Of a stretch of 39,369 bases of DNA, positions 1 to 39,369 are shown piece after piece. The DNA is taken from the NCBI GenBank assembly GCA_016288305.1, contig JAEEYW010000071.1:1-39369 (forward strand). Direction: 5' to 3'. This stretch comes from Caryophanales bacterium. GTDB taxonomy: Bacteria; Bacillota_I; Bacilli_A; RF39; UBA660. Every line of letters starts with the position of its first letter. Within the stretch, counting starts at the first letter, position 1. The notes under the pieces were generated by a model. That model was not told the DNA's origin, did no database searches, and saw nothing but the letters and a program-made list of their open reading frames with translations. A program made the translations under genes and the position numbers.

Positions 1-64
1 TAATTATACCACAAAAAAATATAGATTAAATAGGTAAAATATGTTTATTTACATTTAATATGTA

Positions 65-93
65 TTGACTTATTCGTAAAAACATAATATAAT
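65..93 (+). promoter_or_regulatory. sigma-A promoter of rpsD
   Basis: TTGACT at 65-70 and a perfect TATAAT at 88-93 are separated by 17 bases. Transcription should start near 100, giving a leader of about 150 bases ahead of rpsD. Confidence 0.85.
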
Positions 94-104
94 CTATATA
101 CATC

Positions 105-243
105 TAAACAGCGTTAGTATGATTTTTATAACGTGTTTGTTACCTTTAGGGGTTATTGTTGCAAGTGCTGTGTAGCGATGATTATTTAAACAAACACCCT
201 ATAATTTGACATATTAACCTTATTAGGTAGACTAAGAAAGGAG
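105..243 (+). promoter_or_regulatory. probable ribosomal protein S4 autoregulatory leader
   Basis: The leader between the rpsD promoter and its start is long and structured. GTGTTTGTT at 133-141 pairs perfectly with AACAAACAC at 189-197. Inside, 155-162 can pair with 175-182 (eight pairs including three G-U) around a 12-base loop. The Shine-Dalgarno AAAGGAG is at 237-243. In Bacillota, S4 represses its own synthesis by binding a structured leader; assigning this leader to that class is inference from position and foldability. Confidence 0.5.
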
Positions 244-252
244 AAATATTAG

Positions 253-855
253 ATGGCAAGATACACAGGATCAGTTAATCGTAAATCTCGTTATTTATCA
301 TTCTCAATATTAGAAAGTGGTAAAGAACTAGCTAAAAAACCATATGCTCCAGGGCAACATGGAAGTAAAAAGTCTAGAAAAGTATCTAACTATGGAGCTC
401 AATTACAAGAAAAGCAAAAAGTTAGATTCATGTACGGATTAAACGAAAAACAATTCAAAACTTTATTTGAAAAAGCTGGTAAAATGAAAGGTGTACACGG
501 TGATAACTTATTCAAATTACTAGAAAGTCGTTTAGACAATTTAGTATATCGTTTAGGTTTTTCAACAACAAGACGTGGAGCTCGTCAATTAGTTAACCAT
601 GGACATATTACTGTTAATGGTGCAAAAGTTGATATTCCTTCATACATTTGTAAACCAGGTGATGTTATAGCTGTTAAAGATAACGCTAAAGATTTAGTTA
701 TTATCAAAACTTCATTAGAAGCTTTAACTAAAAGAGTTGAATTCGTTACTTACGATGAAAACAAAATGGCAGGAACTTATGTAAGATATCCTGAAAGAAG
801 CGAACTTAACGCTGATATCAATGAATCAATGATTATTGAATTCTACAACAGATAG
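253..855 (+). CDS. rpsD: 30S ribosomal protein uS4
   Basis: Primary 16S rRNA-binding protein that nucleates assembly of the small-subunit body. The 200-residue product starts MARYTG and has the typical uS4 length. The S4 RNA-binding domain begins at about residue 93 (RLDNLVYRLGF) and runs to about 155 with the HITVNG core. The N-terminal zinc cysteines of some uS4 proteins are absent, so this is the zinc-free form. AAAGGAG lies nine bases before the ATG at 253. The gene is monocistronic, with its own promoter, a structured leader and a terminator that overlaps its stop codon. It runs against the direction of its neighbours, toward the origin. Confidence 0.98.
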   Translation: MARYTGSVNRKSRYLSFSILESGKELAKKPYAPGQHGSKKSRKVSNYGAQLQEKQKVRFMYGLNEKQFKTLFEKAGKMKGVHGDNLFKLLESRLDNLVYRLGFSTTRRGARQLVNHGHITVNGAKVDIPSYICKPGDVIAVKDNAKDLVIIKTSLEALTKRVEFVTYDENKMAGTYVRYPERSELNADINESMIIEFYNR

Positions 856-877
856 TAATTACTATCTGTTTTTTTTA
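848..877 (+). terminator. intrinsic terminator of rpsD
   Basis: A perfect 22-base palindrome (848-869, eleven-base arms) containing the rpsD stop codon is followed by a run of T at 869-876. Confidence 0.9.
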
Positions 878-879
878 AT

Positions 880-904
880 AAAAAAAGCATCAATTAATGA
901 TGCT
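880..904 (-). terminator. intrinsic terminator of the AbgT/parAB transcription unit
   Basis: AGCATCA (886-892) pairs with TGATGCT (898-904); on the minus strand a run of T follows. It abuts the rpsD terminator, so the convergent units are insulated from each other. Confidence 0.85.
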
Positions 905-2406
905 TACATTGTAGCCAATGCTCCTATGCCTAAAGGTAATCCCGCTACATACCATAGCACTAATATTAATAACCAGAAAATAACCATGGCTATGATAATA
1001 GGCCAAATTAATTTCATAGTATTAAACAAAGTCACCTTATTTTCTTTAATGTTATACTTTTGAATAAATCCTACCATAATTATAAAATATATAAATACAG
1101 GTGTTATAACTTTACCAACACTATCAGCTGCTTTAAATACAAATTGAGCAAAATCAGGTGTTAAATTACCACGCATAAATAGTGGCACTAGAATTGGAGA
1201 TATCAAACTCCATTTTTCTAATGAATTAGGTAACAATATACACATAAGAATAATGCATATAAAGCTTGCTACAATTAAAGGTATACCTGTAAAATCTAAT
1301 AATTGTATAAAATCTAATAATTTTATAACAACCACACTACCTATATTAGTCCAATTTATTAAACCTATAAATACAGAGCCTAAAAATAGCATATTTAGTA
1401 TATAACCTATGTTATCAAAACCTCTTGTAAATCCCCAACTTATTTCATGATTATTCTTGAAATTACCACTAACTAGTCCATAAACTATGCTTATAATTGT
1501 AGTATAGAATAGGAAAATAAATATAAATGATAAATTAAAAGGTGATGTCGGATTAAATAATTTAGCTATATAAACAGTTTGTGTTTGATCTAATAAGATA
1601 CTCTTTGGTAAAATACTTAAAATAAAGATTACTACTGATATACCAAAAGCAATCATGGAATACATAAAAGCCTTTTTAGAAGTAACTATTTCATCCTCAT
1701 ATGATTCACTAAAAGTTAATCTTGGGACTAAATATCTTTCGATTAAAGCAGATATCAATAAACTTATAGCTATTGTACTAGCTATCATTATGTATAAATC
1801 TGAATGAATACTAAAACGATATGTTGCATCAACATTAATTGTTGCTGCATTTTGTGTTAAAACGCCTAAAGCAAAATCATTATATCCATGTATAAATCCA
1901 GTTCCATATCCCAATGTTACACCTAAAAATATAGTAACAATTCCAAGTACTGGACTTTTATTAATATAACTATACATTACCGCAACAAATGGTATTAATA
2001 TAATATAGCTATAATCACCCATGAAAGATGATATTACGCCTATAAAAACAACCATAAAAGTTAATATACTAGACTTAATTTTCTTTAATGGTTGAAATAA
2101 ATGCTTCAATATACCACTCGATTTAGCTATACTAACAGCCATCATTGATATAATTAGTAGCACAAATGGTTCCAGCACATTAAAATTAGTCAATATATTG
2201 CTGAAAAAATATATTATTCCCTCTTTAGAAAAAATGTTTTTAACTACTATGATAGATGTTTCAAGTGATCCATTAGAAATAGACGTTAAATTAGCTGATA
2301 CATGCAAGAATGATAATATAGAACTTAATATAGCTGTACCAACTATTAACAATATCATCGTTATAATAGGTGAAAGTAATTTTTTGTTTTTTTTAAGCTT
2401 AGCCAT
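904..2406 (-). CDS. AbgT-family membrane transporter
   Basis: 500-residue polytopic membrane protein with about twelve hydrophobic segments. Recognition rests on AbgT-family signatures: EPFVLLIISMMAVSIAKSSG early on, the GDYSYIILIPF segment, the FKAADSVGKVITPVFIYF segment, and the C-terminal GLPLGIGA after the last membrane span. Family members were first described as importers of p-aminobenzoyl-glutamate and some act as sulfonamide or antimetabolite exporters; the substrate here cannot be read from sequence. AGGAGG stands just before the ATG at 2406. It is the last gene of a run ParA-ParB-DUF951-transporter ending in a terminator, so it is probably co-transcribed with the segregation genes. 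A short-chain dicarboxylate carrier would be the main alternative family. Confidence 0.82.
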   Translation of the reverse strand: MAKLKKNKKLLSPIITMILLIVGTAILSSILSFLHVSANLTSISNGSLETSIIVVKNIFSKEGIIYFFSNILTNFNVLEPFVLLIISMMAVSIAKSSGILKHLFQPLKKIKSSILTFMVVFIGVISSFMGDYSYIILIPFVAVMYSYINKSPVLGIVTIFLGVTLGYGTGFIHGYNDFALGVLTQNAATINVDATYRFSIHSDLYIMIASTIAISLLISALIERYLVPRLTFSESYEDEIVTSKKAFMYSMIAFGISVVIFILSILPKSILLDQTQTVYIAKLFNPTSPFNLSFIFIFLFYTTIISIVYGLVSGNFKNNHEISWGFTRGFDNIGYILNMLFLGSVFIGLINWTNIGSVVVIKLLDFIQLLDFTGIPLIVASFICIILMCILLPNSLEKWSLISPILVPLFMRGNLTPDFAQFVFKAADSVGKVITPVFIYFIIMVGFIQKYNIKENKVTLFNTMKLIWPIIIAMVIFWLLILVLWYVAGLPLGIGALATM

Positions 2407-2417
2407 TTAAAAACCTC

Positions 2418-2600
2418 CTAATAGGTAATAATCTTTTTGATTTTTTTATTAAAATCAATCCTTGAAAGCATAATACATCTTCCACAATTACAACATTTTA
2501 TTTTTATATCAGCACCAACTCTTACAATTTCAAATTCGTTTGATCCACATGGATGCTGCTTTTTCATCATAACTATGCTATTTAGTTTATATTCTTTCAC
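2418..2600 (-). CDS. DUF951 (YyzM-like) small zinc-ribbon protein
   Basis: 60 residues, matching the DUF951 family: an N-terminal strand (KLNSIVMMKK), the family hallmark HPCGSNEFEIVRVGADIKIKC, then CNCGRCIMLSR. Four cysteines (one in HPCG, one in IKC, two in CNCGRC) could bind a metal. The start is GTG at 2600, chosen because GGTGAT precedes it and because family members have this extra N-terminal strand; the internal ATG at 2570 has no ribosome site. It lies 11 bases after ParB. In many Bacillota this family is a conserved neighbour of origin-proximal segregation genes; its function is unknown. Confidence 0.85.
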   Translation of the reverse strand: MKEYKLNSIVMMKKQHPCGSNEFEIVRVGADIKIKCCNCGRCIMLSRIDFNKKIKKIITY

Positions 2601-2611
2601 TATATCACCAA

Positions 2612-3484
2612 TTATTCTTTTACATTTAATATTTCTAAAATACGATTCAAATCATTGATATTATTGAATGATATTTCAACTTTTCTATCCTTTACAACTA
2701 CTTTAGTATCTAATTTATCACGTAGTAAATCTTCAACATATTTGTAGTCTTTATTTACTTCTTTAACCCTTTTGATTTGAACTTTTCTTTCCTCTTGATG
2801 TGTTATATCTTCAACATCACGGACAGGTAGTTTTTCTTCTACAATTTTATGAGCATACGCTATTATCTTTTCATCATCCTCAAGTTTACTTAAAACTCTC
2901 GCATGACCCATTGATAAGTCGCCATTGATAATCATTTTTTGAACTTCTGTAGGTAATCTTAATAAACCTAACATATTTGTAACATGACTTCTACTTTTAC
3001 TTACTTTAGCACTCAATTCATCTTGTGTTAAAGACAATTTTTCAATCATTGATTTATAAGCTAAAGCTTCTTCGATAGCATTTAAGTTTTCTCTTTGTAA
3101 ATTTTCTAATAATGCTATCTCAATCATTTGTTGTTCAGTGAAATCTCTAATGATAGCTGGAATAGTTGTTAATCCGGCTAGTTTTGAAGCACGATATCTT
3201 CTTTCACCTGCAACAATTTCATAACCCTTAATGCTTCTTTTAACAATAATAGGTTGAAATACACCGTTTTGTTTAATAGAATCAGCTAAATCTTGTAAAG
3301 CCTCCTCTTTAAATATTCTTCGTGGTTGATGTGGATTTGGTCTTAATTCATCCAAATTTATCTCAACTATTTCTTCATTTGAAGTATTCTCATATATTTG
3401 TTTTTCAAAATTTTCAAAATCTAAATTTTCACTATTAAATAATTGTTCTAGTCCTCTACCTAGAGCTCTTTTTTTAGTTTCCAT
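2612..3484 (-). CDS. parB: chromosome partitioning protein ParB (Spo0J)
   Basis: CTP-dependent DNA clamp that loads at parS sites and recruits condensin near the origin. 290 residues. The N-terminal RALGRGLEQLF peptide is the typical ParA-stimulating tail. The ParB/Srx fold follows with GERRYR at about 93-98 (CTP pocket). The helix-turn-helix SKSRSHVTN and the G of GHAR carry the R...G residues typical of parS readers. A C-terminal dimerisation region ends the protein. I chose the ATG at 3484 because AGAGGTG is ten bases upstream; the TTG at 3493 is too close to it. It overlaps parA by eleven bases, suggesting translational coupling. A paralogue (Noc) is at 24869-26758. Confidence 0.95.
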   Translation of the reverse strand: METKKRALGRGLEQLFNSENLDFENFEKQIYENTSNEEIVEINLDELRPNPHQPRRIFKEEALQDLADSIKQNGVFQPIIVKRSIKGYEIVAGERRYRASKLAGLTTIPAIIRDFTEQQMIEIALLENLQRENLNAIEEALAYKSMIEKLSLTQDELSAKVSKSRSHVTNMLGLLRLPTEVQKMIINGDLSMGHARVLSKLEDDEKIIAYAHKIVEEKLPVRDVEDITHQEERKVQIKRVKEVNKDYKYVEDLLRDKLDTKVVVKDRKVEISFNNINDLNRILEILNVKE

Positions 3485-4259
3485 TATGATCAATCACCTC
3501 TTTAGCTAAATTTAAATAAGCTATAGTACCTCTATTTTTAGGATCATAAGCTAATATTGGTTTGCCATGACTTGGTGCCTCTGATAGTTTTATTAATCTT
3601 GGAATAATTGTGTCATATACTTTTTCTTTGAAATAAGACTTAATTTCTTCTACTACTTCTAATCCTAGTATTGTTCTAGAATCTAACATTGTAAGTAATA
3701 CACCCTCAATATCCAATGATGGATTTAAGTCTTTTTGTGTCAACAAAATTGAATGTAGTAATTGTGTTATACCTTCTAGAGCAAAGAACTCACATTGAAC
3801 TGGAATAATTACTGAATTAGCAGCAGCCAAAGCATTAGTTGTAAGTATTCCTAATGAAGGTGGACAATCAATGATAATAAAATCATATTCTTGTTTAGCC
3901 ACATCTAAGTATTTTTTTAATTGGCCTGATTTATTAAAATTATGATCGACTCTACTTCTTTCCATAAGTTCAATATCCGCACCTGCTAAATTAATAGAAG
4001 CAGGAATGATATGTAAATTCTTAAATTTTGTTTTGATTATTACTTCATTTAAATTAGCTCTATCTGTTAACAAATCATAAATGCTTTTCTCATGTGAACT
4101 TTTACTTATACCTACACCAGTTGTACTGTTTCCTTGGCTATCCAAATCAACCAATAATACTTTTTTACCTAATACACCTAATGAAGCAGATAAATTGATA
4201 CTTGTAGTTGTTTTACCAACGCCACCCTTTTGATTAACTAAGGCAATTACTTTACCCAT
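3474..4259 (-). CDS. parA: chromosome partitioning ATPase ParA (Soj)
   Basis: Deviant-Walker ATPase that binds non-specific DNA when ATP-loaded, works with ParB in origin positioning, and in Bacillota also controls DnaA. 261 residues. KGGVGKTT at residues 11-18 is the deviant Walker A; VDLDSQGNST and IIIDCPPSLG are the A' and B motifs. The length is that of a standalone chromosomal Soj without a DNA-binding extension. It leads the parA-parB-DUF951-transporter unit. The ribosome site (GGTGAT) is weak. An extended -10 lies at 4286-4294. Confidence 0.96.
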   Translation of the reverse strand: MGKVIALVNQKGGVGKTTTSINLSASLGVLGKKVLLVDLDSQGNSTTGVGISKSSHEKSIYDLLTDRANLNEVIIKTKFKNLHIIPASINLAGADIELMERSRVDHNFNKSGQLKKYLDVAKQEYDFIIIDCPPSLGILTTNALAAANSVIIPVQCEFFALEGITQLLHSILLTQKDLNPSLDIEGVLLTMLDSRTILGLEVVEEIKSYFKEKVYDTIIPRLIKLSEAPSHGKPILAYDPKNRGTIAYLNLAKEVIDHNGN

Positions 4260-4285
4260 AACATCACCATTTTTCTACATATACT

Positions 4286-4294
4286 ATTTTATCA
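4286..4294 (-). promoter_or_regulatory. candidate extended -10 promoter of parA
   Basis: On the minus strand TGATAAAAT reads as an extended -10 about 27 bases before the parA start. The -35 region (4309-4314) is poor. Confidence 0.4.
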
Positions 4295-4343
4295 TATTTT
4301 AAGATATTTAGATAGATAAATTGCAAAAGTTTTATAAATAAAA

Positions 4344-4445
4344 CTACTCTATATTTACGCCCATTCCAGCTAGTTCATCTTTAAATATAATACATGCAAA
4401 AATACTTTTTCTTAAATTATAGCTATCAGCATGTATGCTATGACC
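4344..4445 (-). pseudogene. unidentified coding remnant fused to the oldest ORF6N fragment
   Basis: Downstream of the ORF6N fragment, and in a different frame from it, the minus strand stays open for about 34 codons. It reads like a real protein tail (contains GHSIHADSYNLRKS and ends ELAGMGVNIE) before a TAG at 4344-4346. I do not recognise the family. It is probably the C-terminal end of another gene joined to the ORF6N fragment by a deletion. Confidence 0.35.
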
Positions 4446-4527
4446 TAGCCAAATTACTATCCAGCATTACCTGTTTACCTCTTATCTCATATATTTTATT
4501 CTTTATGTAATCTATTACTTCTATCAT
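4438..4527 (-). pseudogene. N-terminal remnant of an ORF6N gene
   Basis: From the ATG at 4527 the minus strand encodes 29 residues, starting MIEVIDYIKNKIYEIRG. This is nearly identical to the first 26 residues of the neighbouring ORF6N copy, including its AGGAGGTGAT ribosome site, and then hits TAG. It is a truncated fourth copy in the array. Confidence 0.8.
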
Positions 4528-4745
4528 TAAATCACCTCCTACTAACTCTATTCGCCAACACATGTAATTTCCTTATAAGATAATTAAAAATCCGAAATCT
4601 CACTAATACACTTAACAAGTACATTAATCACATCTATATCATTAATTAAATTAACACTAAATGTTTTATAACCTATTCTATTGATGCTTCTTCTGCTACT
4701 TCGGTATGAAGAACCGAAGAAAGCATAGCTACACCTTGTTCTGTA
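4445..4745. repeat. direct repeat, unit 1 (offset 475)
   Basis: Nearly identical to 4920-5220 at a constant offset of 475 bases. It spans the start region of one ORF6N copy, the intergenic DNA and the C-terminal remnant plus end of the next copy. Most sites match by eye across the first 270 bases. Confidence 0.85.
4584..4672 (-). pseudogene. out-of-frame C-terminal remnant of ORF6N copy 1
   Basis: Immediately after the stop of the truncated copy, a shifted frame reads INRIGYKTFSVNLINDIDV and on to ISEISDF, then TAA at 4584-4586. The intact gene ends with the same stretch (CGTSINRIGYKTFSVNLI). It is the leftover tail of a once full-length gene. Confidence 0.85.
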
Positions 4746-5002
4746 AATACATACGGTAATTCTCTGGCCATATTTAGACTTTTTGTGGTTTCAATTTGAA
4801 ACCGCAAATGATTAAGTTCATCGTCAGTTAATTGAAAATAAAAATCATTAGGAAACCTATCAATATTTCTTCTAACAGCTAAATTAACTGATTTGGTTCC
4901 ATTTTTACAATGATAAAGTCTAGCCAAATCACTATCCAGCATTACCCGTTTACCTCTTATCTCATATATTTTATTCTTTATGTCATCTATTACTTCTATC
5001 AT
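4673..5002 (-). CDS. truncated ORF6N-domain protein, copy 1
   Basis: 109 residues comprising only an ORF6N DNA-binding domain: DIKNKIYEIRGKRVMLDSDLARLY, a KRFP-like core (NIDRFPNDFYFQLT), a variable segment LRFQIETT, and VFTEQGVAMLSS. The start at 5002 is fixed by AGGAGGTGAT; the longer frame to 5038 has no ribosome site. The protein stops at ...EEASIE, and the remainder of the ancestral gene follows out of frame. The stop arises because a deletion joined TCAATA in one frame to ATCAATA in another. ORF6N domains occur in phage and mobile-element regulators. Whether this short product is made is unknown. Confidence 0.75.
   Translation of the reverse strand: MIEVIDDIKNKIYEIRGKRVMLDSDLARLYHCKNGTKSVNLAVRRNIDRFPNDFYFQLTDDELNHLRFQIETTKSLNMARELPYVFTEQGVAMLSSVLHTEVAEEASIE
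4782..4808. repeat. inverted repeat inside ORF6N copy 1
   Basis: Arms of 13 bases (4782-4794 and 4796-4808) with one mismatch around a single central base; the inner eight pairs, GGTTTCAA and TTGAAACC, are perfect. It encodes the LRFQIETT segment on the minus strand. Confidence 0.9.
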
Positions 5003-5220
5003 TAAATCACCTCCTACTAACTCTATTTGCCAAAACATGTAATTTCCTTATAAGATAATTAAAAATCCGAAATCTCACTAATACACTTAACAAGTACACT
5101 AATCACATCTATATCATTAATTAAATTAACACTAAATGTTTTATAACCTATTCTATTGATGCTTCTTCTGCTACTTCGGTATGAAGAATGGATGAAAGCA
5201 TAGCTACGCCTTCTTCTGTA
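4920..5220. repeat. direct repeat, unit 2 (offset 475)
   Basis: Second member of the pair with 4445-4745. It carries the start of copy 1 and the tail and end of copy 2. Confidence 0.85.
5059..5147 (-). pseudogene. out-of-frame C-terminal remnant of ORF6N copy 2
   Basis: Same arrangement as after copy 1: after the premature stop a shifted frame reads SINRIGYKTFSVNLINDIDV to ISEISDF and ends at 5059. The deletion junction is identical to that of copy 1. Confidence 0.85.
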
Positions 5221-5480
5221 AAAGCATGTGGTAAATATTTGATGTTTTGCCCTCTTTTTACATTCAAGGTTCCAGTTTGGAACCTTGAACACTCCACACT
5301 TGTTAATTCAAAATAAAAGTCATCAGGAAATCTATTAATGTTTCTTTTAACAGCCTTATTAATATCTTTGGTACCATTTTTACAATAATAAAGTTTAGCT
5401 AAATCAAAATCTAACATTACCTGTTTTCCTCTAATTTCATATATCTTATTTTTTATGTCATCTTCAATTATTTCAATCAT
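5148..5480 (-). CDS. truncated ORF6N-domain protein, copy 2
   Basis: 110 residues containing one ORF6N domain: DIKNKIYEIRGKQVMLDFDLAKLY, NINRFPDDFYFELT, the variable SRFQTGTL, then KYLPHAFTEEGVAMLSS. GGAGGTGA precedes the ATG at 5480. It lies 10 bases after the intact copy and ends at the same EEASIE stop as copy 1, so the truncation happened before the duplication. The middle of the domain differs sharply from the other copies while both flanks are conserved. Confidence 0.75.
   Translation of the reverse strand: MIEIIEDDIKNKIYEIRGKQVMLDFDLAKLYYCKNGTKDINKAVKRNINRFPDDFYFELTSVECSRFQTGTLNVKRGQNIKYLPHAFTEEGVAMLSSILHTEVAEEASIE
5263..5289. repeat. inverted repeat inside ORF6N copy 2
   Basis: Perfect 12-base arms, TTCAAGGTTCCA (5263-5274) and TGGAACCTTGAA (5278-5289), around three central bases. 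It encodes SRFQTGTL on the minus strand. Confidence 0.95.
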
Positions 5481-5490
5481 GTTTCACCTC

Positions 5491-6372
5491 CTATGTTTGA
5501 ATTTCATTAATACGTTTAATTAAAGCATTAATCATATCTATATCACTAATTAAATTAACACTAAATGTTTTATAGCCTATTCTATTGATACTTGTCCCAC
5601 AATGATAGACTAAAGTATCATCTAATATAAAATATCTATCATGAAAAGTATTATTATATATGACTTTAAGATTATGATATTGCTTATTATATTTAGATAT
5701 ATCGTCTTTAGTTAGTAATTTATCTGTTGTTATTAATGTAACTTCTATATTTAACCTTTTAATAATATCTAATACATTATAATCAGCATAACTATCAATA
5801 ATTATTAATTTATTTTTAGCCTCACTACATATTTCTAATATTTTACTTCTAGCATCATATATTTGACCTTCAAAATATATTTCATTTATTTTTTTCTTTT
5901 CTTCAAACTTATTGAGAGTTTCTTGCAATAGTTTAATACTATTATCATGTTCCAATACTTTTGTTTCGATATTCAACAGCATATCTTTATTATCGCCTAT
6001 ATAATGACGCATGGCTACAAAAGCATCCATTATTTGAATTGAAGTTTGTACTGCTATATCACTTTTTATAATTGTTGCAAGCATAGCTACACCTTGTTCT
6101 GTAAATACTCTTATAGCATATCTCCTACCGCCATGTACACTTTTTAAACTTGAGGTCAAAATTTTTGACCTCAAAATAACGACATCATCATCAGTTAAAA
6201 TCCATGAATATCTTTCAGGAAATTTATTTATATTATTTTTTACAGCTTGATTTATCTCTTTAGTTCCATTTTTACAATGATACAACTTAGCTAAATCAGA
6301 ATCCAGCATTACCTGTTTACCTCTTATTTCATATATTTTATTTTTGATATCGTTATCTATAACATCCAACAT
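5491..6372 (-). CDS. ORF6N-domain protein with C-terminal phospholipase D-like domain (intact copy)
   Basis: 293 residues. Residues 1 to about 95 are an ORF6N DNA-binding domain (IYEIRGKQVMLDSDLAKLY, NKFPERYSWILTDDD, variable LRSKILTS, VFTEQGVAML). About 100-175 is helical and likely coiled (LNIETKVLEHDNSIKLLQET). About 180-290 resembles the PLD-like half-domain often fused to ORF6N, with LIIIDSYADYNVLD and FHDRYFILDDTLVYHCGTS; HDR replaces the canonical HxK, so catalysis is doubtful. AGGAGGTGA precedes the ATG at 6372. It heads an array of degraded copies beside parA. ORF6N proteins are typical of phages and mobile elements; a DNA-binding regulator is the likeliest role. Confidence 0.85.
   Translation of the reverse strand: MLDVIDNDIKNKIYEIRGKQVMLDSDLAKLYHCKNGTKEINQAVKNNINKFPERYSWILTDDDVVILRSKILTSSLKSVHGGRRYAIRVFTEQGVAMLATIIKSDIAVQTSIQIMDAFVAMRHYIGDNKDMLLNIETKVLEHDNSIKLLQETLNKFEEKKKINEIYFEGQIYDARSKILEICSEAKNKLIIIDSYADYNVLDIIKRLNIEVTLITTDKLLTKDDISKYNKQYHNLKVIYNNTFHDRYFILDDTLVYHCGTSINRIGYKTFSVNLISDIDMINALIKRINEIQT
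6150..6174. repeat. inverted repeat inside the intact ORF6N gene
   Basis: Perfect 12-base arms, TTGAGGTCAAAA (6150-6161) and TTTTGACCTCAA (6163-6174), around one central base. It encodes LRSKILTS on the minus strand, the same codons that carry palindromes in copies 1 and 2. Confidence 0.95.
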
Positions 6373-6430
6373 ATTTTCACCTCCTACTAACTATATACGA
6401 CAAAAATATATCAATTTCCTTTTTAAGTAA

Positions 6431-6454
6431 CAAAAAAAGTTGAATTTCTTCAAC
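6431..6454 (-). terminator. intrinsic terminator of ftsH
   Basis: GTTGAA (6439-6444) and TTCAAC (6449-6454) form a short hairpin followed on the minus strand by seven T. Confidence 0.8.
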
Positions 6455-6455
6455 C

Positions 6456-8396
6456 TTAATCTTTTATAGCCTCTTCTAGCTCTTCTTTAGTCATTTTACT
6501 ATAACCTTTGATTTTCTTATCTTTAGCAATTTGTTTTAATTCAGCTAAAGTTAATGTTTTTTCATCTTCTGGTAAATGTTTATGAATAACTAAGTAATCA
6601 ATTTCTTCCTTAGTAATAGTTTCCTTTTTAAGTAATGTCTCAGCTATTAATTCTAATAAATCTTTATTTTCAGATATTATTTTTTTAGCTTGTTCATAAC
6701 ATTCATTAATAATCTTTCTTTGTTCTTGGTCAATTTCAAAAGCTACTTGGCCTGAGAAATTTCTAGATTTATTATAATCTCTACCTAAGAAAACGCTACC
6801 TTCTTGTTGTTCAAATTGAACAGGTCCTAAATCAGACATACCATATTCAGTTACCATAGCACGAGCTATTTTAGTAGCTTTTTCAAAGTCATTATGAGCT
6901 CCAGTAGTAATTTCACCAAAAGTTAATTCTTCAGCTACACGTCCACCTAATAAACCACTTATTGATTCCAATAATTCAGTCTTAGTAGATAAATAAGTTT
7001 CTTCTTTTGGTAACATCAAATTATATCCACCAGCTTGACCTCTTGGAATAATAGTAATCTTTTGAACGTCATTAGCACCTTCTAATTTAATACCAATTAC
7101 AGCATGACCTGCTTCGTGATATGCTACCGTACGTTTTTCTTTTTCTGTATATTTATGACTTACCTTAGCTGGTCCCATTAGTACTCTATCATGAGCCTCA
7201 TCTATTTCAGCCATTGTAATAGCTTTTTTATTGCGTCTTACTGCAAGTAAAGCTGCTTCATTTAATAAGTTTTCCAAATCAGCACCACTAAAGCCAATTG
7301 TTCTTGTAGCAATATGTGAAAGTTCAACATCACTAGCAAATGTTTTACCTTTAGCATGAACATTTAAAATATCTTCTCGACCTTTTTTATCAGGTAAGTT
7401 AACTGTTATTTGTCTATCAAAACGTCCTGGTCTTAATAAAGCTGGATCTAGAACATCTGGTCTATTAGTTGCAGCAATAATGATAATACCTTCATTAGCG
7501 CCAAAACCATCCATTTCAGTTAATAATTGGTTTAATGTTTGTTCTCTTTCATCATGGCCACCACCAAGTCCAGCACCTCTTTGACGACCTACTGCATCAA
7601 TTTCATCAATAAATATTAAACATGGTGCGTTATGTTTAGCTTGTTTAAACATATCTCTTACACGTGAAGCACCAACACCAACAAATAATTCAACAAATTC
7701 TGAACCACTTATATAATAAAATGGTACATTAGCTTCCCCTGCTACAGCTTTAGCAAGTAAAGTTTTACCTGTTCCTGGAGGGCCTTGTAATAATACGCCC
7801 TTAGGTATTCTAGCTCCCATTTGCGTAAACTTTTTAGGATTTTTTAAGAAATCGATAAGTTCTGCGACTTCTTCTTTTTCCTCATCTAAACCAGCTACAT
7901 TTTTAAAAGTAACCTTATTATTATCTTCAGATAAATGAGCTCTACTTCTTCCAAAATCCATTGATTTATTGGCTGTACCCATTTGTCTTGTTACAAAGTA
8001 AAAACCTAAACCTAATAATAAAATAGTAGGGAATACATTAAGCAATAAAGCTAAAAATGTATTTGAGTTAGGATCTGCACTCATATTAACTGTAAATTCA
8101 TGACCACTATTTACAACTTTATCAATAACCTCATCAGATAATGGAGCATCGACATAAAATATTTCATTATCTGTGTACTCGTTTAGTCTACCTTTAATTT
8201 GATATAAACCAGCTGTACTTTTTGGTGTTACCAAAATTTCTTTTACTTCGTTATTCTGAATTTTACTCATAAATTCATCATATGTGAAATCATATTTCTT
8301 CACTTTTGATAAATTAAAGAAATAAAGCAATCCAAGTAATAACAATGCTAAAGTGAAATATGGTATAGCTACTCTTCGCATCTCTTTTTTATTCAT
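6456..8396 (-). CDS. ftsH: ATP-dependent membrane zinc metalloprotease FtsH
   Basis: Membrane-anchored AAA+ protease that degrades misfolded membrane and regulatory proteins. 646 residues. Two membrane segments (about 11-28 and 113-136) flank an extracytoplasmic domain. The AAA module has GPPGTGKT at 205-212, DEID at 264-267 and RPGRFDR; the zinc site HEAGH is at 427-431. Unusually, residues 615-646 ([20 protein letters not shown] and on) look like a Rho_N/SAP-type helix-extended-helix rather than the usual disordered tail. It starts 12 bases after tilS, a coupling conserved in Bacillota, and ends in a terminator. Confidence 0.97.
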
Positions 8397-8408
8397 AAAA
8401 ACCTCCTC

Positions 8409-9731
8409 TTAATAATACCTAAGTATTATATCACACTTTTCTGTTTTTTCTTTACAAAATTTTGATTTTTTTAATCCTGGTAGCCATACGATATTATCAT
8501 CAGCATCACACACTACTGGCCATAATTCTCTTTGTTCCATAGGAATCTTACAATCTATAAAGATATCTGATACCTTTTTACTACCTAACATACCCTTAAC
8601 AGTCATTTTATCGCCTTGTCTACGATTTCTAACATATAATGGTGTCTTAACACCTGATAGTCGGCATATATCATTACCATCACTATCACAAGCACTGATA
8701 CTTTCAATGTTTTTACCATTAGGCAAATTAATAAAATCACTAATTTGTATTTCGTATATATCTTCTTTGATATCCATTTGCGTTAGCATCAAAGTATTGT
8801 ATGATTTACTTGCATGAATATTATTTGGTAAATGAATAGTAGCATTTGCCTTCTTAGAATATATTAAATTATAAATTATTTCAGCATGCCTATCTGTTAA
8901 AAGCATCAAATCATCTTGATATATTTTTTCCAACATTGAATAGATCAATTTCATTTGAATTAAGTGATCTAATGATTTAAACTCTTCGATATTTAAAACA
9001 TTGCTAGGACAAACTTTTTTATAAATGTCTTTTACTTGTTTATCAATGTAATCATTATATTCCAATAATACTTTACTAAATTTATAGAACTTTTCATGAA
9101 CGAAAGGATCTTCTTTTCTAAATTCCGGAACGATATACTTTCTGAATCTATTTCTTGTATATACGTCTTTAGCATTCGATCCATCAATAACATATTTCAC
9201 ATTATTTTCCTGCAAATAAGCATATATCTGCTGTTTTGTCATTCGTATTAATGGTCTTACAATAGTATAATTATCCATCTTCACAACGCTTGAAAAGCCA
9301 CTATATCCTCTTAATGTTGAACCACGTACAATACGCATAAGAATGGTTTCCATTAAATCATCAGCATGATGAGCTGTAAAAATATATTTGGCATTATATT
9401 TTTTAGCTAAACCACTAAAAAAGTTATATCTTATACTACGAGCCTCATTATGGAAATTATCGTCACCATATTCTTCAATAACCATTGATTCAAAAACAAT
9501 ACTATTTTTTCGACAATAAGAACGTACAAATTCCTCATCTTCTTTTTGACCTGGTCTACCAGAATTATGATTAACATGCGCTACTACAATTTTGATGTCC
9601 AAAGCTTTTTGAACCTTTTGCAATATGTGCAATAAGCACATTGAATCTGGTCCTCCAGACACTCCAACAATAACGCTATCACCATATTTTATATTCAAAC
9701 CTGTTAATAAGTATTCGTATACTTTATCCAT
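8409..9731 (-). CDS. tilS: tRNA(Ile)-lysidine synthase
   Basis: Converts C34 of the CAU-anticodon tRNA-Ile to lysidine with ATP and lysine, allowing AUA to be read as Ile, which matters in a genome this rich in ATA. 440 residues. The PP-loop SGGPDS is at 25-30, with AHVNHNSG and the HHADDLMET segment characteristic of TilS; the C-terminal domain includes RRQGDKM. The ATG at 9731 follows GGTGG; the upstream GTG-type start in the longer frame lacks a site. It lies between spoIIR and ftsH on one strand and is probably co-transcribed with ftsH. Confidence 0.95.
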   Translation of the reverse strand: MDKVYEYLLTGLNIKYGDSVIVGVSGGPDSMCLLHILQKVQKALDIKIVVAHVNHNSGRPGQKEDEEFVRSYCRKNSIVFESMVIEEYGDDNFHNEARSIRYNFFSGLAKKYNAKYIFTAHHADDLMETILMRIVRGSTLRGYSGFSSVVKMDNYTIVRPLIRMTKQQIYAYLQENNVKYVIDGSNAKDVYTRNRFRKYIVPEFRKEDPFVHEKFYKFSKVLLEYNDYIDKQVKDIYKKVCPSNVLNIEEFKSLDHLIQMKLIYSMLEKIYQDDLMLLTDRHAEIIYNLIYSKKANATIHLPNNIHASKSYNTLMLTQMDIKEDIYEIQISDFINLPNGKNIESISACDSDGNDICRLSGVKTPLYVRNRRQGDKMTVKGMLGSKKVSDIFIDCKIPMEQRELWPVVCDADDNIVWLPGLKKSKFCKEKTEKCDIILRYY

Positions 9732-9780
9732 ATATACCACCATATTAATTATATACTAAATTTACGCAAAATAAAAGGGA

Positions 9781-10293
9781 TTATAGGTATTTATCCATTA
9801 ATTCCTTTACATATGAAGTGTATTCCACACTAGTTGCGTCTGTCGCTTCCAAAAGACACAAAGGTGGGAATAAAACACACCACCAATTATCGCCTTTACC
9901 AGCACCAATAGTTATAACTAAAGACTCATAATATCCCTCATCATATACTACACCTTTATATTCCTTACTAGGGAAATAATTTAATCCATAATTAATTTGA
10001 TGATCTAATTCATATTTTTTTAACGTCGAAGTCACAATATCATCAATACTAGATAAATTATCATTAATAACCTCTCTTGCCTCTTCTATACCTTTAGTAT
10101 TTTTTAGCAAATCATACATCTTATATTGCAAATTGCTTTTAACTTTATTTTTAATTTCTTGATCATAATCACTATTACTGTTTGCGATAACTCTTACCCT
10201 TATCGCATCAGCTGGTATTACATAACTACTTACATGACCTAATAACATATAAAACAATATAATCGAAATAACCAAAATTATTATTTTTTTCAT
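9781..10293 (-). CDS. spoIIR: stage II sporulation protein R (SpoIIR)-like
   Basis: In Bacillus, SpoIIR is secreted by the forespore and triggers SpoIIGA to process pro-sigma-E. 170 residues. An N-terminal membrane or signal segment at about 4-22 (IIILVISIILFYMLLG) is followed by IRVRVIANSNSDYDQEIKNKV and the strongly conserved GAGKGDNWWCVLFPPLCLL. The ATG at 10293 follows GGTGAT; the longer frame begins upstream without a site and reads through the previous terminator. Placement ahead of tilS-ftsH is independent of any sporulation cluster in this window. Family assignment is solid; a sporulation role in this organism is not established. Confidence 0.88.
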   Translation of the reverse strand: MKKIIILVISIILFYMLLGHVSSYVIPADAIRVRVIANSNSDYDQEIKNKVKSNLQYKMYDLLKNTKGIEEAREVINDNLSSIDDIVTSTLKKYELDHQINYGLNYFPSKEYKGVVYDEGYYESLVITIGAGKGDNWWCVLFPPLCLLEATDATSVEYTSYVKELMDKYL

Positions 10294-10315
10294 ATAATCA
10301 CCACTATATATTGGC

Positions 10316-10344
10316 ATGAAAAAAAGAAATTTATTCAATTTCTT
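10316..10344 (-). terminator. intrinsic terminator of the deoD-cdd-pdp operon
   Basis: AAGAAATT (10324-10331) pairs with AATTTCTT (10337-10344), followed on the minus strand by a T tract. Confidence 0.75.
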
Positions 10345-11626
10345 ATATTTTTCCTACTACACCTAGTATTAATTTATAATCTGGCTTTTCTGAAGAAAAA
10401 CCGATACTTTCACTAAATTTCTTTGATATTTCTTCAAAATTATTTATTTTAGAACTATATAGTGTTGCAAGGACATCGCCTTTATTGACATAATCACCTG
10501 TTTTTCTACGCAAAACAATACCTGCAGTATAGTCAATTTCATCTTCTTTAGTCATTCTTCCTGCACCTAACGAACCGCTCACTTTACCAATGCTTTCTGC
10601 ATTCATACTAGCAATATATCCTTCATTATCAGCCATAACCTCATATTTGTACAAAGGTTCTTTGTATATACTTTCAATATTTCCGCCTTGTAATTTTACA
10701 AGTTCAAGAAATTTATTATAAGCTTGGCCTGTTTCCAAAACATGCATAACTTGTTTAACAGATTCATTATACGAAATACTATTAGTAATAGCGTTCATGA
10801 TAGCCGCCAAAACAATACACACCTCTTTTAAATCATTAGGTCCTTCATTGTTTAGAACTTTTAAAGCTTCCTGTACCTCTAAAGCATTACCAATATTATT
10901 TCCCAAAGGAATATCCATATTAGTCAATACAGCAACTGTATTTATACCACTATTATTACCTATTTTAACCATTTTATCAGCAAGTAAAGTAGCAGATTCT
11001 TTATTCTTCATAAATGCTCCACTACCAACTTTAACATCAATAACTAAATTCTTAGCCCCACTAGCTATTTTTTTTGACATGATACTTGAAGCAATAAGAG
11101 GTATACTTTCAACAGTAGCTGTAACATCTCTTAAAGCATATATTTTTTTATCAGCAGGAGCTATATTTTCTGTTTGGCTAATCAAAGCTATATTTATATT
11201 ATTAATTTGGGAAATAAAATCTTCTTGCGATAATTTAACTTTAAAACCGTCAATCGATTCCAATTTATCAACTGTACCGCCAGTATAACCTAAAGCCCTT
11301 CCACTCATTTTTGCAACCTTGCATCCAAGACACGCTACAATTGGTCCAACTATTAAAGTAGTCTTATCGCCAACACCACCAGTTGAATGCTTATCCACAG
11401 TTTTTTCAAACATAGACAAATCCATCTTGTTACCAGAATCTGTCATATGTTTAGTTAAACTGAAAATTTCATTATCTGTCATACCATTTATGCATATAGC
11501 CATAAGCAAAGCTGACATTTGATAATCCGGAATTGAATTATTTGTATAGTTATCAACAACATACTTAATTTCATCAGATGTAAGCTCTAAACCATTCTTT
11601 TTCTTCTCTAATATATCGTAAATCAT
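10343..11626 (-). CDS. pdp: pyrimidine-nucleoside phosphorylase
   Basis: Phosphorolysis of thymidine, deoxyuridine or uridine to base and (deoxy)ribose-1-phosphate in nucleoside salvage. 427 residues. The family signature SGRALGYTGGTVDKLESI is present, with DKHSTGGVGDKTTL (phosphate site), DVKVGSGAFM and the C-terminal lipoyl-like hammerhead around TAGIVLRRKTGDYVNKGD. The second ATG (11626) is chosen because GGAG is eight bases upstream; the first (11632) is too close. The start lies at the stop of cdd, and deoD precedes cdd, so the three genes form one operon. Pdp versus DeoA (thymidine-only) cannot be separated by eye, but Pdp is usual in Bacillota. Confidence 0.93.
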   Translation of the reverse strand: MIYDILEKKKNGLELTSDEIKYVVDNYTNNSIPDYQMSALLMAICINGMTDNEIFSLTKHMTDSGNKMDLSMFEKTVDKHSTGGVGDKTTLIVGPIVACLGCKVAKMSGRALGYTGGTVDKLESIDGFKVKLSQEDFISQINNINIALISQTENIAPADKKIYALRDVTATVESIPLIASSIMSKKIASGAKNLVIDVKVGSGAFMKNKESATLLADKMVKIGNNSGINTVAVLTNMDIPLGNNIGNALEVQEALKVLNNEGPNDLKEVCIVLAAIMNAITNSISYNESVKQVMHVLETGQAYNKFLELVKLQGGNIESIYKEPLYKYEVMADNEGYIASMNAESIGKVSGSLGAGRMTKEDEIDYTAGIVLRRKTGDYVNKGDVLATLYSSKINNFEEISKKFSESIGFSSEKPDYKLILGVVGKI

Positions 11627-11628
11627 AA

Positions 11629-12015
11629 TCATTTCTCCAACTTAAAGGAATTTGGTAATAATTCACCTAAAGTGTAACATTTAATCTCTTTGCCATTACT
11701 TACGTAAATTTTGAAATCTTTATCGCAAAATTCACTCATAACTTGTCTACATACACCACATGGTAGGCAAAAATCATACTTACCATCCTTACCGCCGTAT
11801 ATAGCTATAGCTACAAATTCCTTTTCACCTTCACTAATAGCCTTTACAAACGCTGTTCTTTCAGCGCAACAATTTGGTGAATACGACGCATTTTCGACAT
11901 TACAACCTTTATATACTTTATTACTTTTTGTCAATAAAGCAGCTCCAACTCTAAAGTTTGAATATGGACTATACGAATTATTCATAGCCTCTTTAGCAAC
12001 TTCCATCAAATTCAT
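11629..12015 (-). CDS. cdd: cytidine deaminase
   Basis: Zinc hydrolase converting (deoxy)cytidine to (deoxy)uridine, which then feeds the adjacent nucleoside phosphorylase. 128 residues, a typical tetrameric form. The catalytic CAER (zinc Cys and proton-shuttle Glu) and the PCGVCRQ zinc motif are intact, and YSPYSNFRVGAAL opens the domain. Its ATG overlaps the last base of deoD, and its stop is two bases from the chosen pdp start. Confidence 0.97.
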   Translation of the reverse strand: MNLMEVAKEAMNNSYSPYSNFRVGAALLTKSNKVYKGCNVENASYSPNCCAERTAFVKAISEGEKEFVAIAIYGGKDGKYDFCLPCGVCRQVMSEFCDKDFKIYVSNGKEIKCYTLGELLPNSFKLEK

Positions 12016-12731
12016 TATTTCACCTTCAATACAGATTCTAACGCTAACTCAATCATAGTTGTTAAACTATTTTGTCTATCCATGGCACTTACAACCCTTG
12101 TATCATATTTGGAATCAGATACTGTTAATAGACAAGCAGCTTTCCTATTCAATGACCTAGCTATATAAAATAAAGCAAAAGCTTCCATTTCGCTAGCAAT
12201 AATATCCTTAGGGATACGATCTAAGAAAATATGATAATCCTCCATGTAAGCATCGAACACCTCACAACATGCTGTCATGCCCAATCTAATTTTAATATTG
12301 TTTTCCTTTGCTGTTGCAGCAATAATACTATTTAGTTCGTCACTTGGAAAAGCTTCGTGAACTTTTTTGTTATTGAAATTATATGCATAATCTCCTTCAT
12401 TATAACTACCAGTTGCTAAGATAACATCCAACAATTTTATACCTTTTGTGTTACTTCCACACGAACCAATTCTTATAATGTTTTTAACATCATAAAACTT
12501 ATATAGTTCATAACAATATATACCCATACTAGGCATACCCATGCCAGACGTGAAAATAGTTACACGCTTACCTTTATAGGTACCTGTATAAGCTAACGCT
12601 CCCCTTATATCATTAACTAAAACAGGGTTAAGCAAATAGTTTTTAGCTATAAACTCCGTTCTTTTAGGATCTCCAGCCATTAAAACAGTACTCGCTATAT
12701 CACTTTTTTTACTCGAAATATGTGGTGTCAT
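12015..12731 (-). CDS. deoD: purine-nucleoside phosphorylase DeoD
   Basis: Hexameric trimeric-family phosphorylase cleaving purine (deoxy)nucleosides. 238 residues. MTPHI at the start, GDPKRTEFIA (phosphate loop), TSGMGMPSMGIY, RIGSCG, and SEMEAFALF with the ribose-binding Glu are all present. GGAGG is five bases before the ATG at 12731; the longer frame (to 12743) adds residues not seen in the family. It heads the deoD-cdd-pdp salvage operon and has a divergent neighbour. Confidence 0.96.
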   Translation of the reverse strand: MTPHISSKKSDIASTVLMAGDPKRTEFIAKNYLLNPVLVNDIRGALAYTGTYKGKRVTIFTSGMGMPSMGIYCYELYKFYDVKNIIRIGSCGSNTKGIKLLDVILATGSYNEGDYAYNFNNKKVHEAFPSDELNSIIAATAKENNIKIRLGMTACCEVFDAYMEDYHIFLDRIPKDIIASEMEAFALFYIARSLNRKAACLLTVSDSKYDTRVVSAMDRQNSLTTMIELALESVLKVK

Positions 12732-12752
12732 ACAAGCCTCCATTCTATTTTA

Positions 12753-12761
12753 AGTATACCA
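12753..12761 (-). promoter_or_regulatory. extended -10 promoter of deoD operon
   Basis: The minus strand reads TGGTATACT, a TGn-extended -10, about 22 bases upstream of deoD. No good -35 is seen. It is about 55 bases from the divergent ATP-grasp promoter. Confidence 0.55.
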
Positions 12762-12813
12762 TATTTTTGCTATTTTAAATTATGAAAAATGATAATTTGA
12801 CATATATTTTATA

Positions 12814-12842
12814 TTGACTTTTAAAATAAGCATAAATATAAT
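12814..12842 (+). promoter_or_regulatory. sigma-A promoter of the ATP-grasp gene
   Basis: TTGACT (12814-12819), a 17-base spacer, and a perfect TATAAT (12837-12842). The start point would be near 12849, so any start codon at 12814 or 12841 is excluded. Confidence 0.85.
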
Positions 12843-12861
12843 GGAAGTAAGGATGATGTTA

Positions 12862-13851
12862 ATGAAAAAATTAAAGTATATTATTTATTGTATTCGTAGA
12901 CTTGATTACAAAAATATGATTAGAACAGCCAAAAAAGTTAGTAAGAAAAGCCATAAACCATTTATATATATTTTCTTAGATATGTTATACTGTGGATTTG
13001 TATATGGCGCTGGGTATTATGATTACCAAGAATTCGAATTTTATTTATTAAATAGAAAAGAAAGAAAAACTTATTTAACACGAGCTAAAAACAATGCTAT
13101 TGTAAGTAAATATAATAATAAAGAATATTTTTATATTTTAGATGACAAAATAACTTTCAATAAAAAATTTAAAAAATATCTTGGTAGGGATTACATGATT
13201 ATCGATGATAACGAAGAAGATTTTATTAATTTCTTTAAAATGCACAAAGATATTATTGCTAAACTAGTTGATGGTGAAGGCGGTAAAGGAATTGAAAAAT
13301 TCACATATAAAAACGTTAAGGAAGCCAAAATAATATATAAAGATTTACTAGATAAAAAAGAAATACTTGTCGAAGAATGTATCAAGCAACATAGCGATAT
13401 AAATAAACTATATCCTAAATCAGTAAACACACTACGTTTGTTCACTTTCTTTGATGGCAAAAAAGCAACTATGCTAAATAGTGTCTTCAAATTAGGTAAT
13501 GGTGGTGTTACAGACAATTTTAGTAGCAATGGTATGTATTGTTTTACTGATGACAGTGGTAAAATTATTACACCAGCTATTGATAGAGATGATAACACAT
13601 ATGATACACACCCTATGACAAAAGAAAAAATCATCGGATATAATATTCCATATTTCAAGGAAGCCTGCGAATTGGTGTGCAAAGCTGCCAAAGAAATGAA
13701 AGAAGTAAAATATATTGGGTGGGATGTTGCTATAGGTGAAAAAGGACCAATGATTATCGAAGGAAATTCCTTCCCGGGTGTTTTTCAAATTAAACCAAGT
13801 TTTATAAGAAATAAAGGATTAATGCCTAAATATCAAAAATATATGAAATAA
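12862..13851 (+). CDS. sugar-transfer-associated ATP-grasp protein
   Basis: 329 residues resembling the ATP-grasp family found with capsule and surface-sugar genes. Visible elements: KLVDGEGGKGIEKF (nucleotide glycine loop), ILVEECIKQH (hinge), VNTLRLFTFFDG, and GWDVAIGEKGPMIIEGNSFPG, whose E and N are the usual metal ligands. The start is placed at 12862, after AAGGATGAT and downstream of the promoter; the leader would be only about 13 bases. It is a single-gene unit on the plus strand inside a long minus-strand region, so it may be a later insertion. The reaction is probably ATP-dependent carboxylate ligation; the substrate is unknown. Confidence 0.8.
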   Translation: MKKLKYIIYCIRRLDYKNMIRTAKKVSKKSHKPFIYIFLDMLYCGFVYGAGYYDYQEFEFYLLNRKERKTYLTRAKNNAIVSKYNNKEYFYILDDKITFNKKFKKYLGRDYMIIDDNEEDFINFFKMHKDIIAKLVDGEGGKGIEKFTYKNVKEAKIIYKDLLDKKEILVEECIKQHSDINKLYPKSVNTLRLFTFFDGKKATMLNSVFKLGNGGVTDNFSSNGMYCFTDDSGKIITPAIDRDDNTYDTHPMTKEKIIGYNIPYFKEACELVCKAAKEMKEVKYIGWDVAIGEKGPMIIEGNSFPGVFQIKPSFIRNKGLMPKYQKYMK

Positions 13852-13880
13852 GGACGAGCTATTAACTCGTCCTTATTTGT
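13848..13880. terminator. bidirectional terminator between the ATP-grasp gene and rlmH
   Basis: ATAAGGACGAG (13848-13858) pairs with CTCGTCCTTAT (13866-13876). Both convergent genes end inside it. Confidence 0.8.
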
Positions 13881-14307
13881 GGTATGTTTCATTATTCATT
13901 ATTTTAAAACTACGATATATTTGCTCTAGTAGCATTACTCTAAATAATTGATGTGGAAAAGTCATTTTAGAAAAAGATAAAACATAATTAGATATTTTTT
14001 TAACTTCATCATCTAAGCCATCCGATCCACCTATAATAAATGTAATATTAGGATTAGTAATGAAAATGCTATCTATTTTCTTTGATAAACTCATTGAATC
14101 AATCATATTACCATCTATTTCTAAGGTTATAATATAATCTTTCGTATCAACGTGTTTCAATATTTCTTCTTTTTCTTTTTTTATATCACTATCTTTTAAT
14201 TCAATCAATTCAATATTAGTATATTTACTGATTCTTTTTTTGTATTCCAGACATGCATCTTGCAAATATTTTTCTTTCAATTTACCAACACATATTACCT
14301 TGATCAT
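13873..14307 (-). CDS. rlmH: 23S rRNA (pseudouridine1915-N3)-methyltransferase RlmH
   Basis: SPOUT-family methyltransferase acting on helix 69 of the 70S ribosome. 144 residues (family usually about 155-160). It begins MIKVICVGKLK, has FIIGGSDGLDDEV (SAM-binding knot), FPHQLFRVMLLEQIYR, and ends NNETYHK in place of the usual N-P-YHK. It overlaps walJ by four bases (ATGA) and is the last gene of the gdpP-like to rlmH chain. Confidence 0.95.
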   Translation of the reverse strand: MIKVICVGKLKEKYLQDACLEYKKRISKYTNIELIELKDSDIKKEKEEILKHVDTKDYIITLEIDGNMIDSMSLSKKIDSIFITNPNITFIIGGSDGLDDEVKKISNYVLSFSKMTFPHQLFRVMLLEQIYRSFKIMNNETYHK

Positions 14308-15059
14308 ACTTCTATCATCTCTGTCATTTCGTTTTGTCTAGCTATACGTATATCGTATTCATTTCCTATTTTATCAGTCAAAGTATTTAAAGCTAAAGCC
14401 TCATCATTATTTTGTTCTGATAAATGGGCTAAAACAATATGTTGTGTCCTATCCCCAACTAGTTTTGATAGGTAAAAAGAACTATCCTTATTTGATAAAT
14501 GCCCTCTATCACTTAAAATTCTTTGTTTCGTTTGATATGGATAATTTGGATTATCCATAAGCATATTAACGTCATGATTGCTTTCAAACACATACATATT
14601 CTTGTTAGCTAACAATTTAAAATACTTATTATTAATATATCCTGTATCGGTAACATAAACAAATTCTTTATCCTTATTTTTAACAATATATCCAACACTA
14701 TCTATAGCATCATGCGATGTTTTAAATGCTTTAACATTTATATCATCTATATTAATATCATCCTCAATAAGAACATAATTCGTAAAATCAATAGTCTCAG
14801 ATAATTCGCTATACATTTTTGAAGTTAGGTAAACAGTAGGATTATGTTTTTTAATAAAAACTTTTAATCCTGCTACGTGATCAACATGCGGATGCGTTAT
14901 AAAAATATTCTTTATACTACCTGGATCTATACCCAAAGTTTCCAAATGCTTTTCAATGTAACCACAAGACATGCCAATATCTATTAAGGTATTAGCACAT
15001 TCAGTTTGAACAAGCGTACAATTACCTTTAGAACCAGATGCTATAACACAAACTCTCAT
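14304..15059 (-). CDS. walJ: MBL-fold metallo-hydrolase WalJ (YycJ)
   Basis: Metallo-beta-lactamase-fold protein, in Bacillota linked to the WalRK cell-wall system and to mutation avoidance. 251 residues from the ATG at 15059, which overlaps the previous stop (ATGA) and follows GGAG; the longer frame to 15074 is not used. The metal-site motif THPHVDHVAGL is intact, with later conserved VTDTGYI, SNHD and LAHLSEQNND. The family name comes from genes adjacent to walRK; here walRK are absent and the neighbours are dnaB, an M23 peptidase and rlmH. Confidence 0.9.
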   Translation of the reverse strand: MRVCVIASGSKGNCTLVQTECANTLIDIGMSCGYIEKHLETLGIDPGSIKNIFITHPHVDHVAGLKVFIKKHNPTVYLTSKMYSELSETIDFTNYVLIEDDINIDDINVKAFKTSHDAIDSVGYIVKNKDKEFVYVTDTGYINNKYFKLLANKNMYVFESNHDVNMLMDNPNYPYQTKQRILSDRGHLSNKDSSFYLSKLVGDRTQHIVLAHLSEQNNDEALALNTLTDKIGNEYDIRIARQNEMTEMIEV

Positions 15060-16663
15060 TGATATATACTCCATGGGTTTACACGTTCACAATTAAATAA
15101 GCATCCTCTATGAACCTCAAAATGAATATGTGGCCCTGTTGATTGACCTGTTGATCCTACATAACCTATCTGTTGACCCCTTAAGATAGTATTTCCAACA
15201 TTGATGCCAGGATAAAAATCAGACATATGAGCATACAATGTATAATATCCATTATTGTGATCAATAATTATATAATAACCAAAATCATCTTGATAACTCT
15301 TTGTTACAATAGTACCGTTATTAGCTGAATAAATAGCTGAACCATATCCTGTTCCTGCAATATCAATACCATAATGGAAATGACGAACACCAGTAACTGG
15401 ATTAATACGCCATGAATATCCATCAGTAGTTGTCCAACCACTTTCGCTAGGCCATGCCCAATTATTCAAATCACCAACATTTGGTTTTGTCTTATCACCT
15501 TTTACAACAATCTCATCAACGGTATTTCTAAGTGTCTCTTTACCCTTAGGTTCAATATATACAATTGATCCATTCACTATTTTTACTCTTTGGCTAACTC
15601 TTTGTAAGCCATCTTTACCAGTTTGTGTTGTTTTGACGTAATCGACATATTGACTCTCATCATGTTCGTATATTGTCTTATAATTAACGGTTTTATCCTC
15701 GACAACATATTTTTCAACAACGACTTTCAACTGTGGATTAGTTGGTCTTATAATAACTTCCGTGCCTACAGCAATTAAACTATTCTCATTTTTATACTTC
15801 GTATTTGCTATTAAAAACTCTTTATCACTAATTTCATTAGCCATGGCAACATCAGAAATCATTTGATTATTTCTAACTCTGTATATTGATGATTCAGTAC
15901 TGTCACCATAAATTAAAAACTGCGATAAATCAGATGCATTAGTATAAATCTTATAGTCAATAGGAATTTGTTTTTCTTTTACAGAAATATTTTCTTGAAT
16001 ATATATATTTTCTAAAACTGAACCTGTCGATTTAATTTCTGACTGTGTACCTTTAATATATGATTCATATTCATCAGAACCAACATATACTTCAATAAAT
16101 TTCTTAACAGCTTCTTCAAATATATTTTTGTCTGTAACGTATATGTTTTTAACTATTTCACCATTAGTAACAGTAAATTGATAGCCTTTAATTGTAAAAG
16201 ATTTTTTATCAGCTATTTTTTTATATATATCCTCTATAGTATTAATCTGTTTTTGGTAAGTCAAAGTTTTTTCAATTTCCAAACCAATTGGTTCATAAAT
16301 CTTTTCAATGTCGTCACCTGTAGTTAGTGTTATATCAACACAATCTTTAGATCCATCCTTATAATACTTAGCATTATTAGCAGTTATTAAAGTGGTAGCA
16401 TTATTTTTAGCAATAACTTCTTCTAAAGAACTATCATCCTCACAATATGTTTTAATAACACTAGAAGTATTTATAAGTTTTTGAGTGTTATTTTCAATAT
16501 AAGATAAAAGATCAGACTTGGAAGAGATTGTTCCTAGAAATTCATTATCAAGATATACATTATAGTATTCATTAGGATAATTTTTTTTGTTATAGTTAAA
16601 GCACATCGGAAATAAAACAATTCCCAAAACTATGCATATAACTATCTCTACATATTTTCTCAT
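15056..16663 (-). CDS. M23 family peptidoglycan endopeptidase with G5 domain
   Basis: Secreted or membrane-anchored wall hydrolase of 535 residues. Residues 6-24 form a signal/anchor (VEIVICIVLGIVLFPMCF). A long N-terminal region has no family I recognise. A LysM-like stretch (SLIAVGTEVIIRP) precedes a G5 domain (VVVEKYVVEDKTVNYKTIYE to VKIVNGSIV). The C-terminal M23 domain has HYGIDI (zinc His and Asp), LYAHMS, and GPHIHFEV with the HxH motif, so the active site is complete. It overlaps dnaB and walJ by a few bases on each side, implying tight co-expression with replication genes. It may hydrolyse stem-peptide cross-links. Confidence 0.9.
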   Translation of the reverse strand: MRKYVEIVICIVLGIVLFPMCFNYNKKNYPNEYYNVYLDNEFLGTISSKSDLLSYIENNTQKLINTSSVIKTYCEDDSSLEEVIAKNNATTLITANNAKYYKDGSKDCVDITLTTGDDIEKIYEPIGLEIEKTLTYQKQINTIEDIYKKIADKKSFTIKGYQFTVTNGEIVKNIYVTDKNIFEEAVKKFIEVYVGSDEYESYIKGTQSEIKSTGSVLENIYIQENISVKEKQIPIDYKIYTNASDLSQFLIYGDSTESSIYRVRNNQMISDVAMANEISDKEFLIANTKYKNENSLIAVGTEVIIRPTNPQLKVVVEKYVVEDKTVNYKTIYEHDESQYVDYVKTTQTGKDGLQRVSQRVKIVNGSIVYIEPKGKETLRNTVDEIVVKGDKTKPNVGDLNNWAWPSESGWTTTDGYSWRINPVTGVRHFHYGIDIAGTGYGSAIYSANNGTIVTKSYQDDFGYYIIIDHNNGYYTLYAHMSDFYPGINVGNTILRGQQIGYVGSTGQSTGPHIHFEVHRGCLFNCERVNPWSIYQ

Positions 16664-18012
16664 TCTTCACCTTCTACATTTTCATCAACCGAAGTAAATG
16701 TACTTGTATTAGTTTTAAAAATAAGTGGTATATCACAAACAGGACCATTACGATGTTTTGCAATAATCAAAGTTGTTCTACTTGTATTTTCATCTATCAT
16801 TTGCTCTCTATCATAATAATCATCTCTATGTAACATTGCAACAATATCGGCATCTTGTTCAATAGAACCTGATTCCCTTAAGTCACTTAAAATTGGTCGA
16901 TTATCTTTTCTTCCCTTACCCTCAACACTACGTGATAATTGAGATAAAGCGATAACTGGAACCTTTAATTCCATAGCTAGAGTTTTTAAACTACGAGATA
17001 TTTCTGTAACCTCTTGAACTCTGTTTCCTTTGTATCGATCAGAACCTTGAATCAATTGTAAGTAGTCGATGATAATGACATCTAGACCATCTTTTTGTGA
17101 CGCTAAACGACGACACTTAGCTCTTATTTCATTAATAGTCATACCAGCTGTATCATCAATGTACATTTTTGTATCAGCTAGTCTACTAATAGCTTCATTA
17201 ACACGTTTCCAGTCTTCATTTTTCAAACTACCATTTTTTAGTTTATCACCAAAGATTTGACCAACACTTGATAACATACGTGTTACTAATTGTTCAGCGC
17301 TCATTTCCATATTAAATAAAGCAACTGTTTTACCAGCTATTGCCATATTAGTAGCTAAATTTAGAGCAAAGGCAGTTTTTCCCATACCTGGACGTGCTGC
17401 AATGATGATTAATTCATTCTCATGTAATCCAGATGTAATTTTATCTAACTTAAAGAATCCTGTAGGAATTCCTGTCATATTACCCTTATTTTTTGATAGT
17501 TTTTCCAAATCAGCTTGTGTCTTGAACAAAACATCTTGAATAGTTCTAAATTCAGAGCCTTTTCTTACTTTAACAACATTCAAAATTTTGCTTTCCGCAT
17601 AATCCAATATTTCATTAACATCATTTGTAGAATTATATGCTTCGGTAACAATAGCTGTTCCTTCATCAATTAAACGTCTTAAAATAGCTTTTTCTTCTAC
17701 AATTTTAATATATTCTTCAACATTAGCTGCAGTAGGAACACTTTTAACAACTTCAGTTAAATATTCTATACCACCGATAGAGCTTAATAGTTGACGTTTT
17801 TTTAATTCCTCACTTACTGTCATTATATCGATGGATTTATTATCATCATACAAATCTTTTACAACAGTAAATATTTTAGCGTGGCTATCTAAATAAAATA
17901 AACTTTCATTTAATGATTCTATAACTTTATCCTTAGCATACTTTGTCAAGAACATAGAACCTAAAACAGCTTGTTCAGCTTCTATACTATGTGGTATTAC
18001 TTTTTCCTTCAT
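16660..18012 (-). CDS. dnaB: replicative DNA helicase DnaB
   Basis: Hexameric 5'-3' helicase of the replication fork (DnaC in Bacillus naming). 450 residues. The N-terminal DnaB domain (SIEAEQAVLGSMFL) leads to a RecA-like C-terminal domain with Walker A ARPGMGKTAF, IDYLQLIQG (Walker B), LSQLSRSVEGK and the SGSIEQDADIV motif. AGGTGAG precedes the ATG. It starts seven bases after rplI, the conserved gdpP-rplI-dnaB order. No intein is seen. Confidence 0.97.
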   Translation of the reverse strand: MKEKVIPHSIEAEQAVLGSMFLTKYAKDKVIESLNESLFYLDSHAKIFTVVKDLYDDNKSIDIMTVSEELKKRQLLSSIGGIEYLTEVVKSVPTAANVEEYIKIVEEKAILRRLIDEGTAIVTEAYNSTNDVNEILDYAESKILNVVKVRKGSEFRTIQDVLFKTQADLEKLSKNKGNMTGIPTGFFKLDKITSGLHENELIIIAARPGMGKTAFALNLATNMAIAGKTVALFNMEMSAEQLVTRMLSSVGQIFGDKLKNGSLKNEDWKRVNEAISRLADTKMYIDDTAGMTINEIRAKCRRLASQKDGLDVIIIDYLQLIQGSDRYKGNRVQEVTEISRSLKTLAMELKVPVIALSQLSRSVEGKGRKDNRPILSDLRESGSIEQDADIVAMLHRDDYYDREQMIDENTSRTTLIIAKHRNGPVCDIPLIFKTNTSTFTSVDENVEGEE

Positions 18013-18019
18013 AACTCAC

Positions 18020-18457
18020 CTACTTCACTAAATTAACTTTTAAATCTGCAATAACTTGTTTATGTAACTCTACGGATACAATATGCGTACCTAATGACGC
18101 TAATGGTTCATTTTCTTTTATTTTATTTTTTTCAATTTCAAAACCTATTTTCTTTAACTCTTGAGATATTTGCTTTGTACTAACACTTCCAAAAACTCTA
18201 TCTTGAGCACCTGTCTTGACACTGATATTAATAGTTACTTTTTCAAGTTGCTCTTTAATTTTTTCACATTCTTTAATTTTTAATGCTTCATTTAATTCTT
18301 CTTTTTCTTTTTTTGTATTGAATTGTTTTAAATTACCTTCGTTGGCAGGAATGACATAATTATTTTTGATCAAAAAACTTGCATATCCGTCTTTTACTTC
18401 TTTTATTTCACCTTTTTTACCTTGTTTTTTCAAATCATTAATAAATATTACTTTCAT
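18020..18457 (-). CDS. rplI: 50S ribosomal protein bL9
   Basis: Large-subunit protein whose two domains are joined by a long helix. 145 residues. The N-terminal domain has [22 protein letters not shown], the charged helical connector follows, and the C-terminal domain contains [22 protein letters not shown] is at the proper distance from the ATG at 18457. It overlaps the end of the upstream phosphodiesterase gene by 20 bases. Confidence 0.96.
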
Positions 18458-19427
18458 AGTTACCTCCTATAATTTCAAATAGTAATTTGCTTACTTCTTT
18501 TATAGAACTTCCTTCTATTTGTGCCGCAGCCTCTGTTAAATGACCACCGCCACCCAATTTAGACATGATTTCTTCAACATTAATTCTATCGATTGACCTA
18601 GCACTTATACCAATAACATTGTTTTTAATCTTACCAATAACAAATGATGCTTCAACATTTTCAAACTGCAACAATTTCATGGCTACGATAGCTAAATCTT
18701 GACTATCATATATATCATCATCAGCTTCACATATAGCAATATTATCATGAACCATATAACTTTTAGCAATAAGTTTTTGTTTGCGCATATAGTTATCTTT
18801 TTCTTCCTGCAAGATTTCTTGCTTGATGACATTATCGGCACCTTGTCTAGCTAAAATGGCAGCTGCTTCATATGTTTTATCTGTTGTTTTAACTGTAAAA
18901 CTATTAGTATCAATTTCTAATCCTATAAGCAAATAAGTAGCAACTAAAGGATTAATTTCAAAATTTAAATACTTAATGTAGTTTACCATTAATTCTACTG
19001 TACTAGATATATTGGAATTTATATAACTAAACATTCCAACTATACTGCTTTTACCTTTGATATGATGATCTAATACGATAACATTATTTGTTTTCTTCAA
19101 TAATTGTGGTTGTTCAACTAACTGTTCTTTTTGTGTGTCTAATATAATTAATAGGCTATCTTCCTTAATAGCTTCTAAAGCTTCAGTTTTTCCTATAAAA
19201 CAGTGCTTAATATGTTCATCTTCCATATATTGATATGCTTTAGCCAATGAATGATCATTGTCTTTATAATTTCTAACAATATAAGATGTTTTGTTAAACT
19301 TATTTATTATTTGTTGTAAGGCTATAGCTGATCCCATTCCGTCAAAATCAGGATTACTATGCGTCATAAGAAAAATTTCGTCATTATTTTTAATTAATTC
19401 AGTAAGTTTTTTAAATACTTGCTCCAT
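18438..19427 (-). CDS. GdpP-like DHH/DHHA1 phosphodiesterase lacking the sensory half
   Basis: 329 residues. DHH motifs [26 protein letters not shown] and the DHHA1 motif [20 protein letters not shown] are present. Sequence style and position immediately before rplI-dnaB match GdpP, the membrane c-di-AMP phosphodiesterase of Bacillota. GdpP is about 650 residues with two membrane helices, PAS and degenerate GGDEF domains; all of these are missing, leaving a soluble catalytic core. The ATG at 19427 is preferred because AGGTGG precedes it and a TATAAT at 19444-19449 would put the transcript start downstream of 19445. NrnA/DhhP-type oligonucleotide or pApA hydrolysis is the alternative. Confidence 0.85.
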
Positions 19428-19443
19428 AAGACCACCTAATAAC

Positions 19444-19449
19444 ATTATA
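19444..19449 (-). promoter_or_regulatory. -10 element of the GdpP-like/rplI/dnaB unit
   Basis: TATAAT on the minus strand about 17 bases before the chosen start; the -35 region (19467-19472) is poor. It implies a very short leader. Confidence 0.45.
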
Positions 19450-19482
19450 CTATAAAAATAGACTATTAAAAAGAGAAATGTA

Positions 19483-19510
19483 TAATAAAAAAATAGTTAT
19501 TTAACTATTT
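19483..19510 (-). terminator. intrinsic terminator of yvcK-whiA
   Basis: AAATAGTTA (19491-19499) and TAACTATTT (19502-19510) surround the whiA stop codon and are followed by a T tract on the minus strand. Confidence 0.8.
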
Positions 19511-20427
19511 TCTCTAATTTTGTTAGCTATTTCACTTATTTTTTTAAATCGATGGTATACACCTGATTTAGTTATAGGTTTTTGTGTTTCAACAGAAATT
19601 ATTTCACCTAATTCAGCTAAGGAAACATCACGATATTTTAAACGGTATATAGCAACTATTTGTTCCTTTTCGTCTAAAATATCTAATCCAACTTTTTCAT
19701 TGATTAATTCGATATCTTCTAATTGGTTATTAGCTGTTTGTACCAAACGATCAACATTAGCTTGTTCACAATTATTTAAACGATTAGTCATATTTTTATG
19801 ATCACGATATATCCTAATATCTTCATAGTACATAACAGCATTATATGCGTTGATAACACGTAAGAAATCTCCAATTTTTTCTGCTTCTTTCATATATACC
19901 ATATATTTGTTATCACGTCTTATCATCTTAGCATTCAAATTAAATCTATTTAATAGTTCCTTTATTAAATCTCCTACTTCAGCCGTGTCAACTAAAAACT
20001 CCAAATGGTATCGTGATGTCTTAGGATCATTAATAGAACCTGTCATTAAAAATACGCCACGTATAAATGATCTAACCTCTTCCTCATCGGCTAGTATATA
20101 CTCTTTTGGTTTAGGTAAAATGTTACCTTTATCCATTAATCCTAAATCATTTAATACTTCACTAGTTCTATTCTTAACCTGCAAAATATATAATTGTTTT
20201 TTCTGATAATTGTATCCCTTACGCATTGTTATAACACAGTTTATTTGGAATAAATCTTTAAATAAATTATATATTCTTCGGGCAATACTTGAATTTTCTG
20301 TAACCAACTTTATATCTTCTTTTAATTCAGCGCCAGCTACAACAATAGCTGATAATTCTGATACCTTCTCAATATCATTTACATCAATCTTACTTACTTC
20401 ATTTTTAACAATACTTGTAAATGACAT
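19501..20427 (-). CDS. whiA: WhiA-family DNA-binding regulator
   Basis: LAGLIDADG-like fold fused to a C-terminal helix-turn-helix; in Bacillus it influences cell division and chromosome segregation. 308 residues. The start region MSFTSIVKNEVSKI, the core IRGVFLMTGSINDPKTSRYHLE, and the C-terminal helix-turn-helix DVSLAELGEII...SGVYHRFKKI are typical. The ATG at 20427 is four bases after an AAGAAGTGAT site. It follows yvcK by 15 bases, the conserved order, but rapZ, which usually precedes yvcK, is not here. Confidence 0.94.
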   Translation of the reverse strand: MSFTSIVKNEVSKIDVNDIEKVSELSAIVVAGAELKEDIKLVTENSSIARRIYNLFKDLFQINCVITMRKGYNYQKKQLYILQVKNRTSEVLNDLGLMDKGNILPKPKEYILADEEEVRSFIRGVFLMTGSINDPKTSRYHLEFLVDTAEVGDLIKELLNRFNLNAKMIRRDNKYMVYMKEAEKIGDFLRVINAYNAVMYYEDIRIYRDHKNMTNRLNNCEQANVDRLVQTANNQLEDIELINEKVGLDILDEKEQIVAIYRLKYRDVSLAELGEIISVETQKPITKSGVYHRFKKISEIANKIRENS

Positions 20428-20442
20428 ATGAATCACTTCTTT

Positions 20443-21396
20443 CTATAAAGTCAATTGTGAGAAAATTACAAGACCTAGTTTTAAAGCATCATGTTTGATA
20501 GTACCATCTTCCAGAGTTACTAAGTCTTCAGATACAACTTTAACGCCCATATTTTCCAATTCTTCAGAATCAACAATAACAGGATCTTTTTGTTCAGCAA
20601 CTAAATACTTATTTAATACTTCTTCGGATATATTTCCCTTATTTACAATGATCTTGCTCACCTTTTTATTTCCCAAATACTCATTTAAAGCCTTAATATG
20701 TTGACTTGCTGTAAATCCATCTGTTTCACCTGGTTGGGTCATCATATTGCATATATACATAACATCAGCTTTGCTCTTATCAATAGCATCTTTAACCTTT
20801 TGACATAATAGGTTTGGAATAATACTTGTGTATAAGCTTCCCATACTTAAGATGATTAAATCAGCTTGTTCGATTTCATCGATAACTGATTGCGCTATAT
20901 AAGGTGTTTCTTTGTAAAATACCTTCTTTATCTTCTTATCAGCTTTAGTAATGTTATGTTCACCTTCAATTAAAGTGCCATCAGTCATTTCTGCCATTAA
21001 TGTCACATAATCTTGTGTGATAGGTAAAACTTTACCTTTCAAATTAAAAACTTTACTTATAGCTTCGATACCTGGAGATAAGCTACCAGATATATCAATT
21101 AATGCTGTCAATAATAGATTTCCCAAAGTGTGACCATTTAAATCACTATTTGTTTTAAAACGATAATTTAATAGATCTTGAAATAATTGTTCTGTCTCGG
21201 ATAATGAGGCAATAACTCTTCTTAAATCCCCAACAGCTGGAATATTAAATTCCTCTCTTAATTTTCCTGTACTGGATCCATCATCTGATACTACAACGAT
21301 AGCTGTAATATCCACAGGAAATTTTTTTAATCCACCAACTAGGGAAGATAAACCATTACCTCCACCCAATATAACTACTTTTTTATTTGTTTTCAT
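20443..21396 (-). CDS. yvcK: YvcK/GlmR (CofD-like) gluconeogenesis factor
   Basis: UDP-sugar-binding regulator that directs carbon to peptidoglycan precursors. 317 residues. VVILGGGNGLSSLVGGLKK at the start, VVSDDGSSTGKLRE, VGDLRRVIASLS, NGHTLGNLLL and IPNLLC match the family. Its own extended -10 (21426-21434) precedes it, after the lgt terminator. Expressed with whiA. Confidence 0.94.
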   Translation of the reverse strand: MKTNKKVVILGGGNGLSSLVGGLKKFPVDITAIVVVSDDGSSTGKLREEFNIPAVGDLRRVIASLSETEQLFQDLLNYRFKTNSDLNGHTLGNLLLTALIDISGSLSPGIEAISKVFNLKGKVLPITQDYVTLMAEMTDGTLIEGEHNITKADKKIKKVFYKETPYIAQSVIDEIEQADLIILSMGSLYTSIIPNLLCQKVKDAIDKSKADVMYICNMMTQPGETDGFTASQHIKALNEYLGNKKVSKIIVNKGNISEEVLNKYLVAEQKDPVIVDSEELENMGVKVVSEDLVTLEDGTIKHDALKLGLVIFSQLTL

Positions 21397-21425
21397 ATTC
21401 TCACTCTCTTTAATATTGCAGTAAT

Positions 21426-21434
21426 ATTATACCA
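21426..21434 (-). promoter_or_regulatory. extended -10 promoter of yvcK-whiA
   Basis: The minus strand reads TGGTATAAT, an extended -10 with a perfect hexamer, about 30 bases before yvcK. The -35 is weak. Confidence 0.65.
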
Positions 21435-21444
21435 TACTTTTTTT

Positions 21445-21475
21445 ATAAAATAAAAGATATGCTATAGCACATCTT
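21445..21475 (-). terminator. intrinsic terminator of lgt
   Basis: Nine-base arms (21454-21462 and 21467-21475) with one G-U pair around TATA, then a T-rich tract on the minus strand. Confidence 0.75.
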
Positions 21476-22289
21476 AAAACTTGACTGATTCAATGTTAGC
21501 CAAATCATTATATTGATTTTCTAATTTAGAACCTTTTCCTTTAATAATAAATACTATTATACCTATTACTACAAATAAGATTGATACTAATTGAGCTGCT
21601 TTTAAATTTCCTAGCATCAAGCTATCAGTACGCATACCTTCGATGAAGAATCTTCCTATGCCATACCAAACTAAATATAAAGCTGTTGTTTGACCAATCT
21701 TCGTATATTTTCTTCTTCTAAAAATTAATAGAACTATAAAACCAATTGTACACCAAAGTGACTCATATAAGAATGTTGGATGATAATAAGTACCATAAAT
21801 ATTCATACCATCAACAATAAATTTTGGTAAATGTAAATTAGTTAAAACTTCTAATGTTGTAGCTGCGCCATGAGCTTCGCCGTTAAAAAAGTTCCCCCAT
21901 CTACCAATTGCTTGACCTATAATCAAACCTACAACTGCTATATCTAGTAGACGTGTTGTGTTTACTTCATATTTTTTTGTATATAGTACTACGGATATTA
22001 GTCCAAATAAAATACCACCATGTATAGCAAGTCCACCTTCCCATACTTTTAATATATCTATTAAATGGCTACCATAGTAACTCCAATTAAATAGTACATA
22101 ATAAATACGTGCTCCTATGATACCTGATATAACGGCATACATAATAGTGTTTACCATGTAGTCTTCAGGTATCTTGAATCTTTTTCCTTCACCGATGATT
22201 AAAGATCCTCCTATAAATAAACCTAATAAAATCATTATTGAATACCAATAAATTTTTATAAAACCTAAATCTATTAACACTGGATTCAT
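21474..22289 (-). CDS. lgt: phosphatidylglycerol--prolipoprotein diacylglyceryl transferase
   Basis: Integral membrane enzyme that lipidates the cysteine of prolipoproteins; YidC in this window is a predicted lipoprotein. 271 residues with seven predicted membrane spans. Conserved motifs: WEGGLAIHGG, the signature GRWGNFFNGEAHG, HPTFLYES and GRFFIEGMRTDSL. AGGAGG precedes the ATG. It has its own extended -10 and terminator, so it is a single-gene unit. Confidence 0.96.
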   Translation of the reverse strand: MNPVLIDLGFIKIYWYSIMILLGLFIGGSLIIGEGKRFKIPEDYMVNTIMYAVISGIIGARIYYVLFNWSYYGSHLIDILKVWEGGLAIHGGILFGLISVVLYTKKYEVNTTRLLDIAVVGLIIGQAIGRWGNFFNGEAHGAATTLEVLTNLHLPKFIVDGMNIYGTYYHPTFLYESLWCTIGFIVLLIFRRRKYTKIGQTTALYLVWYGIGRFFIEGMRTDSLMLGNLKAAQLVSILFVVIGIIVFIIKGKGSKLENQYNDLANIESVKF

Positions 22290-22314
22290 ATTAAACCTCC
22301 TTTAGACTATATCT

Positions 22315-22323
22315 ATTATAACA
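22315..22323 (-). promoter_or_regulatory. extended -10 promoter of lgt
   Basis: The minus strand reads TGTTATAAT in the 51-base gap between uvrB and lgt; no good -35. Confidence 0.6.
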
Positions 22324-22340
22324 TGTATTGCTTAAATATT

Positions 22341-24281
22341 CTACATCTCAGCTTTATATTCGAACAATATATCCCTCAACTCCATAGCTCTTTCAAAATC
22401 AAGATTTTTAGCTGCTTCCTTCATTTCTTGTTCAATTTTTTCAATTAATTCTTGATTAACTACTGGCTTAGTTGCTTTAACTTCTTTAATATTGTTAGTC
22501 ACAACTTCTTTTATCTCTTTAATAATTGTTTTTGGTTCTATGTGATGTTCTAAATTATATTTTTCTTGGACAGCACGTCTTCTATTTGTTTCATCGATAG
22601 CCTTACGCATTGAATCACTGATAATATCACCATACATAATAACACGACCATTCGCATTTCTTGCGGCTCTACCTATCGTTTGAATCAAACTTCGATCACT
22701 TCTTAGGAATCCTTGTTTATCAGCATCTAATATAGCAACCAAACTTACTTCTGGTATATCTAAACCTTCACGCAATAAGTTGATACCTACTAAAACATCA
22801 TATTTTCCTAATCTTAAATCACGAATTATTTGTAGTCTTTCTAAAGTCTTTATTTCCGTATGTAAATAAGCCACCTTGATATCTAATTTTTTTAAATAAT
22901 TAGTTAATTCTTCAGCCATTCTTATTGTTAATGTTGTTATTAACGTACGTTCATTTTTCTTTATTTGTTCAGTTATTTCGTTGATTAAATCATCTATTTG
23001 ATTATTGGAAGGTCTAACTGTAATGTTTGGATCCAATAATCCTGTAGGTCTAATGATTTGTTCGACATAGCTGCCATTCGTTTTTTCTAACTCATAATCT
23101 CCTGGTGTAGCTGAAACACAAACAATTTGATTTATCTTGTTTTCGAATTCTTCGAAACGTAAAGGCCTGTTATCCAAAGCACTTGGTAATCTAAAACCAT
23201 AGTTTACTAAAACTTCCTTGCGGGCTCTATCACCATTATACATTCCTCTAACCTGTGGTAAAGTAACATGTGATTCATCAACTATCATTAAAAAATCTTT
23301 ATTAAAAAAGTCAATGAGTGTTGATGGGGTCTCACCTTCTTCACGAAGCGCTAGATGACGGGAATAGTTTTCAATACCACGGCAAAAACCTGTTTCTTTC
23401 AACATTTCAATATCGTAATTAGTACGTTCTTGCAAACGTTGATATTCAAGAAGTTTATTGTTGCTTTTGAAGTATTCCAATTGTTTATCTAATTCGATTT
23501 TGATGTTTTCCACAGCTTTTTGTAATTTTTCTTCACTAGTAACAAAGAAACTAGCTGGGAAGATTGAAACACTATTTTTATTAGCAATTATCTTACCTGT
23601 GACTAAATCAAATTCAGCTATTTTATCAATTTCATCGCCAAAGAATTCGATTCTTATACCATGATTATGTTGATTTATAGGTACGATTTCTAAAACGTCA
23701 CCACGAATCCTAAAACTACCTCTTTTTAAATCTAAATCATTTCTTTCATATAACATATCAACTAATTTTTTTAATATGTCATCTCTACTTTTTTCATCAC
23801 CATTATTTATGGTTAACATCTTATCTTGGTATTCTTCCTTTTCACCAATACCATATATACATGATACACTCGCAACAACTATAACATCATCACGGTTTAA
23901 AATAGATGAAGTGGCCGAATGACGCAACTCATCTATTTCATCATTTATTGAAGCATCTTTTTCAATATATGTGTCTGTTTTAGCCACATAAGCTTCTGGT
24001 TGATAATAATCATAATATGACACAAAGTATTCCACTCTGTTTTCAGGAAATAACTCTTTTAATTCAGCATATAATTGACCAGCTAAAGTCTTATTGTGCG
24101 CTAGAACTAAAGTTGGTTTATTAACTTTGGCAATAACATTTGCCATTGTAAAAGTTTTACCAGTACCTGTAGCTCCTAATAATACCTGCCACTTTTTGCC
24201 ATCATTAATTCCTTTGACTAATTCAGCAATTGCTTCTGGTTGGTCGCCACTAGGTTGATATGGAGCCTTTAAATTAAACAT
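22341..24281 (-). CDS. uvrB: excinuclease ABC subunit UvrB
   Basis: Damage-verification helicase of nucleotide excision repair. 646 residues. Walker A GATGTGKT at 36-43, the beta-hairpin region [20 protein letters not shown], the ATPase motifs [14 protein letters not shown] and QTIGRAARN, and a C-terminal UVR motif ([20 protein letters not shown]) are present. uvrA, often adjacent, is not in the window. An unknown gene lies 29 bases upstream. Confidence 0.97.
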
Positions 24282-24310
24282 ATCATGATCACCTCTATCT
24301 TACGATTTTA

Positions 24311-24811
24311 TTACCTCATAAAATATCTTGATATTACACTATTACCTATTTGTTTAGATATAGGTTTATCGAAGAATTCTTCTAAATCAAAGTTTTTGCC
24401 TAACTCTTCAGGAGTAGAACTTGTTGAATATAGGCTAACTATATTGCCAACTGTCTCCATTGAGCAATTGTCAGTCTTTAATTTAAATTTCATTTCTTTT
24501 CCTTTTCTATTCAATATTTCTATTTCATAATTATCACATATATTATGTTCCCATACACCATCATTATTTACGGATATGGTAACGCTGCCAACATCACCTT
24601 TATAAATTCCGTTTAGATCATTAAGTGATTTGATATTTGCTAAATCCAATTTGATATCAATAGCACCGCCTATAACGCAGTCATCAACAATAGTTGGATA
24701 GAATTCTGTCATAATATTAACAGTTACATAACTTTGTTTTTGATACATTCGTTGACGTAAATTTATTTCTGTAAATTTGATTTTAAAATTATTCTTTTTT
24801 ATCTTTAACAT
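24311..24811 (-). CDS. hypothetical protein upstream of uvrB
   Basis: 166 residues that I do not recognise. No signal peptide, membrane segment or metal motif; predicted mainly beta strands, with alternating polar and hydrophobic residues in the middle (VNIMTEFYPTIVDDCVIGGA, GDVGSVTISVNNDG). Four cysteines are scattered. GAGGTG precedes the ATG at 24811. It sits between the noc terminator and uvrB, 29 bases from the latter, so co-transcription with uvrB is likely. The coding frame has normal codon usage for the region and is probably real. Confidence 0.7.
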   Translation of the reverse strand: MLKIKKNNFKIKFTEINLRQRMYQKQSYVTVNIMTEFYPTIVDDCVIGGAIDIKLDLANIKSLNDLNGIYKGDVGSVTISVNNDGVWEHNICDNYEIEILNRKGKEMKFKLKTDNCSMETVGNIVSLYSTSSTPEELGKNFDLEEFFDKPISKQIGNSVISRYFMR

Positions 24812-24832
24812 ATAACACCTCTTTCCTTATAA

Positions 24833-24841
24833 ATTCTACCA
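24833..24841 (-). promoter_or_regulatory. candidate extended -10 for the hypothetical gene and uvrB
   Basis: The minus strand reads TGGTAGAAT between the noc terminator and the gene start; the -35 would fall in the terminator T tract. Confidence 0.35.
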
Positions 24842-24849
24842 TTTAAACA

Positions 24850-24877
24850 TAAAAAAAACAAGTAATTATTACTTGTT
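24850..24877 (-). terminator. intrinsic terminator of noc
   Basis: Ten-base arms (24857-24866 and 24868-24877) include the noc stop codon and are followed by eight T on the minus strand. Confidence 0.85.
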
Positions 24878-26758
24878 AATTTTAATTACTACTTGGTATT
24901 CATTACCTAAATCTACTTCATTTACATCAACTGTGAATCCCATGTTTTGTAAATTTGTTTCACAATTACGAACAACATCGATTGCCATTCTAATATTTGG
25001 TGTCATTGATGCATCTACAGTTGGAACATTTTCTTCAAACGCTGGTATTTCTACAGGTTGATTATCCATTAAAGGAATTGTATTTTGTTCACCGCTATCT
25101 TCAGTTGTTTCTTCTTTCTTTTTACCAAATAATCCAAATAAACCATGATGTCCTTCAGGTGCTGGTTCTGCAAGTGGTGCATCATTTGCTGGTACATCAA
25201 AGTTGAACTCTGGCATTACTGGTTCTACACTTGGTGCATCTGTTGTTGGAATGTCGAAGTTGAATTCTGGCATTGATGGTTCTGCACTTGGTGCATCGGT
25301 TGTTGGTACATCGAAGTTGAACTCTGGCATTGCTGCTTCTACACTTGGTGTTTCAGTTGCTGGTACATCGAAGTTGAACTCTGGCATTGCTGGTTCTACA
25401 CTTGGCGCATCAGTTGTTGGTACATCGAAGTTGAATTCTGGCATTGCTGGTTCTACACTTGGTGTTTCATTTGCTGGTACATCAAAATTGAACTCTGGCA
25501 TTGCTGGTTCTGCAAGTGGTGCATCATTTGCTGGTACATCAAAGTTGAACTCTGGCATTACTGGTTCTGCGCTTGGTGTTTCAGCTGTTGGTACATCAAA
25601 ATTGAATTCTGGCATTGCTGGTTCTGCAAGTGGCGCATCATTTGCTGGTACATCAAAATTGAATTCTGGCATTACTGGTTCTACACTTGGTGTTTCAGTT
25701 GCTGGTACATCAAAATTGAATTCTGGCATTACTGGTTCTACACTTGGTGCATCAGTTGCTGGTACATCAAAATTGAATTCTGGCATTACTGGTTCTACAC
25801 TTGGTATATCAAAATTTGTAGTACCAAATTGCATTGTTTTTTGTGAATCTGAGTCACTATCATCAGCTGATGGTGTTTCTACACTTGGTGTTTCTGTTGC
25901 TGGTACACCAAAATTGAATTCTGGCATTACTGGTTCTTGTTTATTTTCGGCATTTCCAGTTTCTGTATTTCCAGCTAAAAATTGATCCAATAGTGAATTA
26001 TCTTCAAACATATTGAAAAAATTACCAGGTTGGTCACCATCTGCTGGTTTAGCAGATGATTCAAGATTATCTATATTCATGAATCCTGTAAAGTTATTTT
26101 CTGTTGCATTAGCTTCAGGAACATTTACGATTCCACCATTATTTCCTTCTTCTTTAAACATTTTTTCAATCTCCTCATCTGTTTTACGAACAGTTAATCT
26201 TTCATTAATGATTCTATTTAACATCATTACTTGTTGCTTTTCATCTTTAATTTTTAATAATGATCTAGCATGTCTTTCAGAAATCTTAGTTTCTAACAAA
26301 GCTTCTTGGACTTCCTCAGCTAAATTTAATAGACGTAAAGTATTGGCAATAGATGATTGTGATTTACCAATTTTTTGCGCTAAATCTTCTTGGTTAATAT
26401 AACCCATATCCAAGATTTTCTTATATGAAACAGCTTTTTCAATAGGCGTTAAATCCTCTCTTTGAACATTTTCCAATAAAGCTATTTCGACGCTATCTTT
26501 ATCACTTAAATCATAAATAATAGCTGGTATTGTTTCTTTACCTGCTATAACGCTAGCTTTATAACGACGTTCACCTGCTATAATTTCATACTTATCGCCT
26601 ATTTGTCTTACAACAATTGGTTGAATAACTCCGTATTTTCTTATAGATGCGGCTAACTCATTTATTGACTCCTCGTCAAATTTGATACGTGGTTGGAATC
26701 TATTAGGTAAAACATCACCTAAATTTAGTTCAACAACTTTCTTTTCATTGTTTTGCAC
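24869..26758 (-). CDS. noc: Noc (ParB paralogue) with long repetitive linker
   Basis: 629 residues, about twice the usual 280-290. Residues 10-95 form the ParB N-domain with the CTP-pocket GERRYK at 62-67; about 100-200 is the DNA-binding domain with helix-turn-helix GKSQSSIANTLRLL. Residues 319-527 are eleven 19-residue repeats built on MPEFNFDVP, followed by LFGLFGKKK at 540-548 and a C-terminal domain (about 580-629) ending YQVVIKINK. Position next to rsmG-mnmG-mnmE is the classical noc locus; Noc couples nucleoid position to division. The N-terminal amphipathic membrane helix of Bacillus Noc is missing. The start is GTG at 26758, eight bases after AAAGGGG. Confidence 0.9.
   Translation of the reverse strand: MQNNEKKVVELNLGDVLPNRFQPRIKFDEESINELAASIRKYGVIQPIVVRQIGDKYEIIAGERRYKASVIAGKETIPAIIYDLSDKDSVEIALLENVQREDLTPIEKAVSYKKILDMGYINQEDLAQKIGKSQSSIANTLRLLNLAEEVQEALLETKISERHARSLLKIKDEKQQVMMLNRIINERLTVRKTDEEIEKMFKEEGNNGGIVNVPEANATENNFTGFMNIDNLESSAKPADGDQPGNFFNMFEDNSLLDQFLAGNTETGNAENKQEPVMPEFNFGVPATETPSVETPSADDSDSDSQKTMQFGTTNFDIPSVEPVMPEFNFDVPATDAPSVEPVMPEFNFDVPATETPSVEPVMPEFNFDVPANDAPLAEPAMPEFNFDVPTAETPSAEPVMPEFNFDVPANDAPLAEPAMPEFNFDVPANETPSVEPAMPEFNFDVPTTDAPSVEPAMPEFNFDVPATETPSVEAAMPEFNFDVPTTDAPSAEPSMPEFNFDIPTTDAPSVEPVMPEFNFDVPANDAPLAEPAPEGHHGLFGLFGKKKEETTEDSGEQNTIPLMDNQPVEIPAFEENVPTVDASMTPNIRMAIDVVRNCETNLQNMGFTVDVNEVDLGNEYQVVIKINK
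25178..25804. repeat. eleven tandem 57-bp repeats within noc
   Basis: Eleven copies at an exact 57-base period (each carries TGGCAT, from 25211 to 25781), encoding variants of PSVEPVMPEFNFDVPATDA. A twelfth, degenerate copy lies 141 bases further at about 25922. Copies alternate ...DA and ...ET for the first eight protein repeats, a 114-base higher-order pattern. Confidence 0.97.
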
Positions 26759-26792
26759 AGCAAAAACCCCTTTCTTACTCTTTTACGTATTA

Positions 26793-26821
26793 ATGATACT
26801 ACATTTTGGGAAATATTGCAA
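26793..26821 (-). promoter_or_regulatory. promoter of noc
   Basis: On the minus strand TTGCAA (26816-26821), a 17-base spacer, and TATCAT (26793-26798). It follows the rsmG terminator, so noc is transcribed separately. Confidence 0.7.
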
Positions 26822-26837
26822 TAGTTTTTTGGGAAAT
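26804..26837 (-). promoter_or_regulatory. paired ATTTCCCAAAA elements at the noc promoter (candidate operator)
   Basis: ATTTCCCAAAA occurs twice on the minus strand (26804-26814 and 26827-26837), 23 bases apart, flanking the -35. ATTTCCC equals one half of the Noc-binding palindrome known from Bacillus (ATTTCCCGGGAAAT, from memory). Autoregulation by Noc is inference. Confidence 0.5.
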
Positions 26838-26840
26838 AAA

Positions 26841-26867
26841 TAAAAAATACCAATTTACATTGGTATT
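26841..26867 (-). terminator. intrinsic terminator of rsmG
   Basis: AATACCAA (26846-26853) and TTGGTATT (26860-26867) form an eight-pair stem, followed on the minus strand by six T. Confidence 0.85.
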
Positions 26868-27570
26868 ACAAAGGCTTTTTCTTAATATCACTATATTTCC
26901 TAGGAAATAATTTAGACGTTTCTTTAATTTTTTTAACCTTAATTAATGTCCTTTTGCTTTCCTCAATCGGTAAATTGAAACACTCAATTTGTTCCAACAT
27001 ACTATCAAGTTTTTGCAATGCTTTATCGCTATTTTTTATTTCATCTTCAGCATTGGCTTTCATAGCAATAAAATATCCATTAGTTTTAACAAGTGGCACA
27101 GAATATTCAATTAGATGATTAAGAGGCGCTACAGCACGAGCTGTAACAACATCAAATAATTCTCTATTATTAATTCCATATTCTTCAGCACGCGCAGAAA
27201 TTGTTTCAATTTTATCTAGGTGTAATTGTTCAATAACGTAGTTTAGAAACTGTATACGCTTATTTAATGAATCAATCAAAGTTACTTTCAATTCTGGAAA
27301 CATAATTTTAATTACTAAACCTGGAAATCCAGCTCCTGTACCTATATCACATAAGGTACTTACAGTATTTAAATCGATTACTTTGCATAACGTTAAACTG
27401 TCATAAAAATGTTTTAAATAAACATCATTTTGCTCAGTTATGCCTGTTAGATTCATTTTTTCGTTCCACTCAACTAAAAGTTTATAATATTGATTTAATT
27501 GTTCAAGTTGTAATTCAGTAATACTGATACCTAATTTATTTAATTCATCAATAAATTTATTTTGATTCAT
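26866..27570 (-). CDS. rsmG: 16S rRNA (guanine527-N7)-methyltransferase RsmG
   Basis: SAM-dependent methyltransferase of the 530 loop of 16S rRNA. 234 residues, standard length. The SAM-binding motif CDIGTGAGFPGLVIKI, WNEKMNLTGI near the N terminus and VTARAVAPL are present. Its start overlaps mnmG by 14 bases, the conserved mnmE-mnmG-rsmG order, and it ends at a terminator before noc. Confidence 0.97.
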   Translation of the reverse strand: MNQNKFIDELNKLGISITELQLEQLNQYYKLLVEWNEKMNLTGITEQNDVYLKHFYDSLTLCKVIDLNTVSTLCDIGTGAGFPGLVIKIMFPELKVTLIDSLNKRIQFLNYVIEQLHLDKIETISARAEEYGINNRELFDVVTARAVAPLNHLIEYSVPLVKTNGYFIAMKANAEDEIKNSDKALQKLDSMLEQIECFNLPIEESKRTLIKVKKIKETSKLFPRKYSDIKKKPL

Positions 27571-29431
27571 AATTATATTCCTTTTTTAAATATACGGACA
27601 ATATTGAAATATCTGCAGGGTTAACACCACTTATTCTAATAGCTTGACCTATTGATGTAGGTCTTACTTCAGATAGTTTTTGTTTAGCTTCGCTAGCTAA
27701 ATTTTTAATCTTGCTATAATCAATATCCTCAGGTATTTTTTTACTTTCTAAATTGATTAACTTCTGAGCTTCTTTCATCTCTTTAGCAATATATCCTTCA
27801 TATTTTGTATTCAATTCGACTTGTTCTAATACGTCTTTAGAATATTCGCCAGATATATAACCATTTTCTATTAAAGCATCTAAAGTAATCTCTGGTCTTT
27901 TTAAAATATCATATAAGCTTATACCATCTTTAATTAATGTGGAATTATATTGTTTTAAAAATTCATTATCTAAAGTAGTTAATTTTTTATTTTTCAATTG
28001 TTCTGTCAAAACATCAATATCATCGATTTTTTTATTTAATCTAGCATATTGTTCTTCACTTATTAGACCAACATCATAACCATACTTTCTCAATCTTAAA
28101 TCTGCATTATCATGTCTTAATAACAAACGATATTCAGCACGTGATGTTAATAATCTATAAGGATCTCTAACACCTTTAGTAACTAAGTCATCTATTAAAA
28201 CACCAATATACGCTTCACTTCTTTTTAAAATTAAAGGTTCTTTATGCTCTATTTTTAAAGCCGCATTTATACCCGCAATTAAACCTTGGCATGCTGCTTC
28301 CTCATATCCACTTGTACCATTAATTTGACCGGCTGTAAATAAGTTTTCTATAACCTTAGTTTCTAAGCTTTGTTTTAATTGTGTTGGATATATAGCATCA
28401 TATTCAATGGCATATGCGTATTTATTTATCTTAGCGTTTTCTAATCCAGGTAAACTATGTACCATTTTTTCTTGTACATCAATTGGCATACTAGTTGAAA
28501 AACCTTGTAAATAAATATCATCATAATATAGACTTTCAGGTTCCAAGAATAGCTGATGACGCTCTTTATCTTTAAATCTAACGATTTTATCTTCTATTGA
28601 AGGACAATACCTAGGACCTACACCTTTGATATCATCCAATCCGCCATACATACTTGATTTATTTAAATTGTCCAAAATAATTTTATGTGTTTCTGGCGTC
28701 GTATAAATTAAATGACATGGAATTTGTTCATCTATTTTATATGTTGGTTCATCATCAAAACTGAATACACGATATTCACTATCACCATTTTCAACTTTTG
28801 TCTTACTAAAATCAATGCTACTCTTTTCAATTCTAGCTGGCGTTCCTGTTTTTAATCTTATTATTTTAAAACCATACTTAGCCAAATTATCACTCAAAAA
28901 ATTACTTGGTTCTTCACCATGTGGTCCTTCTCTTCTTCTCGTACTACCAACTAAGATATCAGCTTTCATGTATGTTCCTGTCGTTAAAATAACGGCATCG
29001 GCATATATTTTTTCCCCATTTTTTGTAACGATACCTTTAACAGTATTATCTTCGATTATTAAATCCTCTACCATAGTTTCTAATATTTCAAGATTATCTT
29101 GATTTTGCAATATTTTTAACATTTCTTTAGGATAAGTAACTTTATCAGCTTGAGCTCTAAGTGCTCTAACAGCTGGACCTTTAGCGTAGTTTAACATTTT
29201 AATTTGTAATAGTCCTCTGTCTGCACATTTTCCCATCATACCACCAAGGGCATCTATTTCTCTTACAACGATACCTTTAGCCGATCCTCCAATTGATGGA
29301 TTACATGGCATTGTTGCAATATTTTCAATACGACCTGATATTAATAATGTTTTATGGTTTTTCTTAGCTGCAGCTAAAGCTGCTTCACAACCAGCATGTC
29401 CACCACCTACAACAATAATTTCATAATGCAT
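27557..29431 (-). CDS. mnmG: tRNA uridine 5-carboxymethylaminomethyl modification enzyme MnmG
   Basis: FAD-dependent partner of MnmE in modifying U34 of tRNAs. 624 residues. The FAD motif VVGGGHAGCEAALAAA opens the protein; PCNPSIGGSAKG, TGTPARI, FTAGQINGTSGYEEAA, RDPYRLLTSRAEYRLLLR and the C-terminal RISGVNPADISIL are conserved. The ATG at 29431 is chosen (AGGTGA upstream); the TTG that would extend it to 29455 lies inside mnmE. It begins eight bases after mnmE. Confidence 0.97.
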   Translation of the reverse strand: MHYEIIVVGGGHAGCEAALAAAKKNHKTLLISGRIENIATMPCNPSIGGSAKGIVVREIDALGGMMGKCADRGLLQIKMLNYAKGPAVRALRAQADKVTYPKEMLKILQNQDNLEILETMVEDLIIEDNTVKGIVTKNGEKIYADAVILTTGTYMKADILVGSTRRREGPHGEEPSNFLSDNLAKYGFKIIRLKTGTPARIEKSSIDFSKTKVENGDSEYRVFSFDDEPTYKIDEQIPCHLIYTTPETHKIILDNLNKSSMYGGLDDIKGVGPRYCPSIEDKIVRFKDKERHQLFLEPESLYYDDIYLQGFSTSMPIDVQEKMVHSLPGLENAKINKYAYAIEYDAIYPTQLKQSLETKVIENLFTAGQINGTSGYEEAACQGLIAGINAALKIEHKEPLILKRSEAYIGVLIDDLVTKGVRDPYRLLTSRAEYRLLLRHDNADLRLRKYGYDVGLISEEQYARLNKKIDDIDVLTEQLKNKKLTTLDNEFLKQYNSTLIKDGISLYDILKRPEITLDALIENGYISGEYSKDVLEQVELNTKYEGYIAKEMKEAQKLINLESKKIPEDIDYSKIKNLASEAKQKLSEVRPTSIGQAIRISGVNPADISILSVYLKKEYNYESK

Positions 29432-29439
29432 ACTTTCAC

Positions 29440-30795
29440 CTACTTTCCTAAACAAAATTGACTGAATAACTGATCTATTAATTCATCTTCGTATGTATCA
29501 CCAGTTATATTTCCCAATGTTTCCCATAAATTTCTTAAATCTATTTCTAGCATATCTATAGGAGTATTATTTTCAATTGATATTTTAATTTCATCTGCAA
29601 TTTCCAAACTTTGATTCAACAATGACAATATTCGAGCATTAGATAAATAGCTTAAATCATCAGTTTCAATTTTATCTAAGTTAAATATTTGTTTGATCTT
29701 AGCTTTTAATTGTTCTATACCTTCATTATTTAAGGCACTGATGCGAATAATAGCATTTTCTTCAATTTCTGTCAAATCAATTTTTTCTTCTAGATCACAT
29801 TTGTTAACTACAACAATATAGTTTTTATCTTTAATCTTTTCTAATAATTCTTTTTCTTCATTACTCAATAATTGATTATTGTTTACAAGGAATAAAACAA
29901 GATTTGCTTTATCTATTAATTCAATACTCTTATTAACTCCTATATTTTCTACTTTATCTTCTGTTTTTCTAATTCCAGCAGTATCAACAAGATTAACCAT
30001 TATTCCATCAATAATTATTGTACCTTCTACACAATCTCTTGTGGTACCAGCTATATCAGTAACGATGGCTTTTTCTTTTTCTAACAAACAATTTAATAAG
30101 CTTGATTTACCAACATTTGGTTGACCAATTAATGCAACAGTTATACCCTCTTTGATTAATTGTGTATTCTCACTTTTTTTAATTATATTACGTACTTCTT
30201 TTTCAATATATCTGATTGTATCAGACATTTGCTCAATTGTGTATTGTTCGATATCCTCATACTCAGGATAGTCTATATTAACATTTATATTAGCCAAAAC
30301 CTCTAAAATTTTTTGACGTAAGTTTTTAATATTTTTTGATATATTACCGCTTACTTGGTTCATGGCTAATTTGCGGTATACTTCTGTTTTAGAATTTATT
30401 AAATCCATTATACCTTCAGCTTCAATTAAATCTATTCTTCCATTTAAAAATGCACGTTTAGTGAATTCACCTGGTTCAGCTAGACGACATCCATTTGTTA
30501 ATAAAAGTTCCAAAACTTTATTGGTTGTTGCTATACCACCATGACAATTGATTTCTATAATATCTTCTCTTGTGAAGGTTTTAGGCGCTAGCATGATAGA
30601 TATTAATACTTCATCGATGATATTGTCGCCTTCTACAATATGATCATAATGAATGGTATGGCTTTCATATTCTTTTAATTTTTTACTTTTAGTTATTTTG
30701 TTAACTATATCAACAGCTTCATTGCCACTAACACGTACAATAGATATTGCACCAACACCTAAAGCTGTGGATATTGCTGCTATGGTATCATTCAT
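29440..30795 (-). CDS. mnmE: tRNA modification GTPase MnmE
   Basis: Dimeric GTPase forming the MnmEG complex for U34 modification. 451 residues. N-terminal folate-binding domain (MNDTIAAISTA); G domain with GQPNVGKSS, DTAGIRKTED and NKCD; C-terminal FCLGK with the essential Cys. The ATG at 30795 fits the family start; a neighbouring ATG (30798) is also possible. The start overlaps the stop of the upstream HD gene. Confidence 0.97.
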   Translation of the reverse strand: MNDTIAAISTALGVGAISIVRVSGNEAVDIVNKITKSKKLKEYESHTIHYDHIVEGDNIIDEVLISIMLAPKTFTREDIIEINCHGGIATTNKVLELLLTNGCRLAEPGEFTKRAFLNGRIDLIEAEGIMDLINSKTEVYRKLAMNQVSGNISKNIKNLRQKILEVLANINVNIDYPEYEDIEQYTIEQMSDTIRYIEKEVRNIIKKSENTQLIKEGITVALIGQPNVGKSSLLNCLLEKEKAIVTDIAGTTRDCVEGTIIIDGIMVNLVDTAGIRKTEDKVENIGVNKSIELIDKANLVLFLVNNNQLLSNEEKELLEKIKDKNYIVVVNKCDLEEKIDLTEIEENAIIRISALNNEGIEQLKAKIKQIFNLDKIETDDLSYLSNARILSLLNQSLEIADEIKISIENNTPIDMLEIDLRNLWETLGNITGDTYEDELIDQLFSQFCLGK

Positions 30796-31321
30796 CATCA
30801 GCACCACCTTTCTTTTTAAGTCCTACATACTTATATAAATTTTTTGGACGCGAAAAAATCTCGCATGAACAATATTTGTCCACCAAACAGATAATCCATC
30901 CTTCCAAATATACTGGAGGTATAAAATTTAAAGGAAACATATGCCTTAAAATTGAATTTTCAATTTTTTTATTCATTAGATCAGGAAAACACTCATATGA
31001 ATTTTTGACAGCCTCTTGTGCATGTCTAAAACCATGGGCTTTTCTTATATTTGTCTTCTCTTTTGATAACTGCCAATCTTTATCATAAAAATCATGCAAT
31101 AATCCTGCGATAGCGGCTGTTTTATAATCTAATCCTAAAATTTTAGCTATCTTATATGATCTTACAGACACTAATAGACAATGTGCATATACTGATCTAT
31201 TTTCATGATGATGATATTCTTTTCTTTTACAATACTCTTTATTTGTCAATATTGAACCAACTATGGATAAGTATTCATCATCTAAAGCAGATATAATTTT
31301 TTTTGGTAATTTTTCCTTCAT
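30788..31321 (-). CDS. HD-domain protein between jag and mnmE
   Basis: 177 residues with an HD-superfamily metal phosphohydrolase core: HENRSVYAHCLLVSVRSYKI supplies the first His, and IAGLLHDFYDKDW the HD doublet; a later H (HGFRHAQ) may complete the site. The length suggests a single-domain enzyme acting on a nucleotide or small phosphate ester; no specific family is recognised. GGAGG precedes the ATG. Its stop overlaps the mnmE start, so translation is coupled, though no role in tRNA modification is known. Confidence 0.82.
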   Translation of the reverse strand: MKEKLPKKIISALDDEYLSIVGSILTNKEYCKRKEYHHHENRSVYAHCLLVSVRSYKIAKILGLDYKTAAIAGLLHDFYDKDWQLSKEKTNIRKAHGFRHAQEAVKNSYECFPDLMNKKIENSILRHMFPLNFIPPVYLEGWIICLVDKYCSCEIFSRPKNLYKYVGLKKKGGADDE

Positions 31322-31371
31322 TTTTATCCTCCAAGACCTACATGTATTTTACATCAATACTGGTCAAAATT

Positions 31372-31396
31372 CAAGAAAAAAAGACTTATTAGTCTT
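31372..31396 (-). terminator. intrinsic terminator after jag
   Basis: AAGAC (31381-31385) and GTCTT (31392-31396) enclose the jag stop and are followed on the minus strand by seven T. The stem is short, so read-through to the HD-mnmE genes is possible. Confidence 0.65.
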
Positions 31397-32000
31397 TATA
31401 CTTTATAATTGTGTATCTGTTTGGTTCTTCCCCTTCACTAACAGACGCTAAATCATTATATTCACTAACTATTGAGTGAACTATTCTACGCTCATATGAA
31501 TTCATTGGGTCAAGTTTAACATCAACCTTTGTACTCAATACTTCCTTACAAATATTTTTAATTTCACGCTCTAAATTTTTTATTTTTTTAGCTCTATAAT
31601 TTGATACATCTACTGTAATTTTTAGATTAAACTCACTCAAGTTACCATACATTTGTCTCAATAATAATTGAATTGAGTTCATTGTTTTTCCATCTTTACC
31701 TATTAGAATATTGTTATTATCAGACACCAATATTATATTAATAATATTATCTTGAATTTTTATTTCACTTTTAATATCAAGGTTCATTTTACTACCTAAT
31801 TCTGTAATAAATTCTTTAATTGAAGTAATTATTTCTTCTTCTGTTACAGCAAGTAAAGTATATTTTTTACTTTTAAATAAACCTGCTTCTTCTTCTTTTT
31901 CTTTGAAATAAATTTTTTCAATAGGCTGATTTAATTCGTTTTGACAAGTTTCTTTCAATGTTTCAATATTTTTACCTTCATAACTATGCAATGTGATCAT
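31389..32000 (-). CDS. jag: RNA-binding protein Jag (KhpB/EloR)
   Basis: 203 residues: an N-terminal Jag domain (ITLHSYEGKNIETL, with a conserved FKSKKYTLLAV segment), a KH domain (NNILIGKDGKTMNSIQ) and a C-terminal R3H domain (RRIVHSIV...SEGEEPNRYTII). It acts with KhpA in RNA binding and control of cell elongation in Bacillota. The ATG at 32000 follows AAGGAG by eight bases; the upstream GTG overlaps that site. It overlaps yidC by 17 bases. Confidence 0.93.
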   Translation of the reverse strand: MITLHSYEGKNIETLKETCQNELNQPIEKIYFKEKEEEAGLFKSKKYTLLAVTEEEIITSIKEFITELGSKMNLDIKSEIKIQDNIINIILVSDNNNILIGKDGKTMNSIQLLLRQMYGNLSEFNLKITVDVSNYRAKKIKNLEREIKNICKEVLSTKVDVKLDPMNSYERRIVHSIVSEYNDLASVSEGEEPNRYTIIKYKD

Positions 32001-32994
32001 TTTTAACACTCCTTTTAGCCAATAAGTTTTGTACTATTGTAAATGAACTATTTATTATCCAATATAACGCTATACCTGTTGATATTGATAATGACGCAAT
32101 TGATATCATTATAATACTCATATTAGACATCATCTTCATTTGTTTTGCTTGTTCACCAGCTGGATTTGATGATGAGTTTAGTTTAAATGAGAAATATGTT
32201 GCAGCTACGACTAGAATTATAAATATCAAATAATAGAATTTTCCTTGTTGCATAGCAGCCATTGGTGTGATACCTAAATTTATTGATAAAAATTGTTCTT
32301 CCAAAACAACTGGTAAACGATATAAAGCTTCATAGAAAGCAAAGAACAAAGGAATTTGTATAAATGCAAATAAGCATCCTGCCATAGGATTAATATTATA
32401 TTCCTTATATATTTTCATTGTTTCTTGTGCTTTTGCCATTTGTGCTTCTTGATCATTACGATTACGATATTTTTCTTCTAATTTTTGTAACTTAGATTGA
32501 GCTTTTTTTAAGTTTTCTGATTGCATAGCTGTCTTTTTAGTAAGTGGGTATAACGCTAATCTTATTAATAATGTTACGATAATTATTGCCCAACCATAAT
32601 TTTTTGTTAATGTTCCAATTTGAATTATTAACCACGCTAATGTTTTTACAAATAATGTTGTCCACAATCCTTCATCGCCTTTGAATACTTTAAATTCTTG
32701 ACATTGATCAACATTATCAATATTAAATAGTTCTTCAATTTTTTCCTTTTCACTATTATAATCTTGTTCAGAAATTTCATTGTTTGTTAATTTCTTTTCA
32801 AGATCACTCAATCGTGATTCTTTCATTTTTTCATATTGGGAAATAGTATTATCAGTCTTACATAAGATGTTTTCCACAGCTCTTTGACCTGTTTCTTCTA
32901 CTATAATGGCCTGTTTATTATAGGTCTTATATTTAGTACATCCTGTTGATATTAAAACCAATAAAACCAAAATAATTTTGTTAAATTTTTTCAT
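31984..32994 (-). CDS. yidC: membrane protein insertase YidC (lipoprotein form)
   Basis: Inserts proteins into the membrane with or without SecYEG. 336 residues. A lipoprotein signal ends in the lipobox STGC at about residue 19. The 60KD/Oxa1 core begins at about GWAIIIVTLLIRLALYPLT, where the membrane-embedded Arg is present; MAGCLFAFIQIPLFFAFYEALYR and the final ALYWIINSSFTIVQNLL are typical. It overlaps rnpA by 14 bases. A basic C-terminal tail is short. Order rpmH-rnpA-yidC-jag is conserved. Confidence 0.96.
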   Translation of the reverse strand: MKKFNKIILVLLVLISTGCTKYKTYNKQAIIVEETGQRAVENILCKTDNTISQYEKMKESRLSDLEKKLTNNEISEQDYNSEKEKIEELFNIDNVDQCQEFKVFKGDEGLWTTLFVKTLAWLIIQIGTLTKNYGWAIIIVTLLIRLALYPLTKKTAMQSENLKKAQSKLQKLEEKYRNRNDQEAQMAKAQETMKIYKEYNINPMAGCLFAFIQIPLFFAFYEALYRLPVVLEEQFLSINLGITPMAAMQQGKFYYLIFIILVVAATYFSFKLNSSSNPAGEQAKQMKMMSNMSIIMISIASLSISTGIALYWIINSSFTIVQNLLAKRSVKNDHIA

Positions 32995-33328
32995 TTGTAT
33001 TCTCCTTTATTAAGTTATTTGCAGTTAATGCTTTTATTAAATCAGTTTCCATTTCTTGAAAAGTTTTATTTAAAACATTACTACCTACTATTATAATACA
33101 ATTGAAACCATTTTGGTAGTGTTTTTTACTTACGATACTACGTAATTGTCTTTTAACTTTGTTTCGTACAACAGCATGACCAATCTTTTTTCCCACAGAA
33201 AAGCCAAAATGATAATTATCACCTGTTTTTTCAATATATAATATATAATCCTTATATCTATATGGTTTATTATTTTCTATGATTCTTTGAAAATCATAAT
33301 TATTCTTTAATATATGTTCTTTGTTCAT
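32981..33328 (-). CDS. rnpA: ribonuclease P protein component
   Basis: Protein subunit of RNase P, which matures tRNA 5' ends. 115 residues. The RNR motif VVRNKVKRQLR and the N-terminal LKNNYDFQRIIENNKPYR are clear. AAGGAG precedes the ATG at 33328. It follows rpmH, but a hairpin with a T tract lies between them. Confidence 0.96.
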   Translation of the reverse strand: MNKEHILKNNYDFQRIIENNKPYRYKDYILYIEKTGDNYHFGFSVGKKIGHAVVRNKVKRQLRSIVSKKHYQNGFNCIIIVGSNVLNKTFQEMETDLIKALTANNLIKENTNEKI

Positions 33329-33340
33329 AGTTAACTCCTT

Positions 33341-33370
33341 AAGAAGAAAAAACCACTGACAAACAGTGGT
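33341..33370 (-). terminator. terminator-like hairpin between rpmH and rnpA
   Basis: ACCACTG (33352-33358) and CAGTGGT (33364-33370) form seven pairs followed on the minus strand by six T. Partial termination could make more bL34 than RnpA. Confidence 0.75.
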
Positions 33371-33376
33371 GCTTTA

Positions 33377-33499
33377 TTAATGTGATAAAACTTTACGACC
33401 TTTGCGACGACGACTAGAAATCATTTTAGTTTTAACGCGCGCTAAAAAGCCCATTTTTTTACTTCTTTTTCTATTATTAGGTTGATATGTTCTTTTCAT
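33377..33499 (-). CDS. rpmH: 50S ribosomal protein bL34 (shortened)
   Basis: 40 residues beginning [20 protein letters not shown] and ending [11 protein letters not shown], with the hallmark KRTYQP start and KGRK end. Most bL34 proteins have about 44 residues; the missing ones are in the middle, where K.GR.VL is replaced by KMISS. AAGGAGG precedes the ATG at 33499. It is the first gene left of oriC with a consensus promoter, heading rpmH-rnpA-yidC-jag. Confidence 0.95.
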
Positions 33500-33930
33500 T
33501 TATATTCCTCCTTCGGTTTTTCGATTGCTTTATTAATTATATATATAAATATTATATTTGTCAAATGTTTTTTTTAAATTATCATTCAAAATAATACTGT
33601 GGATTATTTTTTTTGTTAAACCTTTATTTTTCAACAAACCAGGTATTTTAATTAAAGTCAAATAAAAACTGTTAAAATCTTTAAAAAATAAGTAAATTTT
33701 GACATTTTTTAAAAAGTTATCCACATTTTTAACAACTTCTGTGGATAATTTTATTAACATTTCACTCCTAATTTGTATTATTTATCCACAACTATGTGGA
33801 TAAGTGTGCTTATTTATTATATTTTAGTCACTTTTATCCTGTGGATAGGTTTTTTTTTAGTTTTCCACAATTTTTTATAGCCTTTTTAATAAAAATAAGG
33901 TAAAATATTATATGAAGTCAGGGTGATTTT
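33500..33930. other. replication origin (oriC) between rpmH and dnaA
   Basis: 431 bases without a gene, very AT-rich. DnaA boxes: exact TTATCCACA at 33717-33725 and 33782-33790; the reverse form TGTGGATAA at 33740-33748 and 33795-33803; near matches at 33598-33606, 33840-33848 (TGTGGATAG) and 33861-33869 (TTTTCCACA). The T-rich stretches at 33849-33900 and 33530-33560 could serve for unwinding. Gene direction switches here. Confidence 0.93.
33536..33564 (-). promoter_or_regulatory. consensus promoter of rpmH
   Basis: On the minus strand TTGACA (33559-33564), a 17-base spacer, and TATAAT (33536-33541): a perfect sigma-A promoter within the oriC gap. Confidence 0.9.
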
Positions 33931-35295
33931 ATGGATATAAATAACATATGGAAATCTTTTTTGGAAAAAATGCAAGATTCATTAACTCCTGTATTATATG
34001 ATATGTGGTTTTCTGAAACGAAACTTATTGAATTAAATCAGGAATTTGCTAAAGTACTGGTTCCTATGCCACTTCATAAAAAACATCTTAAAGAAAACTA
34101 TATTGAATTAATAGAAAAAACATTTTCTGATGTAACTGGTTCTATTTTTAAATTTGAATTTGTTACTGAAGATGATTTAAATGATGATAATATAATAGAT
34201 ATTGATGAAATAGGTGTTCCGGGAAATGCTATATTTCAGTCTAATTTAGATCCTAAATATACTTTTGAAAGTTTTATTCCTGGTACAAGTAATAAATTTG
34301 CTAAAGCGGCAGCACTTGCTGTTGCTGAACAACCTGGTAGTATGTATAACCCATTATTTATATATGGAAAAAGTGGGTTAGGTAAGACACATTTAATGCA
34401 TGCTATTGGTAATTATATTAAAGATAATAGTCGTAAAAAAGTACTATATGTTACGACTGATACTTTCGTTAATGACTTTTTAAAAATATACCGTAAAAAT
34501 GAAAGTGACACTAATTTTGAAACAATTGACGATTTTAAAAATAAATATCGTAATGTTGATGTATTAATGATTGATGATATACAATACTTAGAAATAGCTC
34601 AAAAGACACAACAAGAATTCTTTAATACATTTAATGATTTATATACAAACAATAAACAAATAATAATTGCATCAGATAGATCACCTGATGATTTAAAAAA
34701 ACTTGAGGAAAGATTAAGAACTAGATTTGTCTGGGGATTAATTGTTGATATCTTACCACCAGATTATCAATTGCGTATGGATATTATTGATAAAAAAATT
34801 GATTCTAACAATCTAAACACTTTTTTTCCACAGGATGTAAAAGAATATATTGCTAATAATTGTACTACTGATATAAGGAAACTTGAAGGTGCAATTACAA
34901 GAATTATTGCTTATTCCACAATAATGAATGGTTCTGATATAACTTTAGACTTAGCGATGGATGCTTTAAAGGATTATATAGGTGTAAAATTAATAGCTAA
35001 AAACAAAATTGAACAAGTTCAAAATGTGATAGCTAATAACTATAATATAAAGGCTGAAGACTTGCGAAGTAAGAAAAAATCAAATGATATAGCCATTCCA
35101 AGACAAATAGGTATGTATATTTGTAGGGTATACTTAAAAGAATCTTTACCTAAAATTGGAGCTGAATTTGGTGGTAAAGATCATACCACAGTTATGCATG
35201 CTGTTAACAAAATAAAAGCTGAAATTGAAAAAAATGATCAATTAAGTGTAGAAATTAATAAAATCATTAAACAATTACCGTGGATAAATCAATAA
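33931..35295 (+). CDS. dnaA: chromosomal replication initiator DnaA
   Basis: AAA+ initiator that binds DnaA boxes and opens oriC. 454 residues. Domain I is residues 1-80; domain II is very short (about 81-108); domain III has Walker A GKSGLGKTH at 146-154 and LMIDDIQYL; domain IV has the signature GGKDHTTVMHAVNKI. AGGGTGAT precedes the ATG at 33931. Boxes upstream suggest autoregulation, and one more lies downstream before dnaN. Confidence 0.98.
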   Translation: MDINNIWKSFLEKMQDSLTPVLYDMWFSETKLIELNQEFAKVLVPMPLHKKHLKENYIELIEKTFSDVTGSIFKFEFVTEDDLNDDNIIDIDEIGVPGNAIFQSNLDPKYTFESFIPGTSNKFAKAAALAVAEQPGSMYNPLFIYGKSGLGKTHLMHAIGNYIKDNSRKKVLYVTTDTFVNDFLKIYRKNESDTNFETIDDFKNKYRNVDVLMIDDIQYLEIAQKTQQEFFNTFNDLYTNNKQIIIASDRSPDDLKKLEERLRTRFVWGLIVDILPPDYQLRMDIIDKKIDSNNLNTFFPQDVKEYIANNCTTDIRKLEGAITRIIAYSTIMNGSDITLDLAMDALKDYIGVKLIAKNKIEQVQNVIANNYNIKAEDLRSKKKSNDIAIPRQIGMYICRVYLKESLPKIGAEFGGKDHTTVMHAVNKIKAEIEKNDQLSVEINKIIKQLPWINQ

Positions 35296-35323
35296 TTTCC
35301 ACATATGAAATTTTGTAATTTTT

Positions 35324-35332
35324 TGTTATAAT
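35324..35332 (+). promoter_or_regulatory. extended -10 promoter of dnaN, with a downstream DnaA box
   Basis: TGTTATAAT is an extended -10 in the 119-base dnaA-dnaN gap. An exact DnaA box TTATCCACA is at 35350-35358, just after the likely start point, so DnaA could act there as a second origin element or as a repressor. Confidence 0.6.
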
Positions 35333-35414
35333 TATTAGTAAAAATACAGTTATCCACAGTATTAACATCTATAATAATAACAATTATATTTTAATAAAAA
35401 AAGGAGGAAAATTT

Positions 35415-36536
35415 ATGAATTTTAAAATTAAAAAAGAAAATTTATTAAAACATTTAAATTACGTAATTAGGGGTATATCTAGTAAGAATATTAGACCAAT
35501 TTTAAATTGTATTAAATTTGATTTAACAGAAGAAGGATTATATTTATCAAGTACAGATAACGATATTGCTATAAAAACATTTGTGGATAAAAAATTTATT
35601 GAAGAAGAGTATACTTGTGGTAGATTTGTTGTTTCTGGAAAATATATATATGAAATAATAAGAAAATTACCTAATGAAATTATTTCAATAGAAGAGGTAA
35701 TGGATTCTAAAATTTTTATTTCAACAAAAAATAGTTCTTTTTCATTAAATTGTAATAACATTAACGAATTTCCAGATTTAGAATTAGAAGAAACAAAGAA
35801 TCCTGTTATATTGAATACAAAAGTTTTAAAAACTATTTTAAATCAAACTACGTTTGCAGCTTCAACACAAGAATCTAGACCTGCAATTACTGGTATTAAT
35901 TTTAAAATTACTGGTAATAAATTAGAATGTACAGCTACAGATTCATATCGTCTTGCTAAAAAAATAATTGAATTACCAGATTCTGTCAAAGAAGATATAA
36001 ATATAATCGTTCCAACAAGAAACTTATTAGAATTATCAAAAATGTTTTCTGAAGATGATACTAATATAGAAATGCATATATTTAATAATAAAGTAATTTT
36101 TAAATTTGAAACTATTATAATGCTTTCTAGATTAATTAATGGAACATATCCAGATGTTTCTAAATTAATACCTGATGATTTTCTTTTAACAGTAACGTTA
36201 TCAATGCCAGAATTTTATTCATTGCTTGATCGTGTATCATTGTTTTCCACAGAAGAAGAAAAAAATACTATTAAGTTAGAGTGTGTTGATAATTTAATTA
36301 CTGTTAAATCAAACATTCCAGAAATAGGTAATGTAGAAGAAAAAATAGAAGTAGAAAAAAATAATTCAGAAAATATTAAAATAGCGTTTAGTTCTAAATA
36401 TATGATGGATGCTATTAAGGTATTAGAATGTGATAAAATTGAATTATGTTTTAATGGTGAAGTTAAACCAATTATTATCAAAAATCCAGATGATAATAAT
36501 TTAATTCAATTAATTGTACCTATAAAAACATATTAA
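35415..36536 (+). CDS. dnaN: DNA polymerase III beta sliding clamp
   Basis: Ring-shaped processivity clamp. 373 residues with three clamp folds; ISSKNIRPILNCIKFDL near the start, RPAITGINFKI in domain II, and the C-terminal hydrophobic pocket segment NLIQLIVPIKTY (usual ending V.PVR). AGGAGG precedes the ATG at 35415. It lies directly after dnaA. Confidence 0.97.
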   Translation: MNFKIKKENLLKHLNYVIRGISSKNIRPILNCIKFDLTEEGLYLSSTDNDIAIKTFVDKKFIEEEYTCGRFVVSGKYIYEIIRKLPNEIISIEEVMDSKIFISTKNSSFSLNCNNINEFPDLELEETKNPVILNTKVLKTILNQTTFAASTQESRPAITGINFKITGNKLECTATDSYRLAKKIIELPDSVKEDINIIVPTRNLLELSKMFSEDDTNIEMHIFNNKVIFKFETIIMLSRLINGTYPDVSKLIPDDFLLTVTLSMPEFYSLLDRVSLFSTEEEKNTIKLECVDNLITVKSNIPEIGNVEEKIEVEKNNSENIKIAFSSKYMMDAIKVLECDKIELCFNGEVKPIIIKNPDDNNLIQLIVPIKTY

Positions 36537-36550
36537 TTAAGATAAAAATG

Positions 36551-36589
36551 AAGAAAAAAGTAAAAAAAATTAACTTTTTTCTTTTTTTT
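36551..36589 (+). terminator. intrinsic terminator of dnaN
   Basis: AAGAAAAAAGT (36551-36561) and ACTTTTTTCTT (36573-36583) form an eleven-pair, A-U-rich stem followed by T. Confidence 0.7.
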
Positions 36590-36613
36590 GACAAATTTCG
36601 ACATTTTTCGACA
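36586..36613 (+). promoter_or_regulatory. three 10-bp phased TTTYGACA repeats upstream of the comK-like gene
   Basis: TTTTGACA at 36586, TTTCGACA at 36596 and TTTCGACA at 36606, exactly one helical turn apart. The first contains a consensus TTGACA -35; an extended -10-like TGTGGTATAAG lies at 36621-36631. Confidence 0.55.
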
Positions 36614-36673
36614 ATAAACTTGTGGTATAAGAGTATCCGTCGAATTAATTTTCGTCTAGGGGGAGGTGTTTTG

Positions 36674-37138
36674 ATGATTGATGAATACTATATAAATGAA
36701 GATACTCTTTTATTAGTTCCAGTCAGCAAAGAAAAAACAAAAATATACGATATAAATGGAACATTTTACATTAAGAAAAATTGTTTTGAATTGGTAGATG
36801 AAAGTTGTCAATACTATGGAAGCAGTTACGGTGGTAGATATTTAGGTGCTAAAAAAATGTTAGACATGGAATATAAATTACCTATAATAGCAGATGAAGT
36901 AAAAGAAGTAATCATGGTTCCAACATGTTCACCACGTCAACAAAGTTGCATTTGGATGTGTTTAAATAATATTGAAAATTATATAAAATTTAAAAATATT
37001 TCAAAGGTAAAATTCACAAATGGACTTAATTATGATTTAACGATTTCATATCCTTCGTTAGAAAATCAAATTTTGCGTGGAACATTATTATTAACAAGGT
37101 TAAAAAATAGAAAAAATAACCCTAAAAAAATAGCAAAA
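36674..37138 (+). CDS. ComK-family competence transcription factor
   Basis: 155 residues matching ComK: EDTLLLVPVSKEKTKIYDING, the core ESCQYYGSSYGGRYLGAKKML, PTCSPRQQSCIWMCLNNIENY, and a final FTNGLNYDLTISYPSLENQ. ComK activates DNA-uptake genes by binding paired AT-boxes. The ATG at 36674 is set by GGGAGGTG; the frame upstream to 36548 runs over the dnaN terminator and is not coding. It occupies the place where many Bacillota have the S4-domain gene yaaA. Stop codon TAG ends at 37141. Confidence 0.82.
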
Positions 37139-37153
37139 TAGCTATTTTTTTTA
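37124..37153 (+). terminator. intrinsic terminator of the comK-like gene
   Basis: AAAAAATAGC (37125-37134) and GCTATTTTTT (37141-37150) surround a six-base loop; the T run continues to 37152. Confidence 0.8.
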
Positions 37154-37171
37154 TTATTTTAGGCATTTTTA

Positions 37172-37180
37172 TGATATAAT
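37172..37180 (+). promoter_or_regulatory. extended -10 promoter of recF-gyrB
   Basis: TGATATAAT, a TGn-extended perfect TATAAT, lies about 75 bases before recF; the -35 is weak. The leader to 37256 has no gene I can support. Confidence 0.65.
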
Positions 37181-37256
37181 ATATATGTGAGTAAGGGAGT
37201 ACGTAAAATTAAAAAATTCAAAATTTGGGTGGTTATATTGGAAATGAGGTAAAAAT

Positions 37257-38384
37257 ATGTATTTAGAGGAACTTCAACTAAGAAATTTTAGAAACTATGA
37301 TGCACTGAAAATAAAATTAAATTCTCATTTTAATATATTTTATGGAAATAACGCCCAAGGAAAAACAAATTTATTGGAAAGTATTTATGTTTTAGGACTT
37401 TCAAAATCACATTTATTGAATCTAGATAGCAATTTAATTAAAGATGGTACAGATATTTGTAAAATAAAGGGTATTGTTAAAAAAAATAAGTTAAAAACAA
37501 AACTTGAAGTTGAATTAAAAAATGATCAAAAAATTTTAAAGATTGACGATAATGAAATAAAAAAAATAACAGATTATATTAATTCAAGTATCAATGTCAT
37601 AATATTTTACCCTGAGGATCTAGAAATAATAAAAGGATCTCCTAATAATAGACGTAATTTTATTAATCTTGAATTAAGCCAATTATCTGATAATTATCTA
37701 AAAATATTAACAGAGTATAACAAATTATTGAAAATTAGAAATGACTATTTAAAAAAAATGTCTAAAAATATTTCTATTGATGAAACATATTTTCAAATAA
37801 TTACGAACTACTTAATTGATAAAGCAATAATAATATATAAAATGCGTATGAAATTTATTAATAAAATAAATGAAAGTAGCAACAAAATATACTATGAATT
37901 AACAAAACTATCAGGATTTAATATAAAATATATTACAAATATATCTTTAAATTCTAATGATGATATATTAAAAGATACTTTGTTGAAGACTTACGAAAAA
38001 AATCGAAAAAAAGAAATAAAATTAGGAGCTACGCTATATGGTCCACATCGTGATGATTTAGAATTTTATCTTCAAGATAAGGATTTGAAAACATATGGAT
38101 CACAAGGACAAAAACGTGTAGCTATTTTAGCTACTAAGCTATCGGAAATAGCTATATTTAAACAATATACAAATAATAGTCCTATTTTATTATTAGACGA
38201 CGTTTTTAGTGAGTTAGATGACATTAAAAAGAATAATCTTGTTAAATTTATTAGTGATGATATACAAGTTATTGTAACAACAACAGAACTTAAAAATGTC
38301 AATAAATTTAGTACTGCAAGCATTTTTAAAATTAAAAATGGTGAAATAATTAAAGTCAAAGAGGTGGATAAAGATGGAAAATAA
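37257..38384 (+). CDS. recF: DNA replication and repair protein RecF
   Basis: SMC-like ATPase that helps load RecA at gaps. 375 residues. [15 protein letters not shown] at the start, Walker [14 protein letters not shown], the signature region SQGQKR, and Walker [13 protein letters not shown] are intact. GAGGT precedes the ATG at 37257. It overlaps gyrB by eleven bases. Confidence 0.97.
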
Positions 38385-39369
38385 TCAACATTATGATGCT
38401 TCCGATATACAAGTATTGGAAGGATTAGAGGCAGTAAGAAAAAGACCTGGTATGTACATCGGTACTACTGATGTTAAAGGTCTACATCATTTAGTATGGG
38501 AAATAGTTGATAACGCTATAGATGAAGCATTAGCTGGATATTGTAAGAATATTGAAGTTATTATTAATAAGGGCAATTCTATAACAGTTAAAGATGATGG
38601 ACGCGGTATCCCAGTAGATATACATCCAAAAACAAAGCTATCAACTGTTGAAACAGTTTATACTGTATTACATGCAGGTGGTAAATTTGGTGGAGGCGGG
38701 TACAAAGTATCCGGAGGATTACATGGTGTTGGTGCATCAGTAGTTAACGCCTTATCAAAATGGGTTGAGGTAACAGTATATAAAAATGGACAAGTTCATT
38801 TTATTAGATTCGAAAATGGTGGACACACAGTTGAACCATTACATGTTATTGATAAATGTGATGAGAACAGAACAGGTACTACAGTTACATTTAAACCAGA
38901 TCCTGAAATATTTGATACAGATATCTATGATTATGAAACATTAAAAGTAAGAATTCGTGAATTAGCTTTTTTAAATAGGGGATTAAGTATTACTATTCGT
39001 GATGATAGAGATATGGAAGATACTACTGGCGAAACTTTTCTTTACGAGGGTGGTATTAGTGAATATGTAAAATTTATTAATAAAGAAAAAACTCCTGTCC
39101 ATGAAGAAATAATTCATTTAGATGGCGAAGAAGATGGTGTATTTTTTGAAGTGGCTATGCAATACAATACAAGCTACAATGAAAATATATATTCATTTGT
39201 TAATAATATCAATACACATGATGGTGGTACACATGAAGAAGGTGTAAGAAGAGCTTTAACACGTGTTATCAATACTTATGCTAGAAAAGTAGGTATATTG
39301 AAAGAAAAAGACGAAGCTTTAACAGGTGATGATGTTAAAGAAGGATTAACAATGATAATCTCTTGTAAA
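38374..39369 (+). CDS. gyrB: DNA gyrase subunit B (5' part, runs off the window)
   Basis: ATPase subunit of gyrase. The 332 codons seen start [24 protein letters not shown] motifs are present: [24 protein letters not shown] and [14 protein letters not shown]; the transducer domain follows with [24 protein letters not shown] precedes the ATG at 38374, inside the end of recF. The C-terminal TOPRIM part is beyond base 39369. Confidence 0.97.

Follow-up and report, generated by a model that had tools for sequence, protein, structure and literature searches.

A Noc orthologue with a long acidic, repeat-bearing linker and predicted binding sites close to the origin in a Caryophanales bacterium (UBA660) and its relatives

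Noc descends from a duplicated ParB, which raises the question of how a clamp of the centromere turned into a regulator of division across the whole chromosome. In Bacillus subtilis, Noc can neither bind the membrane nor function without an N-terminal helix and its residues F5, F8 and F9 (PMC4331003), the protein binds a wide region (PMC5540599) and it shows CTP-dependent self-assembly on membranes (Babl et al. 2022, PMC9606368). Staphylococcus aureus Noc occupies 41 loci spread across ±700 kb and restrains DnaA-dependent initiation (PMC5540599). Specificity for DNA depends on few residues: Q173 and R201 (Caulobacter ParB numbering) switch it from parS to the Noc site (NBS), whilst QTAR and QTAG variants, which have neither of the permissive lysines 179 and 184, are non-functional (PMC7383237). 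LGxGL is the ParA-binding motif (PMC12704722). In the literature searched we found no report of a repeat-bearing Noc or of origin-only NBS, nor of a long linker in S. aureus Noc.

The window, that is the whole stretch of DNA analysed here, is contig JAEEYW010000071.1 (39,369 nt; assembly GCA_016288305.1) of a Caryophanales bacterium (UBA660), an uncultured gut bacterium whose own genome (G000) is a draft of 73 contigs totalling 1.02 Mb. It was compared with the genomes of its family, all of which appear to be metagenome-derived draft assemblies, and with a set of 128 distinct family Noc proteins (119 complete) drawn from whole genomes and named loci. The phylum sample consisted of members of the same class only; the contrast with scattered NBS elsewhere is taken from the literature. 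Features of the locus are collected in Table 1.

Table 1. Coordinates of noc, its domains and linker elements, and neighbouring features of the window.
Feature	Position	Strand	Remarks
noc, 629 aa, GTG start	24869..26758	-	ParB_N + HTH_ParB; directly downstream of rsmG
ParB_N / CTPase domain, residues 7-99, GERR + ENxQR motifs conserved	26462..26740	-	
HTH DNA-binding domain, residues 101-200; Q134 + R162 present; residue 140 = T	26159..26458	-	
Disordered acidic linker, ~residues 208-587 (382 residues)	24998..26137	-	mostly pLDDT < 50
GFMNID, conserved linker motif A, residues 225-230	26069..26086	-	
GNFFNMF, aromatic linker motif B, residues 245-251	26006..26026	-	candidate membrane/partner motif
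Detached degenerate twelfth unit MPEFNFGVPATETPSVETP (MPEFNFGVP), residues 278-296	25871..25927	-	
Tandem array, 11 MPEFNFDVP units, residues 325-533	25160..25805	-	TRF
GLFGLFGKKKEE, membrane-helix-like stretch past array, residues 539-550	25109..25144	-	putative
C-terminal dimerisation domain, helix-strand-strand, residues 588-629	24872..24997	-	pLDDT > 90
Predicted Noc site ATTTCCTAGGAAAT, 3' end of rsmG	26895..26908	.	137 bp upstream of noc start
rsmG	26866..27570	-	
soj-parB, canonical ParAB pair; ParB has LGRGL	2612..4259	-	
dnaA, origin-region marker	33931..35295	+	

The 629-aa protein is a true Noc orthologue, as the original prediction had it: domains, fold, structure matches and DNA-specificity residues all agree. 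In B. subtilis, too, rsmG adjoins noc. By sequence the nearest solved structures are those of Noc (7ng0, 7nfu, 7ol9), which come before Spo0J and ParB, and Noc structures likewise match the AlphaFold model first. With the Noc of B. subtilis and Geobacillus (7ol9, 7nfu, 7ng0, 6y93) it has in common the ParB_N CTPase fold, the HTH and the residues Q173/R201, and their NBS palindrome ATTTCCCGGGAAAT also occurs in the window genome. The best NCBIfam model is nucleoid_noc, at 276 bits, which is below its cut-off of 315; its best stretch reaches no further than the N-terminal 198 of the 255 positions, and therefore the linker probably breaks the match. Beyond the linker, the C-terminal domain is homologous to the C-termini of canonical Nocs from other families of the class. 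The CTPase-motif residues E63 R64 R65 and E96 N97 Q99 R100 are invariant; the window Noc may form CTP-dependent clamps. The chromosomal ParB (Spo0J)/parS system shares this clamp fold and has origin-clustered sites, many NBS lying beside parS. However, the 629-aa protein lacks LGxGL, carries the Noc specificity residues and is accompanied by a separate canonical parB adjoining soj (2612-3493).

At the two switch positions the window has Q and R, as do 126/128 and 127/128 of the family proteins, respectively. The permissive lysine at 179 or 184 is absent; T and N stand there in all 16 sequences of the window's genus, whereas K179 is found in 110/112 family proteins outside it. Given that QTAR and QTAG variants do not function, NBS binding is not assured in this genus. 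The window codon for position 179 (residue 140) is at 26339-26341.

What sets the protein apart is its middle. The original prediction of an acidic linker between the clamp and the C-terminal domain is supported: the linker has a net charge of -70, contains 15% Pro and is predicted to be disordered (mostly pLDDT < 50). Moreover, such linkers are a property of the family, measuring 57-557 residues in all 119 complete Nocs (median 240) and always acidic (net charge -9 to -78), whilst elsewhere in the class most families have Nocs of ~255-290 aa in total. The ~380 residues with tandem repeats seen in the window likewise differ from the short linker of B. subtilis and Geobacillus Noc. A long acidic linker could be relevant to self-assembly of the kind described for Noc condensates (PMC9606368), although the B. 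subtilis protein has a short linker and an N-terminal helix, unlike the window Noc. Two short motifs recur in the family linkers. Motif A (GFMDID-like) is present in 40 of 128 linkers as against 3.2 in shuffles, and motif B ([KRN]FFx[FLMYVI]; GKFFNFF elsewhere) in 59 of 128 as against 2.4 in shuffles, with a maximum of 7. Both lie N-terminal of the array in the window linker. The GLFGLFGKKKEE stretch past the array has no similar stretch at the same place in congeners.

Within the window linker TRF reports a single array with a period of 57 bp, 11.3 copies, 86% match, 0% indels and a score of 893, in agreement with the eleven 57-bp units without indels that had been predicted; residues 319-527, given earlier, are the same array in another phase. 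MPEFNF starts 11 units, the first at residue 325 and the last at 515. The near identity claimed for the units was somewhat overstated, as they show ~86% similarity and vary at many positions of the spacer. These differences fall unevenly, with pN/pS of 0.02 in the kernel MPEFNFDVP as against 2.0 in the spacer of the window array (4 synonymous and 1 nonsynonymous changes in the kernel, 4 and 9 in the spacer). The contrast was picked post hoc and has an event-level Fisher p of 0.12, and is thus only suggestive of constraint on the short kernel. The proposal that FNF is a repeated binding motif fares accordingly: the kernel is protected within the window array, with the same post hoc p of 0.12, but FNF is not common to the congeners, which share at most a loose [FYMI][DE]xP kernel, several of them without F. 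FNF was therefore rejected as a conserved family motif. Two other candidates were set aside. A 260-aa frame is open antisense to the array (window 25203-25985, + strand), but is a by-product of the repeat period, since 57 bp is divisible by three. A structure match of residues 266-524 to the nucleoporin Nsp1 reflects low-complexity repeat similarity, not homology.

We next turn to the window's genus. Arrays are present in 12 of the 13 congeners whose contig reaches far enough, at ~nt 930-1050 of the gene; in the thirteenth (L012) the array is weak, and three further congener contigs stop before or at the array start. Units are 15, 16, 17, 18, 19 or 20 residues long and all in frame, and both unit sequence and copy number differ in every species, bearing out the fast turnover foreseen from the window. 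However, the expansion is not recent in the window species alone, as had been suggested, given that congeners carry arrays at the same position and the long linker is family-wide. MPEFNFDVP is therefore the form that a fast-turning-over array takes in a single species. Unrelated arrays occur in a few other genera of the family.

These comparisons bear on two alternatives. The window copy number might be wrong through misassembly: 9/16 congener contigs end inside noc (expected ~0.2 per genome, P ~0.002), showing that short-read assemblies fail at this gene and that draft copy numbers need caution, and the window genome is itself a 73-contig draft. Nevertheless we consider an artefact improbable, since the window units differ from one another, which helps assembly, the frame is open, conserved sequence flanks the array on both sides and congeners have independent arrays. 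The second alternative is that the repeats are neutral passengers, the linker tolerating in-frame tandem duplication on which nothing depends. The change of unit sequence, period and copy number in every congener would fit this, as would a pN/pS of ~1 or above in many congener arrays and the several family linkers of < 100 residues. Against it, every array of the genus retains its reading frame, acidity and proline content, the array has the same position throughout, and the window kernel shows its low pN/pS (post hoc); on balance we rate neutrality as somewhat unlikely. In our view the array is most readily understood as a spacer, acidic and rich in proline, that is rapidly replaced and in which a short kernel is under some constraint.

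A bridge from DNA to membrane, with linker length setting the distance, had also been proposed, and this is doubtful. None of the 128 family proteins has an N-terminal amphipathic membrane helix, only 14-23 residues preceding PNRFQPR, whereas the helix is present in B. subtilis and Geobacillus Noc and required in B. subtilis; the Nocs of several relatives in the class, but outside the family, open with MGLFDFLG, MFNIFS or MNIFSG. Moreover, what lies across the linker from the clamp is the dimerisation domain and not an N-terminal membrane anchor. A substitute might lie in the linker itself. The hydrophobic residues of KFFNFF are spaced i, i+3, i+4, as are F5/F8/F9 of B. subtilis Noc. The hydrophobic moment of the aromatic motif is only moderately high (15% exceed the 95th percentile) and gives no support to a classical strong amphipathic helix. 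Only because of the Phe spacing do we retain the hypothesis that the aromatic motif is a candidate replacement for the N-terminal membrane anchor. In another family, one genome (G087:C1:111464-150345) encodes a Noc of 681 aa, whose long C-terminal extension finishes in GFWNLFK, and has an NBS cluster near noc.

Lastly, we searched for the sites to which such a protein might bind. The pattern ATTTCCNNGGAAAT gave 3 matches in the window's own genome as against 0 for the reversed control, and predicted NBS were found in 56/58 family genomes, with 1-9 sites in all of these but one. The exception (G039) has 22, mostly in tandem arrays; thirteen palindromes stand in tandem with a ~79-bp period at G039:C1:89140-90102, and more copies lie on contigs C53 and C68. 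The perfect palindrome is present in 16 of 18 family genomes versus 7 of 131 other genomes of the class. Positions of dnaA, parS and NBS were mapped in 12 genera with long contigs. Here 36 of 37 predicted NBS are no more than 27.8 kb away from dnaA, at a median distance of 10 kb, the remaining site (G031) being unplaced, and half of those placed (18/36) have a parS no further than 100 bp off. Sites usually stand just past gyrA, and they flank dnaA on one or both sides. The broad chromosomal spread expected of Noc was thus not seen in these 12 genera. S. aureus Noc (PMC5540599) likewise has an origin-side site bias, the core NBS and a possible link to replication control, but its 41 loci are spread, as against few predicted sites at most 28 kb from dnaA in the window's family. 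Confinement to the origin also distinguishes the predicted sites from those of B. subtilis and Geobacillus Noc.

In two genomes the association with parS takes the form of composite modules with shared flanking sequence: in one, each of eight parS has an NBS 45-47 bp further on (G031:C25:40782-42655), and in the other three parS are followed by an NBS at 36 bp (G030:C6:755-1374). Such modules may have arisen by local duplication, and NBS within one genome are therefore not independent, yet all 12 genera show the pattern. Of the predicted NBS of the window's own genome, one is at 26895 of the window. Contig C31 has two, and since gyrB, gyrA and three parS are found at its end it very probably joins the window's gyrB end. 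A fourth, unplaced predicted site with one mismatch is on contig C13. Class relatives with a canonical Noc have few NBS by the same pattern. These are dispersed in two genomes (G081 and G083), and another (G127) has one NBS on each of five contigs. Given the few NBS in some class members and their clustering in G087, the pattern may in part extend beyond the family.

Some predicted sites are embedded in coding sequence. The rsmG site is common to 7 congeners and overlaps the codons for the conserved FPRK of RsmG, where Arg is written with AGG, an uncommon codon (6% of Arg). ISREI of RsmI reads ATT TCC CGG GAA ATA in four genera, the window's among them, which forms an NBS; across ten window genes TCC makes up 3.2% of Ser codons and CGG 0/188 of Arg codons. 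Both sites look as though they are maintained as DNA. The rsmI site is at G000:C31:20248-20261 and is found at the same place in G047, G053 and G103.

A Noc that has its predicted sites confined to the origin, lacks the N-terminal anchor and bears a very long tether is a variant in its own right. As a joint reading of these data, we propose that Noc would load at the handful of predicted NBS beside oriC and parS and would slide on DNA as a CTP-dependent clamp of the ParB type. There it would carry a disordered tether, long and acidic, joining the DNA clamp to the dimerisation domain; the aromatic motif of this tether (GNFFNMF; GKFFNFF elsewhere) would most likely dock to the membrane or to an origin partner, so that the complex might tether or mark the origin. 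In the window's genus the mid-tether array expands, contracts and is replaced quickly and would thus serve mainly as an elastic charged spacer, whose short hydrophobic-acidic-x-proline kernel may be under some constraint. We regard the chances of this reading, an origin-bound clamp with a docking tether and a repeat spacer, as evenly balanced.

This reading must be weighed against ordinary nucleoid occlusion, by which Noc would bridge DNA to the membrane and linker length would tune its reach. Origin-only sites would suffice for this in small cells with a 1 Mb chromosome, and in both B. subtilis and S. aureus Noc blocks division close to DNA on the origin side (PMC4331003, PMC5540599). Moreover, the MinC C-terminal domain was not found in 37/37 family genomes by a search whose control finds B. 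subtilis and E. coli MinC; another division-site regulator would therefore be useful, leaving room for a division role. GNFFNMF and GLFGLFGKKKEE are candidate membrane-like stretches in the linker. However, the membrane helix on which B. subtilis Noc depends is absent, and known Noc binds many loci widely, whereas most genomes here have 1-9 sites within 28 kb. Taken together, we judge nucleoid occlusion unlikely.

Alternatively, origin-bound Noc could control replication initiation through DnaA or origin structure, its linker recruiting or sequestering replication proteins. Restraint of DnaA-dependent initiation by S. aureus Noc (PMC5540599) offers a precedent, and the predicted sites do flank dnaA. 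Most of them, however, stand not at oriC itself but 8-20 kb from dnaA and next to parS, and segregation therefore fits better than origin firing; control of initiation seems to us quite improbable.

An origin-bound clamp leads to a broader and more tentative proposal, which we place a little below even chances: that throughout this family of uncultured gut Bacilli Noc is a second centromere clamp and not a chromosome-wide occlusion factor, loading near or among parS, spreading beside ParB and tethering the origin by a linker motif that replaces the helix. If this were true, the family would show the path from ParB to Noc either at an intermediate stage or in reverse. It would make the transition from centromere clamp to division regulator directly testable, since Noc here would still, or again, sit at the centromere and some members have parS-NBS modules of constant spacing. 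Furthermore, the natural linker variants of 57-557 residues offer a test of the role of a tether between clamp and dimerisation domain in ParB-type clamps.

Two further features of the window were noted. A tandem duplication (4445-5463; 475-bp period, 2.1 copies) adjoins soj-parB and overlaps small ORFs, which we take to resemble ORF6N-type DNA-binding proteins. A ComK homologue (36548-37141; Pfam E 2e-34) lies between dnaN and recF.

Follow-up and report, generated by a model that had tools for sequence, protein, structure and literature searches.

In Bacillus subtilis, the starvation and sporulation regulator Spo0A binds in its phosphorylated form (Spo0A~P) directly to the promoter of comK, the gene for the master switch of DNA uptake; of the boxes in that promoter, three have a proposed activating role and two a proposed repressing role, according to the available text of PMC3297582. 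Within the 0A core TGTCGAA recognized by this regulator, nucleotides G2, C4 and G5 contact Spo0A (PMC3485338, available text). A second precedent concerns position: the comCDE locus of Streptococcus pneumoniae, like the comK gene examined here, is a competence regulator locus situated near the origin (PMC12795458, available text, citing Slager 2014).

The stretch of DNA analyzed here, referred to as the window, comprises 39,369 nucleotides (contig JAEEYW010000071.1 of GenBank assembly GCA_016288305.1) and carries a comK gene within the origin cluster. Both the gene and its location hold up on analysis, and they are fixed across the whole family to which the window's genome belongs. It is likely that comK is read from its own extended -10 promoter bearing two to three tandem Spo0A boxes over the -35 region, with Spo0A~P turning comK on and ComK then turning on the DNA-uptake genes. 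Direct Spo0A control is the best-supported input to comK on the evidence of the sequences compared.

The comK gene and its position

The first-pass annotation of the window placed a ComK-family gene between dnaN and recF, and the family search and gene order bear this out. The 155-residue product matches Pfam family PF06338 (E 9.3e-35; 120.1 bits against a cut-off of 22.3) over residues 3-147. All 27 of the aligned ComK proteins of the family match that Pfam entry as well. A search of NCBIfam with the window ComK returned no family. On the plus strand the order is dnaA, dnaN, comK, recF and gyrB, the last beginning at 38374; the names dnaA, dnaN and recF are those we take these genes to have (Table 1). 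A longer comK frame starting at 36548 was considered and rejected, since the Shine-Dalgarno sequence and the onset of conservation in relatives favor 36674. A sign change of the GC skew near 33-34 kb marks the origin, roughly 3 kb away from comK.

Table 1. Coordinates of features at the comK locus, numbered from the first nucleotide of the window
Feature	Position	Strand	Basis or remark
dnaA, marks origin	33931..35295	+	Translation; GC-skew sign change nearby
dnaN, 5' neighbor of comK	35415..36536	+	Translation and tblastn synteny
Terminator-like A/T-rich hairpin 3' of dnaN, with T tail	36536..36592	+	RNA fold z -2.67; overlaps distal box
Distal Spo0A-type box TTTGACA, one mismatch	36587..36593	+	Ends 32 bp 5' of -10
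Middle Spo0A-type box TTCGACA, exact	36597..36603	+	Ends 22 bp 5' of -10
Proximal Spo0A-type box TTCGACA, exact	36607..36613	+	Ends 12 bp 5' of -10
Extended -10 element TGGTATAAG	36623..36631	+	TGnTATAAG in 17/17 genus members
Shine-Dalgarno of comK	36659..36667	+	Direct reading of sequence
comK, ATG to stop	36674..37141	+	PF06338; orthologues at same site in 90/96 family loci
A/T-rich hairpin with T tail at comK stop codon, terminator-like	37100..37160	+	RNA fold z -5.13
recF, 3' neighbor of comK	37257..38384	+	Translation and tblastn synteny

The window's genome measures about 1.02 Mb in 73 contigs. Its lineage presumably corresponds to the RF39-type Bacilli of GTDB; the genus includes Candidatus Faecisoma merdavium, and the NCBI placement is Mycoplasmatota. 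At 4673-6372 the window also holds three tandem paralogues that share the motif KNKIYEIRGKxVMLDxDLAxLY at their start and look antirepressor-like by eye.

Among 60 relatives, 37 belong to the window's family and 23 to other families; ComK is found in 36 of the former and 6 of the latter. A wider sample of the order, comprising 193 genomes that all belong to the window's family, yields ComK in 184 genomes and 83 of 84 genera. For comparison of the surrounding DNA, 96 family loci were assembled, consisting of 36 from the first set of relatives and 60 hand-picked loci, one per further genus, drawn from the matches listed in the order-wide search after those at contig edges were excluded; the six loci from other families (L037-L042) were kept out of this set. 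The arrangement dnaN-comK-recF on one strand occurs in 90 of the 96 loci, so the possibility raised at the outset that the position belongs to a single strain is ruled out. Two further loci have dnaN 5' of comK with no recF seen. The remaining four copies are relocated beside ligA, with gatC/gatA near in two (gene names assigned by eye), one such gatC/gatA-near locus having no ligA in its stretch. All four fall into one clade of a ComK tree of the 96 sequences (support 0.774), and the nearest outside neighbor of this clade by distance is an origin-site copy; comK therefore probably left the origin site only once, and that site is probably the ancestral one.

The position may nonetheless be an accident, a reading to which we assign slightly less than an even chance. 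Under this explanation a single insertion brought comK to the dnaN-recF junction in an ancestor of the family, and the gene was kept there because origin operons rarely break; the site would be without regulatory meaning, and control would lie entirely with Spo0A and other factors. One relocation away has been tolerated, and in the six other-family genomes of the class comK lies elsewhere, either beside pgk or one gene away from it in five, with an ABC-transporter ATPase gene mostly adjoining too (both by eye). Retention of the site in nearly all of the family loci, and of ComK itself in all but one genus, weighs against mere accident, although the neighbors have been retained as well.

The comK promoter and its Spo0A-type boxes

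The sequence TTCGACA is the complement of the 0A core TGTCGAA, and the boxes upstream of comK are direct repeats at an exact 10-bp spacing. In all 17 loci of the genus, two boxes that deviate from TTCGACA by no more than one nucleotide end 12 and 22 bp before TGnTATAAG, and a third ends 32 bp before it in 16 of the 17. Of the 79 loci outside the genus, 37 have an exact plus-strand box and 17 keep the triple. Over the full set, an exact box lies 5' of comK in 57 of 96 loci against 0.96 per shuffle, and in the control intergenic regions it occurs in 1 of 90 (comK-recF) and 1 of 83 (dnaA-dnaN); in the other 39 loci, neither strand of the upstream region carries an exact box. Same-strand boxes across the 96 loci are spaced by 10 bp (59 cases) or 20 bp (44 cases), with five other cases. 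If the -10 hexamer is assumed to occupy -12 to -7, the predicted box centers fall at about -28, -38 and -48. The 0A core of the Spo0A-bound spo0A and sigH promoters of C. difficile is likewise positioned 60-80 bp before the start codon, as described in the available text of PMC3485338, whereas the target in the window is a competence regulator.

A separate search was made for the ComK box, which we take to be represented by AAAAN5TTTT pairs. These pairs occur in 20 of 96 comK upstream regions, compared with 8 in one set of 90 control regions and 13 in another of 83, a frequency that does not set the comK promoter apart; autoregulation by ComK and its binding to target promoters are accordingly hypothetical.

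The first-pass annotation described comK as flanked by its own terminators and hence as an independent unit. The first part is plausible, given that T-tailed hairpins stand on both sides of the gene, and the GC-based terminator scan found none around comK, as expected at 22-25% GC. The two hairpins together with a conserved promoter upstream make comK look like a separate transcription unit and so lend support to the second part. Leader folding was also evaluated: the family mean z is -1.10, compared with 0.07 and 0.26 in control regions, and the window's own leader, with a z of -0.46, has no clear extra folding. Where leaders in the family do fold, a hairpin is often found just 5' of the Shine-Dalgarno sequence.

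The protein that would act on these boxes is widespread. The Spo0A DNA-binding domain is found in 36 of the 37 family genomes, and the copy in the window genome (contig C69, E 3.8e-41) aligns to the structures 1fc3 (E 1e-41) and 1lq1 (E 3e-40), with a near-identical SRVERAIRHA segment. Exact tandem box pairs occur genome-wide in 25 of the 37 family genomes and 2 of the 23 others, and a reversed-pattern control gives none in all 60. The places of these pairs were read in 32 rows covering 30 loci: 12 stand before a sensor kinase, 6 before comK and 3 before spo0A, another 6 are close to cold-shock genes, and the remaining 5 are without an assigned target. At L167 7498-8781 (contig C22), the second exact pair of the window genome precedes a membrane sensor histidine kinase with HisKA and HATPase_c domains. 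In three relatives (G020, G032 and G050, at L104, L106 and L131) the pair stands before spo0A, which suggests autoregulation of spo0A there. With box pairs before kinases, spo0A and comK, comK appears to be part of a small Spo0A regulon.

An agrB gene was also considered as a target of the box pairs and set aside: five such loci were read, and in four of them the pair lies between two opposite-strand cold-shock genes, which are its likelier neighbors. Four loci (L118, L119, L111 and L124; L314-L317) have this arrangement of a box pair between two cold-shock genes, followed by a set consisting of agrB, an agrD-type peptide gene, a GHKL kinase gene and a LytTR regulator gene.

In the proposed mechanism, starvation signals would act through sensor kinases on Spo0A, and Spo0A~P would bind the boxes as tandem dimers and switch comK on. 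ComK would then act on comEA-comEC and on the genes for the pilus ATPase, the pseudopilins, PilC and the prepilin peptidase. The two distal boxes fit an activator at -35, and the proximal box, located between -35 and -10, may serve as a shut-off at high Spo0A~P in the manner of the R sites of B. subtilis comK.

DNA-uptake genes and the predicted fold of ComK

The window genome does contain DNA-uptake genes, the lack of which had been named in advance as an argument against a competence locus. ComEC is present in 35 of the 37 family genomes and T2SSF (ComGB/PilC) in 36, the window genome included in both cases; there, ComEA adjoins ComEC and a prepilin peptidase stands beside T2SSF (by eye, the family match having been obtained on the relative L170). 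The expected set is incomplete in two respects. A PilB-type pilus ATPase (T2SSE, E <=1e-100) is found in 35 of the 37 family genomes, and no such strong match was found in the window assembly, where the T2SSE match is weak (3.6e-28), possibly through a gap among the 73 contigs. DprA has no match in the window genome and is absent from 34 of the 37 family genomes, being found in 3, whereas the same search finds it in 13 of the 23 genomes from other families. The absence of DprA and the weak T2SSE match count against simple transformability, although the former has no bearing on the homology of ComK, and natural transformation by the classical route is possible but doubtful.

These absences invite the explanation that ComK no longer runs transformation: it would serve a different stress state or the uptake of DNA as a nutrient, or would be a decaying relic. 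The rarity of DprA in the family and the want of a clear pilus ATPase in the window genome speak for it, but decay would erase ComK, ComEC, PilC and the operator, all of which are conserved and intact, and RecA loaders other than DprA could stand in for it. We regard this explanation as rather unlikely. The loss of DprA with ComK and ComEC kept raises the question of the purpose of competence in small gut genomes.

SpoIVA is found in 35 of the 37 family genomes, which fits the published prediction that RF39 bacteria are capable of sporulation (PMC10868615, available text). The family consists of small-genome gut bacteria that probably form spores. By word counts, competence, comK and ComEC are unmentioned in the main text of PMC10868615.

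Promoter-like motifs near the pilus and competence genes were also cataloged. Between the divergent pilB and pseudopilin genes, the short gap (L174 10448-10541 and relatives) is taken up by a dyad of strong conservation, TTCTAAA..TATTATATAATA..TTTAGAA. The exact pattern occurs in 22 of the 60 genomes and lies at the pilB site in each of the 21 whose coordinates were compared (all but G026), so the dyad looks like one bidirectional promoter and was rejected as a regulon operator. At four loci of genome G023 (L296, L297, L288 and L293), a promoter-like motif of 38 bp, AGGAAAWT-N7-YTTTTRTCGAATRATATAAGTAGG, stands before comK, comEA and genes for a C39-type ABC transporter and a PD-(D/E)XK-like protein, the last two named by eye. 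A sigma-H-like motif common to comK and comEA in G023 was rejected, as its degenerate pattern matched in 5 of 60 genomes and a reversed control matched too; the SigH model gives matches in all 60 genomes, none of them above the curated cut-off.

The structure of the window ComK was predicted with AlphaFold (pLDDT 94.1) and compared with PDB entries. The six best entries are all LytTR domains with Z scores of 8.1 to 7.4, followed by unrelated folds at 3.4; the match to ComE has a Z of 8.0 over 103 residues (rmsd 3.4) and that to DNA-bound AgrA a Z of 7.7, although a Z near 8 may reflect a common arrangement. A second model, built for a ComK of a different family with 20% identity to the window protein, has a pLDDT of 96.7 and again gives LytTR domains as its six best entries (Z 7.6 to 6.0, then 4.0), the two models being not fully independent because their alignments share most rows. 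Foldseek on its own gives no significant match, with E values above 0.001 for both models, hhalign of ComK against six AgrA sequences gives a probability of 3, and the Pfam LytTR model stays below its cut-off, matching 2 of 27 members weakly (best E 0.016) and reaching 18.2 bits against a cut-off of 22.6 in one of six other-family ComK proteins. A search for solved structures related to ComK found none, and the literature searched, as far as its text was available, contained no paper tying ComK to LytTR. In both models the predicted ComK structure resembles the LytTR domains of ComE and AgrA well above all other PDB matches. Unlike AgrA and ComE, ComK has no receiver domain, and with its LytTR sequence signal beneath the Pfam threshold it is not classed as a member of that family. 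If a LytTR-like fold is confirmed, ComK joins the fold of ComE and AgrA.

A possible role of origin dosage, further readings and known systems

A replication-dosage switch would give the position of comK a direct function. In this model comK is kept close to the origin so that its copy number rises when forks stall and its output tracks replication stress, a scheme already proposed for pneumococcal comCDE. The distance of about 3 kb and the retention of the site over many genera are consistent with such a role, and pneumococcal comCDE, near its origin, is induced by replication stress (PMC12795458, available text). Against this, the clade with comK beside ligA/gatCA indicates that the origin site is not indispensable, gene order near origins can stay fixed through inertia, and a specific Spo0A operator would account for regulation with no help from dosage. 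As the sole explanation, the dosage switch is distinctly unlikely; a dosage effect added to Spo0A control is possible, and the placement and the boxes suggest that starvation and origin copy number could both feed one comK switch. The clade with the moved comK offers a natural case on whether origin placement matters.

A composite reading would have origin copy number and Spo0A~P jointly set the dose of ComK at one promoter, the B. subtilis Spo0A gate reduced to a single triple-box operator, the LytTR-like ComK a distant relative of pneumococcal ComE, and uptake proceeding without canonical transformation since DprA is gone. Taken as a whole, this combination is improbable. It is most improbable that the TTCGACA boxes are bound by a regulator other than Spo0A: motif identity alone names no protein, and genome G031 has one exact box and no Spo0A match, but the core, the 10-bp tandem spacing, the boxes before spo0A and a sensor kinase gene, and the conserved Spo0A DNA-binding domain all agree with Spo0A.

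Spo0A control of comK, the best-supported reading, would be a known link placed in a new architecture and lineage. The literature searched yielded no description of comK or competence in the window's lineage, and with the proposed control the link from Spo0A to ComK, known in B. subtilis, would reach into a large gut lineage that is uncultured. It would do so through a simple conserved promoter in which three evenly spaced predicted Spo0A boxes stand by an extended -10 element.

The closest described relative remains the comK promoter of B. subtilis, which likewise presents a ComK gene with several Spo0A boxes and proposed activating and repressing sites. That promoter contains five degenerate boxes (three A and two R) together with Rok and ComK boxes (PMC3297582, available text). 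The window promoter, unlike it, has two to three near-perfect tandem direct repeats in 10-bp steps and an extended -10 element, and its gene belongs to the origin cluster. In S. pneumoniae, as described in the available text of PMC12795458, the origin-proximal comCDE is a peptide-pheromone two-component system, whereas the window has a ComK gene with a predicted Spo0A operator, known here from its sequence.
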